This document shows, piece after piece, positions 1-64,000 of a stretch of 64,000 bases of DNA. How positions within the stretch are numbered: position 1 is the first letter of the stretch; each line of letters begins with the position of its first letter. The notes under the pieces were generated by a model. The model was not told the origin of the DNA. It saw only the letters and a program-made list of their open reading frames with translations, and ran no database searches. Origin of the DNA: Diplonema papillatum (Eukaryota; Euglenozoa; Diplonemea; Diplonemida; Diplonemidae); contig JAPJBO010000748.1 of the NCBI GenBank assembly GCA_030068145.1, positions 48,562 to 112,561 of the forward strand, written 5' to 3'. A program made the translations under genes and the position numbers.

Positions 1-1506
1 ATCTTCTCGACTGCCGAATACGCGAAAGACAAGAAAAAGGAAGAAGAAAATGGCGACAGGCTGGAGCTGTGGGTGAGAATACGAACCGCGGGTCACACGG
101 GACGGATTCGGTTGCTGTGGAGTCGCTCAGCTCGAGAGAGAGCAGCGTCCGTGTCGAAACACGGATTCTGCCGGTCATGGCCCGACTCTAGCTCGGACAC
201 TGTTTGGGCGGAACGTGTCGCCTCAACACTCACCCCCGGTCGGAGGTGCCCAGTATGTATAAAGAAGCTAGCTCCACCTCTGGGGGCTTTGAAGAACCCC
301 ACAGGGGTGTGATGGCGGCGATGCACGGTGGTTGCTGTGCGGTTCGCTTGCAAGCAGCCGGACGGCGGATGTGGCCGATTCCGCCGCCGACGCGACCCGC
401 ACGAGAGTCCCAGTGTGTCCCGAAGGCGGAGGGGACGAGCAACGTCGCTAAACGCGACCCAAGGGTCGGCGGGGACCGATGTGTGACTGGCCTTCCAACC
501 TGGACGTAAACGCACGAGGGCCCCAGTACACAATTCCCGCGGCGCTATGCGTGGTTGTGGGACCGCTGCAGCTTTTTTGGCGGCAGTCCGTGTAACGAAG
601 TAACTACGACGAAGGCGTTGAAAAAAAAACAGAATAACGAAGGGGGGGGGGGTTGGCAGCGCTCTTGTTAAGGATCAGCCACTTTGGCCGGATGGCCGGA
701 TAAACCAGACCCCCCCCCCTCTACAGTGCAGTTGCCTTGGAGGCTGGGTGTCAAATTGGGGGGGCGGGGGGTCAGCCGGCTGATGGATGGATGGATGGTT
801 CTTAACAAGATGCCTGGGGGTTGGGGTTGCAAAGAAAAAGCAGGAAGAAGACCCGGAAACGAAACCCCCTCTTTCTGTGCAGGCCGGTTCGATACTCCTG
901 CCCGGAAAAGAAAGGGTCACTGCCTCGTCGCCCTGCTTTGGACAGACGAGGCCCGGTCGCGAAAGAAGAAAGCGAAGAAAAAAGACAAGAAAATAACGGG
1001 GTTGGAAAAGACGCTGAACCCCGTGCTTCGCTACGCCACGTCCGATGTGCGTCGTCGTGTTTCTCGCAACAGTGAACCCTGCCAACGTGACGAAGGCGGG
1101 GGGTATAAATATTCGTGATTAGGCAAGGCTCCATTTGCAGTCGGGTGTCATCTCTCCACCTGCAGCGACGTGCTCGGGTGGTCTGCGTCAGCGTGAAACG
1201 TGAAACGCAGTTGGCACAGTCGATTCTCAGCCACGTGACTTCTCGTAGTGAGCTTGCCACGACTGCCACGTCACAAGCGGGAAAGGGGGGGCGCACAAGC
1301 GAGCTACGCAGAAAGAGAGAAAAGGCATCTCTTGTCAAGCTTGCCTTTACAGTCCACCCGCGTAGTACACTTGGGGGTGAGTAGGCCGCCGAAGGTTGGA
1401 GAGGCTCCCTGGGAGGGACAGGGGCGGGGTTGTCACGCCCTAGCAGTCCCAGGGCCTCTCCCACCTATATGTGTTCTCGCTGTCATCGCTACCGCGCTGA
1501 CATTTC

Positions 1507-1507
<1 letters not shown>

Positions 1508-1541
<34 letters not shown>
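1508..1541. repeat. GA simple-sequence repeat
   Basis: Nearly pure GA dinucleotide run, interrupted by an AAA. A shorter GA run lies at about 8522-8541. Confidence 0.9.
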
Positions 1542-1542
<1 letters not shown>

Positions 1543-1622
1543 GTTTCGTCAGATTTCACGACAGCCAAAACAAAATTCCCCGGAGGCAGGTTCCTTCTAG
1601 TGTTCGCCGTGTGCGTGACCAC

Positions 1623-1761
1623 CCTGGCAGTGGTAGTCGCCGGCATCGCGGATCTTGAACATTCCGTATCGGTTGTGCGAGATACCCTCCAAGTTCGCCA
1701 CAACAACAGCCACGGAGAACCCAATGGCGAAGAGCCCAAGGTGGGTCTTCAGCTTCCGGAC
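1623..1761 (-). CDS. Possible orphan exon with a membrane segment
   Basis: An open stretch of about 46 codons on the minus strand is bounded by a good acceptor (pyrimidine-rich, CTTGCAG, just above 1761) and a possible GT donor below 1623. It encodes a hydrophobic segment (LGLFAIGFSVAVVVA) after a basic RKLKTH stretch, so a membrane helix is plausible. No partner exon was found and no family recognised. It could belong to a gene that continues past the left edge, or be chance. Confidence 0.22.
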
Positions 1762-2023
1762 CTGCAAGATTTGTGTTGTTGTGCACGTGTCGACGCAAGC
1801 GAGCAAATAAAGGAAGTGCCTTCTCTCCCTTCGGTTTCCATGTACCTCTGTGCAGCGTACATATGATTATCGAATTCGGCCAATGAATCAATCCCTGAGA
1901 CCGGTTTCTGCACGTCGCGTGGCCTTATAAATTTGTACGTTTCGGCCACTACCGAACTGCAAAACAGGGGGTATTTCCCCCAAAACACTCCTTGTTCCTT
2001 GCTCTCGGTTCACAACTTCTGCC

Positions 2024-2115
2024 AGCTAGGAAATACTCTAGGAGGCTCCGCCAGTTGCGAATTGAAAAAGGGGAAATGCGTGCCGTAGCCCACACTAAAC
2101 ACAGGCGAACTCGGT
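2024..2115. repeat. Short interspersed repeat, copy 1
   Basis: About 90 bp containing a 'GGAAATRCT..AGGAGGCT..GCCAGTTGCGA' core followed by 'GTAGCCCACAC.AAACACAGG'. Related copies are seen at about 44095-44190 (same orientation) and, inverted, at about 11930-12005 and 24320-24390. No coding content. It may be the end of a larger degraded element. Confidence 0.55.
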
Positions 2116-3228
2116 TGCACGCTTTCAGCCGAAGTGAGGTTGAGCAAATTATTTCTCGCAAAGCAAGGTGCTTCTTCAAAAAGAACAGGTGTGGTGTTTG
2201 CTTGTACGTGCCGAGCCTGCTGGTGTGAGTGAGCACGATCGTTGAAATAATACCTCTCAAACACGCTGCCAGCGTTCTCGAGTTTACAAGTGTTACTGAG
2301 AAACAGTCTCAGAAAAAGAAGTCCCATACCGGGTGGTTGAGCACCGGGTACCCGCCGACGAAGTGTCGGAACCTAGCCTTTTCCGGCATGTCCCACACTG
2401 AGGGGCACGATCCGTGGCTGCCATGGCCCATGGTCTTGAAGTTTTTGCTTTCCTTTTTTCTGCTCGGTTGAGGCTAAAATCGGGTAGATCAGAGCGGTGT
2501 CCCGCCCGCGCGAGTTCGGTATCTGGTGATGATACTATTTTGGCCCCGCTTCGTTCAAGAGATGAACCCGGTCAAGAGACTCAGCGCACGGGTAAGCCGT
2601 CCTTGGTGGTGTTTGGAACAGTTGGCCTGCCCAGTGTGTGGATTGGGCGTTCTTGTCACGTTTCTGCTGCTGGTTCAAAGAGCTGCGGAACTTACCACTG
2701 GTGGAATGGTGAAACAGACATTGTGACAACACCGAAGTTGGCCGATACGCAACTAGCTGGTTGGCATTCGTGGCATTGAGGCTGGATTGTACGAGCCTAC
2801 AGGGGGCACAGCAACGCCAGAAAAGACAACACTGTTGAGGGGAAACGCGTCTTAGGCACGCACAGACATTCTCTTGTAAAAGAGGGGTTCTGGTATGCTT
2901 TTGTAGGAGCGAGAGACCCGTATGGGCGGCAAAAATAGTGTTCAGATGCGCAGGCACACACGATCCATTTGCCTTCCTCCAGCTTCGTTTTCTCGTTTAT
3001 CCGCTCGTTTTCGATCCGTTCGAACCAAATGGGGATGTGTGCATCCGAAGCAGGGTTGTTGAAACGTTGCCACACTGAGAGACGACAACGACTTGTAATC
3101 GTTGGCTGGCAGAATATCTAGCGTTATGTAGAATATCTCTCAGAACTCGGTTCAGTAATTTTCGAAACTTCGTCGAAGTCTCATCTCTCATGCTAGCATG
3201 GATGTGTCACAAAGTTCATGGTCATTAC

Positions 3229-3311
3229 CGCGTCATTGCCGGCTCTGACGGCGCGAACGAGCTCAGGTGCCAGGTCGCGGAAACCCCGTAGTCCAAACGC
3301 AGCACGAGACC
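3229..3311 (-). CDS. CLU-like protein, second exon
   Basis: The first exon of the CLU-like gene is followed by a stop codon at about 3331-3333, but the same frame reopens just beyond it with protein-like sequence (RAAFGLRGFRDLAPELVRAV). A 51-nt intron (3312-3362), with donor C|GTGCGT and acceptor GGCAAG|GG, removes the stop and keeps frame (27 codons plus 2 nt). The exon ends at a GTAATG donor. The join is by splice signals and phase only. Further downstream exons are not resolved. Confidence 0.45.
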
Positions 3312-3362
3312 CTTGCCTCGGAATCGAAGACTAAATCGGTCCGTTGTGGACCAGAAACGCAC

Positions 3363-6300
3363 GGTGCTTCAGCTGGCAGCCGTGCACGAGGCTCGCCACG
3401 TCGTCGCGGGAAGGCACAGCGACGTCGCAGAGCTCGACTACCTTGCGGGGCCCGAGCGCTTGGGCCACGGTCTTGCAAGCAACCCGCACGGTTCTGACGC
3501 CGTGTGTCGTAGCAGCTGTGGCATGACAGGCAGCCGACGGCGGGGAGAGGTACTTGATGACAGGCAACAGTGCAGCGCAGGACGAGAGAGGCTGTGCCGG
3601 GCTGCGGAGCAGGTCGAGCAAGGTACGAGGGGGAAATACAGCGCCCGTGAGGCGCGAGGCCCTGTGAAAGAGGGGCAGCTTCGGGATCAGCGCGAAGTGA
3701 ATGTCGTTCACGTTGAACCGGGCAGCCACTGCGGGCGATATCTCATCAATCCAGAAGCTCTTGGATGCGGCAGACTTCCGCACCAAGAGGTCGAAGCAAC
3801 TAGCGGCAGTGTCGCGCATGGTGCTGTCGAGACTCTCGGTGCTGGCGTTGGCATTGGTCCTCCGGTGCTTGCGTAGCCTCTGTTTCCATTGGCTCAACAC
3901 AACAGAGCGAAACCCGCGGGCAGCTATTTCGACAGCAAGGCACTGATGCACCGGACTTCCTGCTTTGCTCCTCGGCGCGCCGCGATAGATGCTGCCGAGG
4001 TGGTGCACGTTCAGCCCCGCGGCGTGCAAGCGTCGGACCAGGAAGTCCTGCAAGCGGTTCCAATCCCCGGAGTTCAGCTCGCGCAGGTGCGAGAACCAGG
4101 CCGCGTCCGGCAGACTGTACCACGCCGCCGCGAACCGTGCGACCCGCCCGCTGAGCTCGCCGCGCAGCAACTCGACGGCCACGGCTTGCCCTTCGGGCCC
4201 GCCCCCGCCGCCCTGCTGTTCGAACCCGGGCAAGGGTCCCGTTCTCGCCCGCGTCCCGCTTTCACGCCTTGGGCCATCCCGCAGCGCCGCGGCAGCTCCG
4301 TCCGGTGCGCAGAGCAACACGAAGTCGGCTCTGTCCAAAGGCAGCCCCCGGGGAAGCCGCGCGAGAAGCTCGGCCCGCAAAACGGCCCCCTTAGCTCCCG
4401 TGGCGAACCCGAGCAGAGGTTCGACGGCGGGGAGGAACCCGAAGCTGCGGTTTTCACTCTCGCCCGCCGCGGGCGACTGGCCGGGGCGAGCCCGCGAATG
4501 ATGCCTTCGCTCGGCCGCCAGCGCCGCGGCGGCGTCGGGCTCCAAGGCGTGCTCGGTCCCGCGGCGCCACTCCGCCGCGGATCTTCTGCAATTCTGCAGC
4601 AACGGGGCGTCGAAAACAAACCGCCCGGGAGATAACACCGCCACTGGGAGGTCCCCGGCTGTGAGGTGGGGCAGGTGGAGCGCGTTCGCCAGACGACCTA
4701 CTTCCCCTGCGATGAACCGAGAATACGGTGGCTTCCTGGCTCCGGTACGGCCCCGCGAGCTCTTCGACCGTGCGGACGGAGCTATCGAACTCTTCTTCGT
4801 ACTGACCCGGATGAGGCGTCCTTCCAGAACACCAGCGGAGCTTGCCAGGCTGTGGCGTATGAGAATGTCCTTGACTGGGAGCGAACGATTCGCTTCGGAC
4901 GTCACGGTTTGCCGAGACGGGGTACGTGCAAAACGATACAAGCTACTCGGAGCGGGCATGAGGCCAGACGGCGGTTTCCTTGGCCGACTCTCCGGTAGAT
5001 CGGGGGAATGGTTCGTACAAACCAGGACCCGTACGCCTATCCACGTGACGAGCATCGCTGGCTGGCTGCTTATCAAAGATGGAGGCTCGAGGCGTGCTGC
5101 CGTGTCAGCGGCAGCCTGCAACGTCTTGAGGACAACGTCCAATGACTTCCAGCATTTCCCGCCGACAGCCCCGTGGTCCATCACAAACAACAGGTTGTCT
5201 TCTCGGAAGTGGTACAGAGTGTGTTCACCCGTCCCACCGACTGTGTTCGATGGTTCGGATACGCGGTGTGCCTCAACGGAAGGATCTTGCAACACGACCA
5301 AGTACAAGCGCTCCATGACGGAAGCTGCGAAAATTTGGTACATCTGCACAACTGGCGGGACTACGTCTTCAACCACCGGAAGCGTTTTCTTCTCTTGGAT
5401 GTTTCTCGAGTCGAAAGAAGCCGTGGAGGCCGCTCCCTCGCTCTGCCCTGCAGGCTCGTGGATCCACTCGGGTGGCGTGGGATCCGTTGGGTCTATCCAC
5501 TTCGTCACTTGAAACGCGGAGAAGAAGAACGCTGTCCAGTCAAAATCAGGACGTTCGCCCCCGGGTGCCACGGATGCCGCTCGAGACGTACAGGCAACGC
5601 CGGCGGGGTTCGGTCCCCCATCCCGCCCCGGGTGCGCTAAGAAAGTCGTCGTCGGCGCATCAGGCAAATCGCCGAGCTTTGGTACGGCCGGCTCCGCCGA
5701 CGGCAGCAGACGCGCCGCCGGCGCCGGCGTCTCCGCGAACGGGCACTGCAAATGGGCCGATTCGGCGCCGGGGCCTGGCTTCAAGAGGAGCCCGCACCTC
5801 GACGCGGGTCGCCACTCCGGCGGCGCGGGGGGCGGGGCCCCCCGGCCCTTCGCCGTCCGCGCGGCGGCAGCGGCGATCGGGCTCGCGAAGTAGTGCGCGA
5901 AGCGGGCGAGGTGCGGCAGCACGCCGCGCGGGCGCCGGCCCCCGGGGCCCGCGGCGGGGAGCCGAGCGTGTGACGCTTTGGACACCAGGCTCAGCGCCGA
6001 AGCCGTGGCCGCGGCCGCGTCGTCGCTGGCGGGCCGCAGCGCGAGGACGGCGGACAGCACCCGGGCGAGTAGGCACCGGACCTCGGCCCCGTGCCTTCGG
6101 GTGTAGCTGTCCAGCCCCTCCACGCAGGAAGCGGCGCCCGAGGCCCGCCTGCCCAACGACAACGACGACGGAAACAGCATCTCGCACACGAGATCGGGGA
6201 GGAATGCGGCATGCCCGGGTGGCGTGCTCAGCACAGCAACACCCGTGTCGGGCTCCGCCACGGGGCCGAGACCCCCGTCCGCGGTGACGGTGATCCGCTC

Positions 6301-6903
6301 CAGCGGCACGCCGACGCCCGCACGCAGCGCAGCATCCGAGGGTGATTGGGTTGCTCCGCCGCTCGCTTTGCTGGGGCGGTCCTCTTTTTCGCCGGAGGGC
6401 GGCTTCCCTGTACCGAGGCCCCCGTGCCTTCCCCAGGCACGCTCCCCCCCAGTCGGCGGGCGAGTGACACCCTCGCTTGCGACCGCCGGACAGTTCCGGT
6501 AGTCCCAAGAAAGCCGCGCCGCCGCCCGTTTCCGGCGGGTGCTGGCCCGCAGCGCCTGCGCCGTGACTTCCGCCCGCATGGCGCGTGCGATGTCGGCGGG
6601 GCCGGGTTGCTTGCGCGCCCAGGCCTTTGTCCCCAGCGCCCCCACCAACGCGTCCCGTAGCACCGCCGTCACCGCGCCGGCGTGTATCGTGAGGTACGCC
6701 GCTCGCAGTGTTACCTCCAGGCTCCCCTGGTCCGCCCCCCCAGCCCCATCCCCGGCTGACAGCAGCCCGCCGACGACACTGGGCAGCGCGAGGCGCCAGA
6801 AGCACGGCTCGGCGCCGGCCGCGAACAGCGCGAAAAGCTGCGCGTCCGCGGCGGGCGGCTCCTGGCTCCCGTCCCCCGCCGCAACGGACGCCGAAGAGCC
6901 CAT
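3363..6903 (-). CDS. CLU/TIF31-like large protein, first long exon
   Basis: A roughly 1,180-codon open exon of high GC. The first ATG is at 6903 and gives an MGSSAS start, which fits an N-myristoylation consensus. Features resembling the central region of CLU/TIF31-type proteins (cytosolic factors linked to mitochondrial distribution and translation): a membrane-free 'WIGVRVL' segment, then 'LHLPHLTAGDLPVAVLSPGRFVFD' (like the LNL..H..P..DGR+.+LD block), then 'LHAAGLNVHHLGSI' (like the L...GIN.RHLG motif), followed by 'LAVEIAARGFRSVV' (like EM.ARTLKN). Pro/Ala-rich linkers separate these blocks. A likely unspliced intron starts near 5030 (CTG|GTTTGT), so the true protein is probably shorter. 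The family call rests on motif resemblance; the N-terminal half is unassigned. Confidence 0.5.
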
Positions 6904-8675
6904 TCTCTTCACGCACACACCCCCCCACGCCGTCGAAATTCCCGGAGAGCAAAGCCCAAATATTCGGTGGGAAAATGGGCGGGGAAAAAGACCCTACCCC
7001 CGCACGCGGACGCGCCCCTTTACTGGCCTGCAGCGCCTGCCCTAGGTCACCCCGGCGCCGTTCTCCGCATTTTCGTGGGGATTCCCTCCCTCTTTTCCCT
7101 CCTCCCCTGTGCAGGTGCGTTTGAATTGGGTCCACCGCTTCGCAGCTACCGACCGTGTTTGGCCGAAAGAAGCGGGTGAAAACGTCGGCGGTTCTGCATC
7201 TGGAGTGGACACGCAAGCGGGGCAAAAGGTTAGGACTCGGGTTCCAACGCACGAGCGAGGGACTGGTCGTGTTACCCCCAGTTTTGCTTTCCACCGCGTG
7301 TCAACGTTATTCAACGGATCACTACCTCCGATCTCTGCATCCAGTCTTAAACTTATAGAGTTCCATTCAGCGATCCTTCCGAGCAAGGATTTTCGTGGCA
7401 AGTCAGGGGCTTCCCACCAAGTCCAAGATTCCCGGTGCGCACCAGTCACCGGCGACGGAACGTTCTGATGGCTCGGAAGTCTTCATCTGCCAGCCTATTC
7501 AAAGTCACTTGGCGCAGGTTTCGAACCGAAAGAAAGGAGAGGGCGAAGAATCCCACGCGGCATTTTCGAAGAAAACGGTAGGCACGAGACAGAGGCCGAC
7601 ACCGGTAGCCGTCCAAGTGCTGGCCGGCTACTCCAAAAAACGCTCTATAGGTTGCTTGCGGTGTTCGTTCTCGAGAAAGAAGGCACGAATCTTAGATATA
7701 CTCGGAGGTACCACCGGTACTCATTTCGAAGGAGGGTAGAGGGGAGGATGCACGGACGCGGTTAGGCTGGTATGAGCTCAGCACGATGTCGTATTTGCGC
7801 CGTGGTTCAGTCGTTTAAGCCACTGTGTCTGCAAACAGGACAGCTATGTGAGTCTGGTGTTTCGCGCGGCTGTGTGTACCTCGCCCAGCCAGGTCTCCTC
7901 AGAGCACAGAAAAATCCACCTGAGCAGCAAATTCCAACACCTAGCGGGGTGATCTTAGTTTAAAGGCAGAACGGGGATGGCGTTGCAACAATAATTGCAA
8001 AGGTTATTGCTTGTGCGACAATGGCGGAACCACCTGCGTTGGCAAGTTTCATGCAGTACGCTGCCAACTACTAGTTCTTAGTGCCAGAAATTCATTAGGG
8101 TCGCATTGTGGAAAGCGCGCGCCCTGCAATAAACCCAGACGTTACTTTGTTTCTAGTGGCTACCCATGTCCTCCTATGCAAGTCGCAACTGGTGGCTACC
8201 TCGAGTATTTTCCTTCCCCCGGATTCTAAAAAGGAATTATAAGAAAAGAAAGAAAGAGGCGTGGTTCGTTGGTGACGCCTGTCTCTTTTGTTGGCAAGCA
8301 TTAGGGCGTATGTGACACGCCGTTGGCAGTGACAGTTTCTTTGATTTTCTAGCTCAAGCGCTGCTTGGCTCGTGTGGCGAAACGGAGACCGATAAAAAAC
8401 AACTTCAAAATGCTTCTAATGCGGCACTATTCCTGCTGAGGTCCAGGTTAAATGTGTTTATTTTTCCCGAGCGCATGTCATCTTCGCTGCGGTTGGGCGC
8501 GCGTCAAACAGAGAAGGGGAAGAGAGAGAGAGAGAGAGACGAGTTAGAGTGCAGGGACCATCTCTCCGGGGAGTTTCCGGTCTCCTCACTTTCAGAGAGA
8601 GAAGGTATAAGCTCGCTTCCAGTGCGGCTGGGTCTCTGCTTTTCTTCGAGGGAGAACCGGGCAGGTTTTCTCCAT

Positions 8676-8727
8676 TATTTCTCTGGTGGTGCTTCGCGTG
8701 CTATTTCTCTGGTGGTGCTTCGCGTGC
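8676..8727. repeat. 26-bp tandem duplication
   Basis: Two adjacent copies of a unit containing TTTCTCTGGTGGTGCTTCGC. Apparently a recent local duplication. Confidence 0.85.
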
Positions 8728-9783
8728 ACCGCGGACGGGCAGACTGAAAGGTGAATGACTGGCGAGACGGGGCTGCTGCTCACGGTATCGTCGGGAAAGA
8801 TGACGCGCATTCCCGCATGATCGGGGGGGGCAGGATCCGAACCCTCGGGACCAACTTGCGTGCTCCCCCTTCGGTTTCTCCTTACGTACTTATTAGAGTG
8901 CAAGTTTGGGGATCCGGTGGGTTTAAAGTCTCCGGGCAGCCGTTGTCCGGAAACGTTCCTAAGGTATCGTATGCCTGTATGCGTATCGTATCTGCGGTAG
9001 TGTACTTGTGTGTCTTTGTTGCATATTGCCGACTGCTCGACTCATTTACGGCGGTTATGTGTTAGAAGGAAAGTGTGAGGAGACCTTTGAACGAAGACCC
9101 GCAGGGCCAATACCAGAGGGTAGAGGGAGTTCGGGCGGTTCGGATCAGACTCCTCACACATTGGACGTGGCTGCATACGATCGTATGCGACAAAAATAAA
9201 TATGACATTGGCTTGCGCACCACGCAGGACGCTGCCTAAACGGAGCTTTTCTCTGGTGGCTCGAATCCAGCGCCGTGTATCGCCACGGCCGGAGGCACCT
9301 GAGCTGGACGCAGAGACGATAAGAAGTTATCTTCTTTTGACGAGAAAGCTTGAATGGTCAAATATTCAAAACAGGGGGGGAAGGAAGAAAGGGTGGCGAT
9401 TCGCTGGGGTCTATCGCAGAAAGCCGCCGAGCGAACAAACATAAAACCTTATTACACAGACGTGGCCCTGTACAACGCGTGTTTACTTGCGTGGTGTTGG
9501 TATTATTTGCGGGGGGGCAGCGGGAGAACGGAAAGGAGAATAAAACGAAACGGGTTGCTCCAGCCCAGCCGCATCTGGAGAAGTAGCTCTTTTTGGTGCG
9601 CGACGTAGTGGCCAACTGGAAAGACGGGAAGACGGGTGATTTTCGCTTTTTCTCACGAAAGAGGGGAACGAAAGAGGGGGTTCGGTTTCCGACTCCCGCA
9701 ATCGTGAGCAGCTCAAACGCAAGAGGTCTATTCCAGTAGACCCTGCAGAATTTGCACGCTTCCGATGTACAAAAACGAATTTA

Positions 9784-10131
9784 AAATGGTACCCCCGAAT
9801 CCCCGTATTGCGTAGTTTCTGCGTAGTTCGCGCGTAGTTCGTGCGAGGTGTGTGAAACGGCTACATTTTATAAAGTGTACTGGAGTATTTCGCCACAGTG
9901 GCAAGTTATACAAGCCCTGTCAGGACCGTTTAGACATTCAGTTAGCCACCAGCTGCTATATGGAGTCTACAAATGTAGCCTTAACCCGTAATGCGGAGTT
10001 CCTGCATAGTTTGTACGTATAAGTCGATCTTTGAGTGCGTGAGCCCCTCCGAAGAAAGTCCATCACACTTGCGTAGTGTACGGAGTTCTTGCGTACTTCG
10101 TTACTTCAGTATTCGGGGGTACCACTTTAGC
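9784..10131. mobile_element. Short inverted-repeat element (MITE-like)
   Basis: About 350 bp bounded by matching inverted ends, AAAATGGTACCCCCGAAT on the left and ATTCGGGGGTACCACTTT on the right. The interior has no long open frame and repeats a GCGTAGTTCG motif near the left end and a diverged version near the right end. A non-autonomous DNA transposon is likely. Target duplications were not clear. Confidence 0.55.
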
Positions 10132-11218
10132 TGCAGAAAGTTCATGACTGAAACCTTGGTTAGGCCCCACGCGTACAATTTGCAGGGACTTGCACCTGCG
10201 TACGCTCCTCACCGCCAAGGACAGAAGGATGCAACCATCGATCGCCGCGGCGCAGGTTCGAGCACGCATAGCAGGCAGGCACCGACAGCGACCCGCGGCC
10301 GATGGTTTCCACTGATATCTTGTTTTTAAGCAAACCCGTGATACATCACGAGCAAGCTACAGCTGGGCGGGGCAGCTGCAGTCGGGGTTCAAGAGTTATC
10401 CGGAGATTTCGCTGGTAGCGACGTAGCGCACTTTATAGTGACCGAGCACATAAAAAGCGAACTTTCACTCTCGCAAAAAGTAGAATAGTCCTGCGCCAGT
10501 TTTCTTTGAGGCGCCGAGACAAAATTTGTGAAATAGGCGCGACGCGAGATGGGGTTCTTTACATTTTTCGGGGGTTTCCTTGTTTGGAACAGCAGCTGGA
10601 TCCGGCGCAAATGCACCCGGGAAAGCCTGCTAGAGCTAAAGCTACGGGCCAGGTGGCCACCAGTTCTTCAAACCCGCGCAAGCGTGGCGTGCCTTGGGGC
10701 GTGGCGCTTGCGCTGAATGGGAGACGCGGTGGGCCGGCCGCGGCTTGACGACCATCCCTGTCGACCTGAATCTAGAACGGTGGTATTTTCTTCTGTCTGG
10801 TCGCTGCTCTTAGCAGACAGGGATACCTGCCGATGAGCCAGCATTCCCAAACTGAGCGACTGGTGCTAGCAAGGAGTTAACCAACATGGCTCGTCGAGGA
10901 AATACGGGACTCTCACCCTCTGTGGATACCCCATTTCCAGCAGACTTACCTCGACGCCAGTTGTGTCCCCAAGCAGCTTGCGCCACATTCCGGATATCCG
11001 TAGAACACCGGTTCAGGCTTGGGCTCGCTGAGAGGCTGGCTGTATTCGGAAACAACCGACTGGAAGACGGATTCGCAGAGTGAAAGTTCGCCCGAACTCC
11101 GGGGTTTCAGAGCCTCGGGGTGGCTTCGGCAAGTTGGGAGTTTGTTCGCAACGCGTTGAAAAAGGTGGCAGGTAGATGCAGTACGCGCAAGTGCATCTGC
11201 CCGGGATTGCTCCCACTG

Positions 11219-11395
11219 GTTTCCTTGCGGTGAGAAGCTCCCGAAGATAATCCTGCGAAAAGAAAATGTTATGGTTGTGCACTGGTCGGCTCAATGACCC
11301 GCTCAGCCACGAACAACGTAGTGGTCCACCAAACAAAATTAGGATGGTTTACCTGCCAGTCCAGCTCCGAAGACACTGGTTGTGAGAGGGGCTGA
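11219..11395. repeat. ~170-bp dispersed repeat, copy 1
   Basis: Aligns by eye with 12728-12895. Both begin with GCGGTGAGAAGCTCC, share an ACGAACAACGT stretch in the middle, and end with CCAGTCCAGCTCCGAAGACA followed by CTGGTTGTG. Same orientation, diverged. Non-coding. Confidence 0.6.
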
Positions 11396-12393
11396 ATATG
11401 TCGTGTGGTACTCATTCGCATGCAAATGACGTCCCACAAACGCAACGAGGTTGGATAAATCAAAAAGAAAATGAATTGAAATCGCATAGGCATTGTTGAA
11501 CGGCATATATTTCGCCCTATCGCTGATAGTGAGATGGCAAGCCAAGTGCTGAACATAGCTGCGATGGGTGAAACGGACGACAGAGTGCCGTGGTGAAAAG
11601 GCAGGCATCTGATGCTCCGCGTTCTTGTTGGCGCTGGCGCCTGCTGCCTGGATCGTCATAGGTAACGTCGGGTGCCACGAGGCGGGTACTAGAGGTTGTT
11701 GGTGGATTGAATTGCATCCCGACTTGGTCGGGACGTGCGATCAAGTCGTTTGAAGCGATGCCCTCCGCGTTCATCTCAAAGAAATACTCCAGAGGCTGCC
11801 TTGTGCATATTTCGACGGAGGCTGCAGGGGGAGCAACAATACAACTACGAAGCGGGTCTTTTTTTAGGGTGATAGATCTTGTCGAACACTTACCCCGCCA
11901 CTAAACCCAGATTTGCCTGAGTTTCGGCTGGGTTGCAGCACGTTTCCTTTGACATTCACATTTTGCAACTGGCAGCCTCCTCAAGCATTTCCCACAAAGC
12001 ATGTGCTTACTGAAGCATAGGTGATGCCTCTTGCGCTGCTCCCTTGAGGTTCCTGGCGCATGCCAAAGCGCCGCCGCCCCGGGTTAAGGGGTTGCGGCAT
12101 CAGGCGTGGGCCAGGGCCAGGGAGGCTGTTCGACTTCGCAGTGTGTCTCGGGTCGCTCCATCAGAGGTGCTCTGTGTCCGGAGCAGCTGCGAAGCAGCGA
12201 TCTCAGCACAAACCCGGGAAACACTGCTTCGCGCCCACGTCGCTCTCCGTGCTTTCGTGGAGTGCGGGTTCAGCATAGTGTGGGTTTGATCAAAGTAACA
12301 TCAAGACAGCCTTCCAAAGACCAGCCGCAGTCAACGCCGCGTGGAGTAGGGGGCTGCGATTCCGACCGCCCCGCAAGGCGTGGCAGCAGAGGA

Positions 12394-12615
12394 TCACGTG
12401 AAAGCGAAACTTCCCCCGAGTGTTGAAGCATTGAGCGGGTGCGGCGTGGTGCCGCTGCGGGTGCCGTAGCGCATCTGCTTTCGGCGCTGGCCGTCGATGT
12501 TCTTCGAGGCTGCGTTCACGGATTGCGACACTTCTCGGACGACGCGATGCAGCTCTCCAAGGTGCGTTTTGACATCCTGGATGTCCTTGTTGTTGACGGT
12601 CAGCCCTTCTGACAT
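12394..12615 (-). CDS. IP3 receptor-like channel, last exon (C-terminal coiled coil)
   Basis: The exon follows a clear acceptor (CTCACAG just above 12615) and runs to a stop at 12394. It encodes about 73 residues beginning MSEGLTVNNKDIQDVKTHL, with heptad-like spacing of hydrophobics up to the RRKQMR stretch and then a short polar tail. IP3 receptors end in a coiled coil after the conserved cytosolic helix-linker region, so content and position both fit. The phase (0) matches the donor of the preceding exon at 13503. Confidence 0.6.
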   Translation of the reverse strand: MSEGLTVNNKDIQDVKTHLGELHRVVREVSQSVNAASKNIDGQRRKQMRYGTRSGTTPHPLNASTLGGSFAFT

Positions 12616-12727
12616 CTGTGAGGATGGTTGCGGGATCCATACGCGAGTTTTAGGTTAGGTACCTGGTTGTGACCCTCCCGCGGGTATCCGCACGCGACCT
12701 TCCAACTAAATACACACTGCTGACTTC

Positions 12728-12895
12728 TTTGCGGTGAGAAGCTCCTCAAGATGCCCCTGTTTTCCGAGAAGGAACCCCTCGCACTGGCTGTGCCCAGTGA
12801 CCCACTCAAACACGAACAACGTGGGTTCCATTAAAACATACCTCGGGTATGGTATACCTACCAGTCCAGCTCCGAAGACACTGGTTGTGCCCTCT
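12728..12895. repeat. ~170-bp dispersed repeat, copy 2
   Basis: Partner of the copy at 11219-11395; here it lies within the last intron of the IP3-receptor gene. Non-coding. Confidence 0.6.
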
Positions 12896-13502
12896 CTGAT
12901 ACAAACCGAAAATAAAAAAGATGACTTGAAATCAGGGGTGTTTCTAAATCGGGACCCGGTACCCGCTTTTCCTGGAAAAAACTTCTTTTCCCGGTTTCGT
13001 TGCTGGGGGCTTCGTAACCAAAAAAACTTTTTTTCCCGGTTTCACTCTCCTTGGTATTACCCTTTTCCCCCAATGTTTTTTAGCCAAAAAAATATTGTAT
13101 CCACTCAACTTTGTTGTTGCGGACGCAATCGTCCAATCGAAGAAACAGAAACGCCTCGTTATTGGGCTCAGCCCGCCGCGTTGTGGACGAGGGGGTTGTA
13201 TGCCTGCCGGGTTATTTGCATTGCATATAGCCTGTCTGTGTCCGGTGTAATAGAGACATAGTCGAGCAAGCCGCTATAATCGGGGCAACCCAGGCGTGGT
13301 CAACTAAACTCAGCTTCAGCACACGAACCACCTGGCGTCCAGTGCTTAAGACCGCGGCTGCTCATCATGAAGTGTAGTCAAAATAAGTGTGACCATATTG
13401 CTGTGTCCAGATATGAAAGGTGCTCTCAGAGGATGCAGGTCAGATGCTGTCTAGCCTCGGATAGTTGTTCTTGCGCGGCAGAAACGGAGAGCAACGCCAT
13501 AC

Positions 13503-13564
13503 CCGAAGATCGATATCCTCCAGTGTTTTCAGCACTTCGTCGTTGTGGATCAACTCTACGCGTT
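13503..13564 (-). CDS. IP3 receptor-like channel, short linker exon
   Basis: A 62-nt exon bounded by acceptor CTTCACAG and donor CGG|GTATGG. It codes for RVELIHNDEVLKTLEDIDLR, an acidic amphipathic segment that continues the C-terminal coiled coil. Entry phase 1 and exit phase 0 match its neighbours exactly. Short exons are easily mispredicted, so the support is the phase agreement and the splice sites. Confidence 0.5.
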
Positions 13565-13682
13565 CTGTGAAGATGGTTCGTTGTTCTTTGCTGTATCTTT
13601 TACACGCGAGACGCCACGCATCCGGAAGGCACTGGTGTAGCCAGCACGGCAGCACAGTTACAACAGAGGAAATGCAGCACAC

Positions 13683-13888
13683 CGTCTTCTTCGTGCTTCT
13701 TGTGGTCTACGGCGAGAGCCTTGTTGAGAGGGAAGAACGAGAGGTCCATGACCTGCACCTTCTCGTACACAAATGACTCCTGGCCCGTGAATTCGCTCAC
13801 CTCCTTCAGTCGAAGGTGGTGTAGGAAGAAAACGTACATCCACATATTATGGTCTTCCTTAATGTGAGTCCGGAAACCATCGGCGTGC
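13683..13888 (-). CDS. IP3 receptor-like channel, post-pore cytosolic exon
   Basis: Encodes HADGFRTHIKEDHNMWMYVF followed by the segment with FTGQESFVYEK, a block strongly conserved after the last membrane helix of IP3 receptors (H.K.EHN.W.Y..F...L..K...E.TG.E..V). This region links the pore to the C-terminal coiled coil. Splice sites are good: acceptor GACTCACAG above 13888 and donor G|GTGTGC below 13683. The phases join it to the exon at 14453-14561 (phase 2) and to the 62-nt exon (phase 1). Confidence 0.8.
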
Positions 13889-14452
13889 CTGTGAGTCGGG
13901 TGCTTGAGGTTTCCGGATGACTTACGTCACATGGAAATGGACGCTGGTAACAAGGCGCAAACAATAATAAAGGCGCAAAAAGAAGCCGAAACGCGCTTGG
14001 TCTAATGGTACAGCAGGGGTCTGTTCAGTATTCTGGTGCTCGCGTCCATCGCAGATTTTAGCCAGGTAGATTCAGGACTTGGAACAATCGGGCCCCAGCT
14101 GGGCATGCACACTGGCAGTTTTGAGTTCGTCCGCGCCATCAGAGCTCGTAATAAAGACACAACACCGGCCTTTCGAAAGGGGTCCGCGGAGCGAGTGTCA
14201 GAATTCATTTGCAATGATCAACCATTCAAAAGACCGAGCATCGACAGACCCATACGTTCTTTTTCCAAAGTCGAATTGTATGGTGGACTGGTCCGGCTGG
14301 TAGGTCGGAAGTACAGACGATCCGGTTTCTGGAAAATTCCCGCCCCGGTCTAATCAAAAACGAAGCTCGTGTTGCAGCAAAATCGAGGCCCCTAATCCGG
14401 CTGAACACATCCCCCTCCTTAGATTCCAAGATTCCAAACGAACGAAGCACAC

Positions 14453-14561
14453 CTATCAAACTCGGAAGCTTCAATACCACATATGAAGCACTTCGTCCGA
14501 ATGTCTTCTTCAACGGACTGCCTCTGGGCACGCAGCTCGGCAAAGGTGTCGATGATGATAC
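14453..14561 (-). CDS. IP3 receptor-like channel, exon after the pore helix
   Basis: A 109-nt exon encoding GIIIDTFAELRAQRQ and KCFICGIEASEFDR. This is the hallmark segment directly after the last pore-lining helix of IP3 receptors, including the CxxC of the linker domain. The second Cys-rich partner (H...H) is in the next exon (THIKEDH). The acceptor CACCTTGCAG and donor GATAG|GTGTGC are clear. The preceding exon ends 9.85 kb away at 24413 with ...LNIIF plus one base of the glycine codon, so the phase joins exactly. Confidence 0.88.
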
Positions 14562-14735
14562 CTGCAAGGTGCGAAATGGTAACTGAACAGTAGTAGAAAG
14601 AGTGGATGAGAGAGAGACCTGCATGGGTTTCCTTGGCCATCGCTACCGTTGACCTTTCCCGAGAGAAAAGAAGTGCGTAGTTTTGTTTTATTATTTTACT
14701 TGTTTGTTGTCGACAACATATTGTGGTTGAGGTGT

Positions 14736-14775
14736 CATTCAGATGTAGATCTAAAGCCGCCCACGTCAAATTTTG
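14736..14775. repeat. 40-bp direct repeat flanking the LINE block, right-hand gene end
   Basis: The sequence beginning CATTCAGATGTAGATCTAAA is repeated at 23750-23789. The two copies bracket the full-length LINE plus truncated copy 2. It may be a target-site duplication, or a 3'-UTR extension present in only some copies. Confidence 0.6.
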
Positions 14776-14842
14776 TTAAGCATTGAGTTCTTTTAAGTAC
14801 ATGAACCACATGGATTAGCATGCACTGTGTCGCCGCTTAAGG

Positions 14843-17800
14843 TTACTTTATGACGTCGTCACCTGTCATTGCGTCGTCAAGGTCGAGTACTTGTGGCACC
14901 AGGGGCGCTGGGCTTTCTTGCGGTTCTGGAGATTGCGTGGGGGGGCACAGGTGCGGACAGGCTTGCACGTTTTTCACTCTCGAGGGCACCGGAGTGCTTG
15001 GGGACGTCGGACGTTTCTGGTAGCTGCTTGCTTTAAGGGCCTTCTTCTTTTTTCGTTGCACCCCTGACTCGGGTGTGGTCGCCTTCGCCTTCTTCCGCTT
15101 GCGGCCGGCGATCGGGCTCTCCTTCGGGGTGCCGAGCACCCTCTTCTTCAACGCTGGTCGTTCGCCGGTCCCTGGCGTTGGTGGCGGCCTCTTGGCCGCC
15201 CGTCCGGTCGTCGCCGTCTTCTGCTTCACCACGGCGGGCGGTGCCTGCGCCGCGCGCTTTCCCGCCGGTGTTTCTCGTTGTACGCCCACCTGGGTGGGTG
15301 AGAGGGGTCTCTTCTTCTTTTTGCTGTGTCCGGGGGTTGCCGGGGCGTTCGGTTCGTTGGGTTGGTGGTGGCCGCGGCGGCAGCACGCTGCCGGTCTCCT
15401 CTGCGCCAACGTAGGGAGCCCCCTGCATTCCTGGCAGGTTCCTCTGCCATGCGTGCGGCAGGCATGATGCCCGCTGCGGCAGCACGCCGCCGCCGTCTTG
15501 CACTCGCCGCATTTCGTCGTGCTGTGCTCCACGCACACCGCGATCGGCTGCCCATCGTCAGCGTGGTGATGGTGCCGACAGCACATCTCTACCGTGGGCA
15601 CGTCCCTTCGGACGAGTGCTCGACACGCCTCACACTTCCCCTTGTGGTGGGTCGCGCAGGTGACGAGCGCCTTCTCTACTCCGACACCCGGCATATGCAC
15701 GGGGTCGGGGTGCAGCTGTGGTGGGGCAGGCAGGGCCCACCTCGCCGCTCTCTCGGCCGTCCAGTCCGGGTACGTCGGGAACTGCGTCCCTACATCGCTT
15801 CCCTTCACCTGCTCTTCGAGGATCGTCCCCGTGTGTGCCTCGCGAAAGCGGGGCCTGGGCCGCACCCCCGATATCCCCGTGATGCCCATGAACGACAGCG
15901 ACGTCGTCGGGCATACTCTCTCGCCTCGCTCGCAACTCCCCAGCCCTTGCTGTGTCGCCAGCTTGTCCAACGCGCTGATCATGCAGCGCAGGACGTTTCC
16001 TCGCTCCCTCACCCCCTTCGGTGCATTCTCGTGCAGCGGTATGCTGAGGCCTGAAAAGAGTTCAAAGTCGATGGCAAGCTCTAGCATTGACGCCTGCCCG
16101 TTCTCGGTCCACTCCATGTCTGACAGCCACGCTACCAACGCATAAAACGTCGGTAGCCCCCAGGCCTTGTTCCGCTCCCACGCCCATGCCGGGGCAATCC
16201 GCGCAAAGGGGTGGTCGAGCTTCTCGGCAGGCATCGCATCCGCTCTCGACCAGGGGGTCGTGGGGTTCCTGGCTACCCAGCCTCGTGCTTCGAGCCCTGC
16301 CCGCTCCGCAAGGATTTCAGCCATCATCTCCTGGAGCCGCCTCGAGAAGTGGGCATTTTCGGGTACTACCACTCCGTGTTCCAGCGTGCATCTGGGCCAG
16401 TCGGCGCGGTTGGCCGCCATCAGCTCGGCATGTGCCTCTCGTCGCCGTATGTGCGAGTACGCTCCGCAGTCCCAGAATACGTGTTTCTCGTCCTCGGTGT
16501 CGCCGCTTCCACAGTGCTTGCAGCTGGGCGCCTGCGGCTCAGCTCCGGCCTGTCTCATCCGCGACGTGAACTCAGCCGTGTTCACTCCTCCCGCCAACGC
16601 TACACGTATAAGCCTCGCGGTGTGCGCGGGACATTCACGCATCCTCCAGAAGGAGTTCGTCCGCTCCAAGTCGGCTCTCTGTACACCCTCAAATCCCGGC
16701 CGCCTCGCTACCAGACGGGACCACGTCTTCGCCCTCAAATCCGCCCTCACTTCATGCCCCCTCTTCGAGGGTGTCGAGGCTATCGGGTCAAATATTGCAC
16801 CATTCCTCAGCGTGCGAGACAGGGGCCCTGGTCCCCATACGTGTCCACACTCCTCCATGCTCTTCATCGCCAGTCCAACTGGCCCCAGGGGTAGGTCCTC
16901 CTCGGCGTACCTTCCCCGGATGCTCTCCATCAGAGGCAGAAGTCGTGGCAACCTCTCGCACGCCGCGTAGAACGCCGTCGTCACCCTATATGCTAGGCAT
17001 GTACTGGGGTCCGTCAGGTGGCCCTTCTCCTGAAAATTTAGGACCATCTCCCTCGCGCGCTTTGGGTTGGACCCACCCCAGATCAGTCCCATCACCGACG
17101 TCGTCAGCCGTTTCATTGCCACCTTCGACACCGGCGCGAAAGAGCAGCCTGACAGCGCCGCCGGCAGCACATTCGACTGTACAATCCGGACCCGCTTCTC
17201 GTACCGGAACGGCGCATGGCGGAGGCCTTCCGCCAGGGCAGCCGCCTTCTCCACCCTCTCCGAGTCGGACCTTTCTGTCCTATTCTTCGCCGTCGAGACT
17301 AGGGCCCCCAGGCACGTGACAGATTTGCCAAACCGCAGCAGCGCATCCACGCTGCGGAGTCTGAGCGTCGACTGATGCCTACGTCTCGTCGAGAAGGCGA
17401 CCGTTTTCTGGAGGTTCAGCTCCATTCCGGTGAGCGTGCAGAACTCGTCTACCACGTCCACCCCCTTTTGCAGGGCGGCCTCCGACAGCCGCGATAGCAG
17501 CGTGGCATCGTCCGCGTACGACTTTGGGCTCACCCCCTCCGCTTCTTTCTTGACCGCCTTCATCACTACCGACAGCAGGGCATTGATGAGGATGACGGAT
17601 ACAGGGCACCCTTGAAGGATACCATTGGTCACACTAAACTCCCTGCCCACCCCTAGAGGCAGCTTGAAGCGTCTCGCGAGCAGTCTGTAGATCGCCCTCA
17701 GCGGCTTGAGAACCCGATTGTGCAACCCTAAGTCCCCGGCCAGGCGCAGCACTATCTCTCGCGGGACCATGTCGAAACATTTCCGGAAGTCCAGCGCCAC

Positions 17801-20758
17801 TCCGTAGAGCGGCTCTCCATCTAGCAAGGCGTCCTCCATCTCGAGCCCTATCTCCATCAGGACGTCCTCGATACGGTGACCCGGTCGAAAGCCCTTCTGT
17901 CCTTCTTCGATCCACTTCTCCTGCCACAGGACTATGTCCGCAAGCCTGCGGCACGCCCATAGGCGGTACACAGCGGACGTGACGGTTATTGGCCTCGTGT
18001 GCAGCGGGTCTTGGCTCTCATCCTTCGGCACCATCGACACCAGGGCAGTTGTCATGCTCGCCGGCCAAACCCCAGTCACTTCGACCAGGTTCATGACATC
18101 CGCTAGCGCATTCAGCAGGGGAAGCGGCAACTCCCGCAGTTCAGCCATGCGCCAGCCATCCACGCCTGACGCGCTTTTCTTCGGCTTCTTCCTTAGCAGA
18201 GTCCGCAGCTCCTCCCCCGTGATCGTCCCGGGTTCCATCAAGTGTGTGTCGATGTGCTCCTGGAACCGATCCCGAAACGGTCCGTACTCCGGCTCTGGCC
18301 GGTCCTTGTATTTACGCAGGATAGCGTCCCACGCAGTGTGCAACACCTCGTCCATCTCGTCCACATTTGCAGTCATCTTCGCTCCGGTGCGCAACACACC
18401 CGACGGCTCAGCGCGACCGGCGCAGACGGTCGCTAGACATCGTCTGCTCGCGTCCGCCCTCTCGTTAAGCTTGTCTCGGTACTTCGTAAACCTGGCCGCA
18501 GATCCTTCCCTTCCGAGCCTACTCGTCTCTTCCCGCAACGCTGTGAGCAGCTGCTTCGCCTTCTCATGATCCGGAAACCCCCCTGCGCCTTGGTCGCCCA
18601 CCATGCACGCTTGTGCCAGCCGCTTGCAGTTCTGCCAGCAGAGGGACACCTCATGTGGAACAGCTTCCGGCCCGCGACGTTGCGCGAGGTAGCTGCAGAT
18701 GCGTTCCATCCGGTGGATGGCCTTTCTAAGCCGTAGCTGCCTGCTGTTCGCTGCCCCCGACCCGTCGGTCGCAGTGCCCGCCGTGACACAGACCCTCCTC
18801 GGCAATGTCTTCATCCCCCGGCCGGTACCCCTTCCTCTCTCTTCCACAGGGACGGCGAATGCATCCTGCAAGTACCGCTCACTGACCCGTGACCACTCGA
18901 GCCAGGCCTCTTCCACCCGCTGCGCCGCCAATCGTTCCGCGAATTCGGAGTTGGCCAGTCTCTGTACGGCTTCCCTGTCGGCTTCTGCTTCCGAGAGGTC
19001 CCACTTGGACCCCCCCTCTGTCGGGATCTCCCGCGGCACCTTAAATCGCCACACGCTTTGGCGCAGCGCTGCAATATCCAGGGTCACTGTCACGAGCCGG
19101 TGTCCCGGTACGTTCACCGCGGTGGTGACGCATTGACGGAATGCACACGCCGCTATGCGGTTGAGGAGTATGCGGTCGATCCTCGTGCCTGACGTCCGGG
19201 CGCTGGTAAAGGTCGGTGGCGGAGGCGTGTTCCCGGTGCGCGCATGGTGCAGTTCCGCTGCGTCGGACCATCCGTTCCTAAGTGCCTTCCGCAGAACAGG
19301 GGACCGATCTTCTTCCGTGTTGAGGTCTCCCATCACCAGTATGGGGACGTCGCCGAGGCTGTCTGCCGCCGCAAAGAGGACCTTCTCCAGCATGTCCTCA
19401 CGTTCCTCGTTCTCCGCCCTCCCGTTTCCTGATGGGCAGTAGACATTGAACACGTGCACGAAGGTGCTGCCGGTCCCTGTTGCGACTACAGTATGGCTTA
19501 CCCGGTCCGGGGACCGTAACGCCACGTGCGAGAGCGCTGCCAACGTGTCGTACGCCGGTATCGGCCTCTGTACTAGAGTGCAGAGTCCCCCGTTCGCAGC
19601 GTTCGTCGTCGAGCGACTACCGGAGCTTCTACAGAGTCTCCCGGGAGGTGGCGGACCCCAGTGGCAGCACCAATTCCGTAGGTATTCCTCCGCCTGTGCC
19701 CGTTTGCATCGAAGGAGTGTGACCTCCTGGCAGCAAAGAAGGTCGGCTTCCACCGCGTTAACCGCTACTATGTACTGCAGCATGCTGGTCACGTTGAGCG
19801 TCGCGAACTTCATCTCCGTGCGGCCGGGACCAGGGTTCTGTTCGACGTCCCCAGCTGTTAACAGCCGCTCTCGTGCAGATCCTCTGACTGATTCTTCTGT
19901 TCTTTTACTGTTACATAAATGCGTAGGGTTGGACTGTTGATGGGGGGGATGGGTGAGTGACTGTGGGGGGGGTGGGGGGGGCATTGTGGGTGGATCCAGC
20001 GTACCTTGTTCTCCTCTGGTGGGGGAGGAGCAGCGGGCCCTTCCCTCGTGCACAGCTCTGTAGGTGAGCGAGACCCTGTCGTGTGTGACATCACCGGGAC
20101 GGATCCCGTGTGTCCACAGGTTCCTGGCCTCGCCCTCCATGTGGCACAGAGTGCCGGCTGGCAGCGGGGTTCTCACTCTTTGGGTCCCCCTCTCCCACTC
20201 CATGACCGTGTCACTCAGTAGCGAAACAGTCGCAACCCTCGGTCCAAGTTCTTGCTGGTCTTTATGGGGGTTTATCCCCACTCCCTTCCGGTACCAGTTG
20301 GCCAGCAACTGGTCCGGTTCCCACCCCAGACGGTCACGTATGACATCCGCAGCTTCTCTCAGGGGCCCCTCGGGGATCCCCCGCTCCAGTTTGACCGGGG
20401 GTCCGCCCTGTCGATAGGCGTGCCCCCACTGCTGGGTTTCCCTGCCATGCCCTCCCCCCAGCCTTCCCCAGGGGGCTTCCGGTCTGAGCTCGGGGACCCG
20501 GCTCAGCCTCTCCAGGAGGTCCCGAGGGATCGTCTGGAAGCTGAGCCCGGGAATGGGTCCATCCTCCCTGCTTCGGGGGGGCTTGCTCCCGGGTCTTTGC
20601 CCCTCGCCGTAAGTCGGCCGCGGATGTTGGTCATTGTGGGGGGTTTGTTTGTGCGCAATGTCGGGCCCTCGGGGTAAAACTCCCGGACGACTGAGGCCTG
20701 GCGCGTCGAGAGAGGGGGAGAAAGAAGAAGAAGAGGGTCTGCCGCCCCCTTCGCGCAT
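14843..20758 (-). CDS. LINE ORF2: AlkB-2A-endonuclease-reverse transcriptase
   Basis: An uninterrupted 1,971-residue polyprotein of a non-LTR retrotransposon starting at ATG 20758. Order: (1) about residues 66-240, an AlkB-like 2-oxoglutarate/Fe(II) dioxygenase, with HKD as the HxD iron pair near 164, a later WTHGI histidine near 215, and RVSLTYR, the family's RxxxxxR signature; (2) a Pro-rich linker; (3) near 300-310, LLTAGDVEQNPGP, a full 2A ribosome-skipping motif; (4) an APE-type endonuclease (CQEV, GDLN, RIDRIL, GHRLV); (5) a reverse transcriptase with LDFRKCFD, NGILQGCP and catalytic YADD; (6) a C-x2-C-x8-H-x4-C knuckle; (7) repeated Cys/His motifs (CATHHKGKCEAC, CCRHHHHADD) and a Lys-rich tail. 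Skipping at NPGP would free the AlkB domain. It appears intact and lies inside an intron of the IP3-receptor gene, same strand. Confidence 0.9.
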   Translation of the reverse strand: MREGGGRPSSSSFSPSLDAPGLSRPGVLPRGPDIAHKQTPHNDQHPRPTYGEGQRPGSKPPRSREDGPIPGLSFQTIPRDLLERLSRVPELRPEAPWGRLGGGHGRETQQWGHAYRQGGPPVKLERGIPEGPLREAADVIRDRLGWEPDQLLANWYRKGVGINPHKDQQELGPRVATVSLLSDTVMEWERGTQRVRTPLPAGTLCHMEGEARNLWTHGIRPGDVTHDRVSLTYRAVHEGRARCSSPTRGEQGTLDPPTMPPPPPPQSLTHPPHQQSNPTHLCNSKRTEESVRGSARERLLTAGDVEQNPGPGRTEMKFATLNVTSMLQYIVAVNAVEADLLCCQEVTLLRCKRAQAEEYLRNWCCHWGPPPPGRLCRSSGSRSTTNAANGGLCTLVQRPIPAYDTLAALSHVALRSPDRVSHTVVATGTGSTFVHVFNVYCPSGNGRAENEEREDMLEKVLFAAADSLGDVPILVMGDLNTEEDRSPVLRKALRNGWSDAAELHHARTGNTPPPPTFTSARTSGTRIDRILLNRIAACAFRQCVTTAVNVPGHRLVTVTLDIAALRQSVWRFKVPREIPTEGGSKWDLSEAEADREAVQRLANSEFAERLAAQRVEEAWLEWSRVSERYLQDAFAVPVEERGRGTGRGMKTLPRRVCVTAGTATDGSGAANSRQLRLRKAIHRMERICSYLAQRRGPEAVPHEVSLCWQNCKRLAQACMVGDQGAGGFPDHEKAKQLLTALREETSRLGREGSAARFTKYRDKLNERADASRRCLATVCAGRAEPSGVLRTGAKMTANVDEMDEVLHTAWDAILRKYKDRPEPEYGPFRDRFQEHIDTHLMEPGTITGEELRTLLRKKPKKSASGVDGWRMAELRELPLPLLNALADVMNLVEVTGVWPASMTTALVSMVPKDESQDPLHTRPITVTSAVYRLWACRRLADIVLWQEKWIEEGQKGFRPGHRIEDVLMEIGLEMEDALLDGEPLYGVALDFRKCFDMVPREIVLRLAGDLGLHNRVLKPLRAIYRLLARRFKLPLGVGREFSVTNGILQGCPVSVILINALLSVVMKAVKKEAEGVSPKSYADDATLLSRLSEAALQKGVDVVDEFCTLTGMELNLQKTVAFSTRRRHQSTLRLRSVDALLRFGKSVTCLGALVSTAKNRTERSDSERVEKAAALAEGLRHAPFRYEKRVRIVQSNVLPAALSGCSFAPVSKVAMKRLTTSVMGLIWGGSNPKRAREMVLNFQEKGHLTDPSTCLAYRVTTAFYAACERLPRLLPLMESIRGRYAEEDLPLGPVGLAMKSMEECGHVWGPGPLSRTLRNGAIFDPIASTPSKRGHEVRADLRAKTWSRLVARRPGFEGVQRADLERTNSFWRMRECPAHTARLIRVALAGGVNTAEFTSRMRQAGAEPQAPSCKHCGSGDTEDEKHVFWDCGAYSHIRRREAHAELMAANRADWPRCTLEHGVVVPENAHFSRRLQEMMAEILAERAGLEARGWVARNPTTPWSRADAMPAEKLDHPFARIAPAWAWERNKAWGLPTFYALVAWLSDMEWTENGQASMLELAIDFELFSGLSIPLHENAPKGVRERGNVLRCMISALDKLATQQGLGSCERGERVCPTTSLSFMGITGISGVRPRPRFREAHTGTILEEQVKGSDVGTQFPTYPDWTAERAARWALPAPPQLHPDPVHMPGVGVEKALVTCATHHKGKCEACRALVRRDVPTVEMCCRHHHHADDGQPIAVCVEHSTTKCGECKTAAACCRSGHHACRTHGRGTCQECRGLPTLAQRRPAACCRRGHHQPNEPNAPATPGHSKKKKRPLSPTQVGVQRETPAGKRAAQAPPAVVKQKTATTGRAAKRPPPTPGTGERPALKKRVLGTPKESPIAGRKRKKAKATTPESGVQRKKKKALKASSYQKRPTSPSTPVPSRVKNVQACPHLCPPTQSPEPQESPAPLVPQVLDLDDAMTGDDVIK
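19825..19866 (-). other. 2A ribosome-skipping motif within LINE ORF2
   Basis: Encodes LLTAGDVEQNPGP, matching the D(V/I)ExNPGP consensus of 2A peptides, with the upstream leucines also present. It sits between the dioxygenase-like domain and the start of the endonuclease (a Met follows five residues later). 2A sequences are known in some trypanosome and animal non-LTR elements. Confidence 0.88.
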
Positions 20759-20851
20759 TGCTGCGTGATCGAACTGCCTAGTAGCGTTGCTAGGACTCGG
20801 CAGCCCGAACGAGGGCCTCGGTCCTCCGGTGGCCCGGGGATCCTGATGCAG

Positions 20852-22573
20852 TCAGCCACTGCCAGCCTTCTCCCTGGTGCGGTAGCATTCGTGGCACACT
20901 CTGGCACCACACGCGCACTTCCTCTGCAGCGTGTTCTTCCCCTTCCCTCCGTTGCAGCGGCTGCACTTCCAGGCCACCTTCGTCTTCTCCACGTCATCGC
21001 CCCAGTTGTGGACGTGCGCATCGACCTGCATCTCGCCTTCCGCACTTCCCGCGGCTTCGCCTTCCATCTCGCCCGCCTTCCGCTTCGCGCTCGGCGCCAC
21101 GTCCTCCTGCCGAGCCGCCGGTGGGGCATCCTGTTCCCCCTGGGGTAGCCGCGCGTTGGGGATGCGGCCCTTCCAATGCTTCGTACCGCTAGGTACGTCG
21201 CCGACCCTCACCCTCCGGATGTAGAGCGGCGTCCTGTTCGCCCTCTTCACCACCTCGGCTGGCGGGTCCGTGCTGGCGTTGACCACCAGGTTGGTGCGCC
21301 TGCCTGTCACGAAGCACTTCGTGACCCGGCAGTCCCACTGCACCGCACGCAGTGCGGCGAGCATCTCCTCCTGATGCTCACCGACCTCGCTCTCCACCAG
21401 GAACCTCGCCTCGGGGGGGCCCTGGCGCTCCGGCGCTGCCAAGGAGCCGGCCCTGTCGATGAGCGTCCTGCGGGCCGCCGGGTTGCTGGCGGAGTAGCGC
21501 ACCCCGTACCGCGTCCTCGCCGCTGCCACCCCGAGCGCGTCGGCGTGTCCGGCGATCTCCATCGCCTGCTCCAGCTTGGCATCCTCCGCCAGCCACACGA
21601 CGGGGTGCAACTCGTTGCCATTGACGAAGGATGGCGCGGCCCAGTACACGCCCCCCTTGCCGCTGGAGCGCAGTAGAGTCGGCGCCTCGCGCGTCGTGAC
21701 CCGCACTGACACCGTGTGCCGCGTCGACGTGCAACGGTGGTTAAACCGATGCCTCCTCTCGATGGTGACCCCCGCGGCCGCCGCTGCTCTTCGACACAGC
21801 ACGTCTGCTGCTCCTGCTCCCGTCGCGGCACTCTTCAGCGAGGTGCGTGTCTTCTCGTCGACGTCCTTGTACATTACTGTACACCACATGACCGTGGTCG
21901 CATCTCCCACCTCGACCTCCTTCGCGATCGGTACACGCCCGACGTCGGCTCCACCCCACTGCGTCACGTAACACGACGCCTCCGTGCCGTTGTCGAATCT
22001 GACGATCCGCTCCCGACTCTCGTCCGTCAGCCTGCCCGGCGTCACCAGCGCGACCCTAAGGTCCTTCGCCTCCATCTCCAACAGCTCTCGGTACCCCGCA
22101 CCAAGCTGCTCCCCCGTTTCCTTTCTTCCGGCGTAGACCACCCCCTGCCGGATGTCTTCCGCCTTCTCCGCCTCGACCACCTCGACATGCCAGTCGCATG
22201 GCCTCAGCCTCTTTCCGCGGCTGACTCCCGGCGCTTTCACGTATCCGCCCCTCGCCTGCGGACTTCTCGTCACCACGTTCGCCCATGTCACGCCCGGCCG
22301 CTGCGTTGCGTCCTCCCGGTCAGTCTGCACGTCGCGGGCGTCGTCGGCCCTCGTCTCCTTCGCCGCCGGTGTCGCCGCCGTCTGCTTCGCAGCCTGCTTC
22401 CGCCCTGCCTTCGCAGGCTGCGTCTGCTCTGCCTTCACGGGCTGCCCCGCCGCCTTCTCCGCAAGAACGAGCAGGATCTTGACGATCCCGTACGCGGCGC
22501 TGATGTCCGCCTCGCTCACCGCCTTCTCCGCAAGGTGCTGCGCCCTCGCGATGAAGCGTTGGAGCTCCTCCAT
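20852..22573 (-). CDS. LINE ORF1 protein (nucleic-acid-binding)
   Basis: A 573-residue ORF starting at ATG 22573 and ending 93 nt before ORF2. An N-terminal helical segment (FIARAQHLAEKAVSEADISA) is followed by a Lys/Ala-rich linker, a central part without recognised motifs, and a C-terminal Cys-rich domain (CSRCNGGKGKNTLQRKCACG then CHECY), resembling a zinc ribbon. By position it is the ORF1 protein that would bind LINE RNA; the sequence alone does not place it in a family. ORF2 is in a different frame, so its translation needs reinitiation or a separate start. Confidence 0.72.
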   Translation of the reverse strand: MEELQRFIARAQHLAEKAVSEADISAAYGIVKILLVLAEKAAGQPVKAEQTQPAKAGRKQAAKQTAATPAAKETRADDARDVQTDREDATQRPGVTWANVVTRSPQARGGYVKAPGVSRGKRLRPCDWHVEVVEAEKAEDIRQGVVYAGRKETGEQLGAGYRELLEMEAKDLRVALVTPGRLTDESRERIVRFDNGTEASCYVTQWGGADVGRVPIAKEVEVGDATTVMWCTVMYKDVDEKTRTSLKSAATGAGAADVLCRRAAAAAGVTIERRHRFNHRCTSTRHTVSVRVTTREAPTLLRSSGKGGVYWAAPSFVNGNELHPVVWLAEDAKLEQAMEIAGHADALGVAAARTRYGVRYSASNPAARRTLIDRAGSLAAPERQGPPEARFLVESEVGEHQEEMLAALRAVQWDCRVTKCFVTGRRTNLVVNASTDPPAEVVKRANRTPLYIRRVRVGDVPSGTKHWKGRIPNARLPQGEQDAPPAARQEDVAPSAKRKAGEMEGEAAGSAEGEMQVDAHVHNWGDDVEKTKVAWKCSRCNGGKGKNTLQRKCACGARVCHECYRTREKAGSG

Positions 22574-22796
22574 CCCGTGGGGAGGCTGGCCTTCTGTCTT
22601 CTCTGATTCTCTCTGTTCTCTCTCTTTTTTTTTTTTTTTTTTTTTCTTTTTACGTATCTTTCCGCGCTTTCTTGGTGTGTTGCTTTCACCGGAGGGGTCC
22701 GGTACCGTATGTTTCCTAACAAGCCCGAGGGAGCTTGCCGGCGACCACGGTAAGCCACCAATAAAGTACAGAAACTGTAGCTTTTAAATCGTTGGT
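22574..22796 (-). promoter_or_regulatory. LINE 5' UTR
   Basis: Between the tail of truncated copy 2 (22797 onward) and the ORF1 ATG. It contains a run of about 23 T on the plus strand (22626-22648), which is an A-run in the LINE sense. Internal promoter activity would be expected for a LINE 5' UTR, but no defined motif was recognised. Confidence 0.5.
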
Positions 22797-23749
22797 AAAT
22801 TTTGTTAAGCATTGAGTTCTTTTAAGTACATGAACCACATGGATTAGCATGCACTGCCTTGAAAGTCAGGTTATCGGATGACGTCGTCACCTGCCATTGC
22901 GTCGTCAAGGTCGAGCATTTGTGGAGCTAGCGGGGTTTGGCTTTCTTGCGATTCCAAAGACTGAGTCGGCGAGTACGAGGGCGGGCACGTGTGTCCGTTT
23001 TTCACTTTCGAGGGCATTGGTGTGCCCGTGGTCCCCGGTCGTTTCTGAGAGCTGCTTGCCCTCGGTACCTTCTTCTTCTTTCGTTGCACCCCTGAGTCGG
23101 GGGTGGTCGCCTTCGTCTTCTTCCGCTTGCGGCCGGCGATCAGGCCTTCCTTCGGGGTGCCGAGCACCCTCTTCTTCAGCGCTGGTCGTTCGCTGGTTCC
23201 TGGCGTTGGTGGCGGCCTCTTGGTCGCCCGTCCGGTCGTCGCCGTCTCCTTTTTAGTTGCCGCGAGCGGCGCTCGCGCCGCTCGCGCCGCTCGCGCCGCT
23301 CGCTTTCCTACTGGCGTTTCCCGCTGTACACCCACCTGGGTGGGTGAGGAGGGCCTCTTCTTCTTGTTGCGTCCGGGGGTTGACTCGACGTTCGGCTTGT
23401 TGGACTGGTGGTGGCCGCGGCTGCAACATGCCGCCGGTCGCCTCTGCGTCAGCGTAGGGAGCCTTTTGCACTCTTGGCAGGAGCCATGCGTGCGGCAGGC
23501 ATGATGCCCGCTGCGGCAACACGCCGCCGCCGTCTTGCACTCGCCGCACTTCGTCGTGCTGTGCTCTGTGCACACCGCGATCGGCTGCCCATCGTTCGCG
23601 TGGTGATGGTGCCGGCAGCACATCTCTACCGTGGGAACGTCCCTTCGGACGAGTGCTCTGCACGCCTCACACTTCCCTTTGTGATGGGTCGCGCACGTGA
23701 CGAGTGCCTTCTCTATACCGACACCCGGCATATGCACGGGGTCTGAGTG
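22797..23749 (-). mobile_element. 5'-truncated LINE copy 2
   Basis: Contains only the last ~290 codons of a LINE ORF2 plus its 3' tail. The frame stays open from 23752 to 22871 and matches the C-terminal Cys/His repeats and Lys-rich tail of the full copy, with small differences (an expanded Arg-Ala run near 23260-23300, missing residues in the RTHG segment). The tail GTACTTAAAAGAACTCAATG then CTTAACAAA joins directly to the 5' end of the full copy. The 5' truncation is typical of target-primed reverse transcription. Confidence 0.85.
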
Positions 23750-23789
23750 CATTCAGATGTAGATCTAAAGCCGCCCACGTCAAATTTTG
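23750..23789. repeat. 40-bp direct repeat flanking the LINE block, left copy in LINE sense
   Basis: Same sequence as 14736-14775. It lies between truncated copies 3 and 2. Confidence 0.6.
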
Positions 23790-24057
23790 TTAAGCATTGA
23801 GTTCTTTTAAGTACATGAACCACATGGATTAGCATGCACTGCCTTGAAAGTCAGGTTATCGGATGACGTCGTCACCTGCCATTGCGTCGTCAAGGTCGAG
23901 CATTTGTGGAGCTAGCGGGGTTTGGCTTTCTTGCGATTCCAGAGACTGAGTCGGCGAGTACGAGGGCGGGCACGTGTGTCCGTTTTTCACTTTCGAGGGC
24001 GTTGGTGTGCCCGTGGTCCCCGGTCGTTTCTGAGAGCTGCTTGCCCTCGGTACCTTC
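23790..24057 (-). mobile_element. 5'-truncated LINE copy 3
   Basis: About 270 bp: the last ~65 codons of ORF2 (ending MLDLDDAMAGDDVIR, identical in copy 2) plus the 3' tail. It is nearly identical to the matching part of copy 2, so the two probably derive from the same subfamily, distinct from the full copy (TGDDVIK). Confidence 0.8.
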
Positions 24058-24115
24058 TTTGTTAAGCATTGAGTTCTTTTAAGTACATGAACCACACGGA
24101 TTAACATGCATTGTT
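24058..24115 (-). mobile_element. LINE tail fragment, copy 4
   Basis: Only the terminal ~58 bp of the LINE 3' tail, with substitutions (ACACGG, TTAACATG). It abuts the start of truncated copy 3, giving a tail-to-body chain of four LINE ends. Confidence 0.7.
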
Positions 24116-24412
24116 AAGCAGCGGCTCCCAAAACTTGCCGTGACACCTATTTGATGCACTGTAAAGGAGAAAGTTGGAAGTAATTGGGAACTTGATATTT
24201 TGTTGAGACCCTCGTAGCTCGCTGGGTCAGGCGCGCCAGGTACGTGCTGGGCTGAAGAACACAACCACACTATGCCAAAGGGCGGGCTGGGAAACGCCTG
24301 CGCCGAGATGTACCTTGCAGCACATTTCCTTCTCCTGTCTGGTTTTGCAACGAGCGGCCTCCTCGGGTATTTGCTGCAAAGCAGGTGTTCAATTAAAAAC
24401 AACAGGGCACAC

Positions 24413-27400
24413 CGAAGATGATGTTGAGCAGGATGACGATGACTAAGACGAAGAAGAAGATCTCATAGGCCATCTGCAACCCGTAGATCTTGCTCGCGTA
24501 GCCCGGGTCGGTCATGTAGTCGCCGAGCCCGCCGTCACTGCGGACGCCGTGCGTCAGGGCGTAGCCGAAGCAGCGTATGAGCGACGTGCACACCTTGTCC
24601 CCGGCATCTGTCTGCAAGGCATCCCGGAAGAACGTGTACGCGACGACGGTGAAAAGGTAGACGACGACCATGCCGAGCACGCAGGTCAGAATCAAGGCTT
24701 TGCCGTTCTGCGTCACCGCACGGATCACGTTTTGCAGGACGTCTGACGTACGGGCGATGCAAAGGAGATGGACGGATAGGAAGAGGGGGTGGTAAATGAT
24801 GCCCAACGCAGCAAAGATGAGCATGACGACGAAGTAGTAGAAGGAGGGGGTGCATATACAGGCCTGGAGCGTGGCTTGCATGTGGTGTTGATGGGGGTCA
24901 ACAGGAACAAAAAGGTACTGGTTGACGTACGGGGGGATCCGCTTGATGGAGGAGAGCCGTGCCGTTAGCGTGCTGTACATAGATACCAGAGTGTTCTTGG
25001 GGTACGAGCAGGCGTGTGTGACAAAATTATGCGGCGATGCAAGGAAACGAGGGGTCGAGGAGGCCGGGGAGGCGGGCGGTAGGTCGAAGGCTACGTTTTT
25101 CACTCGGATGGCAGAGGGGAGGACGAGGTTGAGTTCTCCGTACGTGGCTCCCCGGGCGAGGGACCCTTCGGACGGGGCTGCTGGTTCGTCTGCAGACGGC
25201 GGCAGCTGCCGGGTGCGGTTGTTCGCTGATTGGTGCGATTTGTACCGCCGGTAGGCGGACAGCGGCGCTTCGGATGCCAACAGAGACACCGTCGCGATCG
25301 TCAGCAACACAATCTGCACGAGGGCGAGAAAGCTCAGCAGACTCCCGAACCAAATCGGCGAGAGCACCCAATGGAGCATCGGGTGTTTATCACGCAGCAA
25401 ACTCCACCCGTCCACCAACTGGTCGACCTGATCCCCCGCAATTATCAAGCAGTTCGTCAACGCGGCGACGTAAACCATGCACAATTCCGCCTTCGTGGCG
25501 TACCTCCTGCACAGCGTCCGGATCGCCTTCGGCACGTCCCTCCCGGACAGCACATTTCTCACCATCCGCCACGGCCTGTCGCGCGTGAAGTACTGGTCGG
25601 TGTATTCCAGCTCGTAGATGAGGGAGTCGCCCTTTTCGAAAAAGTCGATGATCCGCTCGGTCGACGTGTTCCTCCTCACCCTCCACAGCAGCTCGTACTT
25701 CGTCTTCTCCGACAGTCCTGGGGCGACGCAGATCTCGGGCACTCTGAAGTAGACGCGCTCGAGATCGGACCCGCGGCATATTTCGATGCGGCCCGTTCGG
25801 TCCGCGAAGTACTGCGTTGCCTCCGAGTCTTCCAAGAACTGCTGCAGGGACGGGTAGTTAGCTTGCAGGGTTTTGAACAGGATGAAAATGTTGAACCCGA
25901 GTTCGAGCGCGTAGGCCGCGTCGTCGTCGTGCCCGCGCGGGTTGCCCGCCGCGGTGATCTTTTTCAGCTCGTAAATCTCGATCAGCGTGTCGCGGAAGAC
26001 TTCGAGGTCGAGCCCCTCGTGCCCGATCATGATGGCGCCCACCGCTTTGTCGGTGCCGCCCTCCAACAGCGAGAGCACCGTCGCCACCGCCGCGGTGCGG
26101 ATCTGCTCGACGAGCTCCGGCTTCGCTTCGTGGATGATCCCGAAGTCGACTCCTCCGTCCGTTGGGTCCTGGAACACGGCGTTCACCGCGAGGCACATGC
26201 CGCCGTGCACGATGCACATCTGGTTCCCGGGCACGGGGCCTTGGCAGTACTCCGTCAGCGAATTGTACGTCTGCAGCGCGATTTCGGCCATGAACTCGTC
26301 CATTTGCGAGACCTGCAGCACGACCTCCAGGAAGTTCAACGACTCGGACACCAAGTTGAACGAGTGCACGTTGTCGCCCTGCTCGCGAAGGTAGTTCTGC
26401 AGCTCGGTGTTGTGGCCTTCGCAGAAGAGCTGCAGGTAGCGCATGACTTCGCGCGTGTGGAAGAGGTTCCTCGACTTGTACAGGTGCAGTTTCTGCTTGT
26501 TGAACCGCGGCGTCTTCTGCGACGCGGTGCGCCCATCGAAAAAGGCCCGATACGACCCTGACGTGAAGCCGGTCGTCACTGTGCTGTCCGGGCTCCGGAT
26601 GCCCGCGAAGGGGCTCCTGCTGTTGAAGGACAGCGTCCCCGCCGTTGGCGTGAACGGGACGCCTGAAGGGGAAAGGGGCGCCCGCTGGCTGATTTTGCTG
26701 GTCCGGCGGCCGCGGACGTACGTGCCGGATTCGACGCGGACCATGAACGAGATGGCGTCGCGGATGCGGTCCCGGAGGGACTTGAAGAGGACTTCGTCGT
26801 CCCTCGACAGGAAGTACGAGGAAAGCGACCGCTGGACCTGCAGGTTGCCGCCTTCGAGGAGGGCGATGCCGCAGTCGAGGCTGTGCTTGATGACCTCCGA
26901 GTTCTTCGACTCGATCAGGATCGCGATGTCCGCCGTCAGGCCCAACCTGTCGAGCAAGTTCTGGCAGGTGACCAGCGGAAACACGCCGCCGACGCCGGCC
27001 GGCCGCTGCGCCACGTTGGCGAACGTGGCGTCGAGGCTGCCGCTGCCCCCGTCCATCGACGCGCCGCCGGACGCTTCGGCGGCGCTGCTCTTCGGGACGA
27101 TGAACTTCTCGAATATCCTGATCGGCGTGCCCCCCTTGCTGCCCGCGTCCATGCCCGACCCCGTGCCGTCCTCCTGCCTGGGGGACCCGGTGATGACGAA
27201 CTCGGTTCCGAACGAGATGGCCCCGGTGGCAGCGAGCTCCATCACCTTCGTGAACGTCCTGAGCAGCGCGACGCACAGCGAATCGCCTTTCGGAACCTCT
27301 TTGAAGTGCCGGCACAACGTGATCACGTACGCGTACGGCTTCTCCGGCGGGCCTTTCGGGTTCGTCAAGTGATTAGAAACCAAGTACGCCATGTTCGTCA

Positions 27401-30308
27401 CCGCGGTGCTGTCGATCTCGGCGATGTTGTCTATGCGGCCTCCGGTGTCCTTGTCGTGCCCCAAGGTTTCGGAGAAGGCGCGGAAAAGCGCTTCGAACGC
27501 GGTGAAATAGAGCAGCTGGTTGCCTTCGAAGAGGGTCACCTCGAGAAGGATCGAGGCAAGGAGCCGGTACCCAGTCTGTCCTCGAATTTCGGTTGCCTCG
27601 ATCCAGCTGCGGAAGTCGTATCCTGGCTCCGCGTCGCGGTCCATGAGCGCGATGAGAAGTTTGCACGCTTCGACCTTGGCCGTCATCACCATCACCGATG
27701 CCTCGTTGTACGAGAAGATGGACGGCTTCTGCCGGTCGGCCTGCAGCTGCGAGTCGGTCAGCTTCTTCCTTCCGAAGAAGCTCGCGCGATGCGCAGCTCC
27801 GCTACTCTGCAACGGACTATCGAATGAAGTGAGGTAAACTGCTTCTGGTATTCTGCCAGCTTGCTTGCAGTACGGTGGATTGCTTACCTCTGCCGCGTAC
27901 AACCGATCAGTGACCGGATCGAGCATGCGCAGGACCCATGGGAGCAGGTCCTTAATTTCGCTCGCGTCGTAGAGGTTGTTCCGCAGCATCTCCTGCACGA
28001 GCTTGAGCACCTCCGTGAGCAGCTTGTTGCGCTGCCAGCACTCTGTGATCTGCACGTAGTTCTCCCTGAGGATCTTCTCCGCTATCGCCTTCAGCCGCTC
28101 GACGTTCACAGCGAATTCCTTCGCCGTCGACTTCTTCGAGGCTTCGCCCGTCCACCCGAGCAGATTCTGCTTCGACGACTCGCTCGAGATCTCCGCGCTT
28201 TCCAAGTTGCTGAACTCAAGCAGCACTGGCTGCGTCGGAAAAGTGAACGGAGACACCAACGGAGAAGGGCTCGATGGGCAGAACGAGAACGGAGGTGTCG
28301 GAGGTCGCGTCTGCTTGATGTACAAGTACCGAGCCAGTGTCGCGTACGCCGTGCGAATGCTGTCGCAATCGGGGCTGAAGAAGTTCATGTGCAGCCCCGA
28401 CAGAGCTTCTCGGAAGGGGATGATATTCGACACTTTCTTGCGCGTTGCGGGGTCGCCGTCGACGCAGAGCATCGACCAAAGATTGAGCGTGCCTTCGAAG
28501 TGTTTGATCAACGCTGTGTTGGACTCCTGCGTGTTGGATATGAACCCTTCCAACTGGATCCAACCGTTGCGCGTCGCGTTTCTCCCCCGCCTGCGCAAAG
28601 GATTGGATGGGGTTTGCCGCGGGTTGCCTTCCAGCGAGCCGCTGAATGGAGTGTATTTACTCAGCGGTCTGTACAGGCCATCGGGTGACTGCGGCGACTC
28701 GCTCACAGCGGAAGGAGTGCGCCCGGCGCGTATCGCGGTTTCGACGGAGTCCGTCGAGCCGGTGGGCGAGAAGAAATTGGAAATCGAGCGAATCGCTTCA
28801 CCGATGGCCGTGCTCTTCGGCGGCGAGACCGTCTTCGGCGGCGAGACCGGCGACCCTTCCGGTAGCAGGAACGGGGACACAGCACCGTTCACGGAGGTTT
28901 GGACTTGCGGCTGCGTGCTCCGCCTGCGCCCGTGGATGTTCGGGACCATGAGCACGGGCACGTTGAGCGTGGGCACCCCGAGGTCAGTGGCTGGATCTGC
29001 TATATGCACGGTCAAGGGCGACAACGGTGAGATAGGTTTGACTGCGCGTGGGAGTTTCGATATGATCGAGGTGCTCGAAGGCGACGACAAAAGGACAGGA
29101 CCGTCGCCGGTGTCGCGAAACGCCGACATCTTTCTGGGCCGGAAAGTGTTGGGGGACCCGATCGAAGGTTTCCTTTCCCTTTCGCGCCTCATCCCTTTTG
29201 CGTTGCCGTACTGCTCGTCGTAATATCCCTCCGCGTGGTCTGATGAGAAGGTGTCGCTGGTGTCGTCGTCTTCGCTCCCCGTCGGCTTCAACACCGTGCC
29301 AATCGACACTCGCCACGTGTTCTCCATGACCGGCACCTCGTCGAAGAATGACCTCACCGGGGTTCCCGTCTCCGTGTTGCTGGCCGCCACCTTTTCTCCT
29401 TTGATGCTCTCGTCGAACGAATGCGCCGACTCTCCGAAGCTTTCGCTCGGCTTCTTCTGCATGGCCCTCTTCGCGGGCTCCGTCAGCAGCTTGCTCGCGT
29501 TGCGGTCCCAGCCCAGGTACGGCTTGATCCACACCTCGCCTTTATGTACGCGCGTCGGGAAGATGAACCCGATGTCGTTCTCTTCGATCAGCGCCATGAT
29601 GCAATTCTGATTGTCTCGGATCCCGATCTCCGTCTCTTCTCCGTCGTCGTTGCTGCAGTTCACGCACACACAGGCCAGCAGCTCCAAGTAGGGTGTCGGT
29701 GACAGGTACGACCTGATCTGGTCCTTCTTCAGCCTGTGTTCGGATTTTAGTGTGGGACTGGCGCACGCAGTTTCATTCAATAAATATACTGAGTCCGGCC
29801 ACTCTTTCTCAGGGCCGATACCCGGGCACGTTGCAGCTCCGTTTCTTTGAGCAGTTCGGTTTCCGCACAACAGGAAGCCTTTTGCAGCATGTAGCTTCTT
29901 TGTGAAAAGTATCGCATTTCGGTGCAGCAGTCTTTCGTGTTGCGTCCGGGACAAATGGACCCTTTCGGTGGCATGCAACAAAAAGCTGGCATTAGCTTGG
30001 CTATGGCTCCCTTCTGCGCAAATATCACCCGGACGAATGACAAGTCCATACCTCGACAGGAGCGCAAAGTTTCCCTTGTATATCTGTACCAGCGTCTCCA
30101 TTGCCCGAAAATTGAAACCGAGCTGTGCCTCGATGAAAGGAATGTACGGCTCCAGCTGCAGCGACAAGGTGAGGTTGTCCTTCACCATCTGCCGCAGAAG
30201 GTGGTAGGCGAGTTGGAAGAGAGGCGAAAACTGGTCGGAAACTGCTTCGATCGCTTTCGACAAGGTGATAGGGCTCATGAAGCCGGGCCTCGCGCGACGC
30301 ATCAGCAC
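24413..30308 (-). CDS. IP3 receptor-like calcium channel, central and pore exon(s)
   Basis: Codes for the body and pore of an IP3-receptor/ryanodine-receptor-type intracellular calcium release channel. From the N-terminal side: a RIH-type helical segment (LSKAIEAVSDQFSPLFQLAY), disordered Ser/Pro-rich stretches, the RIH-associated motif FCEGHNTELQNYLREQ (near 26420), hydrophobic membrane helices from about 25370 onward, and the selectivity filter GGLGD near 24530 (GGVGD in IP3 receptors, GGIGD in ryanodine receptors). It ends in LNIIF at the 24413 donor. The frame is open over 2,000 codons, but two good introns are read through: 30051-29734 (318 nt) and 27887-27807 (81 nt). Both are multiples of three, and removing them joins family-like sequence. 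The likely 5' acceptor is ...GAACAG before GTGCTGATG at 30308. Confidence 0.87.
27807..27887 (-). other. 81-nt in-frame intron without stops
   Basis: Donor GCAGAG|GTAAGC and acceptor CCGTTGCAG within the open frame. Removal joins RLYAAE to SSGAAHRASFFGRKK. Length divisible by three and no stop codon, so it is invisible to simple ORF finding. Confidence 0.6.
29734..30051 (-). other. 318-nt in-frame intron without stops
   Basis: Donor CGAG|GTATGG and acceptor CGAACACAG, phase 2. Removal joins NFALLSR to LKKDQIRSYLSPTPYLELLA. The encoded intron peptide is Cys-rich and has no place in the family. Confidence 0.6.
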
Positions 30309-30589
30309 CTGTTCAGCTTGCAGAAGCGGAACTTGGAGGAGGTGCAGACACCACAGGTGGATTCGTTGTGAAAAAAGCACAGCCTGTTTACTTGGGCAGG
30401 ACGAGCCGCTCGAGGCGAAAATGCTTTGCGGGACGCCGTAGACGTCGTGCATCAGTGTCGGGCTGCCGGAGGCATCTGTTTTTGTTGGGTTGCCTTTCTT
30501 CCGCAAGCATTTTGCGCTTGCGCACAGAAGACAAGTTTGGGGTCAAAATCTATGCGCTGCTTTGCAGTTGGTTTTTCCATTCCATATAA

Positions 30590-33500
30590 CTACCCTGCAC
30601 CACCGCAGGTGTGACCAAACCCAACGTGGTGGAGCTCCAGAAAAGCTTTCACAGAGCACGCATGAACAGAATGCGCGGCAGGCGGCACCAGTTTTTCGCG
30701 CATAAAAAAGTTTGGTGTACCTTCAGCTTGAAAAGCCCCCGTCGAACCGTCGTCGGAGAGGACCGACTTCTCAGCGTCCTCAGACCGCTGCCTCTTCTCG
30801 AACGTCTCTTTTTTGTCGGAGCAGAAGCGGATCAGGCTCACAAGACACTGCGCGGTGCTCGTGAGCACAGCCCCCGACACGCTTTTCAGGTCGTCTCTCG
30901 TGCTTTCCACCTCGTGGGCATCCAACCCGTTGGGAACCAAGTTGGGCAGCAAGCGGCTTGCTAACACTGGCTTGCGGGAGACGTCTTGCTGGGAATGTGC
31001 TGAGTCCCATGACTCAGGGACTGGCTTCATGCAGGTCGTGACGCCTTGATCGAGCCAGTAGCCGATGGACTTCCCGAGGGTTTTACGCATGGAGCACACG
31101 CTGGTGAGGCGCTCGAACTCGACTTTGCTCGATGGACGAAGCGCAAATACGGCATCGTACACTGGATCTTTCGACAGCAGCGGCTTGAGGCGCGACCTAC
31201 CCGCGAGGCCAACCATGGAATCGGACTTCGGGTTGGCAACGTACAGCCATAGCTTGCTCATCACGAACTGAATGCGGCAGTAGCTGCTGGTTGCGACGTA
31301 ACCATTTTCTTCAGGCGATCCCGCAACGGTGTTCACTGGGTGGAAGGCAACAAGCTGTGCGTCATCGGGCGCAAAAGAGATACCCATAGTGTCACGTCCC
31401 GTGACAGAAAGGTACCCGCCAGACGCAACATGCTTGATCCGGTAGGCTTTCCGGTGTTGCAGCCATTGAATAGGCCCACCTTTTGTGGGACTCATGCCTT
31501 CGATCAACCAAAGTGCGTTGGAGGAGTGAACAAAATCACTGACCACGTACGAAGCTGGAGCCACGTCGCGCGCTGACATACAAAGGTCGTAGTAGACATC
31601 CGGTTTCTCCGTGCTCGTGTCGGTCGCGAAGTGTTCCGCGGTGCGCACTTTGTTCCTCCTCCCCAGTCGCGTGCGGGGGGAGCCCATTAAGGGGTCTCCC
31701 ACGATGGGTCTTGATTCTCGCTCGCTCCAGGAGGTCAACGGCCTTTGCTCCTCGCCGATGACGGCATCCGCTGTCAAGAAAGCTTCAAGCTCCTTCTGAA
31801 AGAGCAGGACTGAGAGTCCTGTGTGCAGCAGAGGGTGGCCGTCTGGCGTGGCATCGTCGGCGTTCCGGCTATGGTATGGGCAAATGGTCCAGACACACTC
31901 CTTATTCCCAGCGATCAACCCGCGCTGGCAGTCATACGCGTCCTTCTTAATGGGGCGCATCTCGAGGGCCAGACTGTCGCTTTCTTCCACCTCACTCTCC
32001 GACGCATCGCTGCTTGCCTCGCTCTGCTTTGAGGCACAGGCCAGGTGGCTACTGCAAATGGTCGACACCATTTCCACATTGTCTCCAACCCGGACACGCT
32101 CCCCATCCGTTCTCATCAAGCCGGACGGCATGAACTTGAAGTTCATGCAATTTGTCCCGTGTGCCTTTTCGGCATGATCTGCGTGGAGGAGGTCTAGAAG
32201 CACCTGCCGGCTGTCAAAAGCAGACGGCGGAGGGACCGACTCGTCGTCGTCTGTTTGATTAAATGCGCACAAGTACCGATTCGAGAGGACATGCAGCAGC
32301 CGCACCTGTTGCCCGAACACGATTTGGTTGTGACGCCCCTTCTGCTCTCCGAGCTTGCTTCTTCCGTGTGTCGGGGTGTGCGAAATGCCCGACGGGCTTC
32401 CCTGCCCGTCCGGCGAATCGTCGTCAGGAAAAAGCTCAAGGCCCTGTGCCCCCAGCGAACCGCTGTTGTTGTCCGTGTTGACCGCTTCGACTTGGAAAAC
32501 GCAGTACTCGAAGTTGCGCGGAATGGCGAGGTCCTTTTCCGCGAACGTCTGCGCAACGGGTAAGCACCGGTCGTGGTGGTACCGCGAGCCCAAGATCGCG
32601 TCGTTCCACGACAAAAGGCTGATCTTGTCCCCGAAGCGTAAGAAGTCCAAACGAGGCTGTCTCTCGCCGTAATGAGGCGCGATCTGTCTCGGGAAAAAAT
32701 TAGGACCCTTCACCCCGGTCTGAAGGAAGCCCGTTTGCGACAAGCTACGGACAGAGCGCGAGTACGTGTCGTGTTTGCTGCTGGAACCCACGGTTCCTTC
32801 TACTACGTGAGCTGGTGTTGTCACAGCCGCACCTAAAGCAAAGCCGGATACTCCCAGCATGAGATTCGTACTCGGGGTAAAAACGCCGTACCCTGGGGTC
32901 AGAAAGGAAGTCGTCTGCCGCAGGCTGTTAGAGTAGCTGTCATTGTTTTCGTCCGTCTCTTCGGTCTCCGGGTCGAGCCGTTCAGAGTCGGTACCGGTTT
33001 CAAGATCCGGGTATTCGGCCCTCTTCGGGTTGGATGGTGGAGAAGTATTTATGCGTGGTGGAGGCGTGAGCCTCCGCCCGCGTCCCTTTGGATACGGCCG
33101 CCCTGTCAAGGGGCTGATGGCCGGTGCCGAAAGTCTGGGAAAATTCTTTCCGGACAGCGGAGGGGAACTCGCGGTGGCAGACTCCTCGTCACCGAAGCGG
33201 AGGGTGTCTTCGGATGCGTCGTTGACATGCTTGCCAACCTCGCCTCCGAGGCTCTGCAACGACACGTCCTGCCGCAGGCAGCTAAAAAAAACGAGGGTGC
33301 CCATTTGCCCGTCGGATCCCAGCTGTTGGACCTCCGATCTGCAGTGCTTCGGGAACATCGAGCGCATCGCGGCTTCCACTTGGTAGGACGCAACCCAAGG
33401 CAGCTTGACCTTGACGGAGCCTACAACAAATGGTCCCTCAATTCGACTCTGCAGGGGTTCTGGAAGATCGCGCCGCAGGGTGTCCGCAACGGCTTTGCGA

Positions 33501-35254
33501 ACACCACTGCTGCTCGTGAACCAGAGGGCTGTTTTCGGGAAGCAGTCGGCCCGGGAGGTCGAACGCCTGAGTCCCCAACCGCTAAACCCGCTGCTGGTCC
33601 GTCGGCCTATCCCCGCGGCATCGTTGAGAGCCCCAGCTGAGTCGCCCAAATGAACGCCTGCGCTGTGGCTCGTTGGACTCCCGGCGATAATCTGTGCCAG
33701 TACATGTGGGACCTTGCGGTCCTTCTTCACAGCATATACCGGCTCATGGGGCGGGGTCGCCGCCGGGGGTGTGGTGGCTTCCTTTTTCTCCGGACCACCG
33801 TTGACAGCCGTCGCGGTCTTGTCACCGTTAGGTTGGTTCGCTTGCGACAGGCATTCGTTGATCTGGTCAACCAAGCGCGCGTGCGAGCTTCCGGGTTCGA
33901 AGGCCGCGGCGTCGTCTGCCTTTTTGAGGGGTGGTGCTGCCTCCTCCGAACCATTCAACGTGTTCTTATCCGAAAGGAATTCCCAGCACCGCTCCAGCCG
34001 AAGACTCGGGTGCTCTTGAACGAGGTGGGTGACTAGGTCTTCGATGTGGCTTGGAAACGTGTCGGAATGTACGCACAACAGCCAATTTTCGGACGCGTCT
34101 TTCCTCGGTGCTCTCATTCCGGCCTGTGGGGACGTCGGCAGCACGGAGGCAATATGGGATGGCCGCACGCCGTGGGTGCACAACGATTCACAGAACCTCC
34201 GAGCTTCTGCAAGGACGGCTGGAGTTTTAAATGTAGACCCTGGTGACGACGCAACGACAAAGTATCGAAGTGTAAGGTTCGCCAGAGAGGGCGTATCGGG
34301 AGACGAATGCGCAGATGATTTTCCCGCCTTCTCCTCGAAAGCGACGAACCGCTTGACCCCAAGACCTTGCGTGGCCACGAACTTCTCATGCATGATTGGC
34401 CTCGCTATGACTTGATCATCGGTCGAGCCGAGTGCCTCTGTTTCTTCCGTGGTGAGGACTCCTTTGTCCCCTTCACCACCGCTCACCTTTACGAAATTCG
34501 AAACAAGGTCCCTGATAGTAATCGGCTCGTGTGCCACCTTCAAAGTCTTATGTTTTTGCCGAAGCGGGCTGGCGTCGGTGTTGTACCCGTTGACTGAGAT
34601 GTTTCGCTTGAAAAACGAAAGAAGCAACACGTATGACAGCCAACATGCAGACAAGTCTGCGGACGTCTCTGCAGGAACCGTCCGCGGCGGTTCGACGGAG
34701 AAGCCGAACCCACCATCACGGGTGGCTATGATGAAGAACCCCGCTGTTACTCCGGCAGGAGGAGAGCTTGGCCTTTTCTTACGCTGCGCGGTGCGAGCTG
34801 CCGTGAGTGCTAAGGGAGAAAGTGGGACACCTAAGATAAACGCAGATTGGTGGAGTGAGGGGCACTTCTTGAGTCTGTCAATCAACTTGGACACGGGTAG
34901 CCAGGATGAAGGATCCCTGAAGCTCGCATCGTGGAGGAGGATGTATTCCCGGCCATCTAGCAAACGGCATGGCGCGACGATCACCAGCAGAAGGCGGTCG
35001 ACGACGGTTTGCGAGGGCAAGACATTGTTGAGGACGGAGAGGAGCTGCTCCTTGGTCGCCGCCTCCTGGAACAAGAAGTGGACCGCGAAGCCGGACGCTG
35101 ATAGAATTGATGCCAGCCGGAGCGTATCGTCAGCGAGATGAAAGTCCCCTGCGGCTGGCGCGGAGCGCAGCTCGGAAACTCCGACCACAATCGCTGTGCG
35201 CTGTTTGTAGACCCTCAGTGACGATCGCTTCTTCGCCGTTGCCTCCTGCAACAT
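30590..35254 (-). CDS. IP3 receptor-like channel, N-terminal exon with caspase-fold domain
   Basis: A 1,554-codon open exon starting at ATG 35254 (an in-frame TGA lies just upstream); its 3' donor before 30590 is unresolved. Residues ~17-200 resemble a caspase-like (C14) fold: RTAIVVGVSELRSAP, then DTLRLASILSASGFAVHFL, then VDRLLLVIVAPCRLLDGREY. The catalytic His motif (GHG) is replaced by APCR, and the D-x-C-x-S/G position by ILGVPLS, so it should be inactive. From about residue 868, DKISLLSWND, FEYCVFQVEAVNT, QVRLLHVLSNRYLCAF and later HRKAYRIKHVASGGYLSVTG are typical beta-trefoil/MIR repeats of the IP3-binding core. Low-complexity linkers lie between. The next exon encodes the RIH and pore parts, so both form one gene. 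Confidence 0.78.
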   Translation of the reverse strand: MLQEATAKKRSSLRVYKQRTAIVVGVSELRSAPAAGDFHLADDTLRLASILSASGFAVHFLFQEAATKEQLLSVLNNVLPSQTVVDRLLLVIVAPCRLLDGREYILLHDASFRDPSSWLPVSKLIDRLKKCPSLHQSAFILGVPLSPLALTAARTAQRKKRPSSPPAGVTAGFFIIATRDGGFGFSVEPPRTVPAETSADLSACWLSYVLLLSFFKRNISVNGYNTDASPLRQKHKTLKVAHEPITIRDLVSNFVKVSGGEGDKGVLTTEETEALGSTDDQVIARPIMHEKFVATQGLGVKRFVAFEEKAGKSSAHSSPDTPSLANLTLRYFVVASSPGSTFKTPAVLAEARRFCESLCTHGVRPSHIASVLPTSPQAGMRAPRKDASENWLLCVHSDTFPSHIEDLVTHLVQEHPSLRLERCWEFLSDKNTLNGSEEAAPPLKKADDAAAFEPGSSHARLVDQINECLSQANQPNGDKTATAVNGGPEKKEATTPPAATPPHEPVYAVKKDRKVPHVLAQIIAGSPTSHSAGVHLGDSAGALNDAAGIGRRTSSGFSGWGLRRSTSRADCFPKTALWFTSSSGVRKAVADTLRRDLPEPLQSRIEGPFVVGSVKVKLPWVASYQVEAAMRSMFPKHCRSEVQQLGSDGQMGTLVFFSCLRQDVSLQSLGGEVGKHVNDASEDTLRFGDEESATASSPPLSGKNFPRLSAPAISPLTGRPYPKGRGRRLTPPPRINTSPPSNPKRAEYPDLETGTDSERLDPETEETDENNDSYSNSLRQTTSFLTPGYGVFTPSTNLMLGVSGFALGAAVTTPAHVVEGTVGSSSKHDTYSRSVRSLSQTGFLQTGVKGPNFFPRQIAPHYGERQPRLDFLRFGDKISLLSWNDAILGSRYHHDRCLPVAQTFAEKDLAIPRNFEYCVFQVEAVNTDNNSGSLGAQGLELFPDDDSPDGQGSPSGISHTPTHGRSKLGEQKGRHNQIVFGQQVRLLHVLSNRYLCAFNQTDDDESVPPPSAFDSRQVLLDLLHADHAEKAHGTNCMNFKFMPSGLMRTDGERVRVGDNVEMVSTICSSHLACASKQSEASSDASESEVEESDSLALEMRPIKKDAYDCQRGLIAGNKECVWTICPYHSRNADDATPDGHPLLHTGLSVLLFQKELEAFLTADAVIGEEQRPLTSWSERESRPIVGDPLMGSPRTRLGRRNKVRTAEHFATDTSTEKPDVYYDLCMSARDVAPASYVVSDFVHSSNALWLIEGMSPTKGGPIQWLQHRKAYRIKHVASGGYLSVTGRDTMGISFAPDDAQLVAFHPVNTVAGSPEENGYVATSSYCRIQFVMSKLWLYVANPKSDSMVGLAGRSRLKPLLSKDPVYDAVFALRPSSKVEFERLTSVCSMRKTLGKSIGYWLDQGVTTCMKPVPESWDSAHSQQDVSRKPVLASRLLPNLVPNGLDAHEVESTRDDLKSVSGAVLTSTAQCLVSLIRFCSDKKETFEKRQRSEDAEKSVLSDDGSTGAFQAEGTPNFFMREKLVPPAAHSVHACSVKAFLELHHVGFGHTCGGAG
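34640..35210 (-). other. Caspase-fold pseudo-protease domain
   Basis: Sub-feature of the N-terminal exon. The order of predicted strands and helices follows C14 peptidases: a first strand ending IVVGV, a D-x-x-x-L-A helix, GF.V strand, TKEQLLSVL helix, LLLVIVA strand, YILLHD, and SAFILGV strand. Both catalytic residues are absent. The fold call is from motif order only and would need a profile search. Confidence 0.5.
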
Positions 35255-37012
35255 GTCGACGAGACTGGGGTCTCAAGATGTACTGATGGCATCACAGCGG
35301 CATTAGACTATATTTTCTTTCGAGCACTTAACTCAGTACACCTGGAGAGATGGATGTGTAAGGGAGGGTTTGGGGAATTCTGACAGTGCGCGTACTACTA
35401 CGGTATACAGGATAGACGGTAATTCTGGCGTTCTTAATTCTGGCGGATATGCCTGTCCGCCAGAATTAAAAACGCCACAATTAATGCCGCCACAAATAAA
35501 AGCGCCGGTGTTCCCCTTTGTTCGTTCTGCAAGCCTGTCGCAAAGGTCTTCTGCCCCCTGAATCCAAACTGAGACAAAGGTAGGAGAACTCCCGCAAAGG
35601 TTGGGGACGCATCGAAGCTCGAGGAAGGGTACCCTGTGAGATGGGGCGCATGCAGGAGCAGTTTATGAACTTCACTGACACCGTGCTCAACGCTATGCAG
35701 GACAGGAAGAATGGGTGCGGAAGGCTTCTTCGTGCCATCCGGAACTATGTGACTACCATCCACTACTGCTTGTGCAAAGCCCAAGCAAGAGAAACATTAC
35801 CGATCAGCGCAAAGCAGCACACCGTGCGCGCGGCAGCAAAATCAGCGCAGAAGCGCCCGAGAACAACCGGGCTTCAAATATTAGGTTTTCAGGCTCCCGC
35901 AGCAAAGAGCAGCCAGACACTGAACATTGACAAGGTTTCTCTCACAGGACATCCAGATTGGTTTCAAACGCCTGCCGGCTAGCATAGGCTCCTCCAGCTC
36001 CTCGGAATAAATAAAGAAAAAAGGCCGGAAATTCGGGAAACCCGGATGACATAGTTAAAAGCCGCCAGAATTACCGTCTATCCTGTGATACACGCGCCGG
36101 TTTTTGGCCCAATATCTTAGTTTTATGTTCGGTCTTGCCGCTGGAAATATATGACTAAAGTTCGGCACCTGGTAGGTCACCTGGCCATCCAAAAGAATGG
36201 ATTTCTAATTGGTGAATCATTTATTCTTAAGTATGTTTTGGGAAATCTGCTAATCAGGAATACTTATTAGGATGCGGTGTGGAATTGCAATCCATAAAAT
36301 CCGTCCACAAAAAGGACGCACACCCCAAAGTACGGCAATAAGGAGAATGGTACAGCCAATACCTCGCCAGCCAGAGATAGCGCACGCCCTTCTCGAGCTC
36401 AGAGACAACCACGTTGTCGTCACGCGGAAGAGATCCGGGCGGTTTCTGACCGTGCCATGGGTGGGCGAAGGCCGCTGCAACCGTGGGCCACTAGTCGGCC
36501 AGCCGGCTCCTGCTCCGGCGCCCTTGGGCTTGAGGGCTAGCCTTGCTCGTTTGAATGGCCTGGGCTGGCAAGTTTGGCTGCTACGAAGACAGGTCGAGTG
36601 CGAGCACTACAAAACGAGACTCAACCCCCTTGCCAGAAAATTTCCGGCTTGCAACGAGTCCAACCACCTTACTTCGGACTAACACGCACTTCCAATTGTA
36701 TTTACATCGGCTACCTGCCCATGCACTGTCAACTGTACCTTGACGAGATTAATACCTGAAGACACCCAGGTTCGGCCGCAGAGGACCAACCCACGTTCCA
36801 AACGATGGCAACTTGCAACAAATGGGTAAAGAGGCGAAATAGCGAACAGGGTTTGCAACTGTGTTTGTTCACGGAAGATTTACAGAGATGAACCAAAGTT
36901 CGAGCATACAACACAAGAGGGAGTACATCTAAAAATATCGGTGCGTAGTACGCGTTCGCACTGAGCAACAACAAGAAACTTCTACGTTTCGCGTGATTCA
37001 ACCACTTCGGTA
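35255..37012. other. Intergenic region 5' of the IP3-receptor gene
   Basis: No coding feature seen. It contains the inverted-repeat element at 35408-36087. Upstream of the IP3-receptor start no unambiguous core promoter motif was recognised. Confidence 0.5.
35408..36087. mobile_element. ~680-bp inverted-repeat element
   Basis: Bounded by matching inverted ends: CAGGATAGACGGTAATTC on the left and GAATTACCGTCTATCCTG on the right. Next to the left end is a subterminal hairpin (TTAATTCTGGCGGATATG against its complement at about 35432-35468). The interior has no recognisable transposase, so it is non-autonomous. The CAGGR start resembles hAT termini, but no 8-bp target duplication was found. Confidence 0.7.
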
Positions 37013-37662
37013 TCAATACTGTGGGCTCATCGACGCCCTAATGTTCCTGAACCGCCTGTCGATCGGACTGCCAGCTGGTGATGGAACATAGTGTGTCGAA
37101 GACGCATGGATGGGGTAGTCGACCACAACCACTCTTTTGGGGCTCGTCTCGTGGACCATTCTTCTCACAGACGCACCCCGGGCAATGTCGTGGGCCGCAC
37201 ACGCGTCAACGCCAGCTAGTCGAGCAGCGCCATGAGCGTGAGCTTCCGAGATTGATGCTGCGCTTGCCCTGGTTTCTGCGACACCCAGTGCAGCAGCCTC
37301 CGAGAGGTGTCGGATTCGCTCAACCGAGGCATGCGTTGTCGCGACAGCGGCATTGTCACGGGCAACAGCTTCGCGGCTCGTGGCACGGACATGGTTGGCT
37401 TGCGAGTGAGCAAGTGAACGACCTGCTCGCTCAACAGATGCATGCGCAACAGCAGCGGTACCACGCGCTAAACCTTCGGCAGCCACACGATCTGAAAGGG
37501 CGGCTCTTGCCACGACAGCTTCGTCCCCTGCAACTCCAGCTGCTACGGCTGCAGCACGAGCATCGCGATCCGACATCGACAGGCGGACAGCAGCATCGGC
37601 GGCACCTGCCTCTTCAGATGCCGCACGCTGAGCGGCAGCCACTGCGTCTGCTTCGGCGGTAC
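37013..37662 (-). CDS. Alanine-rich coiled-coil protein, exon 2
   Basis: Continues the alanine-rich protein from the exon above, after an acceptor TCACACAG at about 37663. It codes for about 216 residues of Ala/Arg/Glu-rich helix and ends in a distinct tail (KRVVVVDYPIHASSTHYVPS then RASMSPQY). Phase 1 entry matches the exon 1 donor. Confidence 0.6.
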
Positions 37663-37962
37663 CTGTGTGACAATTTGCAGAGGCTGCGCGACGGTTGAAG
37701 TTCGAGGCACCGGAGAGCTAGAAAGGCTTAAAAGACTTCTTCACCTTCAGAAAATTGTGAGCAAAACCGTCATTTCAGCAGCGAACTTATCTCGTTACAA
37801 AGGTCGTGTCTGCAATGAGTGGCGCTTCGCGCGGGTGTCGGAAATGATTTTGCCTGGTCTGGAACCCGGCTCAAGCTCTGTGTGGACTGAAGCAAGATTC
37901 GGATTCAACGGGCAATCTCCCGATATCGAGACGGATCGGCTCAAAAGAGGCATACTGTGCTG

Positions 37963-38838
37963 CATCGCTCGCGTCTTAGCAGCTTGGTCGCAGGCAGCCG
38001 CATGGGCTCGGGCTTGGACGGCAGCGGCTCGCGCGGAATCAGCGTCTCGCGCCGCGGCCACAGCTGCTGCCGTTGCGGCTCTCTCACGAGCGGCCGCATC
38101 TTTCGCAGCCTGGGCAGCGGCGGCTGCTGCGGCGGCGACCTCTGCTCTACGCAACTCTGCGGCCGCGACGGCAGCTTGCACGTCGTTTGCTCGGGCCCGC
38201 GCAGCCGCCGCGGCTGCGCCAGCTTCGGCAGCAGCGGCCACTGCCGCCTGTGCGTCAGCTGCTTGCCTCGCAGCTTCTGCTTCTGCAGCGACAGCTCGCG
38301 CCCGCTTCGCGCTGGCATCCGATACCTGCGCATCCCTCGCCTGCTCTAATGAAGCGACCCTTGCAGCACTGGCCCCCGCCATTGCATCCCTTTCGGCTGC
38401 AGCACGCCCCGCGGCATCCACTGCCGCGTTGGCGGCACCCAACCTTGCTTCTGCCGTAGCAAGCCCGTTAGAAACAGCTCTGAACTCAGCACTTCTTCCT
38501 ATCAAGTCCGCGGAGGCCAAATGAGCGTCCTGCGTTGCCGCACGATGCTCAGCTCCGGCACCAACTGCGGCAACTTCAGCGCCCACCGCCAATCTCCTTT
38601 GCAATGCCGTTCTGTCAGCCTGCGACAAAGCATCCACTCTCGCACCCATTGCGTTGGCGTTGGCGATAGCGGCATGACTGGATAGAACACCTGCTCGCAT
38701 CCTCGCCCCGAACGCGTCAGTTTGGGCGCCCGCTTCGTTTACGGCATGAAAATGGCTCAGGGAGCTGTGGACCGGATCCTCCACAACTGCTATCGCGCGC
38801 GGAGCAAATGTTGCACCATGAGGCGAGAAATACGCCAT
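37963..38838 (-). CDS. Alanine-rich coiled-coil protein, exon 1
   Basis: Starts at ATG 38838 (MAYFSPHGATFAPRAIAVVE) and encodes about 290 residues dominated by Ala with regularly spaced Arg/Glu/Asp, consistent with a long helical rod (for example AARQAADAQAAVAAAAEAG). The likely donor is CAGCACA|GTATGC near 37963; reading on in frame would add a non-repetitive tail and a stop at 37795, so an unspliced alternative end is possible. No enzyme motif is present. A cytoskeletal or cortical structural role is a guess from composition. The GC- and Ala-rich repetition makes homology calls unreliable. Confidence 0.6.
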
Positions 38839-39708
38839 TGGACGCGAGTGCGCTGCTGAGCTAAAATCTTGAACCTGGTTACATACATGGAGCTAGCGCT
38901 TCTAATCACAATGGCCCCAAAAAATGTTGTCCGGAAAAAAGCTGGGTCCCGCGGCAAGCATGCATCATGAAATGGACTTTTGGGGCGGTGTCACCCGTTA
39001 CCCACTACCTCTTAAGTGCTGGTACTCCCGAATGTATCCGGTGGTTTCCCTCCACACTTTTGCGCTGTTAACCTTGCCCGCTATACCGTAACATCGGACC
39101 TCGGGTCACCCCGCAGCAGATTTGCAATCCTCTTCGACTTGGTGTGATTGGCAATGGCTCACAAGTGGATATGCGGTGTGTGCTCCCTTAACCTTGCGCC
39201 AAACTATAGATCGATTGTTGTCCCAGCGGAGGCTCGCTACGGGGGTAGGGCATTAGCCGCTTCCATGCCAAGTAGCCACGCAACGGCAAACACGAAGAGG
39301 CACTACCCTCCCAAAAACTTGGAAACTTTTCTTGGTTGCCACAAACGAAGCAGACTGAGGCCCTAACCGAGGACCTTCCTAAGCATGTGGGCAACGACCT
39401 CTGGAACAGGCAGCGCTCAGGCAAGAAGTATGTTACCGACAAAACAGGCGCTTAGGGAAGGGTAGGGTAGGGAATGGTGAGGGCAAGCTTTACTTTTGTA
39501 GCGTTATTTTGTTGAAGAAGTACGTTGTGTGGAAACACCTTCGCAGGGCCAGTGATAGCAATTCGGTCACAACAACCTTCCACGCACAGTGGGTAAGCCG
39601 TGTGTTCACTCGACGAACGTGACTGACTTGCAGTGCAGTGAATGTGCGAGCGTAAGAGTACGCTCTTGGGTGCAGTTGTTGTGGCGGTTGCAGGGAATGT
39701 GCTAGGGG
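38839..39708. other. Intergenic region
   Basis: No gene, repeat or RNA feature recognised between the alanine-rich gene and the 3' end of the ARD-like gene. Confidence 0.5.
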
Positions 39709-39956
39709 CTACTCGTCGCCTGACCAGCTTCTCTCAGCTACTCGCAGAAATTGTTGTCTTGTAGAACACTTTCTCTTCTCCTGGAAGCGACGTAAGCATG
39801 GCGTTCCGGTCGTGCTTGTGCCGATGGGTCTTCCTTGAAAACCGGTGTTGCCCCTTCTTCCGTCCGGTACAGTCGAATAAGGGACAGATTCTGGGCCTGG
39901 TCGAGAGCGATGCGATGATACAGACCAGCGGGAATGATGACAACATCGCCTGAACC
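39709..39956 (-). CDS. ARD-like cupin protein, last exon
   Basis: After acceptor CCGGTTCAG the exon encodes GDVVIIPAGLYHRIALDQ, the conserved GD.I.+PAG.YHRFTLD block of acireductone dioxygenases (methionine salvage cupin enzymes), and ends at a stop at 39709 after a longer, more polar tail than usual. The His in YHR is the fourth metal ligand of the family and is retained. Entry phase 1 completes the Gly codon from the previous exon (SEG|DVV). Confidence 0.7.
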
Positions 39957-40177
39957 GGGTGTTATGATTATAACGGTCGTGCTCGTTCTTGTAGGAAAAT
40001 GCGAACAGCACAGCGAATGGAACAAAATATGAACCACGTATGTATCTCTCTCGTCGTGTTGTTGAGAAACACCCAGGTAAAAGCTCCTGTCTTCACGAAT
40101 AATACTAAAAAGCAAGCAAGCGCCATTGCAAGACAAGGACAGCTATTTTGAGTTGGTGTTGATAAAAGCGAACAAAC

Positions 40178-40295
40178 CTTCAGACAAATGAACACGAAAG
40201 AGCTCGGACGCATCATTTCTGAAGTCAATGTAGCACGTTCCCTTCTCTACGAAAGCGACGGATTCGCATGTGTTGTAATGCTCGGTGTACCACTT
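40178..40295 (-). CDS. ARD-like cupin protein, metal-site exon
   Basis: A 118-nt exon between acceptor AAAATGCAG and donor GAAG|GTTTGT. It encodes KWYTEHYNTCESVAFVEKGT and YIDFRN, aligning with the ARD stretch ending EEHLHTDEEIRYV..G.GYFD+R. Of the HxHxxxE iron/nickel ligands, the first His is kept, the second is Asn and the Glu position reads Ser. Enzyme activity is therefore doubtful unless the alignment shifts by a residue. Phase 0 entry joins it to the exon ending at 52763. Confidence 0.68.
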
Positions 40296-40399
40296 CTGCA
40301 TTTTTTTGTATTAGCGGTCAGTGCAGTCAGGCTCGACCGCTCGACCGGTCAAGTCACTTTCCGAAAAAACTTTTTTTTTTTTTTTGGACAGGAATTTCA

Positions 40400-40925
40400 G
40401 GGCCTTATATATAAAAACTCCTCCCACGTAACTGTCCATAAGTTGCTCGGAGTTACTAAAAATCCCAGTTGCGGCACAACTGCACGTTTATGTACCCGAC
40501 AGGGTGCACCTCTTTTGTGGTTGTCACTACTGTCCACCACAGAGACTGTCCTTCTGGAAGCAAAAGAGCCATGCGAAGAAGGCAAGTGTTGGGGTACTGT
40601 AGCAGTGTGCCGGGATCATTCAAGAACGTTGAAGTATGGCTAAAAAAGTGGTGTCACCTGAGGGGGTAATCTCGGCGGACAGCCGCGGTCTTCGCTTTCT
40701 TGGCAACACGTCATGAAACAGCCAGAAATACCAGCGCCGCAGGCGCGGAAAATTTTTCAAGCTATTGGGCCAGTCGCAGGTTCCAAAATTGAGGCTGTAC
40801 ATTGCTTATCCAAAGGTGCAGTAACCGGTGCTGTGTACTGCTAGTGTGACTGCTGTACTGTAGCACTACTACTGGGCCCCTCAGCCGGGGCATTCTGTGC
40901 TTTTTTTTTTTTTTTCGTTGCTCGC
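40400..40925 (+). repeat. Hairpin/T-run repeat unit, copy 1
   Basis: A ~500-bp unit beginning at a TATA-like box (CCTTATATATAAAAACTCC) and ending in a stem-loop (GCCCC-TCAGCC-GGGGC, near 40877-40892) followed by about 15 T. Small open frames inside it are not conserved as protein. It lies immediately before the left end of the hAT element. The layout resembles a Pol III-type transcription unit, or a repeat derived from one. Confidence 0.7.
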
Positions 40926-41182
40926 CAGGGGTTATTCTGCCCGCCAGCAAGGCCAAAAATGCTGGCGAAAAAATTTCTTCTGTCAGCGAGAAAATTTTTC
41001 TCGCCCTCACGTCGTACAGAGCCCGTCCACCCGCATCTGTCCTTCCATTCTGAGTCTTCGGCGGTTCGTGGTGCAAGGAGGAAGAGAGAGTCGGAGAATA
41101 CGTGCGGTTGGTCTGGTGGAAGGGACGGGTACAAGTTAACAAAAGAAGAAGTCAAGACAGGACAAGGAGGTGCAGCAAGGTT

Positions 41183-43556
41183 TCAGGGTAGTGTCAAGTC
41201 AATTTTGCGCTTTTTCGCTACCTTCTCCACCGGCTCAGACTCTCCAGCAAACCATGCTGCCCTTAGGGCTTCGGCTGCGAAGCCAGAAGTAAAAAGGTCG
41301 ATTACCTCCTCCGCAGTCGCGTCGTCCATCTCCTTCTCATCGGTGTCTTCGATGAAAAAGAGGGCGCGCAGTGTCGTGTTCAGCATGCGGTTGCGCAGTC
41401 GGGTCTTTACACGGGCCAGGGTACTGAACTGGCGTTCACTTTCTGCAGAGGAACTGACAATGGTCTGTGCCAGTTCGACCAGTTGTCTCAATGGCTGCAT
41501 GCGGGCACTCGCAGTGCCATCAGGGGCGAAGGCTTGATACACCGCGTGTGCATTTTTGGAGTATCTTGAGGCGCGTAGAACCTCCTTAAGTAGGGTCCAG
41601 TCTCTCACCAGGTCTGCCTCGGTCATTCCGTGCAAAAGGGGAGTGCCGTGGTCTGTCTTCGTTTCCGAGCGAGTGGTGCTGTATGTGGGTCGAGGCATCG
41701 TGTCTGTTGCTGGCACGTCCACTTCATATTGTCGGTACGTGACCCGGCCGGGCTTGCTGTAGTATCTGTAGAGCTCCCGGATGTGTTCATCCCCCCAGTT
41801 TGTAAGGTGCGCGCCCTCTGGCCACGCAATGCGGTCAAAGACAACGAAGTGCCGAAGAACTTCCTTGGATTCAAACCGGACCGTTGTGGACTTGAGGAGT
41901 GCAGCAATGTATGGGGAGGCGATAGTCTGATGGAATGTGCTGAACGCTGCAGGGGTAACGGCAACGTTGGTCGCTTCGAAGAACGAACGGCGCCAGCAAG
42001 TGTAGTATTTCGTGATCTTTTTGGCCCTTTCTTCCGAGCTTAGTGCCCTCAATTCTGCTTCGAGCGAGTCCACTTCTCTGCAAACATCCGAGATGGTGGT
42101 CGCGGTTCCTTGGAAAACAAGAGAGATTGCATGCAGCTTTTCCAGAACGTCACACGCAAGTGCAAGACATGCAAAAAATTGCGGCTTACTCACCTCTTTG
42201 TACAGGTGCTCTGCGTGGGTGCTGTTCCGCTCGTTCCAGATGCGTCTAAGGGCTTCGCGTATTGCAGAATACTGCATACGGATGACAGAGACACTTCTCC
42301 AGTAGGCCAGCCAGCGTGTATCGGACGGCTCCACCAGGGCACGATTCACCTTCTCACACATCGCTGCAAATGTCGGGTCTGCGAATACGCTGCTCAGAAG
42401 TAGCTTGTTGATGTCGGAGTCGGAGAAGATCAGCCAAAGGGCGCGGACGGTTCTGAAGAAGTCTCCCATGAACGCAACTGCTTTTATGCCATCCTGGGCA
42501 AGGAGGTTGAGGACGTGGGCACAACACCACATGAAGAGCGCAGTAGCATTGATCCCACCGCGAACCTTCTTCTCGGCACCCTGAAACTTCCCAGACATCG
42601 CCGAAGCCCCATCAAACGAGCAGGATACGAACGAGCCCTTCGGGAGATAACACAGCATCTGCTTTATCTTCGTTGCGTAGCCGGTTGCAGTTTGATCGTG
42701 CAGGACTTCAAGGCCAATGAAGCGCTCTTGGACAGCATTTCTCCTGAGGTAACGAACGGTGGCCACAAGTTGGTGCTTTCCCGTCACGTCGGTTGTTGCA
42801 TCTGCTGTGGCTGACCAAAACCGGGACTCCCTAATCTCGGTGTACAGCCGCTTCTCTAATACCAAGCCGATCAACTCCAGAAGCTCTCTCACCACAGTTG
42901 ACGATGTATACGTCACATCCTGCTTCAGCCAAGCACAGAAATCGCGGTCCTGGTGCAAGCAAGAAAAGAAGGATAGCAAGTCGTGCACGTGCACCGTGTG
43001 GGGGATTTCCAGGCGTGCGATTTTAAAGATTGTTTTGACAATCTTGCGCAGTTGAGCCCGCATCTTACTGACACCTGAACGAAGGTTTGTCATAATGTCA
43101 GAGACAGAAACATGCTCGGCGGACGTTTCGTGCTTCTTCATGCGGTTTCGGAGGTGCGTTTGGTCGGCGTAAGGCATGTTGATGAGGACTGCTCTTGTAC
43201 GCGGAAACTTTTGGCTGCAAACCTTGCACTGGGCCCCCGCATCTGACACATCGAGCCATGGATACTCGGCAAGCCACCTGTCAACAGTGGATCGCAGAAT
43301 TTTGCCACTGCCAAATGTACGAAACTTCGTGTTTTCTTCCGACTCAGGAGCGGGCTCGTCGTCAACAACAATCGGCTCAAATGCCACTGCTGAACCGGAC
43401 AGGATCACGACCACGACAGCTACTAAAGCAAGAACGGAAAGTCCGACAAGACTGTCATCATCTGGGTCCGACTCATACTCGGCAACAACCTCGTAGCCTT
43501 CAAATGCGGGGGGTTCAACTGCAGCAGGTGGTGTTGGGATGGCAACTTCTGCTTAG
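41183..43556 (-). CDS. hAT transposase with TTF-type zinc finger
   Basis: The open frame from about 43556 to 41183 gives about 790 residues. Motifs: a Cys/His finger region (CKVCSQKF then RNRMKKHETSAEH), SATADATTDVTGKHQLV (first catalytic Asp), SFDGASAMSG (second Asp), a CAHVLNLLAQD segment, and near the C-terminus SSSAESERQFSTLARVKTRL, the hAT dimerisation block with the catalytic Glu. Its N-terminus contains an unusual hydrophobic run (LALVAVVVVIL). A separate minus-strand stretch at 43560-43727 beginning MSLASFGF encodes a peptide that recurs at 47517 and 50946 and is probably the true first coding segment, out of frame here, so splicing or a frameshift is implied. Reading appears otherwise intact. 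Confidence 0.85.
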
Positions 43557-43559
43557 CAA

Positions 43560-43727
43560 CTCGGCGTTCTTCAGCCTGTTGCTGCCTGTCCCCTGGTTGA
43601 TGCGCCTGAGGCTTGCTTGCTTCTCAAGCTTCGGTCCTCTCCAGTTCGCGTAGTCGAACTGGATGGTTTCGTCTGAGGGGCCACGTGCAGCGGCCGCACG
43701 GAAACCGAAACTCGCAAGCGACATGTT
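43560..43727 (-). CDS. Probable N-terminal segment of the hAT transposase
   Basis: Encodes MSLASFGFRAAAARG then a DYANWRGPKLEKQASL block. Almost the same peptide is encoded on the plus strand at 47517 (MSLAAFGF, DYSNWKGPKLEKQALL), and its start also at 50946 (MSLTAFGF). Retention of this reading frame among diverged copies suggests it is a real coding segment of the transposase family. The link to the main ORF is by proximity. Confidence 0.55.
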
Positions 43728-44094
43728 ACTTGGTTTGGGCCTGGCTGACTTTGTGTTAAACAAGAAACAAGACAGTGTGTTTGTTAACCTCATCCTGAGT
43801 CCCTCTCACAGCCTCCGCGGGCCCGCCTCTGCACTCGACTGTGCTGTTGCCCGGGACCTCTCGTGCATCACCCAGCCTCGGCCTCTGGCCTCGCCTGCCC
43901 TGTCTCGGCCTTCTCGGGCATCACCCAGCCTCGGCCTCCGGCCTCGCCTGCTGTCTCGGCTCTTGTAGGTGACCCCCCTGACCCCCCACGCAAAAATCCC
44001 TTTGGCGAAAAAAATATTTTCGCCAACCCCTTTTCAGATTTCTTTTTTTTTTTGGCGAAAAAATTTTTTTTCGCCAAAGGGAAAAACCCCTGAG

Positions 44095-44190
44095 CACCTG
44101 CTTTGTAGGAAATGCTTGAGGAGACTGCCAGTTGCGATAGATCAAAGGAGGTAAATGTGCTGTAGCCCACACGAAACACAGGTAACCCTG
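44095..44190. repeat. Short interspersed repeat, copy 4
   Basis: Matches the repeat at 2024-2115: AGGAAATGCTTGAGGAG and GCCAGTTGCGA, then GTAGCCCACACGAAACACAGG. Confidence 0.5.
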
Positions 44191-44222
44191 GGTTTAGTGG
44201 CGGGCGTAAGCGTTCAACAAAA

Positions 44223-44981
44223 ATGCCGAAGCAACTCGACAGGTCGGGCGCGGTGAGTTGGGTGAAGAGGGTGGTCGGGACTGATGTCCCGTCCCTTTTT
44301 TCCTTCACCGCGAACAACCGCCGTCTCTCGACGGTGTTGAAGGTCGCCCGCGAGGTCGAGGGCACTGCGGAAGCCGGGCTGAGGCGCCTCCTGGGCGCCT
44401 TGGGCTACACCGACGAGGAGGCCCCCCCGGAGGGCGTCGCCCAGTGGGTACTGGCGTGGCTCGCAGTCGCGTCGGCGCCTTCCGCCACCGAGGGCGAGTT
44501 CGCAGACCTGTTGCGCTCGTCCCCGAAGGCCGCGCCCCCGCCACAGACGCCGGGGCACATGCCGCTCCCCGCCACCCCCACCGACTCTACCGCGGCCCTA
44601 TCTCCGCCGGCGGCGCGCCGCGTTTCGTTCGCTGAGAGCGACGACCCGGATGATGGCGACCTCAGGGACTGCGGCTCCACCGAGGGCAGCCGGGGCGGCG
44701 ACTCAGACCGCATGGACCGCCTGCAGCGGCAGGTCGAGCGCCTCACCGAATTGGTGATGGCAGCTCTCCCGACGCGCGACTCGCCGCGGCCTGAGCCTGT
44801 CCCCGCGGCGACGACTCACCCCGCACGCGACGCGCCTCCTGGTTGCCCCGCGCCTCCGCCGGTAGCGATGCCCGTTGGGTCCTTCCCCGCCGCCGCGGCC
44901 ACGCCGCTGGACCTGTCCCTGCCCAGCGCCCCGTCAGGGGCCGCTCGCAGGCCAGCTCCCGCCACCTCCGCCTCTTATCGA
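44223..44981 (+). pseudogene. 5' part of a GC-rich ORF truncated by a repeat insertion
   Basis: Starts MPKQLDRSGAVSWVKRVVGT and encodes an N-terminal globular part (FSFTANNRRLSTVLKVAREV), a Pro-rich middle and a short coiled coil (RMDRLQRQVERLTELVMAAL). After about 253 codons the frame runs into copy 2 of the ~500-bp repeat and stops. GC content is much higher than its surroundings. The organisation (small domain, linker, coiled coil) resembles gag-like proteins of retroelements, such as the tyrosine-recombinase type decayed at 54000-58400, but no defining motif is present. Confidence 0.5.
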
Positions 44982-45418
44982 CGGAGTTACTAAAAATCCC
45001 AGTTGCGGCACAACTGCACGTTTATGTACCCGACAGGGTGTACCTCTTTTGTGGTTGTCACTACTGTCCACCACAGAGACTGTCCTTCGGGAAGCAAAAG
45101 AGCCATGCGAAGAATGTTGAAGTATGGCTAAAGATAAAGTGGTGTCACCTGAGGGGGTAATCTCGGCGGACAGCCACGGTCTTCGCTTTCTTGGCAACAT
45201 GTCATGAAACAGCCAGAAATACCAGCGCCGCAGGCGCGGAAAATTTTTCAAGCTATTGGGCCAGTCGCAGGTTCCAAAATTGAGGCTGTACGTTGCTTCT
45301 CCAAAGGTGCAGTAACCGGTGCTGTGCACTGCTAGTGTGACTGCTGTACTGTAGCACTACTACTGGGCCCCTCACAGCCGGGGCATTCTGTGCTTTTTTT
45401 TTTTTTTTCGTTGCTCGG
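44982..45418 (+). repeat. Hairpin/T-run repeat unit, copy 2 (5'-truncated)
   Basis: Begins at the CGGAGTTACTAAAAATCCC point of the unit, lacks the TATA-like head, and ends with the stem-loop and a long T-run. It interrupts the ORF at 44223. Confidence 0.75.
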
Positions 45419-46224
45419 ACCAGGGCATTAGCTTGGTCTCCAGTCCATTTTCCAAATTTGGACCGCTAACGGCTTTTTGCGTTTTCACTGTTTTTCAGCA
45501 GTTTCTGCACTTAGGGGGCTCACCTGCCAGTGTTGCACGGGTCTCTGCCACCTCTCCGGCCTCAGCCTCTATGTCACGGTAGCAACAGCCAGGATTTGTC
45601 GACTGGAACCCCCGGTACCACAACATCTTGTCTCTGAGTACAGTAGAAGAGTGGAGTTACACACTACGCACTCTAACTAATGGTCGTAACATGTGTGGCC
45701 CTCTAATGTAGTGGATTGGTCATCTTCACTCAGTGTTCCTCAAATACTAATAATCAATTTTTCGGCTCGCGTAGCGAGCAGGAAAAAACGGTATGGTACA
45801 CCAAATTTCCAGGCCCGAAGAAACGGTATTGCCCATCATGCACAGACATCCAAGCTAGCTTGCTCCCCTCCTCCACCACCCTGTCGCAAGGGCAGCGCGA
45901 GCAGAAGTTGCCTCACACCCGCCGACCCATTCGATACATTGTATTCGCCGAATTCTTCGAAACCTGCAGCCCAGGAGATAGGCTCAATGCAGCGCGACGC
46001 GACGTATCTTCACGACAAGGCTGGGCCCTGAGAGGGCCTCGGATTGCACAGTGGCCGACTCTGCCGGGGCTTGGTGGTGGTGTAGTCCCATTTTTTATTT
46101 ACTTTTTTCTCGACGGCCTTTCCAAATTTGGACTGACGGTCCAAATGCGGATACAGAAGCTATTCCCCTGGCTCGGACTTGGTCCGAGCACCAGACCCAT
46201 ATATAAGCCACTGGGCCAACAGCA

Positions 46225-46708
46225 GGGCCTTATATATAAAAATTCCTCCCGTGTAACTGTCCATAAGTTGCTCGGAGTTACTAAAAATCCCAGTTGCGGC
46301 ACAACTGCACGTTTATGTACCCGACAGGGTGTACCTCTTTTGTGGTTGTCACTACTGTCCACCACAGAGACTGTCCTTCGGGAAGCAAAAGAGCCATGCG
46401 AAGAATGTTGAAGTATGGCTAAAGATAAAGTGGTGTCACCTGAGGGGGTAATCTCGGCGGACAGCCACGGTCTTCGCTTTCTTGGCAACATGTCATGAAA
46501 CAGCCAGAAATACCGGCGCCGCAGGCGCGGAAAATTTTTCAAGCTATTGGGCCAGTCGCAGGTTCCAAAATTGAGGCTGTACGTTGCTTCTCCAAAGGTG
46601 CAGTAACCGGTGCTGTGCACTGCTAGTGTGACTGCTGTACTGTAGCACTACTACTGGGCCCCTCAGCCGGGGCATTCTGTGCTCTTTTTTTTTTTTCGTT
46701 GCTCGGAC
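46225..46708 (+). repeat. Hairpin/T-run repeat unit, copy 3
   Basis: Complete unit with TATA-like head, stem-loop and T-run. It is followed directly by a GCTCGGAC-TTG-GTCCGAGC hairpin module and then by copy 4 in tandem. Confidence 0.75.
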
Positions 46709-46775
46709 TTGGTCCGAGCACCAGACCCATATATAAGCCACTGGGCCAACAGCAGGGCCTTATATATAAAAATTC
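46703..46775 (+). repeat. GCTCGGAC hairpin spacer module
   Basis: A perfect 7-8-bp stem (CTCGGAC/GTCCGAG) followed by CACCAGACCCATATATAAGCCACTGG, joining copies 3 and 4. The same module is at about 46171-46243, 47267-47307, 50452-50494 and 51254-51295. Confidence 0.7.
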
Positions 46776-47272
46776 CTCCCGTGTAACTGTCCATAAGTTG
46801 CTCGGAGTTACTAAAAATCCCAGTTGCGGCACAACTGCACGTTTATGTAACCGACAGGGTGCACCTCTTTGTGGTTGTCACTACTGTCCATCATAGAGAC
46901 TGTCCTTCGGAAGCAAAAGAGCCATGCGAAGAAGGCGAGTGTTGGGGTACTGTAGCAGTGCGCCGGGATCATTCAAGAACACTTGGCAGCTGCAACAGCA
47001 GGGCGGACAGCTGCAGTCTTCGCTTTCTTGGCAACATGTCATGAAACAATACACAAGCCAGAAATACCAGCGCCGCAGGCGCGGAAAATTTTTTCAAGCT
47101 ATTGGGCCAGTCGCAGGTTCCAAAATTGAGGCTTTACGTTGCTTCAACGATGATCCAAAGGTGCAGTAACCGGTGCTGTGTACTGCTAGTGTGACTGCTG
47201 TGCTGTAGCACTACTACTGGGCCCTCAGCCGGGGCATTCTGTGCTTTTTTTTTTTTTTTTGGTTGCTCGGAC
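46756..47272 (+). repeat. Hairpin/T-run repeat unit, copy 4
   Basis: Complete unit in tandem with copy 3, with small indels (an extra GCAGCTGCAACAGCAGGG-like stretch near 46987). Confidence 0.75.
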
Positions 47273-47317
47273 TTGGTCCGAGCACCAGACCCATATATAA
47301 GCCACTGCCAACAGGGG

Positions 47318-48000
47318 CTATTCTAATCCCCGAAATTCTGAAAAATCCCGGTTAAAAAATCTTTGATCTGGCCAGAAAAAAATTTTCCCCACGCTGCGCG
47401 TGGGAAAGCTGGGATTGCTGAAGCAAGCAGTGTCCCAAAGAGCTGCGCCTTTTTCAACCTGTTCGTCCGGTTCCCTAAAGCTCACAGGCCTGAAAGGGTT
47501 TTGAAAATAAAAGAGATGTCGCTCGCCGCATTTGGTTTTAGTGGTGCTGCCACTGGCCCTGATGACAATACATTGCAGTACGACTACAGCAACTGGAAGG
47601 GACCAAAGTTGGAGAAACAGGCTCTCCTGAGGGGTGTTATGGAAAACACAATCTGGCTGCTGCTTCTCCACTTAGTTGTAGCCTTCACTTGTCAGTCCCA
47701 GTGGGCACTACGGCATGATGGCCTCAACGCCTTTCAACGAATCGAGGCAGGGCGAAGCTGCTCACGACAGGCGCCCTCCAACACGCTAATCCCAACGCCC
47801 CTCATGGCCCCAGAGATATTTCTGGACCACATCGCTGGCAGGCTGTACACAAAACAGCAACTACGCCTCCAGGATCTGAGCCTGTAGCCTGGGTCCCTTG
47901 CCAAAAAGTTTTCACCAGAAATCCCCATGGTTAAAAAATCTTTTTTCACCGGCCTGTTTTCAGAATTTTTTTTTTTTTGGTGAAAAAAAATCAGGGCCTT
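47318..48000 (+). mobile_element. hAT-derived deletion element, copy A
   Basis: About 680 bp carrying the transposase N-terminal peptide on the plus strand (MSLAAFGFSGAATGP near 47517) but no transposase core. Ends contain A/T-rich GGTGAAAAAA-type hairpins and a CCCCACGCTGCGCGTGGG palindrome. Most of it recurs inverted at 50497-51184. Confidence 0.55.
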
Positions 48001-48005
48001 ATATA

Positions 48006-49954
48006 TGGTACGATGCCAAAACCCCCCCCCCCCCCTTTGCACTAATAAAACTTTTTTTGATGTCACCCCATACTGGTCCCGAACCTCCACCTGTGTGGCC
48101 CAAAACGGTTCCCAAACGGTTTTTGGCGGGCTGAGTCGAGGTAAAGGGGTCTCTGAAGGCCCACGAATAGGCCCAGGTGGGCCCAGGTAGGCCCAGGTAG
48201 GCCCCTGGAGCGCGAGGGGGAGAGTCCCCAAAATGGGGTCATTTTCGGGCCTCGCCACTACTCAAGCTAGTCAAACACTTTCTGGCCTCCAGCGGGAAAC
48301 CCAGACTTCAAAACGACAAGATCGGCTGTGTTCCGCCGTAGATAGCCACCAGCGGGTCCTCTTGAAGCCGAAGAATGCTCTCGGGGGTCACAGTTAGCCC
48401 CATGTGCGCAGCGCCAGCAGTGGGCAGGCACACGCTTAGAATGTGCGGTGTGCAAGTGCGCCCTGCCTAGAATCCGGCTTCACCCGCTTTTGAGAACACA
48501 GTGCTTACCAGGAAAACGCAGAATATAAGGTGGAAAAATGCAAAAGAACCAAGAGGTGGAGATGGCGACTTCACTTTTTCTGACGCTTGCTTGGAGGGGC
48601 TGCATCTGAACTCCGTTCACTGGACTTGGATGTCTTTGGACGCGGTTTGGCCTGGGCTTTTGCTGATGGCTTCTCCTTGGGTGGATGTTTTCCCCGGGCC
48701 CTGTTTTTTATTTCCTGGTCTGCATGTATCGCCGCATCTGAGATTTGACGGTCTCCCCCGCATCGCAGATGTCACACACGTCAGTTCGTCGGGACAGATG
48801 CTGAAACTTCGGATTCCGCATGCGCCGGTACGTAGTGTACGACACCTCATCCTGCAGGTCGCTCTCGTCGTACACAAGACGGTACGGTACCAAGAGGTTG
48901 TGTGCCGTGACAGGCTCTTCTTCTTCTTCTTTTGAAAGCCTCTTCAGTACCCTTGATGTTGGCGTGGAGAATTGGTCATGCTCCTGAGATACCTTTTCAC
49001 GCATCTCTGGTGTGACAACTGTGGGCCTCCCGCCAACGCCAATCTCGGCAGCCTTTCCCCGGTTCTTCCAGAGATTGTCACCCACGACCATTCCAACAGC
49101 CCTGTACCGGGCACGTGCCCAGTCCAAACCGCTCACGATGCGTCGCCGGCTCGCCTCGTCGTCAAGGCTGTTGAAGGCTTCTGAAAGCCTACCAGAAAGG
49201 CGCTTCCAGATGTCAACCTTCTCCTCCTCTGTCATTAGGGCGAGAAAGAAACCGATCAGGTCGTCACCAGAGACCTTTTCACAAAAGGTCCTGCTGGCTA
49301 CGAGTCGTCTCTGCATGGACTGACCACGTCTTGTTTCCTCATGAAACGGCGATAACTTCTGCATTGCTCGCACCGATGACTCCACGAACTCCAGACCCGT
49401 GATCTTTGGCATTTTCCCCTCTCTTAGTTTCCGTTTTCCTGGGTCAACCTGTATTCTTAATTAGTACTGCTGGTAAAGGCAGGGTGCACCTGCTGCACCC
49501 ACTCTATTTACAATGTGTGCCTGCCCACTGCAGGCGCTGCAGGCGGGGTGGCCAAGTAGGGCTATCTGTGACCCCTGAGAACACTCTTCGGCTTCAAGAG
49601 GACCCGCTGGTGGCTATCTACAGCGGAACACAGCCGATCTTGTCGTTGTGTAGTCTGGGTTTCCCGCTGGAGGCCAGAAGGTGTTTGACTAGCTTGAGTA
49701 GTGGCGAGGCTTTTAAAATGACCCCATTTTGGGGGCACACCCCCTCGCACTGAGAGCCCGCTCCGGGGCCCACCTGGGCCCACCTGGGCCCATTCGTGGG
49801 CCTTCAGAGACCCCTTTACCTCGACTCAGCCCGTCAAAAACCGTTTGGGACCCGTTTTGGGCCACACAGATGGGGGTTCGGGGCCAGTATGGAGTGACGT
49901 CAAAAAATATTTTATTAGTGCAAAGGGGGGGGGGGGGGGTTTTGGCATCGTCTC
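48006..49954 (-). mobile_element. DNA transposon with ~430-bp inverted ends and C-tracts
   Basis: The left arm (about 48006-48440) and right arm (about 49520-49954) are inverted copies. Each starts ACGATGCCAAAACCCCCC and shares the AAACGGTTT, GGCCCAGGTGGGCCC and CTAGCTTGAGTAG-type blocks. The element sits inside the TATA-like head of a ~500-bp repeat unit: the left flank reads GGGCCTTATATA and the right flank TATAAAAACTCC, which implies a TA target duplication. One gene lies between the arms. Confidence 0.7.
48708..49412 (-). CDS. Unknown protein of the long-inverted-repeat transposon
   Basis: A 234-residue ORF from ATG 49412. It is the only substantial ORF between the inverted arms, so it is probably the transposase or its N-terminal part. 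Visible features: a helical N-terminus (DLIGFFLALMTEEEKVDIWK), a GVGGRPTVVTPEMREKV segment resembling DNA-binding domains of transposases, an acidic KEEEEE run, and a C-terminal TYRRMRNPKFQHLSRRTDVCDICDAGE with a C-x2-C pair. No DDE triad is recognisable, so the catalytic part may be missing. Another open stretch at about 48571-48690 in a different frame gives a Lys/Ser-rich tail ending KRQKK, suggesting a short intron or a frameshift. Confidence 0.55.
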   Translation of the reverse strand: MPKITGLEFVESSVRAMQKLSPFHEETRRGQSMQRRLVASRTFCEKVSGDDLIGFFLALMTEEEKVDIWKRLSGRLSEAFNSLDDEASRRRIVSGLDWARARYRAVGMVVGDNLWKNRGKAAEIGVGGRPTVVTPEMREKVSQEHDQFSTPTSRVLKRLSKEEEEEPVTAHNLLVPYRLVYDESDLQDEVSYTTYRRMRNPKFQHLSRRTDVCDICDAGETVKSQMRRYMQTRK

Positions 49955-49957
49955 ATA

Positions 49958-50458
49958 TAAAAACTCCTCCCACGTAACTGTACATAAATTGCTCGGAGTT
50001 ACTAAAAATCCCAGTTGCGGCACAACTGCACGTTTATGTACCCGACAGGGTGCACCTCTTTTGTGGTTGTCACTACTGTCCACCACAGAGACTGTCCTTC
50101 GGGAAGCAAAAGAGCCATGCGAAGAAGGCAAGTGTTGGGGTACTGTAGCAGTGTGCCGGGATCATTCAAGAACGTTGAAGTATGGCTAAAAAAGTGGTGT
50201 CACCTGAGGGGGTAATCTCGGCGGACAGCCGCGGTCTTCGCTTTCTTGGCAACACGTCATGAAACAGCCAGAAATACCAGCGCCGCAGGCGCGGAAAATT
50301 TTTCAAGCTATTGGGCCAGTCGCAGGTTCCAAAATTGAGGCTGTACGTTGCTTATCCAAAGGTGCAGTAACCGGTGCTGTGTACTGCTAGTGTGACTACT
50401 ACTACTGGGCCCCTCAGCCGGGGCATTCTGTGCTTTTTTTTTTTTTTTCGTTGCTCGG
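49958..50458 (+). repeat. Hairpin/T-run repeat unit, copy 5
   Basis: Complete apart from its first bases, which lie on the far side of the inserted transposon (at about 47995-48005). Very similar to copy 1. Confidence 0.75.
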
Positions 50459-50496
50459 ACTTGGTCCGAGCACCAGACCCATATATAAGCCACTCA

Positions 50497-51184
50497 GGGA
50501 TTATCCTGTATGGTTAAAAAAAATTTTTTTCACCAAAAAAAAAAAATTCTGAAAACAGGCCGGTGAAAAAAGATTTTTTAACCATGGGGATTTCTGGTGA
50601 AAACTTTTTGGCAAGGGACCCAGGCTACAGGCTCAGATCCTGGAGTCGTAGTTGCTGTTTTGTGTGTACACAGCTTGCCAGCGATGTGGTCCAGAAATAT
50701 CTATGGGGCATGAGGGGCGTTGGGATTAGCGTGTTGGGGGACGCCTGCCGTGAGCAGCTTCGCCCTGCCTCGATTCGTTGAAAGGCGTTGAGGCCATCAT
50801 GCCGTAGTACTGACAAGTGAAGGCTACAACAAAGTGGAGAAGCAGCAGCCAGATTGAGTTTTCCATCACACCCAGTAATCAGTCACTGGAGGATCGTTTG
50901 CTATCCTGAAGCTCACAGGCCTGAAAGGATTTTGAAACTAAAAGAGATGTCGCTCACCGCATTTGGTTTTAGTGGTAGCTGTGGTCGACACTGTGCTAAC
51001 GTATGACACTACTGTGTGGGACACTGCTTGCTTCAGCAATCCATGCTTTCCCACGCGCAGCGTGGGGAAAAATTTTTTCTGGCCATATCAAAGATTTTTT
51101 AACCGGGATTTTTCAGAATTTCGGGGATTAGAATAACCCCTGAAGCCACTGAAAAAAAAAAATTTAACCATACAGGATAATCCC
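50497..51184 (-). mobile_element. hAT-derived deletion element, copy B
   Basis: About 690 bp with inverted ends CAGGGATTATCCTGTATGG (left) and CCATACAGGATAATCCCTG (right). The interior carries inverted sequence matching copy A at 47318-48000, and another copy of the transposase start peptide (MSLTAFGF at 50946, plus strand). Non-autonomous. Confidence 0.7.
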
Positions 51185-52762
51185 TGCCGGCCAAGTCCGG
51201 TTTGCAGATTTAGACCGTCGGTCTAAATCTGCAACGGAAACTAATCCCCTGGCTCGGACTTGGTCCGAGCACCAGACCCATACATAAGCCACTGGGAATT
51301 TGCCACAACTTTTTTTTGCACTGGCGAATACAGGTCGAAATCCATCCTATGCCAGAAAAATTTTTTCCCACGCTACGCGTGGGAAAACAACATGTGGTGT
51401 TTTAGAGTAAAAGTTCCCTTGAAACTCTGGGTTTAGCTGAAACGGGCAGTCTCACAAAGTTAATACACTGTCGTGCTTCAGTAGTAGGACGGCGTAATAC
51501 GACTTTTCCAGTAGCTTCGCTTGTGAATCATTAGTGCCATGAACAGGCCGACAACCCAGGTTCACTGTCACAATACAAAAGATGGGCCCAGAGCGACGAG
51601 TTTCGGGGTTGCAGTGGAGTCTTCAGATGCCTGAGGTAATGGAACACTGTTTTGGTTTTGTAGGTGGGCCTCATTATGACTGCTGTGACCTTGGCATGTG
51701 CCTTCGTGGGTGTGCTGCTGCTTCACCACCTTGTTGTAGACCCCAGTAGTCTCTGTATTCTGGCTGCAGCTGAACATACTGCAATCTGGGAGCTGGTGAG
51801 CGGAGTTGGGAATCCAAAAGCTTGCCCTTGCCCCCGTGACCTTGGCTTTTGTCAAAGCTTTCCGTTTTCCCACCATTTTCTACTACTACGAGGCACTACC
51901 CATGGCAGATTTTTCTAATTTTTTTTTGCCGACACGGGCGCCGGTCGAATTCGACCGGTGTCCACATTCGACCGCCTTGACCGGTCGAATGTCAATCCGA
52001 GAGCAATAATTTTTTTTTGTCAATTCGGCCGGCCGGTGACTGCACTGTTAGCGGTATAATATAATAAGCATCAAGGCTTGGTGCACCTTGGGGCTTGGCG
52101 CTCGCGCTGAACACAAGCTCGTGGAGACGGTCAGCCGCAGGGCAGAGTGGACGGGGTTGTGGCACTGTGCTGCCTCCGACTCGAGCTTTGCAAGCTGTGG
52201 TTCCGTCACGTTCCTGGACCAGGAGCGGCCTTCTTCTTCTTCTTCTTGTTTTTCTCTGTATTAGCGGTCAAGGGCGCGACTGAAGGCCTCTTTGAAAGCT
52301 GTAGTACGAATCAATGCATCAATCTAGGTTTGACACGATATAACTCTGGTATCGGGGATCTCTGATGTTCGTTAGATTTTCCTCGGTCCAGTTTGGTCTG
52401 AGTGACAAGAACCCTGGTTGATTCTGCCAGTAGTCATACGCTGTTTCAAGGATTAAGAGTGGGTCTGCAGACGGCTCATTAAATCATTGTGCTACGCGAA
52501 GAAGGTGCCATTTGGGCCAGCTGGATAACAGGGATGCCGGGACTAGAAGCGGCCACAGAAGATAAACGCAAGAGGTAATCAGTGTCCGGCTAACAAGTTT
52601 TTTGAAGTGCCGCCAGCGACTCGGTCCATGCCTACCTACTGATTGTCCACTCCTGAGCGGCCAATAAAACTTCAAAAAATGGAGCTCGCCTTTTGGAGTG
52701 GTTTCACCACTCGTCGCATTGAGACTATTGACTAGAGCTATCAATACAACCATTAGACAAAC

Positions 52763-53137
52763 CTTCAATTCGGGCGTTTTGGAATCGGCGGTATCTTTAT
52801 ACATGGCGACATAACCTCTTTCAGAACAGACCGCTTCCAGTTTCTGCAGATCACCTGCCGCCGGGAGCTTTGAGTAAACAACTCCTAATTGTTCAAGTTC
52901 TTCTTGCGTGACCCATGCCTGATGTTTTGCACGATTGTGGTACTGCGCGTTCGAGTTCAAAATTGGTGCTGAACCCTCTTTCGAAAGTTTCCACGCTTTT
53001 GTCCAGACGAGGTCGTTCTCAATTGCGGACAAGCTCGTCACAGACACGCCACGCATTCGAAGAACCTCCGGAGTTTCAGAAATTCGCCTGTGTGTTGTTC
53101 GCTTCAGATGTGCCTCTGAACCTGATTCGCAATTCAA
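52763..53137 (-). CDS. ARD-like cupin protein, N-terminal domain exon
   Basis: Encodes KAWKLSKEG, then TQEELEQLGVVYSKLPAAGD and LEAVCSERGYVAMYKDT, matching the N-terminal part of acireductone dioxygenases (LEELK.LGVLYWKL...L..+R.ERGY). The exon ends TPELK at a clear AAG|GTTTGT donor (52763). Its 5' boundary is uncertain: no acceptor in the required phase stands out, so the listed start is only the open-frame limit. It joins in phase to the exon at 40178-40295, 12.5 kb away. Confidence 0.6.
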
Positions 53138-53273
53138 CGAAATCGAGGATATGGAGACCCATTTGCTGACTCCAAAAAAGGCTCGGAGTCATGAGAAGAC
53201 TCTGCCTGAGGAAGATGTGCGTAGTTGGTTGGAAAACATACCTCACTGTGTTTTGAATGGAAGAAACACTCAC

Positions 53274-53525
53274 TTTCCTCCCCTCCTGCTCCTGTCGTCT
53301 AGTCTTTTCGTCCTCACGATCCTTCCGTTTTTCTTCGATGATGTGTCTTTGGCCATCTAAAGTGAGATCATTCCACCGGCGTCCGTAGATCCCGGTATCC
53401 AAACGACCAGTTGCACGGACTGTGTTTACGGTAGCCTTCAAGGTCGGGGGCAGTGCCTTTTCGGCGTGTTTGTGTCCCAAACCCAAACTGAGGCTACATA
53501 CTTCATCATACGCAGCACTATTCAT
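53274..53525 (-). CDS. Possible first exon upstream of the ARD-like exons
   Basis: Starts at ATG 53525 and ends after 84 codons at a classical AAA|GTGAGT donor. The peptide (for example LDTGIYGRRWNDLTLDGQRH, then a highly charged KRKDREDEKTRRQEQE helix) has no recognised family. It could be the N-terminus of the ARD-like protein, which would give it an unusual extension, or a separate gene. The acceptor of the next exon was not settled. Confidence 0.4.
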
Positions 53526-53880
53526 TTCCTGGTTGGTTTATGAATAACAGTCCATTCCAAACCCTAAAGTCGACTACACCCCGCCCTTTAATTTGCGGAA
53601 TTCTATTTTATGGCCATGCAATTTATGGACGAATTACTTTATTTTTTGGAGGGGCCCAGAATTAATGTTTCCTATCCAGGCTCTTGGGACAGGTACTCGA
53701 CCTTGTTTGGGACAGGGAACTAGCTACTCTTGGGGGTGCCCCGAACCCCCAACCACCCATCGCAGAGACAGACAACATGCTAATTATGCCTGCGCCGCAG
53801 GCGCGGAAACTTTTGAACAGTCACACAAAAGCAAATGCTTGTTTCTGAAAAAGGAGAATGTTCTTGATAAAAGGTAGGGA
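53526..53880. other. Non-coding spacer
   Basis: Nothing coding seen. It contains another instance of the CGCCGCAGGCGCGGAAA motif found in the ~500-bp repeat units. Confidence 0.5.
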
Positions 53881-53999
53881 GGTTCGTATACAAAATCTTA
53901 CACTCATTTCGCCTCGCGTTCGACGCGGACGAGGCCTTACGGAAGGTGGCGGAAGCGGTGCTCGGGCGTCTGGAAGTGGTCCGCATCGGGCAGACAGCC

Positions 54000-54680
54000 G
54001 GGTGGAAGGGAAGCGGAAGCTGCGGCCACGGCGTGGGAGGACGAGGCGCCCGATTTCCTGAAGAAGGGGCTGGCTGCCGCCGAGAAGATGTGTCGCAAGA
54101 AGGAAAAGGCGAAGCAAGGCGGGAACGCTTTTCAGAATGCAAAGTCCAGTCGCGGTGGCGAAGGAAGGAGGTGAAGGCTTCCTACTGTGGTGAGGAGGAC
54201 ACTGGGACGGGAAACTGGAGGCGGGGCTGGCGGGGCGTTCCGTTCTTCCGTTTCACGCCTCGGGAGACCGCGGAAAGAGGAGCCTCTGCTTCAGCGGCAG
54301 GAGCTCTCCTTGGATGGGGGACGCGAGGGAGCTGATGCAGGCGGCCCTCGCTCCTTCGACATGGCGGGGTATGGAATCTGTTCACCGCAGGTTCCTGCAG
54401 TTTCGGCGCATGCTCGACATTCTGTCGCCGACGGAGACGCCGACTGCGTTGCTGCTGTTCATCGCGAGGCTGTTGCGTCGGGGGGACATTTCGATCCCGT
54501 CTGCCCTGACCTACGTCAACTCGTTGGTGTCAGCGGAACGCCGCGTTTCAGGGATCGATTGTCATAGAGGACCTCCGGCGGGCTTTGCGGCGTTTAGGTG
54601 CGAACAAACCGGCGAAACAGGCGGTTCCGGCGACGAGCGCCGAGGTTCACGCTGTTGTGGGTCGGTCGATGGATCGAGTA
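54000..54680 (+). pseudogene. Tyrosine-recombinase retroelement remnant, 5' part
   Basis: An open stretch up to about 54176 encodes a Lys/Ala-rich helical end (PDFLKKGLAAAEKMCRKKEK), possibly the end of a gag-like ORF. From about 54314, STWRGMESVHRRFLQFRRML, then LLLFIARLLRRGDISIPSAL, is the SAM-like core-binding domain of a tyrosine recombinase. After ERRVSG near 54545 the frame shifts by one base and continues VIEDLRRALRRLGANKPAKQ in another frame, so the gene is damaged. It breaks off at 54680, where foreign sequence begins, and resumes at about 57860. Confidence 0.68.
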
Positions 54681-54683
54681 AAG

Positions 54684-55186
54684 CCCCCCCCCCCCTCGTA
54701 CTATTTAGGCAGTCGTACTATTTAGGTAAATAGTACGAGTGTTGTTTTTTAAAAGTTTTAAGTGGTGCCCCCAGCTGCAACGACTTTTAAGTTTTAATTC
54801 CGGCTAAGAGCTCACGCTCGTCCCTTCCCCGGTTTCTCTTTGATGCAGGTGAAGGACAGGTATCAGCATGCAGATCCAGCACAGAGAGCGCGTCCAGGTC
54901 ATGTCACTTAGAAGAATTAGAAAAACGGAAGATTTCGGCAGAAACCCAATAAGCTAACCTTTAGTGACGTTTCAGTGTCACTAAAGAGTAGAGCATTCAG
55001 CATCACTTAGAGTGAGACCTCACTCTAAATGACGCTGAGCCCCGATTCTCTCGTTCTAAATGGTGGTTAAATAGTGGTTAAATAGTGGCTAAATAGTACG
55101 AGTCACCCTGAAAGTTTGGGGGGTGTACTTTTAGCTTTTTCAGGAAATATCTGATGATTTTCACCTAAATAGTACGAGGGGGGGGT
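54684..55186. mobile_element. Foldback element with TCGTACTATTTAGG ends
   Basis: About 500 bp bounded by CCCCCCTCGTACTATTTAGG and its inverted copy CCTAAATAGTACGAGGGGGG. Next to the left end is a palindrome (CGTACTATTTA-GG-TAAATAGTACG). The interior has several more short inverted repeats (for example TTTAGTGAC/GTCACTAAA near 54960-54990). Non-coding. Confidence 0.7.
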
Positions 55187-55832
55187 CGTTGTTGTTGGTG
55201 ATGGTTTTGTGGGATGAAGTAGGGGAAAGAAAATTTCTTTTTGCGGTGGTCTCCGCTGGCCTGGTAGTCCGTGCTACCTCCTTTCTTTTACACTCGTTCT
55301 CTTCTCTACTCACTACTGTACGTACTCTTTCGCTCTTTTTCTCTCTTTGGCTAGCCAAAACAAAAGACTTCTGCGACCGACACCACGAACACATTCGCAA
55401 TGAATGTGGCCCTGGGCCCCCCACGTGCATACATGTTGAGCAGGGGTTGCCATGTAGCCCGTATCGGTCTAAGTCAACACTGTTACTTTCATGGGATGTT
55501 CACCGGGGAAGGGTCCGACCTAACCGTTAGTCAACAGCAACGTCGAAAAGGGGGAGGGGGAAAGAAGATAGAAAATCGGTGGGGTTGACAAGCTCGTAAG
55601 TGGTTGTTTGTAGATCAGTACAACCTTAAACTACGCCTAGCACACGGCCAGGCGGTCTTTAACGAACCTCCAGTACATTAAACGCAAGTCGGCAGGTCGT
55701 CATCAGACGCGGCACGAAAAGCAAACGTCGCCGACGCAGCACTTCAGCAATGCGTCCTCTTATTTACAGTGGGCACCGTACCTGAACTCAGCCCCGCTAG
55801 GCCGAGATTCCGGCTGTTCCGCAGGGCATACA
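55187..55832 (-). other. Probable 3' non-coding part of the RT-USP element
   Basis: No open frame of note. By position it is the downstream region of the minus-strand RT-USP ORF; its exact end is unknown. Confidence 0.3.
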
Positions 55833-57850
55833 TCACTCCCCGAAGTTGACGTACGTGCAGAGACGTTCGTGCACATGCAGGCCTCTGAGGCCCCGGAACA
55901 ATCGACCGTCCTTGGTGCGGTCGGTGAAGCAGCGCTTGCAGCGCAGTTCCGGGGGGTCCTTGGGCTGTTCAGGTGGCTGGTCGTGTGCTGCCAAAGCGGC
56001 GTCGGAGGGCATGGGTTGGCAAGATTCCAGATTCGCGTCGGTACAGGGCGGACTAGAAGGTATCAGCGGGACCTGCGGTGGGACTGTTGTTGCCATCATA
56101 GTAGGTGATGGCAAGCGTTCGACCACCTCGTGGGACGCATTGGGGATTCGTACGTATGCGGCGAGGTATATGTCAGTCCAAGGAACGTTGTCGACGTGCA
56201 AGACTCGTTCGTCATCGAAAAGCGTCCATTGCATCCCTTGCAAGACGTATGTGACAAAATGGCCGCTTGTCGTATTTTGTCCCGTGTGTACAACCACCGC
56301 GGAAAGGCGTAGTGTGCCGTCCGGCAGTCGCAGGAGGAGCGGTAGGGAAGCGTCATTCCGTAGTCTCGCACCATCGCTTGCGTAAATGCCGAACTGCAAC
56401 AGCAGGCACTCGGACGCCACATGCACGTTCATGGTCTCCACAACGGATCCAGCAGCTCCGCAGTCACACCTCCTCTCCGGATTCATAATTCCACGAACAC
56501 AGAATGCGTCCTCCACCGGCCTTCCACGAGGGACTTGAAGACACCGTACCAGTTGATGACGGGTGGATGTGGCGCCACAGGCGATACATCGTGTTGTTGT
56601 CGTCATCGTGTTTTCCAGGCACGTCTGGAAAAGCCGCCAATCCGGACAAGCCTCCGTCGTCTCGTCCGGCCCTAGGGAGCTGTCTGTCCTATCCAGAATT
56701 GCAACCAAAGCCTCGTGCGCGTCGTGCTGTCGCGCATCGCAGAACATTGGGAGCATGGCGAGGATTGTTTCAGCCCCTATCCTTCGGCTGTCTTGGCTGA
56801 GCTGGCTCCTCCCCGAGCGCGAGCTTACCAGTAGGACGAAGTACGTCAAGAACTCCTTCAGGAACCCCCGGAAATTCAGAGGATTCTGCGCAAGACTGTA
56901 ATACATGTTCTCGATCGGTTCCACACGCAACAAGAGCTGCAGTACCGCATTGAGAAAACAAGTATTCCCAAGGTTCGGGAGGCCGGCAGGTTCAAACGGT
57001 GACGGGTCGAACATGCGGGAGGGCCGTTGGATACAAATGACAGCTTGGCGGCCGACAGCGGGTGATGATTCCAGCATGTCAGGCACTGCATGGGACACGT
57101 CGCAGCGCCGTTTCGGTCCAGGCTGAGCAGCCTCATCGTCTCTGCGCTTGCGCTTTCCTTTAGTCGTCCCATCCTGGGGCACAAGATCACGACGCTGCTT
57201 CGGAGCCGCAGTGGAAGGCCGATCGGGCGTATCTCGTTCCGTTCGTGTGCCAGGTCGAGGACGGTCCCTGTATCTCACGAAGGCCTTCTCAGCGAGCAGC
57301 CTCTCGACCGCTTGGTCGATGGACTCCAAGTCGGGCATCTGCAGAATGCGTTCCACTTCATGTACGAGCCACACGAAGTGCGCACGGATCTTCTCGCAGT
57401 GATCACCGAACTTCGCTTCTGGGTACGTGTCTAGTAACCATTTACGAAACCCACTTTTTAAGACACTCTTGCGGTACCCCCGTCTCATGAGCTTCAGCAC
57501 CGTGTTGTTCATCTCGGTCTTAAAGTCATGGAGGTTGTTCGCAATCCTGCCGTTACGCACAAGCGCTCCGATGAGGATACTCGACCCAAAGTTCGATGGA
57601 GCCGTGGAGAGCACGGATGTGTACGCCAAGGGCTGGTATCGGTATGCCTTCGCTTTGTCGAGGACTGACAGGCGCATGTATCTCCTCCCGGACATCTCGG
57701 AGACTTCATGTCGAATCCGAATACCAAGGAAAGTGGCGTCCCCAACCTTGGCGTTTGTCTGTTTGTACCTCATGTTGTACACAGATTCCGGTGGGGGTTT
57801 TGTGCCGAAACACAACAGATCGTCAATGAATGGGTTTACGAGGGGGGGGG
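55833..57850 (-). CDS. 5'-truncated reverse transcriptase fused to a ubiquitin-specific protease
   Basis: The frame opens at the edge of the interrupted recombinase with VNPFIDDLLCFGTK, where FIDD fits the catalytic (Y/F)xDD motif of a reverse transcriptase. RT-thumb-like sequence follows (KVGDATFLGIRIRHE; LKLMRRGYRKSVLKSGFRKWL), all motifs before FIDD being lost. After a charged linker comes a peptidase C19 (USP) domain: GLPNLGNTCFLNAVLQLL (Cys box), a CxxC zinc pair (CIACGATST) with a second (CDCGAAG), then TSGHFVTYVLQGMQWTLFDD (His box with the following Asp). The C-terminus has a possible zinc finger (CKRCFTDRTKDGRLFRGLRG then HVHERLC). The USP half looks intact and catalytically complete. 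The RT class is uncertain. Confidence 0.8.
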
Positions 57851-57854
57851 GGGC

Positions 57855-58400
57855 TTTATCTACTTTGTATTATCGCGACTCGTGAGCGAATACTTCCCTC
57901 TGAGACTCAATCGGTTCTTGGCATCTGCTTGTGTACCAAGTGCCGCCGCATCGAGGCCCCGGCTACTGTGAAGCTGCTTTGCTTACACGCCCCTCTCTTT
58001 CCGGACTTGGCCGACCGTCCTGGTGGCATGGAGGTCGGGAGCGAGAGTAGGCGATGCAGTTCGTCTGCGCCCTCAGGACGTGACGTTCACTCCGGGGGGT
58101 GCGAAGATCTCGTGGTGGATCACGAAGTCGGATCCATTTCACATGGGAGCCCTATCGGCGATAGCCCTGTCGGCGCGGGAGACGGCGGAGCTGAGGGCGA
58201 CGGGGTGTGCAAGAGAGAGGCTCTTTCCGACGACCTTCGGAAGCTGCGTCGGGAGAATCCGGAGCTGTCGTGCCATTCCCTGCGAAGGGGCGCATTAACG
58301 GAGCTACTGCGGGGAGGAGTGGGCCTCAACGAGATTCGGTAGTTTTCGGGCCACTCATCGGAGTCGGCCCTGCTCCGGTATCTTCCGATGGCGAGTTGAG
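57855..58400 (+). pseudogene. Tyrosine-recombinase retroelement remnant, catalytic part
   Basis: Continues the recombinase begun at 54314. WRSGARVGDAVRLRPQDVTF carries the first catalytic Arg. The frame then shifts near 58230 to give LSCHSLRRGALTELLRGGVG with the HxxR pair. An in-frame TAG follows NEIR; beyond it the same frame reads FSGHSSESALLRYLPMAS, with the second His/Trp-position histidine and the nucleophilic Tyr. At least two frameshifts, one nonsense codon and a 3.2-kb insertion make it a pseudogene. The S/R-rich composition resembles DIRS-, Ngaro- or Crypton-type recombinases; the class cannot be set without a reverse transcriptase in cis. Confidence 0.7.
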
Positions 58401-58539
58401 CCATGTGCGAGAACACCTCCAGATCTCGCAGAGGGTGTGCTGAGGCGGCCGGCTTTTTCCGCAGGGCTGGCTACGGCGGGCGAGGCGCGCTGTTCCTCTA
58501 TTCGCCTCCTGGACGGAATACGTGGGAGACGACGTGCCG

Positions 58540-58870
58540 CGAGTAGCCACGAGTAGCCACCGGCAGCCACCGGTAACCACGAGTAGCCACCAAGCCACCA
58601 GCAGCCACCGGTAGCCACTAGCAGTCACCGGCAGCCACCGGTAGCCACGAGTAGCCACCAGCAGCCACCGGCAGCCACCGGTAGCCACTAGCAGCCACAA
58701 GTAGCCACGAGTAGCCACGAGTAAACACGAGTAGCCACGAGTAGCTACCAGTAGCCACGAGTAGCCACCCGTGGCCACCAGTAGCCACTAGTAGCTACCA
58801 GTAGCTACGCGTAGCCACCAGCAGCCACCGGTAGCCACTGGCTGCCACGAGCAGCCACCAGTAGTCACGA
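58540..58870. repeat. Minisatellite, ~10-11-bp unit
   Basis: About 30 units of AGTAGCCACC/GGTAGCCACG variants. The minus-strand open frame through it (WLLVATRGY repeats) is a product of the repeat. Confidence 0.92.
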
Positions 58871-59254
58871 GAAGGTTACAGGAAAACAATGGATACTGGA
58901 AAACACTTGCAACATCTCGTACTTGAAGGTGCCAGGTCCCACCACCAGACGGTACTGGTGACAGTGTGTTTGGAGGGGGGGTGGGGGGGTGGGCGTGGTT
59001 CAGCATTATTTTTCTGGGGCAGCAAAAACTGCATACAACCGCACTTTTGACCCATACTTGGCCACTTTGGGCCATAAATTTGGTTTTTATTTCCCTTCTC
59101 TGGGCCCGCTAGCAGCGACGGACCTCGCTTCGCGGTGCAGTTTGGACTCAAGAGACAGGGGGCACATTTCTCACCACGAACACAAAAAATCCTCCCAAGG
59201 TCATTCAGGGCACTTTTTAAGGCTTTTCAGAAAACAAAAAAGGAGTGGGGGAAA

Positions 59255-59415
59255 GTGGAAGTGGAGTGGGGGAAAGTCGGAAACCCCACTTTCCCCCACT
59301 GTTTTTTCGAAAATTTTATCTCAAAAAAATTGCCATAAACACACCCCAAAAGGGTGGGGACACAGTTTTAGGCCACTTTTTTTGAGATTAATTTTTCGGA
59401 AAAAACAGTGGGGTA
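59255..59415. repeat. Nested inverted repeats with CCCCACT ends
   Basis: GAGTGGGGGAAAGT pairs with ACTTTCCCCCACT (59257-59300), and CCCCACTGTTTTTTCGAAAA near 59293 pairs with TTTTTCGGAAAAAACAGTGGGG near 59413. Likely a small foldback element. Confidence 0.55.
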
Positions 59416-59569
59416 ATGTGGGATTTTACGCTCACTGGGTGTGAACTGATTTTAGTGTTGTAAATAATCGTACCTCACTGGTCTGTGTGGGTGAAATTGT
59501 GTGAAAACTTCACTGGGTTGTGAGTTTTTCTTGTTACGGTGTCTCGGGGACCTTGTTTGACGGTCCCTC

Positions 59570-59695
59570 AGGTGGTGGGAAAGCCACTCGGCAGGAAAAA
59601 AGGCTGTCCCTCGGGTAGTCCTCCGCGGCGCTCCACGCCGCTCCAGACTCCCTCGGGACAGCCTTTTTTCCAGCCTCGAAGCCTTTCCCACCCCC
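59570..59695. repeat. ~125-bp imperfect hairpin
   Basis: GGTGGGAAAGCCACTCG with AAAAAAGGCTGTCCC on the left pairs with GGGACAGCCTTTTTTCC and CGAAGCCTTTCCCACC on the right. Confidence 0.65.
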
Positions 59696-59728
59696 TCGGA
59701 CCTCAACAAGGCCCCCTTGACACCATAA

Positions 59729-59939
59729 CATGCAGGGTCAAAACCTTGTGTCTTTTTGAAAATGGCAAAAAAAAAATTCGGAAAAAAAATGGGTTTTTCG
59801 AATTTTAAAATTTTGGAACAAACTCTGCGGTAATTTTTGATGAGGTTGCGCAATTTTTTTTTTTTTCCAAATTTTTTTTTTGGGGTCCATCGGCTCCACG
59901 GGAGCGTTTCAAAAAGACACAAGGTTTTGACCCTGCATG
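59729..59939. mobile_element. CATGCAGGGTC foldback element, copy 1
   Basis: About 210 bp, almost entirely an imperfect palindrome. Ends CATGCAGGGTCAAAACC and GGTTTTGACCCTGCATG. Flanks share ATAA on both sides, read as a target duplication. Confidence 0.8.
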
Positions 59940-59953
59940 ATAACTGGGTGTTG

Positions 59954-59999
59954 GATACATGATGCTCGTTCTCGGGTCCGAGAACGAGCATCACGTATC
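59954..59999. repeat. Near-perfect palindrome
   Basis: The stem TGATGCTCGTTCTCGG pairs with CCGAGAACGAGCATCA around a 2-base loop. A further GATAC/GTATC outside extends the arms to about 22 bp with one mismatch. Confidence 0.85.
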
Positions 60000-60337
60000 G
60001 CGAGTTGAATCGCATGGTTCTGAAGAAGGATTTCCCGATCAATGGATCTTCAACAACAGTGACTGATCTTGAGAACTTGCCCTCCCGGACCGGCCCACGT
60101 CCCCCCAGGATTCCTTCGCAATGAAGCGACAACCTCAACGGTCCCAGAACCGTGAGTCGATCCAAAAGAGTTTCCTGAGATAGCAAAAACTGAGTGCAGC
60201 GAGCTTTTTGTGAGAAGGTTTTATTATCCAAACAACCAGGCGTGCTCTCTCATTTTATTTCTCACACAAAGGTCGCACGGCGAAAACTGCCTGTGTTCAG
60301 CACAGGTAGTGCAAAAGAATGCTCCTGCCCGCAGTGC

Positions 60338-60535
60338 AGGTAACCCGAACAACCTCAGCCCGCAGAGCTGGGAAGACAGCCCGCAGTGCTGTGAACCTCG
60401 GCCCGCTGAGCTGAGAAGACAGCCCGCAGTGCTGTGCACCTCGGCCCGCTGAGCTGAGAAGGCAGCCCGCAGTGCTGCAAACGGAGCCTCAGCCCGCAGA
60501 GCTGAGTTTGGCAGCCCGCAGTGCTACAACAACGC
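60338..60535. repeat. Tandem repeat, ~45-bp unit
   Basis: Four to five units of a CTCAGCCCGC(A/T)GAGCTG then AGACAGCCCGCAGTGCTG pattern. Confidence 0.8.
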
Positions 60536-60556
60536 AAGCAGCCGCCCCTTGACACT

Positions 60557-60772
60557 GTAACATGCAGGGTCAAAACCTTGTGTCTTTTTAAAACGCTCCC
60601 GCGGGGCTGATGGAGCTCTAAAAAAATTTTTGGGAAAAAAAAATTTTGCTCAACTTCCTCAAAAGTTACTGAAGAGTTTGTTCCAAACTTTTAAAATTCA
60701 AAAAAACCCAATTTTTTTCCGGAATTTTTTTTTTTGCCATTTTCAAAAAGACACAAGGTTTTGACCCTGCAT
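60557..60772. mobile_element. CATGCAGGGTC foldback element, copy 2
   Basis: Same family as 59729. Flanks are GTAA (left) and GCAA (right), compatible with a diverged 4-bp duplication. Confidence 0.78.
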
Positions 60773-60775
60773 GGC

Positions 60776-60836
60776 AATTACCTATACTTAACGCTGAACC
60801 GAGATTTTTGCGGTTCAGCGTTAAGTATAGGTAATT
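60776..60836. repeat. Perfect 26-bp hairpin
   Basis: AATTACCTATACTTAACGCT (plus GAACCG) is perfectly complementary to the right arm across a 9-base loop. It lies 4 bp from the end of foldback copy 2. Confidence 0.9.
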
Positions 60837-61294
60837 ACCTATCACCCATTCCACGAAAAAGCGTCACAGATTTTCCGTCTGAAAAGCAGCCTGTTTTGGG
60901 TCAAAATTTTGGAATTTTTGGGAAATTTTTTTTGGGATGGAAAGGGCGGCGGTCCCGATAACGTCGCATGAGACCTTATCGTCCCCCCCCAATTATTTTT
61001 CCGGAACTTTCTCCGAAAAAGGTACCGACTCTGAAAACGACAACTCTAAAAAAAGACCAGGTGCTTGTGATGATGTATACTGCACAAAGCCGCTATCGAC
61101 CTTAGAACTCTTTGCACGTGTCGTGTCATGCGGTCGTCTTGCTTTGTGTCCGGTGTGCGCTTCACGGCCGTAATAGTAGCAGTTTGCACTTGAGCACTTG
61201 CAGCAATACTCTAGTCGTAGTCTGAAATGAAGTGATCCGAGGCAGACGACTTTAAAGTGTTGCAAACAGATCACAAACACGCTGAGCTCAAGTA

Positions 61295-61506
61295 TCATGC
61301 AGGGTCAAAACCTTGTGTCTTTTTAAAACGCTCCCGCGGGGCCGATGGAGCCCTAAAAAATTTTTCGGAAAAAAAAAATTTGCTCAACTTCCTCAAAAAT
61401 TACTGCAGAGTTTGTTCCAAACTTTTAAAATTCAAAAAACTCATTTTTTTTCCGGAAATTTTTTTTTGGCCATTTCCAAAAAGACACAAGGTTCTGACCC
61501 TGCATG
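61295..61506. mobile_element. CATGCAGGGTC foldback element, copy 3
   Basis: Same ends. Flanked by GTAT on both sides. Confidence 0.82.
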
Positions 61507-61867
61507 GTATACACTGCAATCAAGTGCTCCTAAACTGCTCGTGTTGCGAACGAATGCGGGATAGTGCACGAAAAGATGCTACAGCATACCACTGTTTAGC
61601 CAACAAGAACTAAGGCCGGCACGTTTCCGAGGCCGTTTCAATGTCCTGTATGGTTTTTGCATATTGTATCAGCGAAAAGTGCACTTCAAAAAGTACCTGT
61701 ACCTTCCACAGATCGGCAATGACTCCCATACCGCTTCTGGGGGTGGCTTCTCTGCTTCCAACTTTCCTGTGTGGTGATGTAGGGGACCGCTTGTAGCCCA
61801 CGAATCAGGGTTGTGCTGCCCCGACACTCAAACGACCTTCAAGGGCTTCAAGGCCAGACGACTGTTT

Positions 61868-62100
61868 AGTGTTGCAAACGAATCGCAAACACGCTGAAGT
61901 TGGGACTCCCACACACTGAAATCAAGTGCTCCTAGGCAGACGAACTGTTAGTGTTGTGAACGAATCGCAAACACGCTGAGATTGGGACCCCACACACTGA
62001 AATCGACTGAGAACAACCTGAGCGATCTCTCTTAATAAAATATTTAAGCGCCGAAGGCGCAACCACCCAATCCAACTTTGTACACACGAAACAGAGATCT
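61868..62100. repeat. Direct repeat block, part 1
   Basis: GTGTTGCAAACGAATCGCAAA, the ACACGCTGA block and a GCGCCGAAGGCGCAACCACC hairpin recur at 62428-62650 in the same order. Confidence 0.7.
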
Positions 62101-62211
62101 TATGAATCAACGAAAAGCGAGCAAAAAGTAGCTTGTAAAACCGGAACAAGTCGGAAACCCCATCGGGGGAAAGCACGAGATGCAGGTGCTCCAAGGCCAG
62201 ACGACTGTATC

Positions 62212-62423
62212 ATGCAGGGTCAAAACCTTGTGTCTTTTTGAAAATGGCCAAAAAAAAAATTTCGGAAAAAAAATGGGTTTTTTGAATTTTAAAAGTTTGG
62301 AACAAACTCTGCAGCAATTTTTGAGGAAGTTGAGCAAATTTTTTTTTTCCCAAATTTTTTTTTAGGGCTCCATCGGCCCCGCGGGAGCGTTTTAAAAAGA
62401 CACAAGGTTTTGACCCTGCATGG
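62212..62423. mobile_element. CATGCAGGGTC foldback element, copy 4
   Basis: Same ends, opposite internal orientation to copy 3. Flanked by GTAT on both sides. Confidence 0.82.
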
Positions 62424-62427
62424 TATA

Positions 62428-62650
62428 GTGTTGCAAACGAATCACAAGCACGCTGAAGTTGGGACTCCCACACACTGAAATCAAGTGCTCCTAGGCAGAC
62501 GAACTGTTAGTGTTGCAAACGAATCGCAAACACACTGAGATTGGGACCCCACACACTGAAAGCGACTGGGAACAACCTGAGCGATCTCTCTTAATAAAAG
62601 ATTGAAGCGCCGAAGGCGCAACCACCCAATCCGACTTTGTACACGACAAC
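62428..62650. repeat. Direct repeat block, part 2
   Basis: Second copy of the block at 61868-62100. Foldback copy 4 lies between the two. Confidence 0.7.
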
Positions 62651-62754
62651 AGGGAATCAGCGGGAAAGTGCACGAAAAGATGCTACAGCATACCACTGAT
62701 CAGCCAACAAGAACTAAGGCCGGCACGGGGCATGTGTAAAATAGCCGTAGCGCT

Positions 62755-62984
62755 ACCTCTATTTTACATTGAACCGCAAAAAAACGCGGTTCAATGTAAA
62801 ATAGAGGTCCTGACCTCTATTTTACATTGAACCGCAAAAAAACACGGTTCAATGTAAAATAGAGGTCCTGGGACCTCTATTTTACATTGAACCACAAAAA
62901 AACGCGGTTCAATGTAAAATAGAGGTCAGAAACTCTATTTTACATTGAACCACAAAAAAAACAGTTCAATGTAAAATAGAGGTC
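62755..62984. repeat. Array of four ~55-bp palindromes
   Basis: Each unit is ACCTCTATTTTACATTGAAC plus CRC, an A-rich 7-8-base loop, and the exact complement. Units at 62755-62809, 62813-62867, 62872-62926 and 62932-62984 are separated by 3-6 bases. Arms are about 23 bp and nearly perfect; loops differ slightly. Confidence 0.9.
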
Positions 62985-63057
62985 ACAAAAAGTCATCATC
63001 ATTGGGTTCTCTGAAAGACATTTCCTCACCACCAGAGCCTCAGCAGAGGGTGGTAGC

Positions 63058-63268
63058 ATGCAGGGTCAAAACCTTGTGTCTTTTTAAAACGCTCCCGCGG
63101 GGCCGATGGAGCCCTAAAATTTTTTTTGGAAAAAAAAAAATTTGCTCAACTTCCTCAAAAATTACTGCAGAGTTTGTTCCAAACTTTTAAAATTCAAAAA
63201 ACCCAATTTTTTCTGGATTTTTTTTTTTTTGCCATTTTCAAAAAGACACAAGGTTTTGACCCTGCATG
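63058..63268. mobile_element. CATGCAGGGTC foldback element, copy 5
   Basis: Same ends as the other four copies. Flanks GTAG and GTGG, a possible imperfect duplication. Confidence 0.78.
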
Positions 63269-63269
63269 G

Positions 63270-63700
63270 TGGTCTATGTGGCGCGTTTTTTATTTTTAGG
63301 TGGAGTGTCGAGGTCTTATGGCTGTGCCTGCCCCCCTAATCTCCACCCCCTCTCTGTTTTTTTTTTTTTTGAGTTTTTTTTTATGGGAGAGGGCCCCTTA
63401 TGCTTTTTTTTTTTGTATTTTTTGTATTTTAGGTTTTTTTTTCTCATGTTTTTTAGGTTTTTTGCATTTTTGTGTTTGTTTTTTTCGCTGATCGGTGCTA
63501 AGGAACACCCATTCAGAATGTTCTGAATGTCAAAATGGAGAGCAGAGGAATGTAAAAGAAAAGTAAAGTCACCAGTGCCTGTTCAGTTGCAGCCTCCTGC
63601 GACCAGACCTTTCCACGTGTTGAAAGATGGGAACACTTTGTTGTTCGTTGTCCTGTGAGAGCTGTGAAGCTGGCAGCACAAATGGATTCTCCTCCTCGGC
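63270..63700. other. T-rich spacer without genes
   Basis: Several T-tracts (63358-63371, 63404-63420 and others). No coding or repeat family recognised. Confidence 0.5.
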
Positions 63701-63704
63701 ACCG

Positions 63705-63945
63705 TTCCCGATGGCGTCATACTCTGACGCCATCGGTACCTTTTTTGATTCATTTCACCTGTATGACGCCATCGGTACCTTTTTTGATTCATTCATTCTC
63801 CGTACGCCATCAGTACCTTTTTTGATTCACATATTCTCGTACGCCATCGGTACCTTTTTTGGACCTTTTGAATCATGACGCCATCAGTACCTTTTTTGAT
63901 TCATTTCACCTGTATGACGCCATCAGTACCTTTTTTCGACATAGG
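63705..63945. repeat. Tandem repeat with GGTACCTTTTTTGATTCA core
   Basis: About six units of GACGCCATCGGTACC then TTTTTTGATTCATTTCACC, of varied length (about 30-50 bp). Confidence 0.88.
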
Positions 63946-63947
63946 GG

Positions 63948-64000
63948 GGGTCATATGGAGGTCATATAGGGGTCATATAGGGGTCATATAGGGGTCATAT
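63948..64000. repeat. Tandem repeat GGGGTCATATA, runs off the window
   Basis: At least four units of about 12-13 bp, continuing past the right edge. Confidence 0.9.

Follow-up and report, generated by a model that had tools for sequence, protein, structure and literature searches.

An APE-type LINE that carries an AlkB-like dioxygenase domain upstream of a 2A motif was found in many copies in the genome of the marine flagellate Diplonema papillatum. We assign a probability of roughly 0.6 to the reading that this element has the plan ORF1 - leaky UGA - AlkB - 2A - endonuclease/reverse transcriptase (RT), and that an AlkB tethered to the ORF1 protein (ORF1p) demethylates the nucleic acid of the element. 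The window analyzed, a stretch of 64,000 nucleotides containing a complete copy, is part of the 271-Mb D. papillatum assembly (2910 contigs).

Organization and insertion of the complete copy

The complete copy of approximately 8.0 kb is located on the minus strand from position 22796 to 14775, and its coding order on that strand is ORF1, TGA, and then AlkB, 2A, AP endonuclease, and RT in the single frame of ORF2. ORF1 (20852..22573; 573 amino acids plus TGA) has a Cys-rich C-terminus and gave no match in a Pfam search. It lies directly upstream of ORF2 in the same frame with a single TGA between them, an arrangement that had gone unnoticed in a preliminary description of this DNA. That description had reported an open frame from 20758 to 14843 encoding the four domains in this order. 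The frame is indeed open and, from stop to stop, is longer (14843..20851 including the stop codon; 2002 amino acids), with the Met at 20758 as residue 32; the domain order was borne out by the matches to PF13532, PF03372, and PF00078 and by the positions of the motifs.

Within ORF2, linker 1 (20564..20851), which is weakly constrained (dN/dS 0.62-0.81) and contains the Met at 20758, is followed by the AlkB domain (20048..20563; residues 97-268) and the 2A motif GDVEQNPGP (19826..19852; residues 334-342), all on the minus strand. The motif conforms to D(V/I)ExNPGP as defined in PMC4981915, and skipping is predicted between the codon ending at 19829 and the codon starting at 19828. Downstream on the same strand are the Pfam stretches of the AP endonuclease (PF03372; 19148..19783; residues 357-568; E 1.3e-10) and of the RT (PF00078; 17390..18004; residues 950-1154; E 2.1e-19), the latter with YADD at residue 1112 (position 17518). 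A Cys/His-rich repeat (CATHHKGKCEACR, CVEHSTTKCGECK, CRTHGRGTCQECR) was seen after the RT part, in the C-terminus of ORF2 (window ~15650-15400). The 3' untranslated end (14775..14842, minus strand) terminates in GCTTAAC and has no poly(A). The element has the features of an APE-type LINE, namely an AP endonuclease and an RT in one ORF, two ORFs, and no LTRs (self-comparison of the window revealed no LTR pair around it), and the TPRT marks of such a LINE, 5'-truncated copies and a 39-nt direct repeat, are also present.

Row 'Euglenozoa 14' of a printed table is presumably the Diplonema spliced leader. The 5' end of the element (22759..22796, minus strand) consists of a spliced-leader exon lacking its first base (38 of 39 nt, exact match; 0 in 100 shuffles), which the preliminary description had also overlooked, and the leader letters are identical to that row (PMC3795323). 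Ten other 5' ends were obtained from the best 40 of 737 candidates with a query containing the leader, a sample that gives no genome-wide rate; eight retained the final 12-14 nt of the leader, a ninth had a leader that was internally deleted, and in the tenth approximately 35 nt were joined at a point 11 nt further inward. The simplest reading of these sequences is that a trans-spliced mRNA served as a LINE template. In the same non-random sample, the 5' ends of L036, L038, L040, L042, L044, L048, L049, and L051 stop at leader nt 26-28, inside the perfect hairpin TACAG-TTT-CTGTA; structure or a modified base in this hairpin may stop the reverse transcriptase.

The spliced leader of the complete copy is fused directly to copy B (22797..23749, minus strand), a 5'-truncated relative of approximately 84% identity. 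Both lie within one 39-nt direct repeat (right copy, 14736..14774; left copy, 23750..23788; exact edge of the right copy ambiguous), as template jumping would give. Copy C (23789..24059, minus strand) is a further 3' end that is approximately 99% identical to the end of copy B. Upstream of the complete copy, the same LINE has three additional 3' ends arranged head to tail (window 22797-24112); no target sequence intervenes between two of these, which points to repeated template jumping. The flanks of the copies (L036-L054, L086-L088; window 14736-14774 and 24060-24180) end in GCTGCTTAAC or a similar sequence and resume near [AC]CGTGGGCGG or a variant, and the LINE looks site-specific in its insertion. 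The joined flanks of the copy on contig C742 matched with 100% identity over 116 nt at 19 of 40 scored places (1690 candidates), and these matches sit inside a repeat of approximately 200 bp. Judged by eye, the insertion site appears to form a fold whose stems covary; a search of it gave no tRNA or Rfam family match, its one miRNA hit scoring far under the cut-off.

Conservation and copy number of the AlkB domain

In the AlkB family, HxD...H are the iron ligands and R-x-S/N-x-T-x-R binds 2OG. The assignment of the domain to this family, which the preliminary description had made from such motifs, was upheld by a PF13532 match on ORF2 residues 165-265 (E 5.9e-13; 49.9 bits; curated cut-off 31.2). 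The active-site residues N-x-Y, H-x-D, H, and R-x-S-x-T-x-R were invariant across a 13-row alignment, and the AF2 model of the domain, built with 13 of 24 AlkB rows, has a predicted AlkB fold with a pLDDT of 93.1; an earlier model (310 amino acids, 4 rows; pLDDT 41.5) was not used for the fold search. The closest database proteins were 99-100% identical and named Diplonema papillatum. Relatives outside Diplonema were not seen among 12 proteins (7984 candidates scored) and three from a second search, all of Diplonema, and no relative of about 170-540 amino acids was found at E<=1e-3 among 695 candidates.

When the AlkB segment was used as a genome query, all 150 scored matches (322 candidates) had 85-100% identity and contained no internal stop, and 86 of them lay within frames of 1980-2046 amino acids. 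A PF13532 search of the genome gave at least 150 matches (150 of 250 candidates scored), all above the cut-off, a set that includes host genes and other elements besides LINEs. On contigs C1-C261, a 2A motif was located 202-230 nt downstream of 48 of the 58 PF13532 hits, that is, of every LINE-type hit (48/48); the remaining ten were six host-like, three Helitron-type (one shown as a Helitron, two assigned by a near-identical AlkB), and one L015-type AlkB. The 2A DNA pattern occurs 360 times in the genome, and never when read backward. Because of this difference and the stop-free AlkB frames, the AlkB-2A frame is more than chance. Among 100 listed 2A sites (360 in all), 48 have a partner among the listed PF13532 hits. 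Twelve of the other 52 were inspected: six have AlkB in frame, one is of an AlkB-less GDVETN type, and five, with only 33-148 open codons before 2A and no full AlkB motif, look as 5'-truncated copies would. Some near-identical copies may be assembly duplicates, of which the D. papillatum genome paper warns.

The search for other elements with the same order thus yielded a multicopy family. The preliminary description had named, as an outcome that would speak against it, that relatives lack the domain and this copy alone has it through a chance fusion. Relatives without AlkB do exist (see below), but the copy is far from alone, and a chance fusion in one copy was rejected on the 48 LINE-type hits with 2A and the 150 intact AlkB copies.

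The dN/dS of AlkB against three subfamilies was 0.16-0.19 (bootstrap limits 0.09-0.32), similar to that of the endonuclease (0.15-0.17), with a dS of approximately 0.4 between the AlkB subfamilies. These values indicate purifying selection on AlkB, a test that the preliminary description had proposed, and were obtained from single copies of related subfamilies, which exchange parts. The linkers flanking AlkB had ratios of 0.38-0.81, the interval of linker 2 overlapping that of AlkB. Within L031-L033, the AlkB ratios were 0.27-0.32, or 2.03 resting on one synonymous change. We regard it as highly improbable that AlkB is a passenger, captured once, spread by copying, and functionless for the element. 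Copies within a subfamily are near-identical, and hence most are uninformative on selection, and two sister families manage without AlkB; against this stand the low ratios between subfamilies, the invariance of all expected catalytic residues, and related AlkBs on three or more types of element. A passenger is disfavored for the period after the subfamilies diverged.

The ORF1-ORF2 junction and the production of AlkB

The ORF1-ORF2 junctions of 30 loci were surveyed. Nine were left out as truncated, fused, broken, at a contig end, or of another family (L024, L026, L055, L066, and L070-L074), 21 had an intact junction, and four TGA-CTG junctions were added separately. An in-frame TGA-CTN was present at all 25 intact junctions; in the complete copy it is TGA-CTG (20849..20854, minus strand), a putative leaky stop. 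ORF2 has its first Met downstream of the AlkB HxD motif in 19 of the 21 copies checked; the exceptions are this copy (Met 32) and L033 (Met 17). AlkB therefore probably has no start codon of its own, as judged from these sequences.

The preliminary description had AlkB made as a free protein from the Met at 20758, a claim that was not supported: besides the 19 copies without a Met before HxD, L027-L030 have Thr-Ser at the position of the Met-Arg of this copy, and the Met in linker 1 is a chance Met. A model near to it, in which free AlkB starts at that Met or a non-AUG codon, or is translated from another trans-spliced mRNA beginning between ORF1 and AlkB, and in which 2A frees the replicase, appears unlikely. 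It can draw on Met 32 and Met 17 in the two exceptional copies and on the trans-splicing of messages reported in the D. papillatum genome paper, which makes a second leader-addition site conceivable. However, the frame is open all the way from the ORF1 stop, TGA-CTN is retained even in sister families that lack AlkB, and the leader was found upstream of ORF1 only, at the 5' ends inspected, which were chosen by a query holding that end.

Two such sister families were found. The P0006-type elements (L076-L078, 3/3 with a junction; L075 is truncated) and L079/L082 (2/2) consist of ORF1, an in-frame TGA, 2A, and endonuclease with no AlkB, and their junctions are TGA-CTA or TGA-CTC. Since these families share TGA-CTN and 2A, the readthrough-2A plan extends beyond the AlkB lineage; AlkB may have been gained in that lineage or lost in the sister families. 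By eye, L079 and the AlkB subfamily L031/L057 share the end of ORF1 and approximately 60 linker residues and then diverge, which suggests an exchange of 5' parts. L080 and L081 have 2A-like motifs in different settings: downstream of a repeated CVDG stretch lie GDIEPNPGP and, in succession, GDVERNPGP and GDIHPNPGP.

Most of the junctions have CTG or CTC, contexts less widely known for readthrough than CUA, the best-known one. RNA structure after the UGA showed no consistent pattern, with z scores of -1.9, -1.8, -1.3, and +0.6 in four AlkB subfamilies and -4.0 in the sister element L079; an entry for L076 was of the opposite strand. Other sequence features of UGA readthrough were found, namely UGA-CUN at every intact junction, a general lack of upstream Met, and an in-frame extension under selection. 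UGA CUA is a known weak stop with readthrough (PMC4207609, PMC11166343), and in ilarviruses a UGA C context without a conserved AUG has been used as an argument for readthrough (PMC11166343). The ilarvirus CP-RT resembles the LINE in its UGA C context, in-frame extension, and lack of a conserved AUG, and differs in that it concerns a virus coat protein and involves neither AlkB nor 2A (PMC11166343).

Because ORF1 ends with TGA-CTN in the frame of AlkB, an ORF1p-AlkB fusion is the likelier upstream product, and AlkB is most likely a readthrough tail of ORF1p that is split from the replicase by 2A. The separation of AlkB from the endonuclease-RT by a 2A motif in a LINE, as the preliminary description proposed, is supported by the Pfam order and the motif. 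Its expectation of equal amounts could fit the predicted ORF1p-AlkB fusion and the replicase, with plain ORF1p then in excess.

We infer readthrough, 2A activity, the place of the fusion, its substrate, and its benefit as follows. Most ribosomes would stop at the UGA and give ORF1p, and a minority would pass UGA-CUN and append AlkB to it. At NPG/P, 2A would end the ORF1p-AlkB chain (915 amino acids in this copy), after which a separate endonuclease-RT (1661 amino acids) would begin. ORF1p would bring AlkB into the element ribonucleoprotein, where AlkB would oxidatively strip methyl groups, most likely off the element's own RNA and possibly off single-stranded DNA or cDNA, and thereby spare the element a host methyl mark or blocked copying. 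In favor of this explanation are the active-site residues, the fold, the selection, the copy number, TGA-CTN, the plan of the sister families, and the readthrough and orchid AlkB precedents. Counted against it are the mostly CTG/CTC contexts, the upstream Met in this copy and L033, L028 (one of the 21 loci with an intact junction, in which AlkB is intact and the 2A motif is out of frame), the lack of a consistent RNA structure after the stop, fold matches that are not substrate-specific, and the limits of the selection tests.

Related AlkB domains and known systems

AlkB was also found in the N-terminal part of Helitron Rep-helicase proteins, L034 (2537-8401) and L035 (7497-1), with matches to Helitron_like_N in both (5e-38) and to PIF1 in L035 (5.7e-42); no 2A motif was found in this Helitron stretch. 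A frame of 2322 amino acids, L073/L084 on contig C641, encodes AlkB, hydrophobic repeats, a weak OTU match (0.00052, below its cut-off), and an RT (1.6e-21), and P0011 and P0013 belong to this OTU-RT element type. L015-L017 carry AlkB in a further context. In a tree from which rows L007, L022, and L024 were dropped and in which L012 is a partial exon and the host branches are long, the LINE, Helitron, and OTU-RT AlkBs formed one group apart from the host-like AlkBs (support 90/90; the tree's mark is 95). The same dioxygenase clade is thus present on several unrelated element types, as in transposon-borne silencing antagonists. In the membrane-protein gene model P0012 (DIPPA_14024), the terminal part is an AlkB segment that falls within the LINE AlkBs in the tree; this end is either an exonized LINE piece or an annotation artefact. 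The D. papillatum genome paper reports a dozen AlkB homologues and approximately 2500 retroelement gene models, and no link between them is drawn in the parts of that paper considered here.

A service of AlkB to the host, or general repair of alkylation (e.g. of tRNA or DNA) in place of countering a methyl mark on the element, appears distinctly unlikely. The nearest solved relatives of the element AlkB include ALKBH8 (tRNA) by sequence and ALKBH2, ALKBH3, and AlkB (repair) by fold, and host-like AlkB genes also exist in the genome (by visual inspection, 13 among the first 30 loci). The fold matches, which include virus polyproteins in BFVD, point to no single substrate. On the other hand, the placement of AlkB, in frame with and between the ORF1 and replicase of an element present in many copies, together with the occurrence of related domains on other element types, points to a benefit for the element. 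More tentatively, and at slightly less than even odds in our judgment, one AlkB module circulates among the LINE, Helitrons, and the OTU-RT element as a counter to host methylation, delivered in the LINE by UGA readthrough and 2A skipping.

We know of no LINE with AlkB before a 2A motif. AlkB in Ty3/gypsy elements (PMC9289625), TET/JBP in fungal DNA transposons (PMC12730594), and 2A in LINEs (PMC4981915) are already in print, and the titles and abstract beginnings of open-licence literature revealed no AlkB-bearing LINE or Helitron. 2A motifs occur in APE-type LINEs such as L1Tc of Trypanosoma cruzi and others (PMC4981915); these likewise have an AP endonuclease and an RT in one frame with 2A just before the endonuclease, whereas the Diplonema LINE has AlkB before 2A, and its 2A follows a TGA-CTN junction with ORF1. 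In Phalaenopsis, a retrotransposon AlkB-family dioxygenase is similarly kept in several Ty3/gypsy subfamilies and demethylates m6A RNA in vitro (PMC9289625). That domain is ALKBH5-like and encoded by a separate ORF of an LTR element in one host genus, in contrast to the in-frame domain between ORF1 and 2A of a protist LINE. Plant RNA virus replicases also contain AlkB domains (as stated in PMC9289625), on a polyprotein of a replicating RNA but without reverse transcription. Fungal DNA transposons, Helitrons included, resemble the Diplonema elements in that a 2OG-Fe(II) dioxygenase is present on several unrelated lineages of one genome, and it has been proposed that these enzymes counter silencing (PMC12730594). 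The fungal dioxygenases are TET/JBP and those of Diplonema AlkB, and the TET/JBP survey states that no retrotransposon of such a kind was found (PMC12730594).

If the proposed plan is correct, this would be the first LINE known to us that carries its own nucleic-acid demethylase, and among retrotransposons it would parallel the TET/JBP transposons of fungi. Its message would then undergo two recoding events, UGA readthrough and afterwards 2A. Gene replacement by transformation has been achieved in D. papillatum, according to its genome paper, so whether RNA or DNA methylation helps control LINEs would be testable in a protist.
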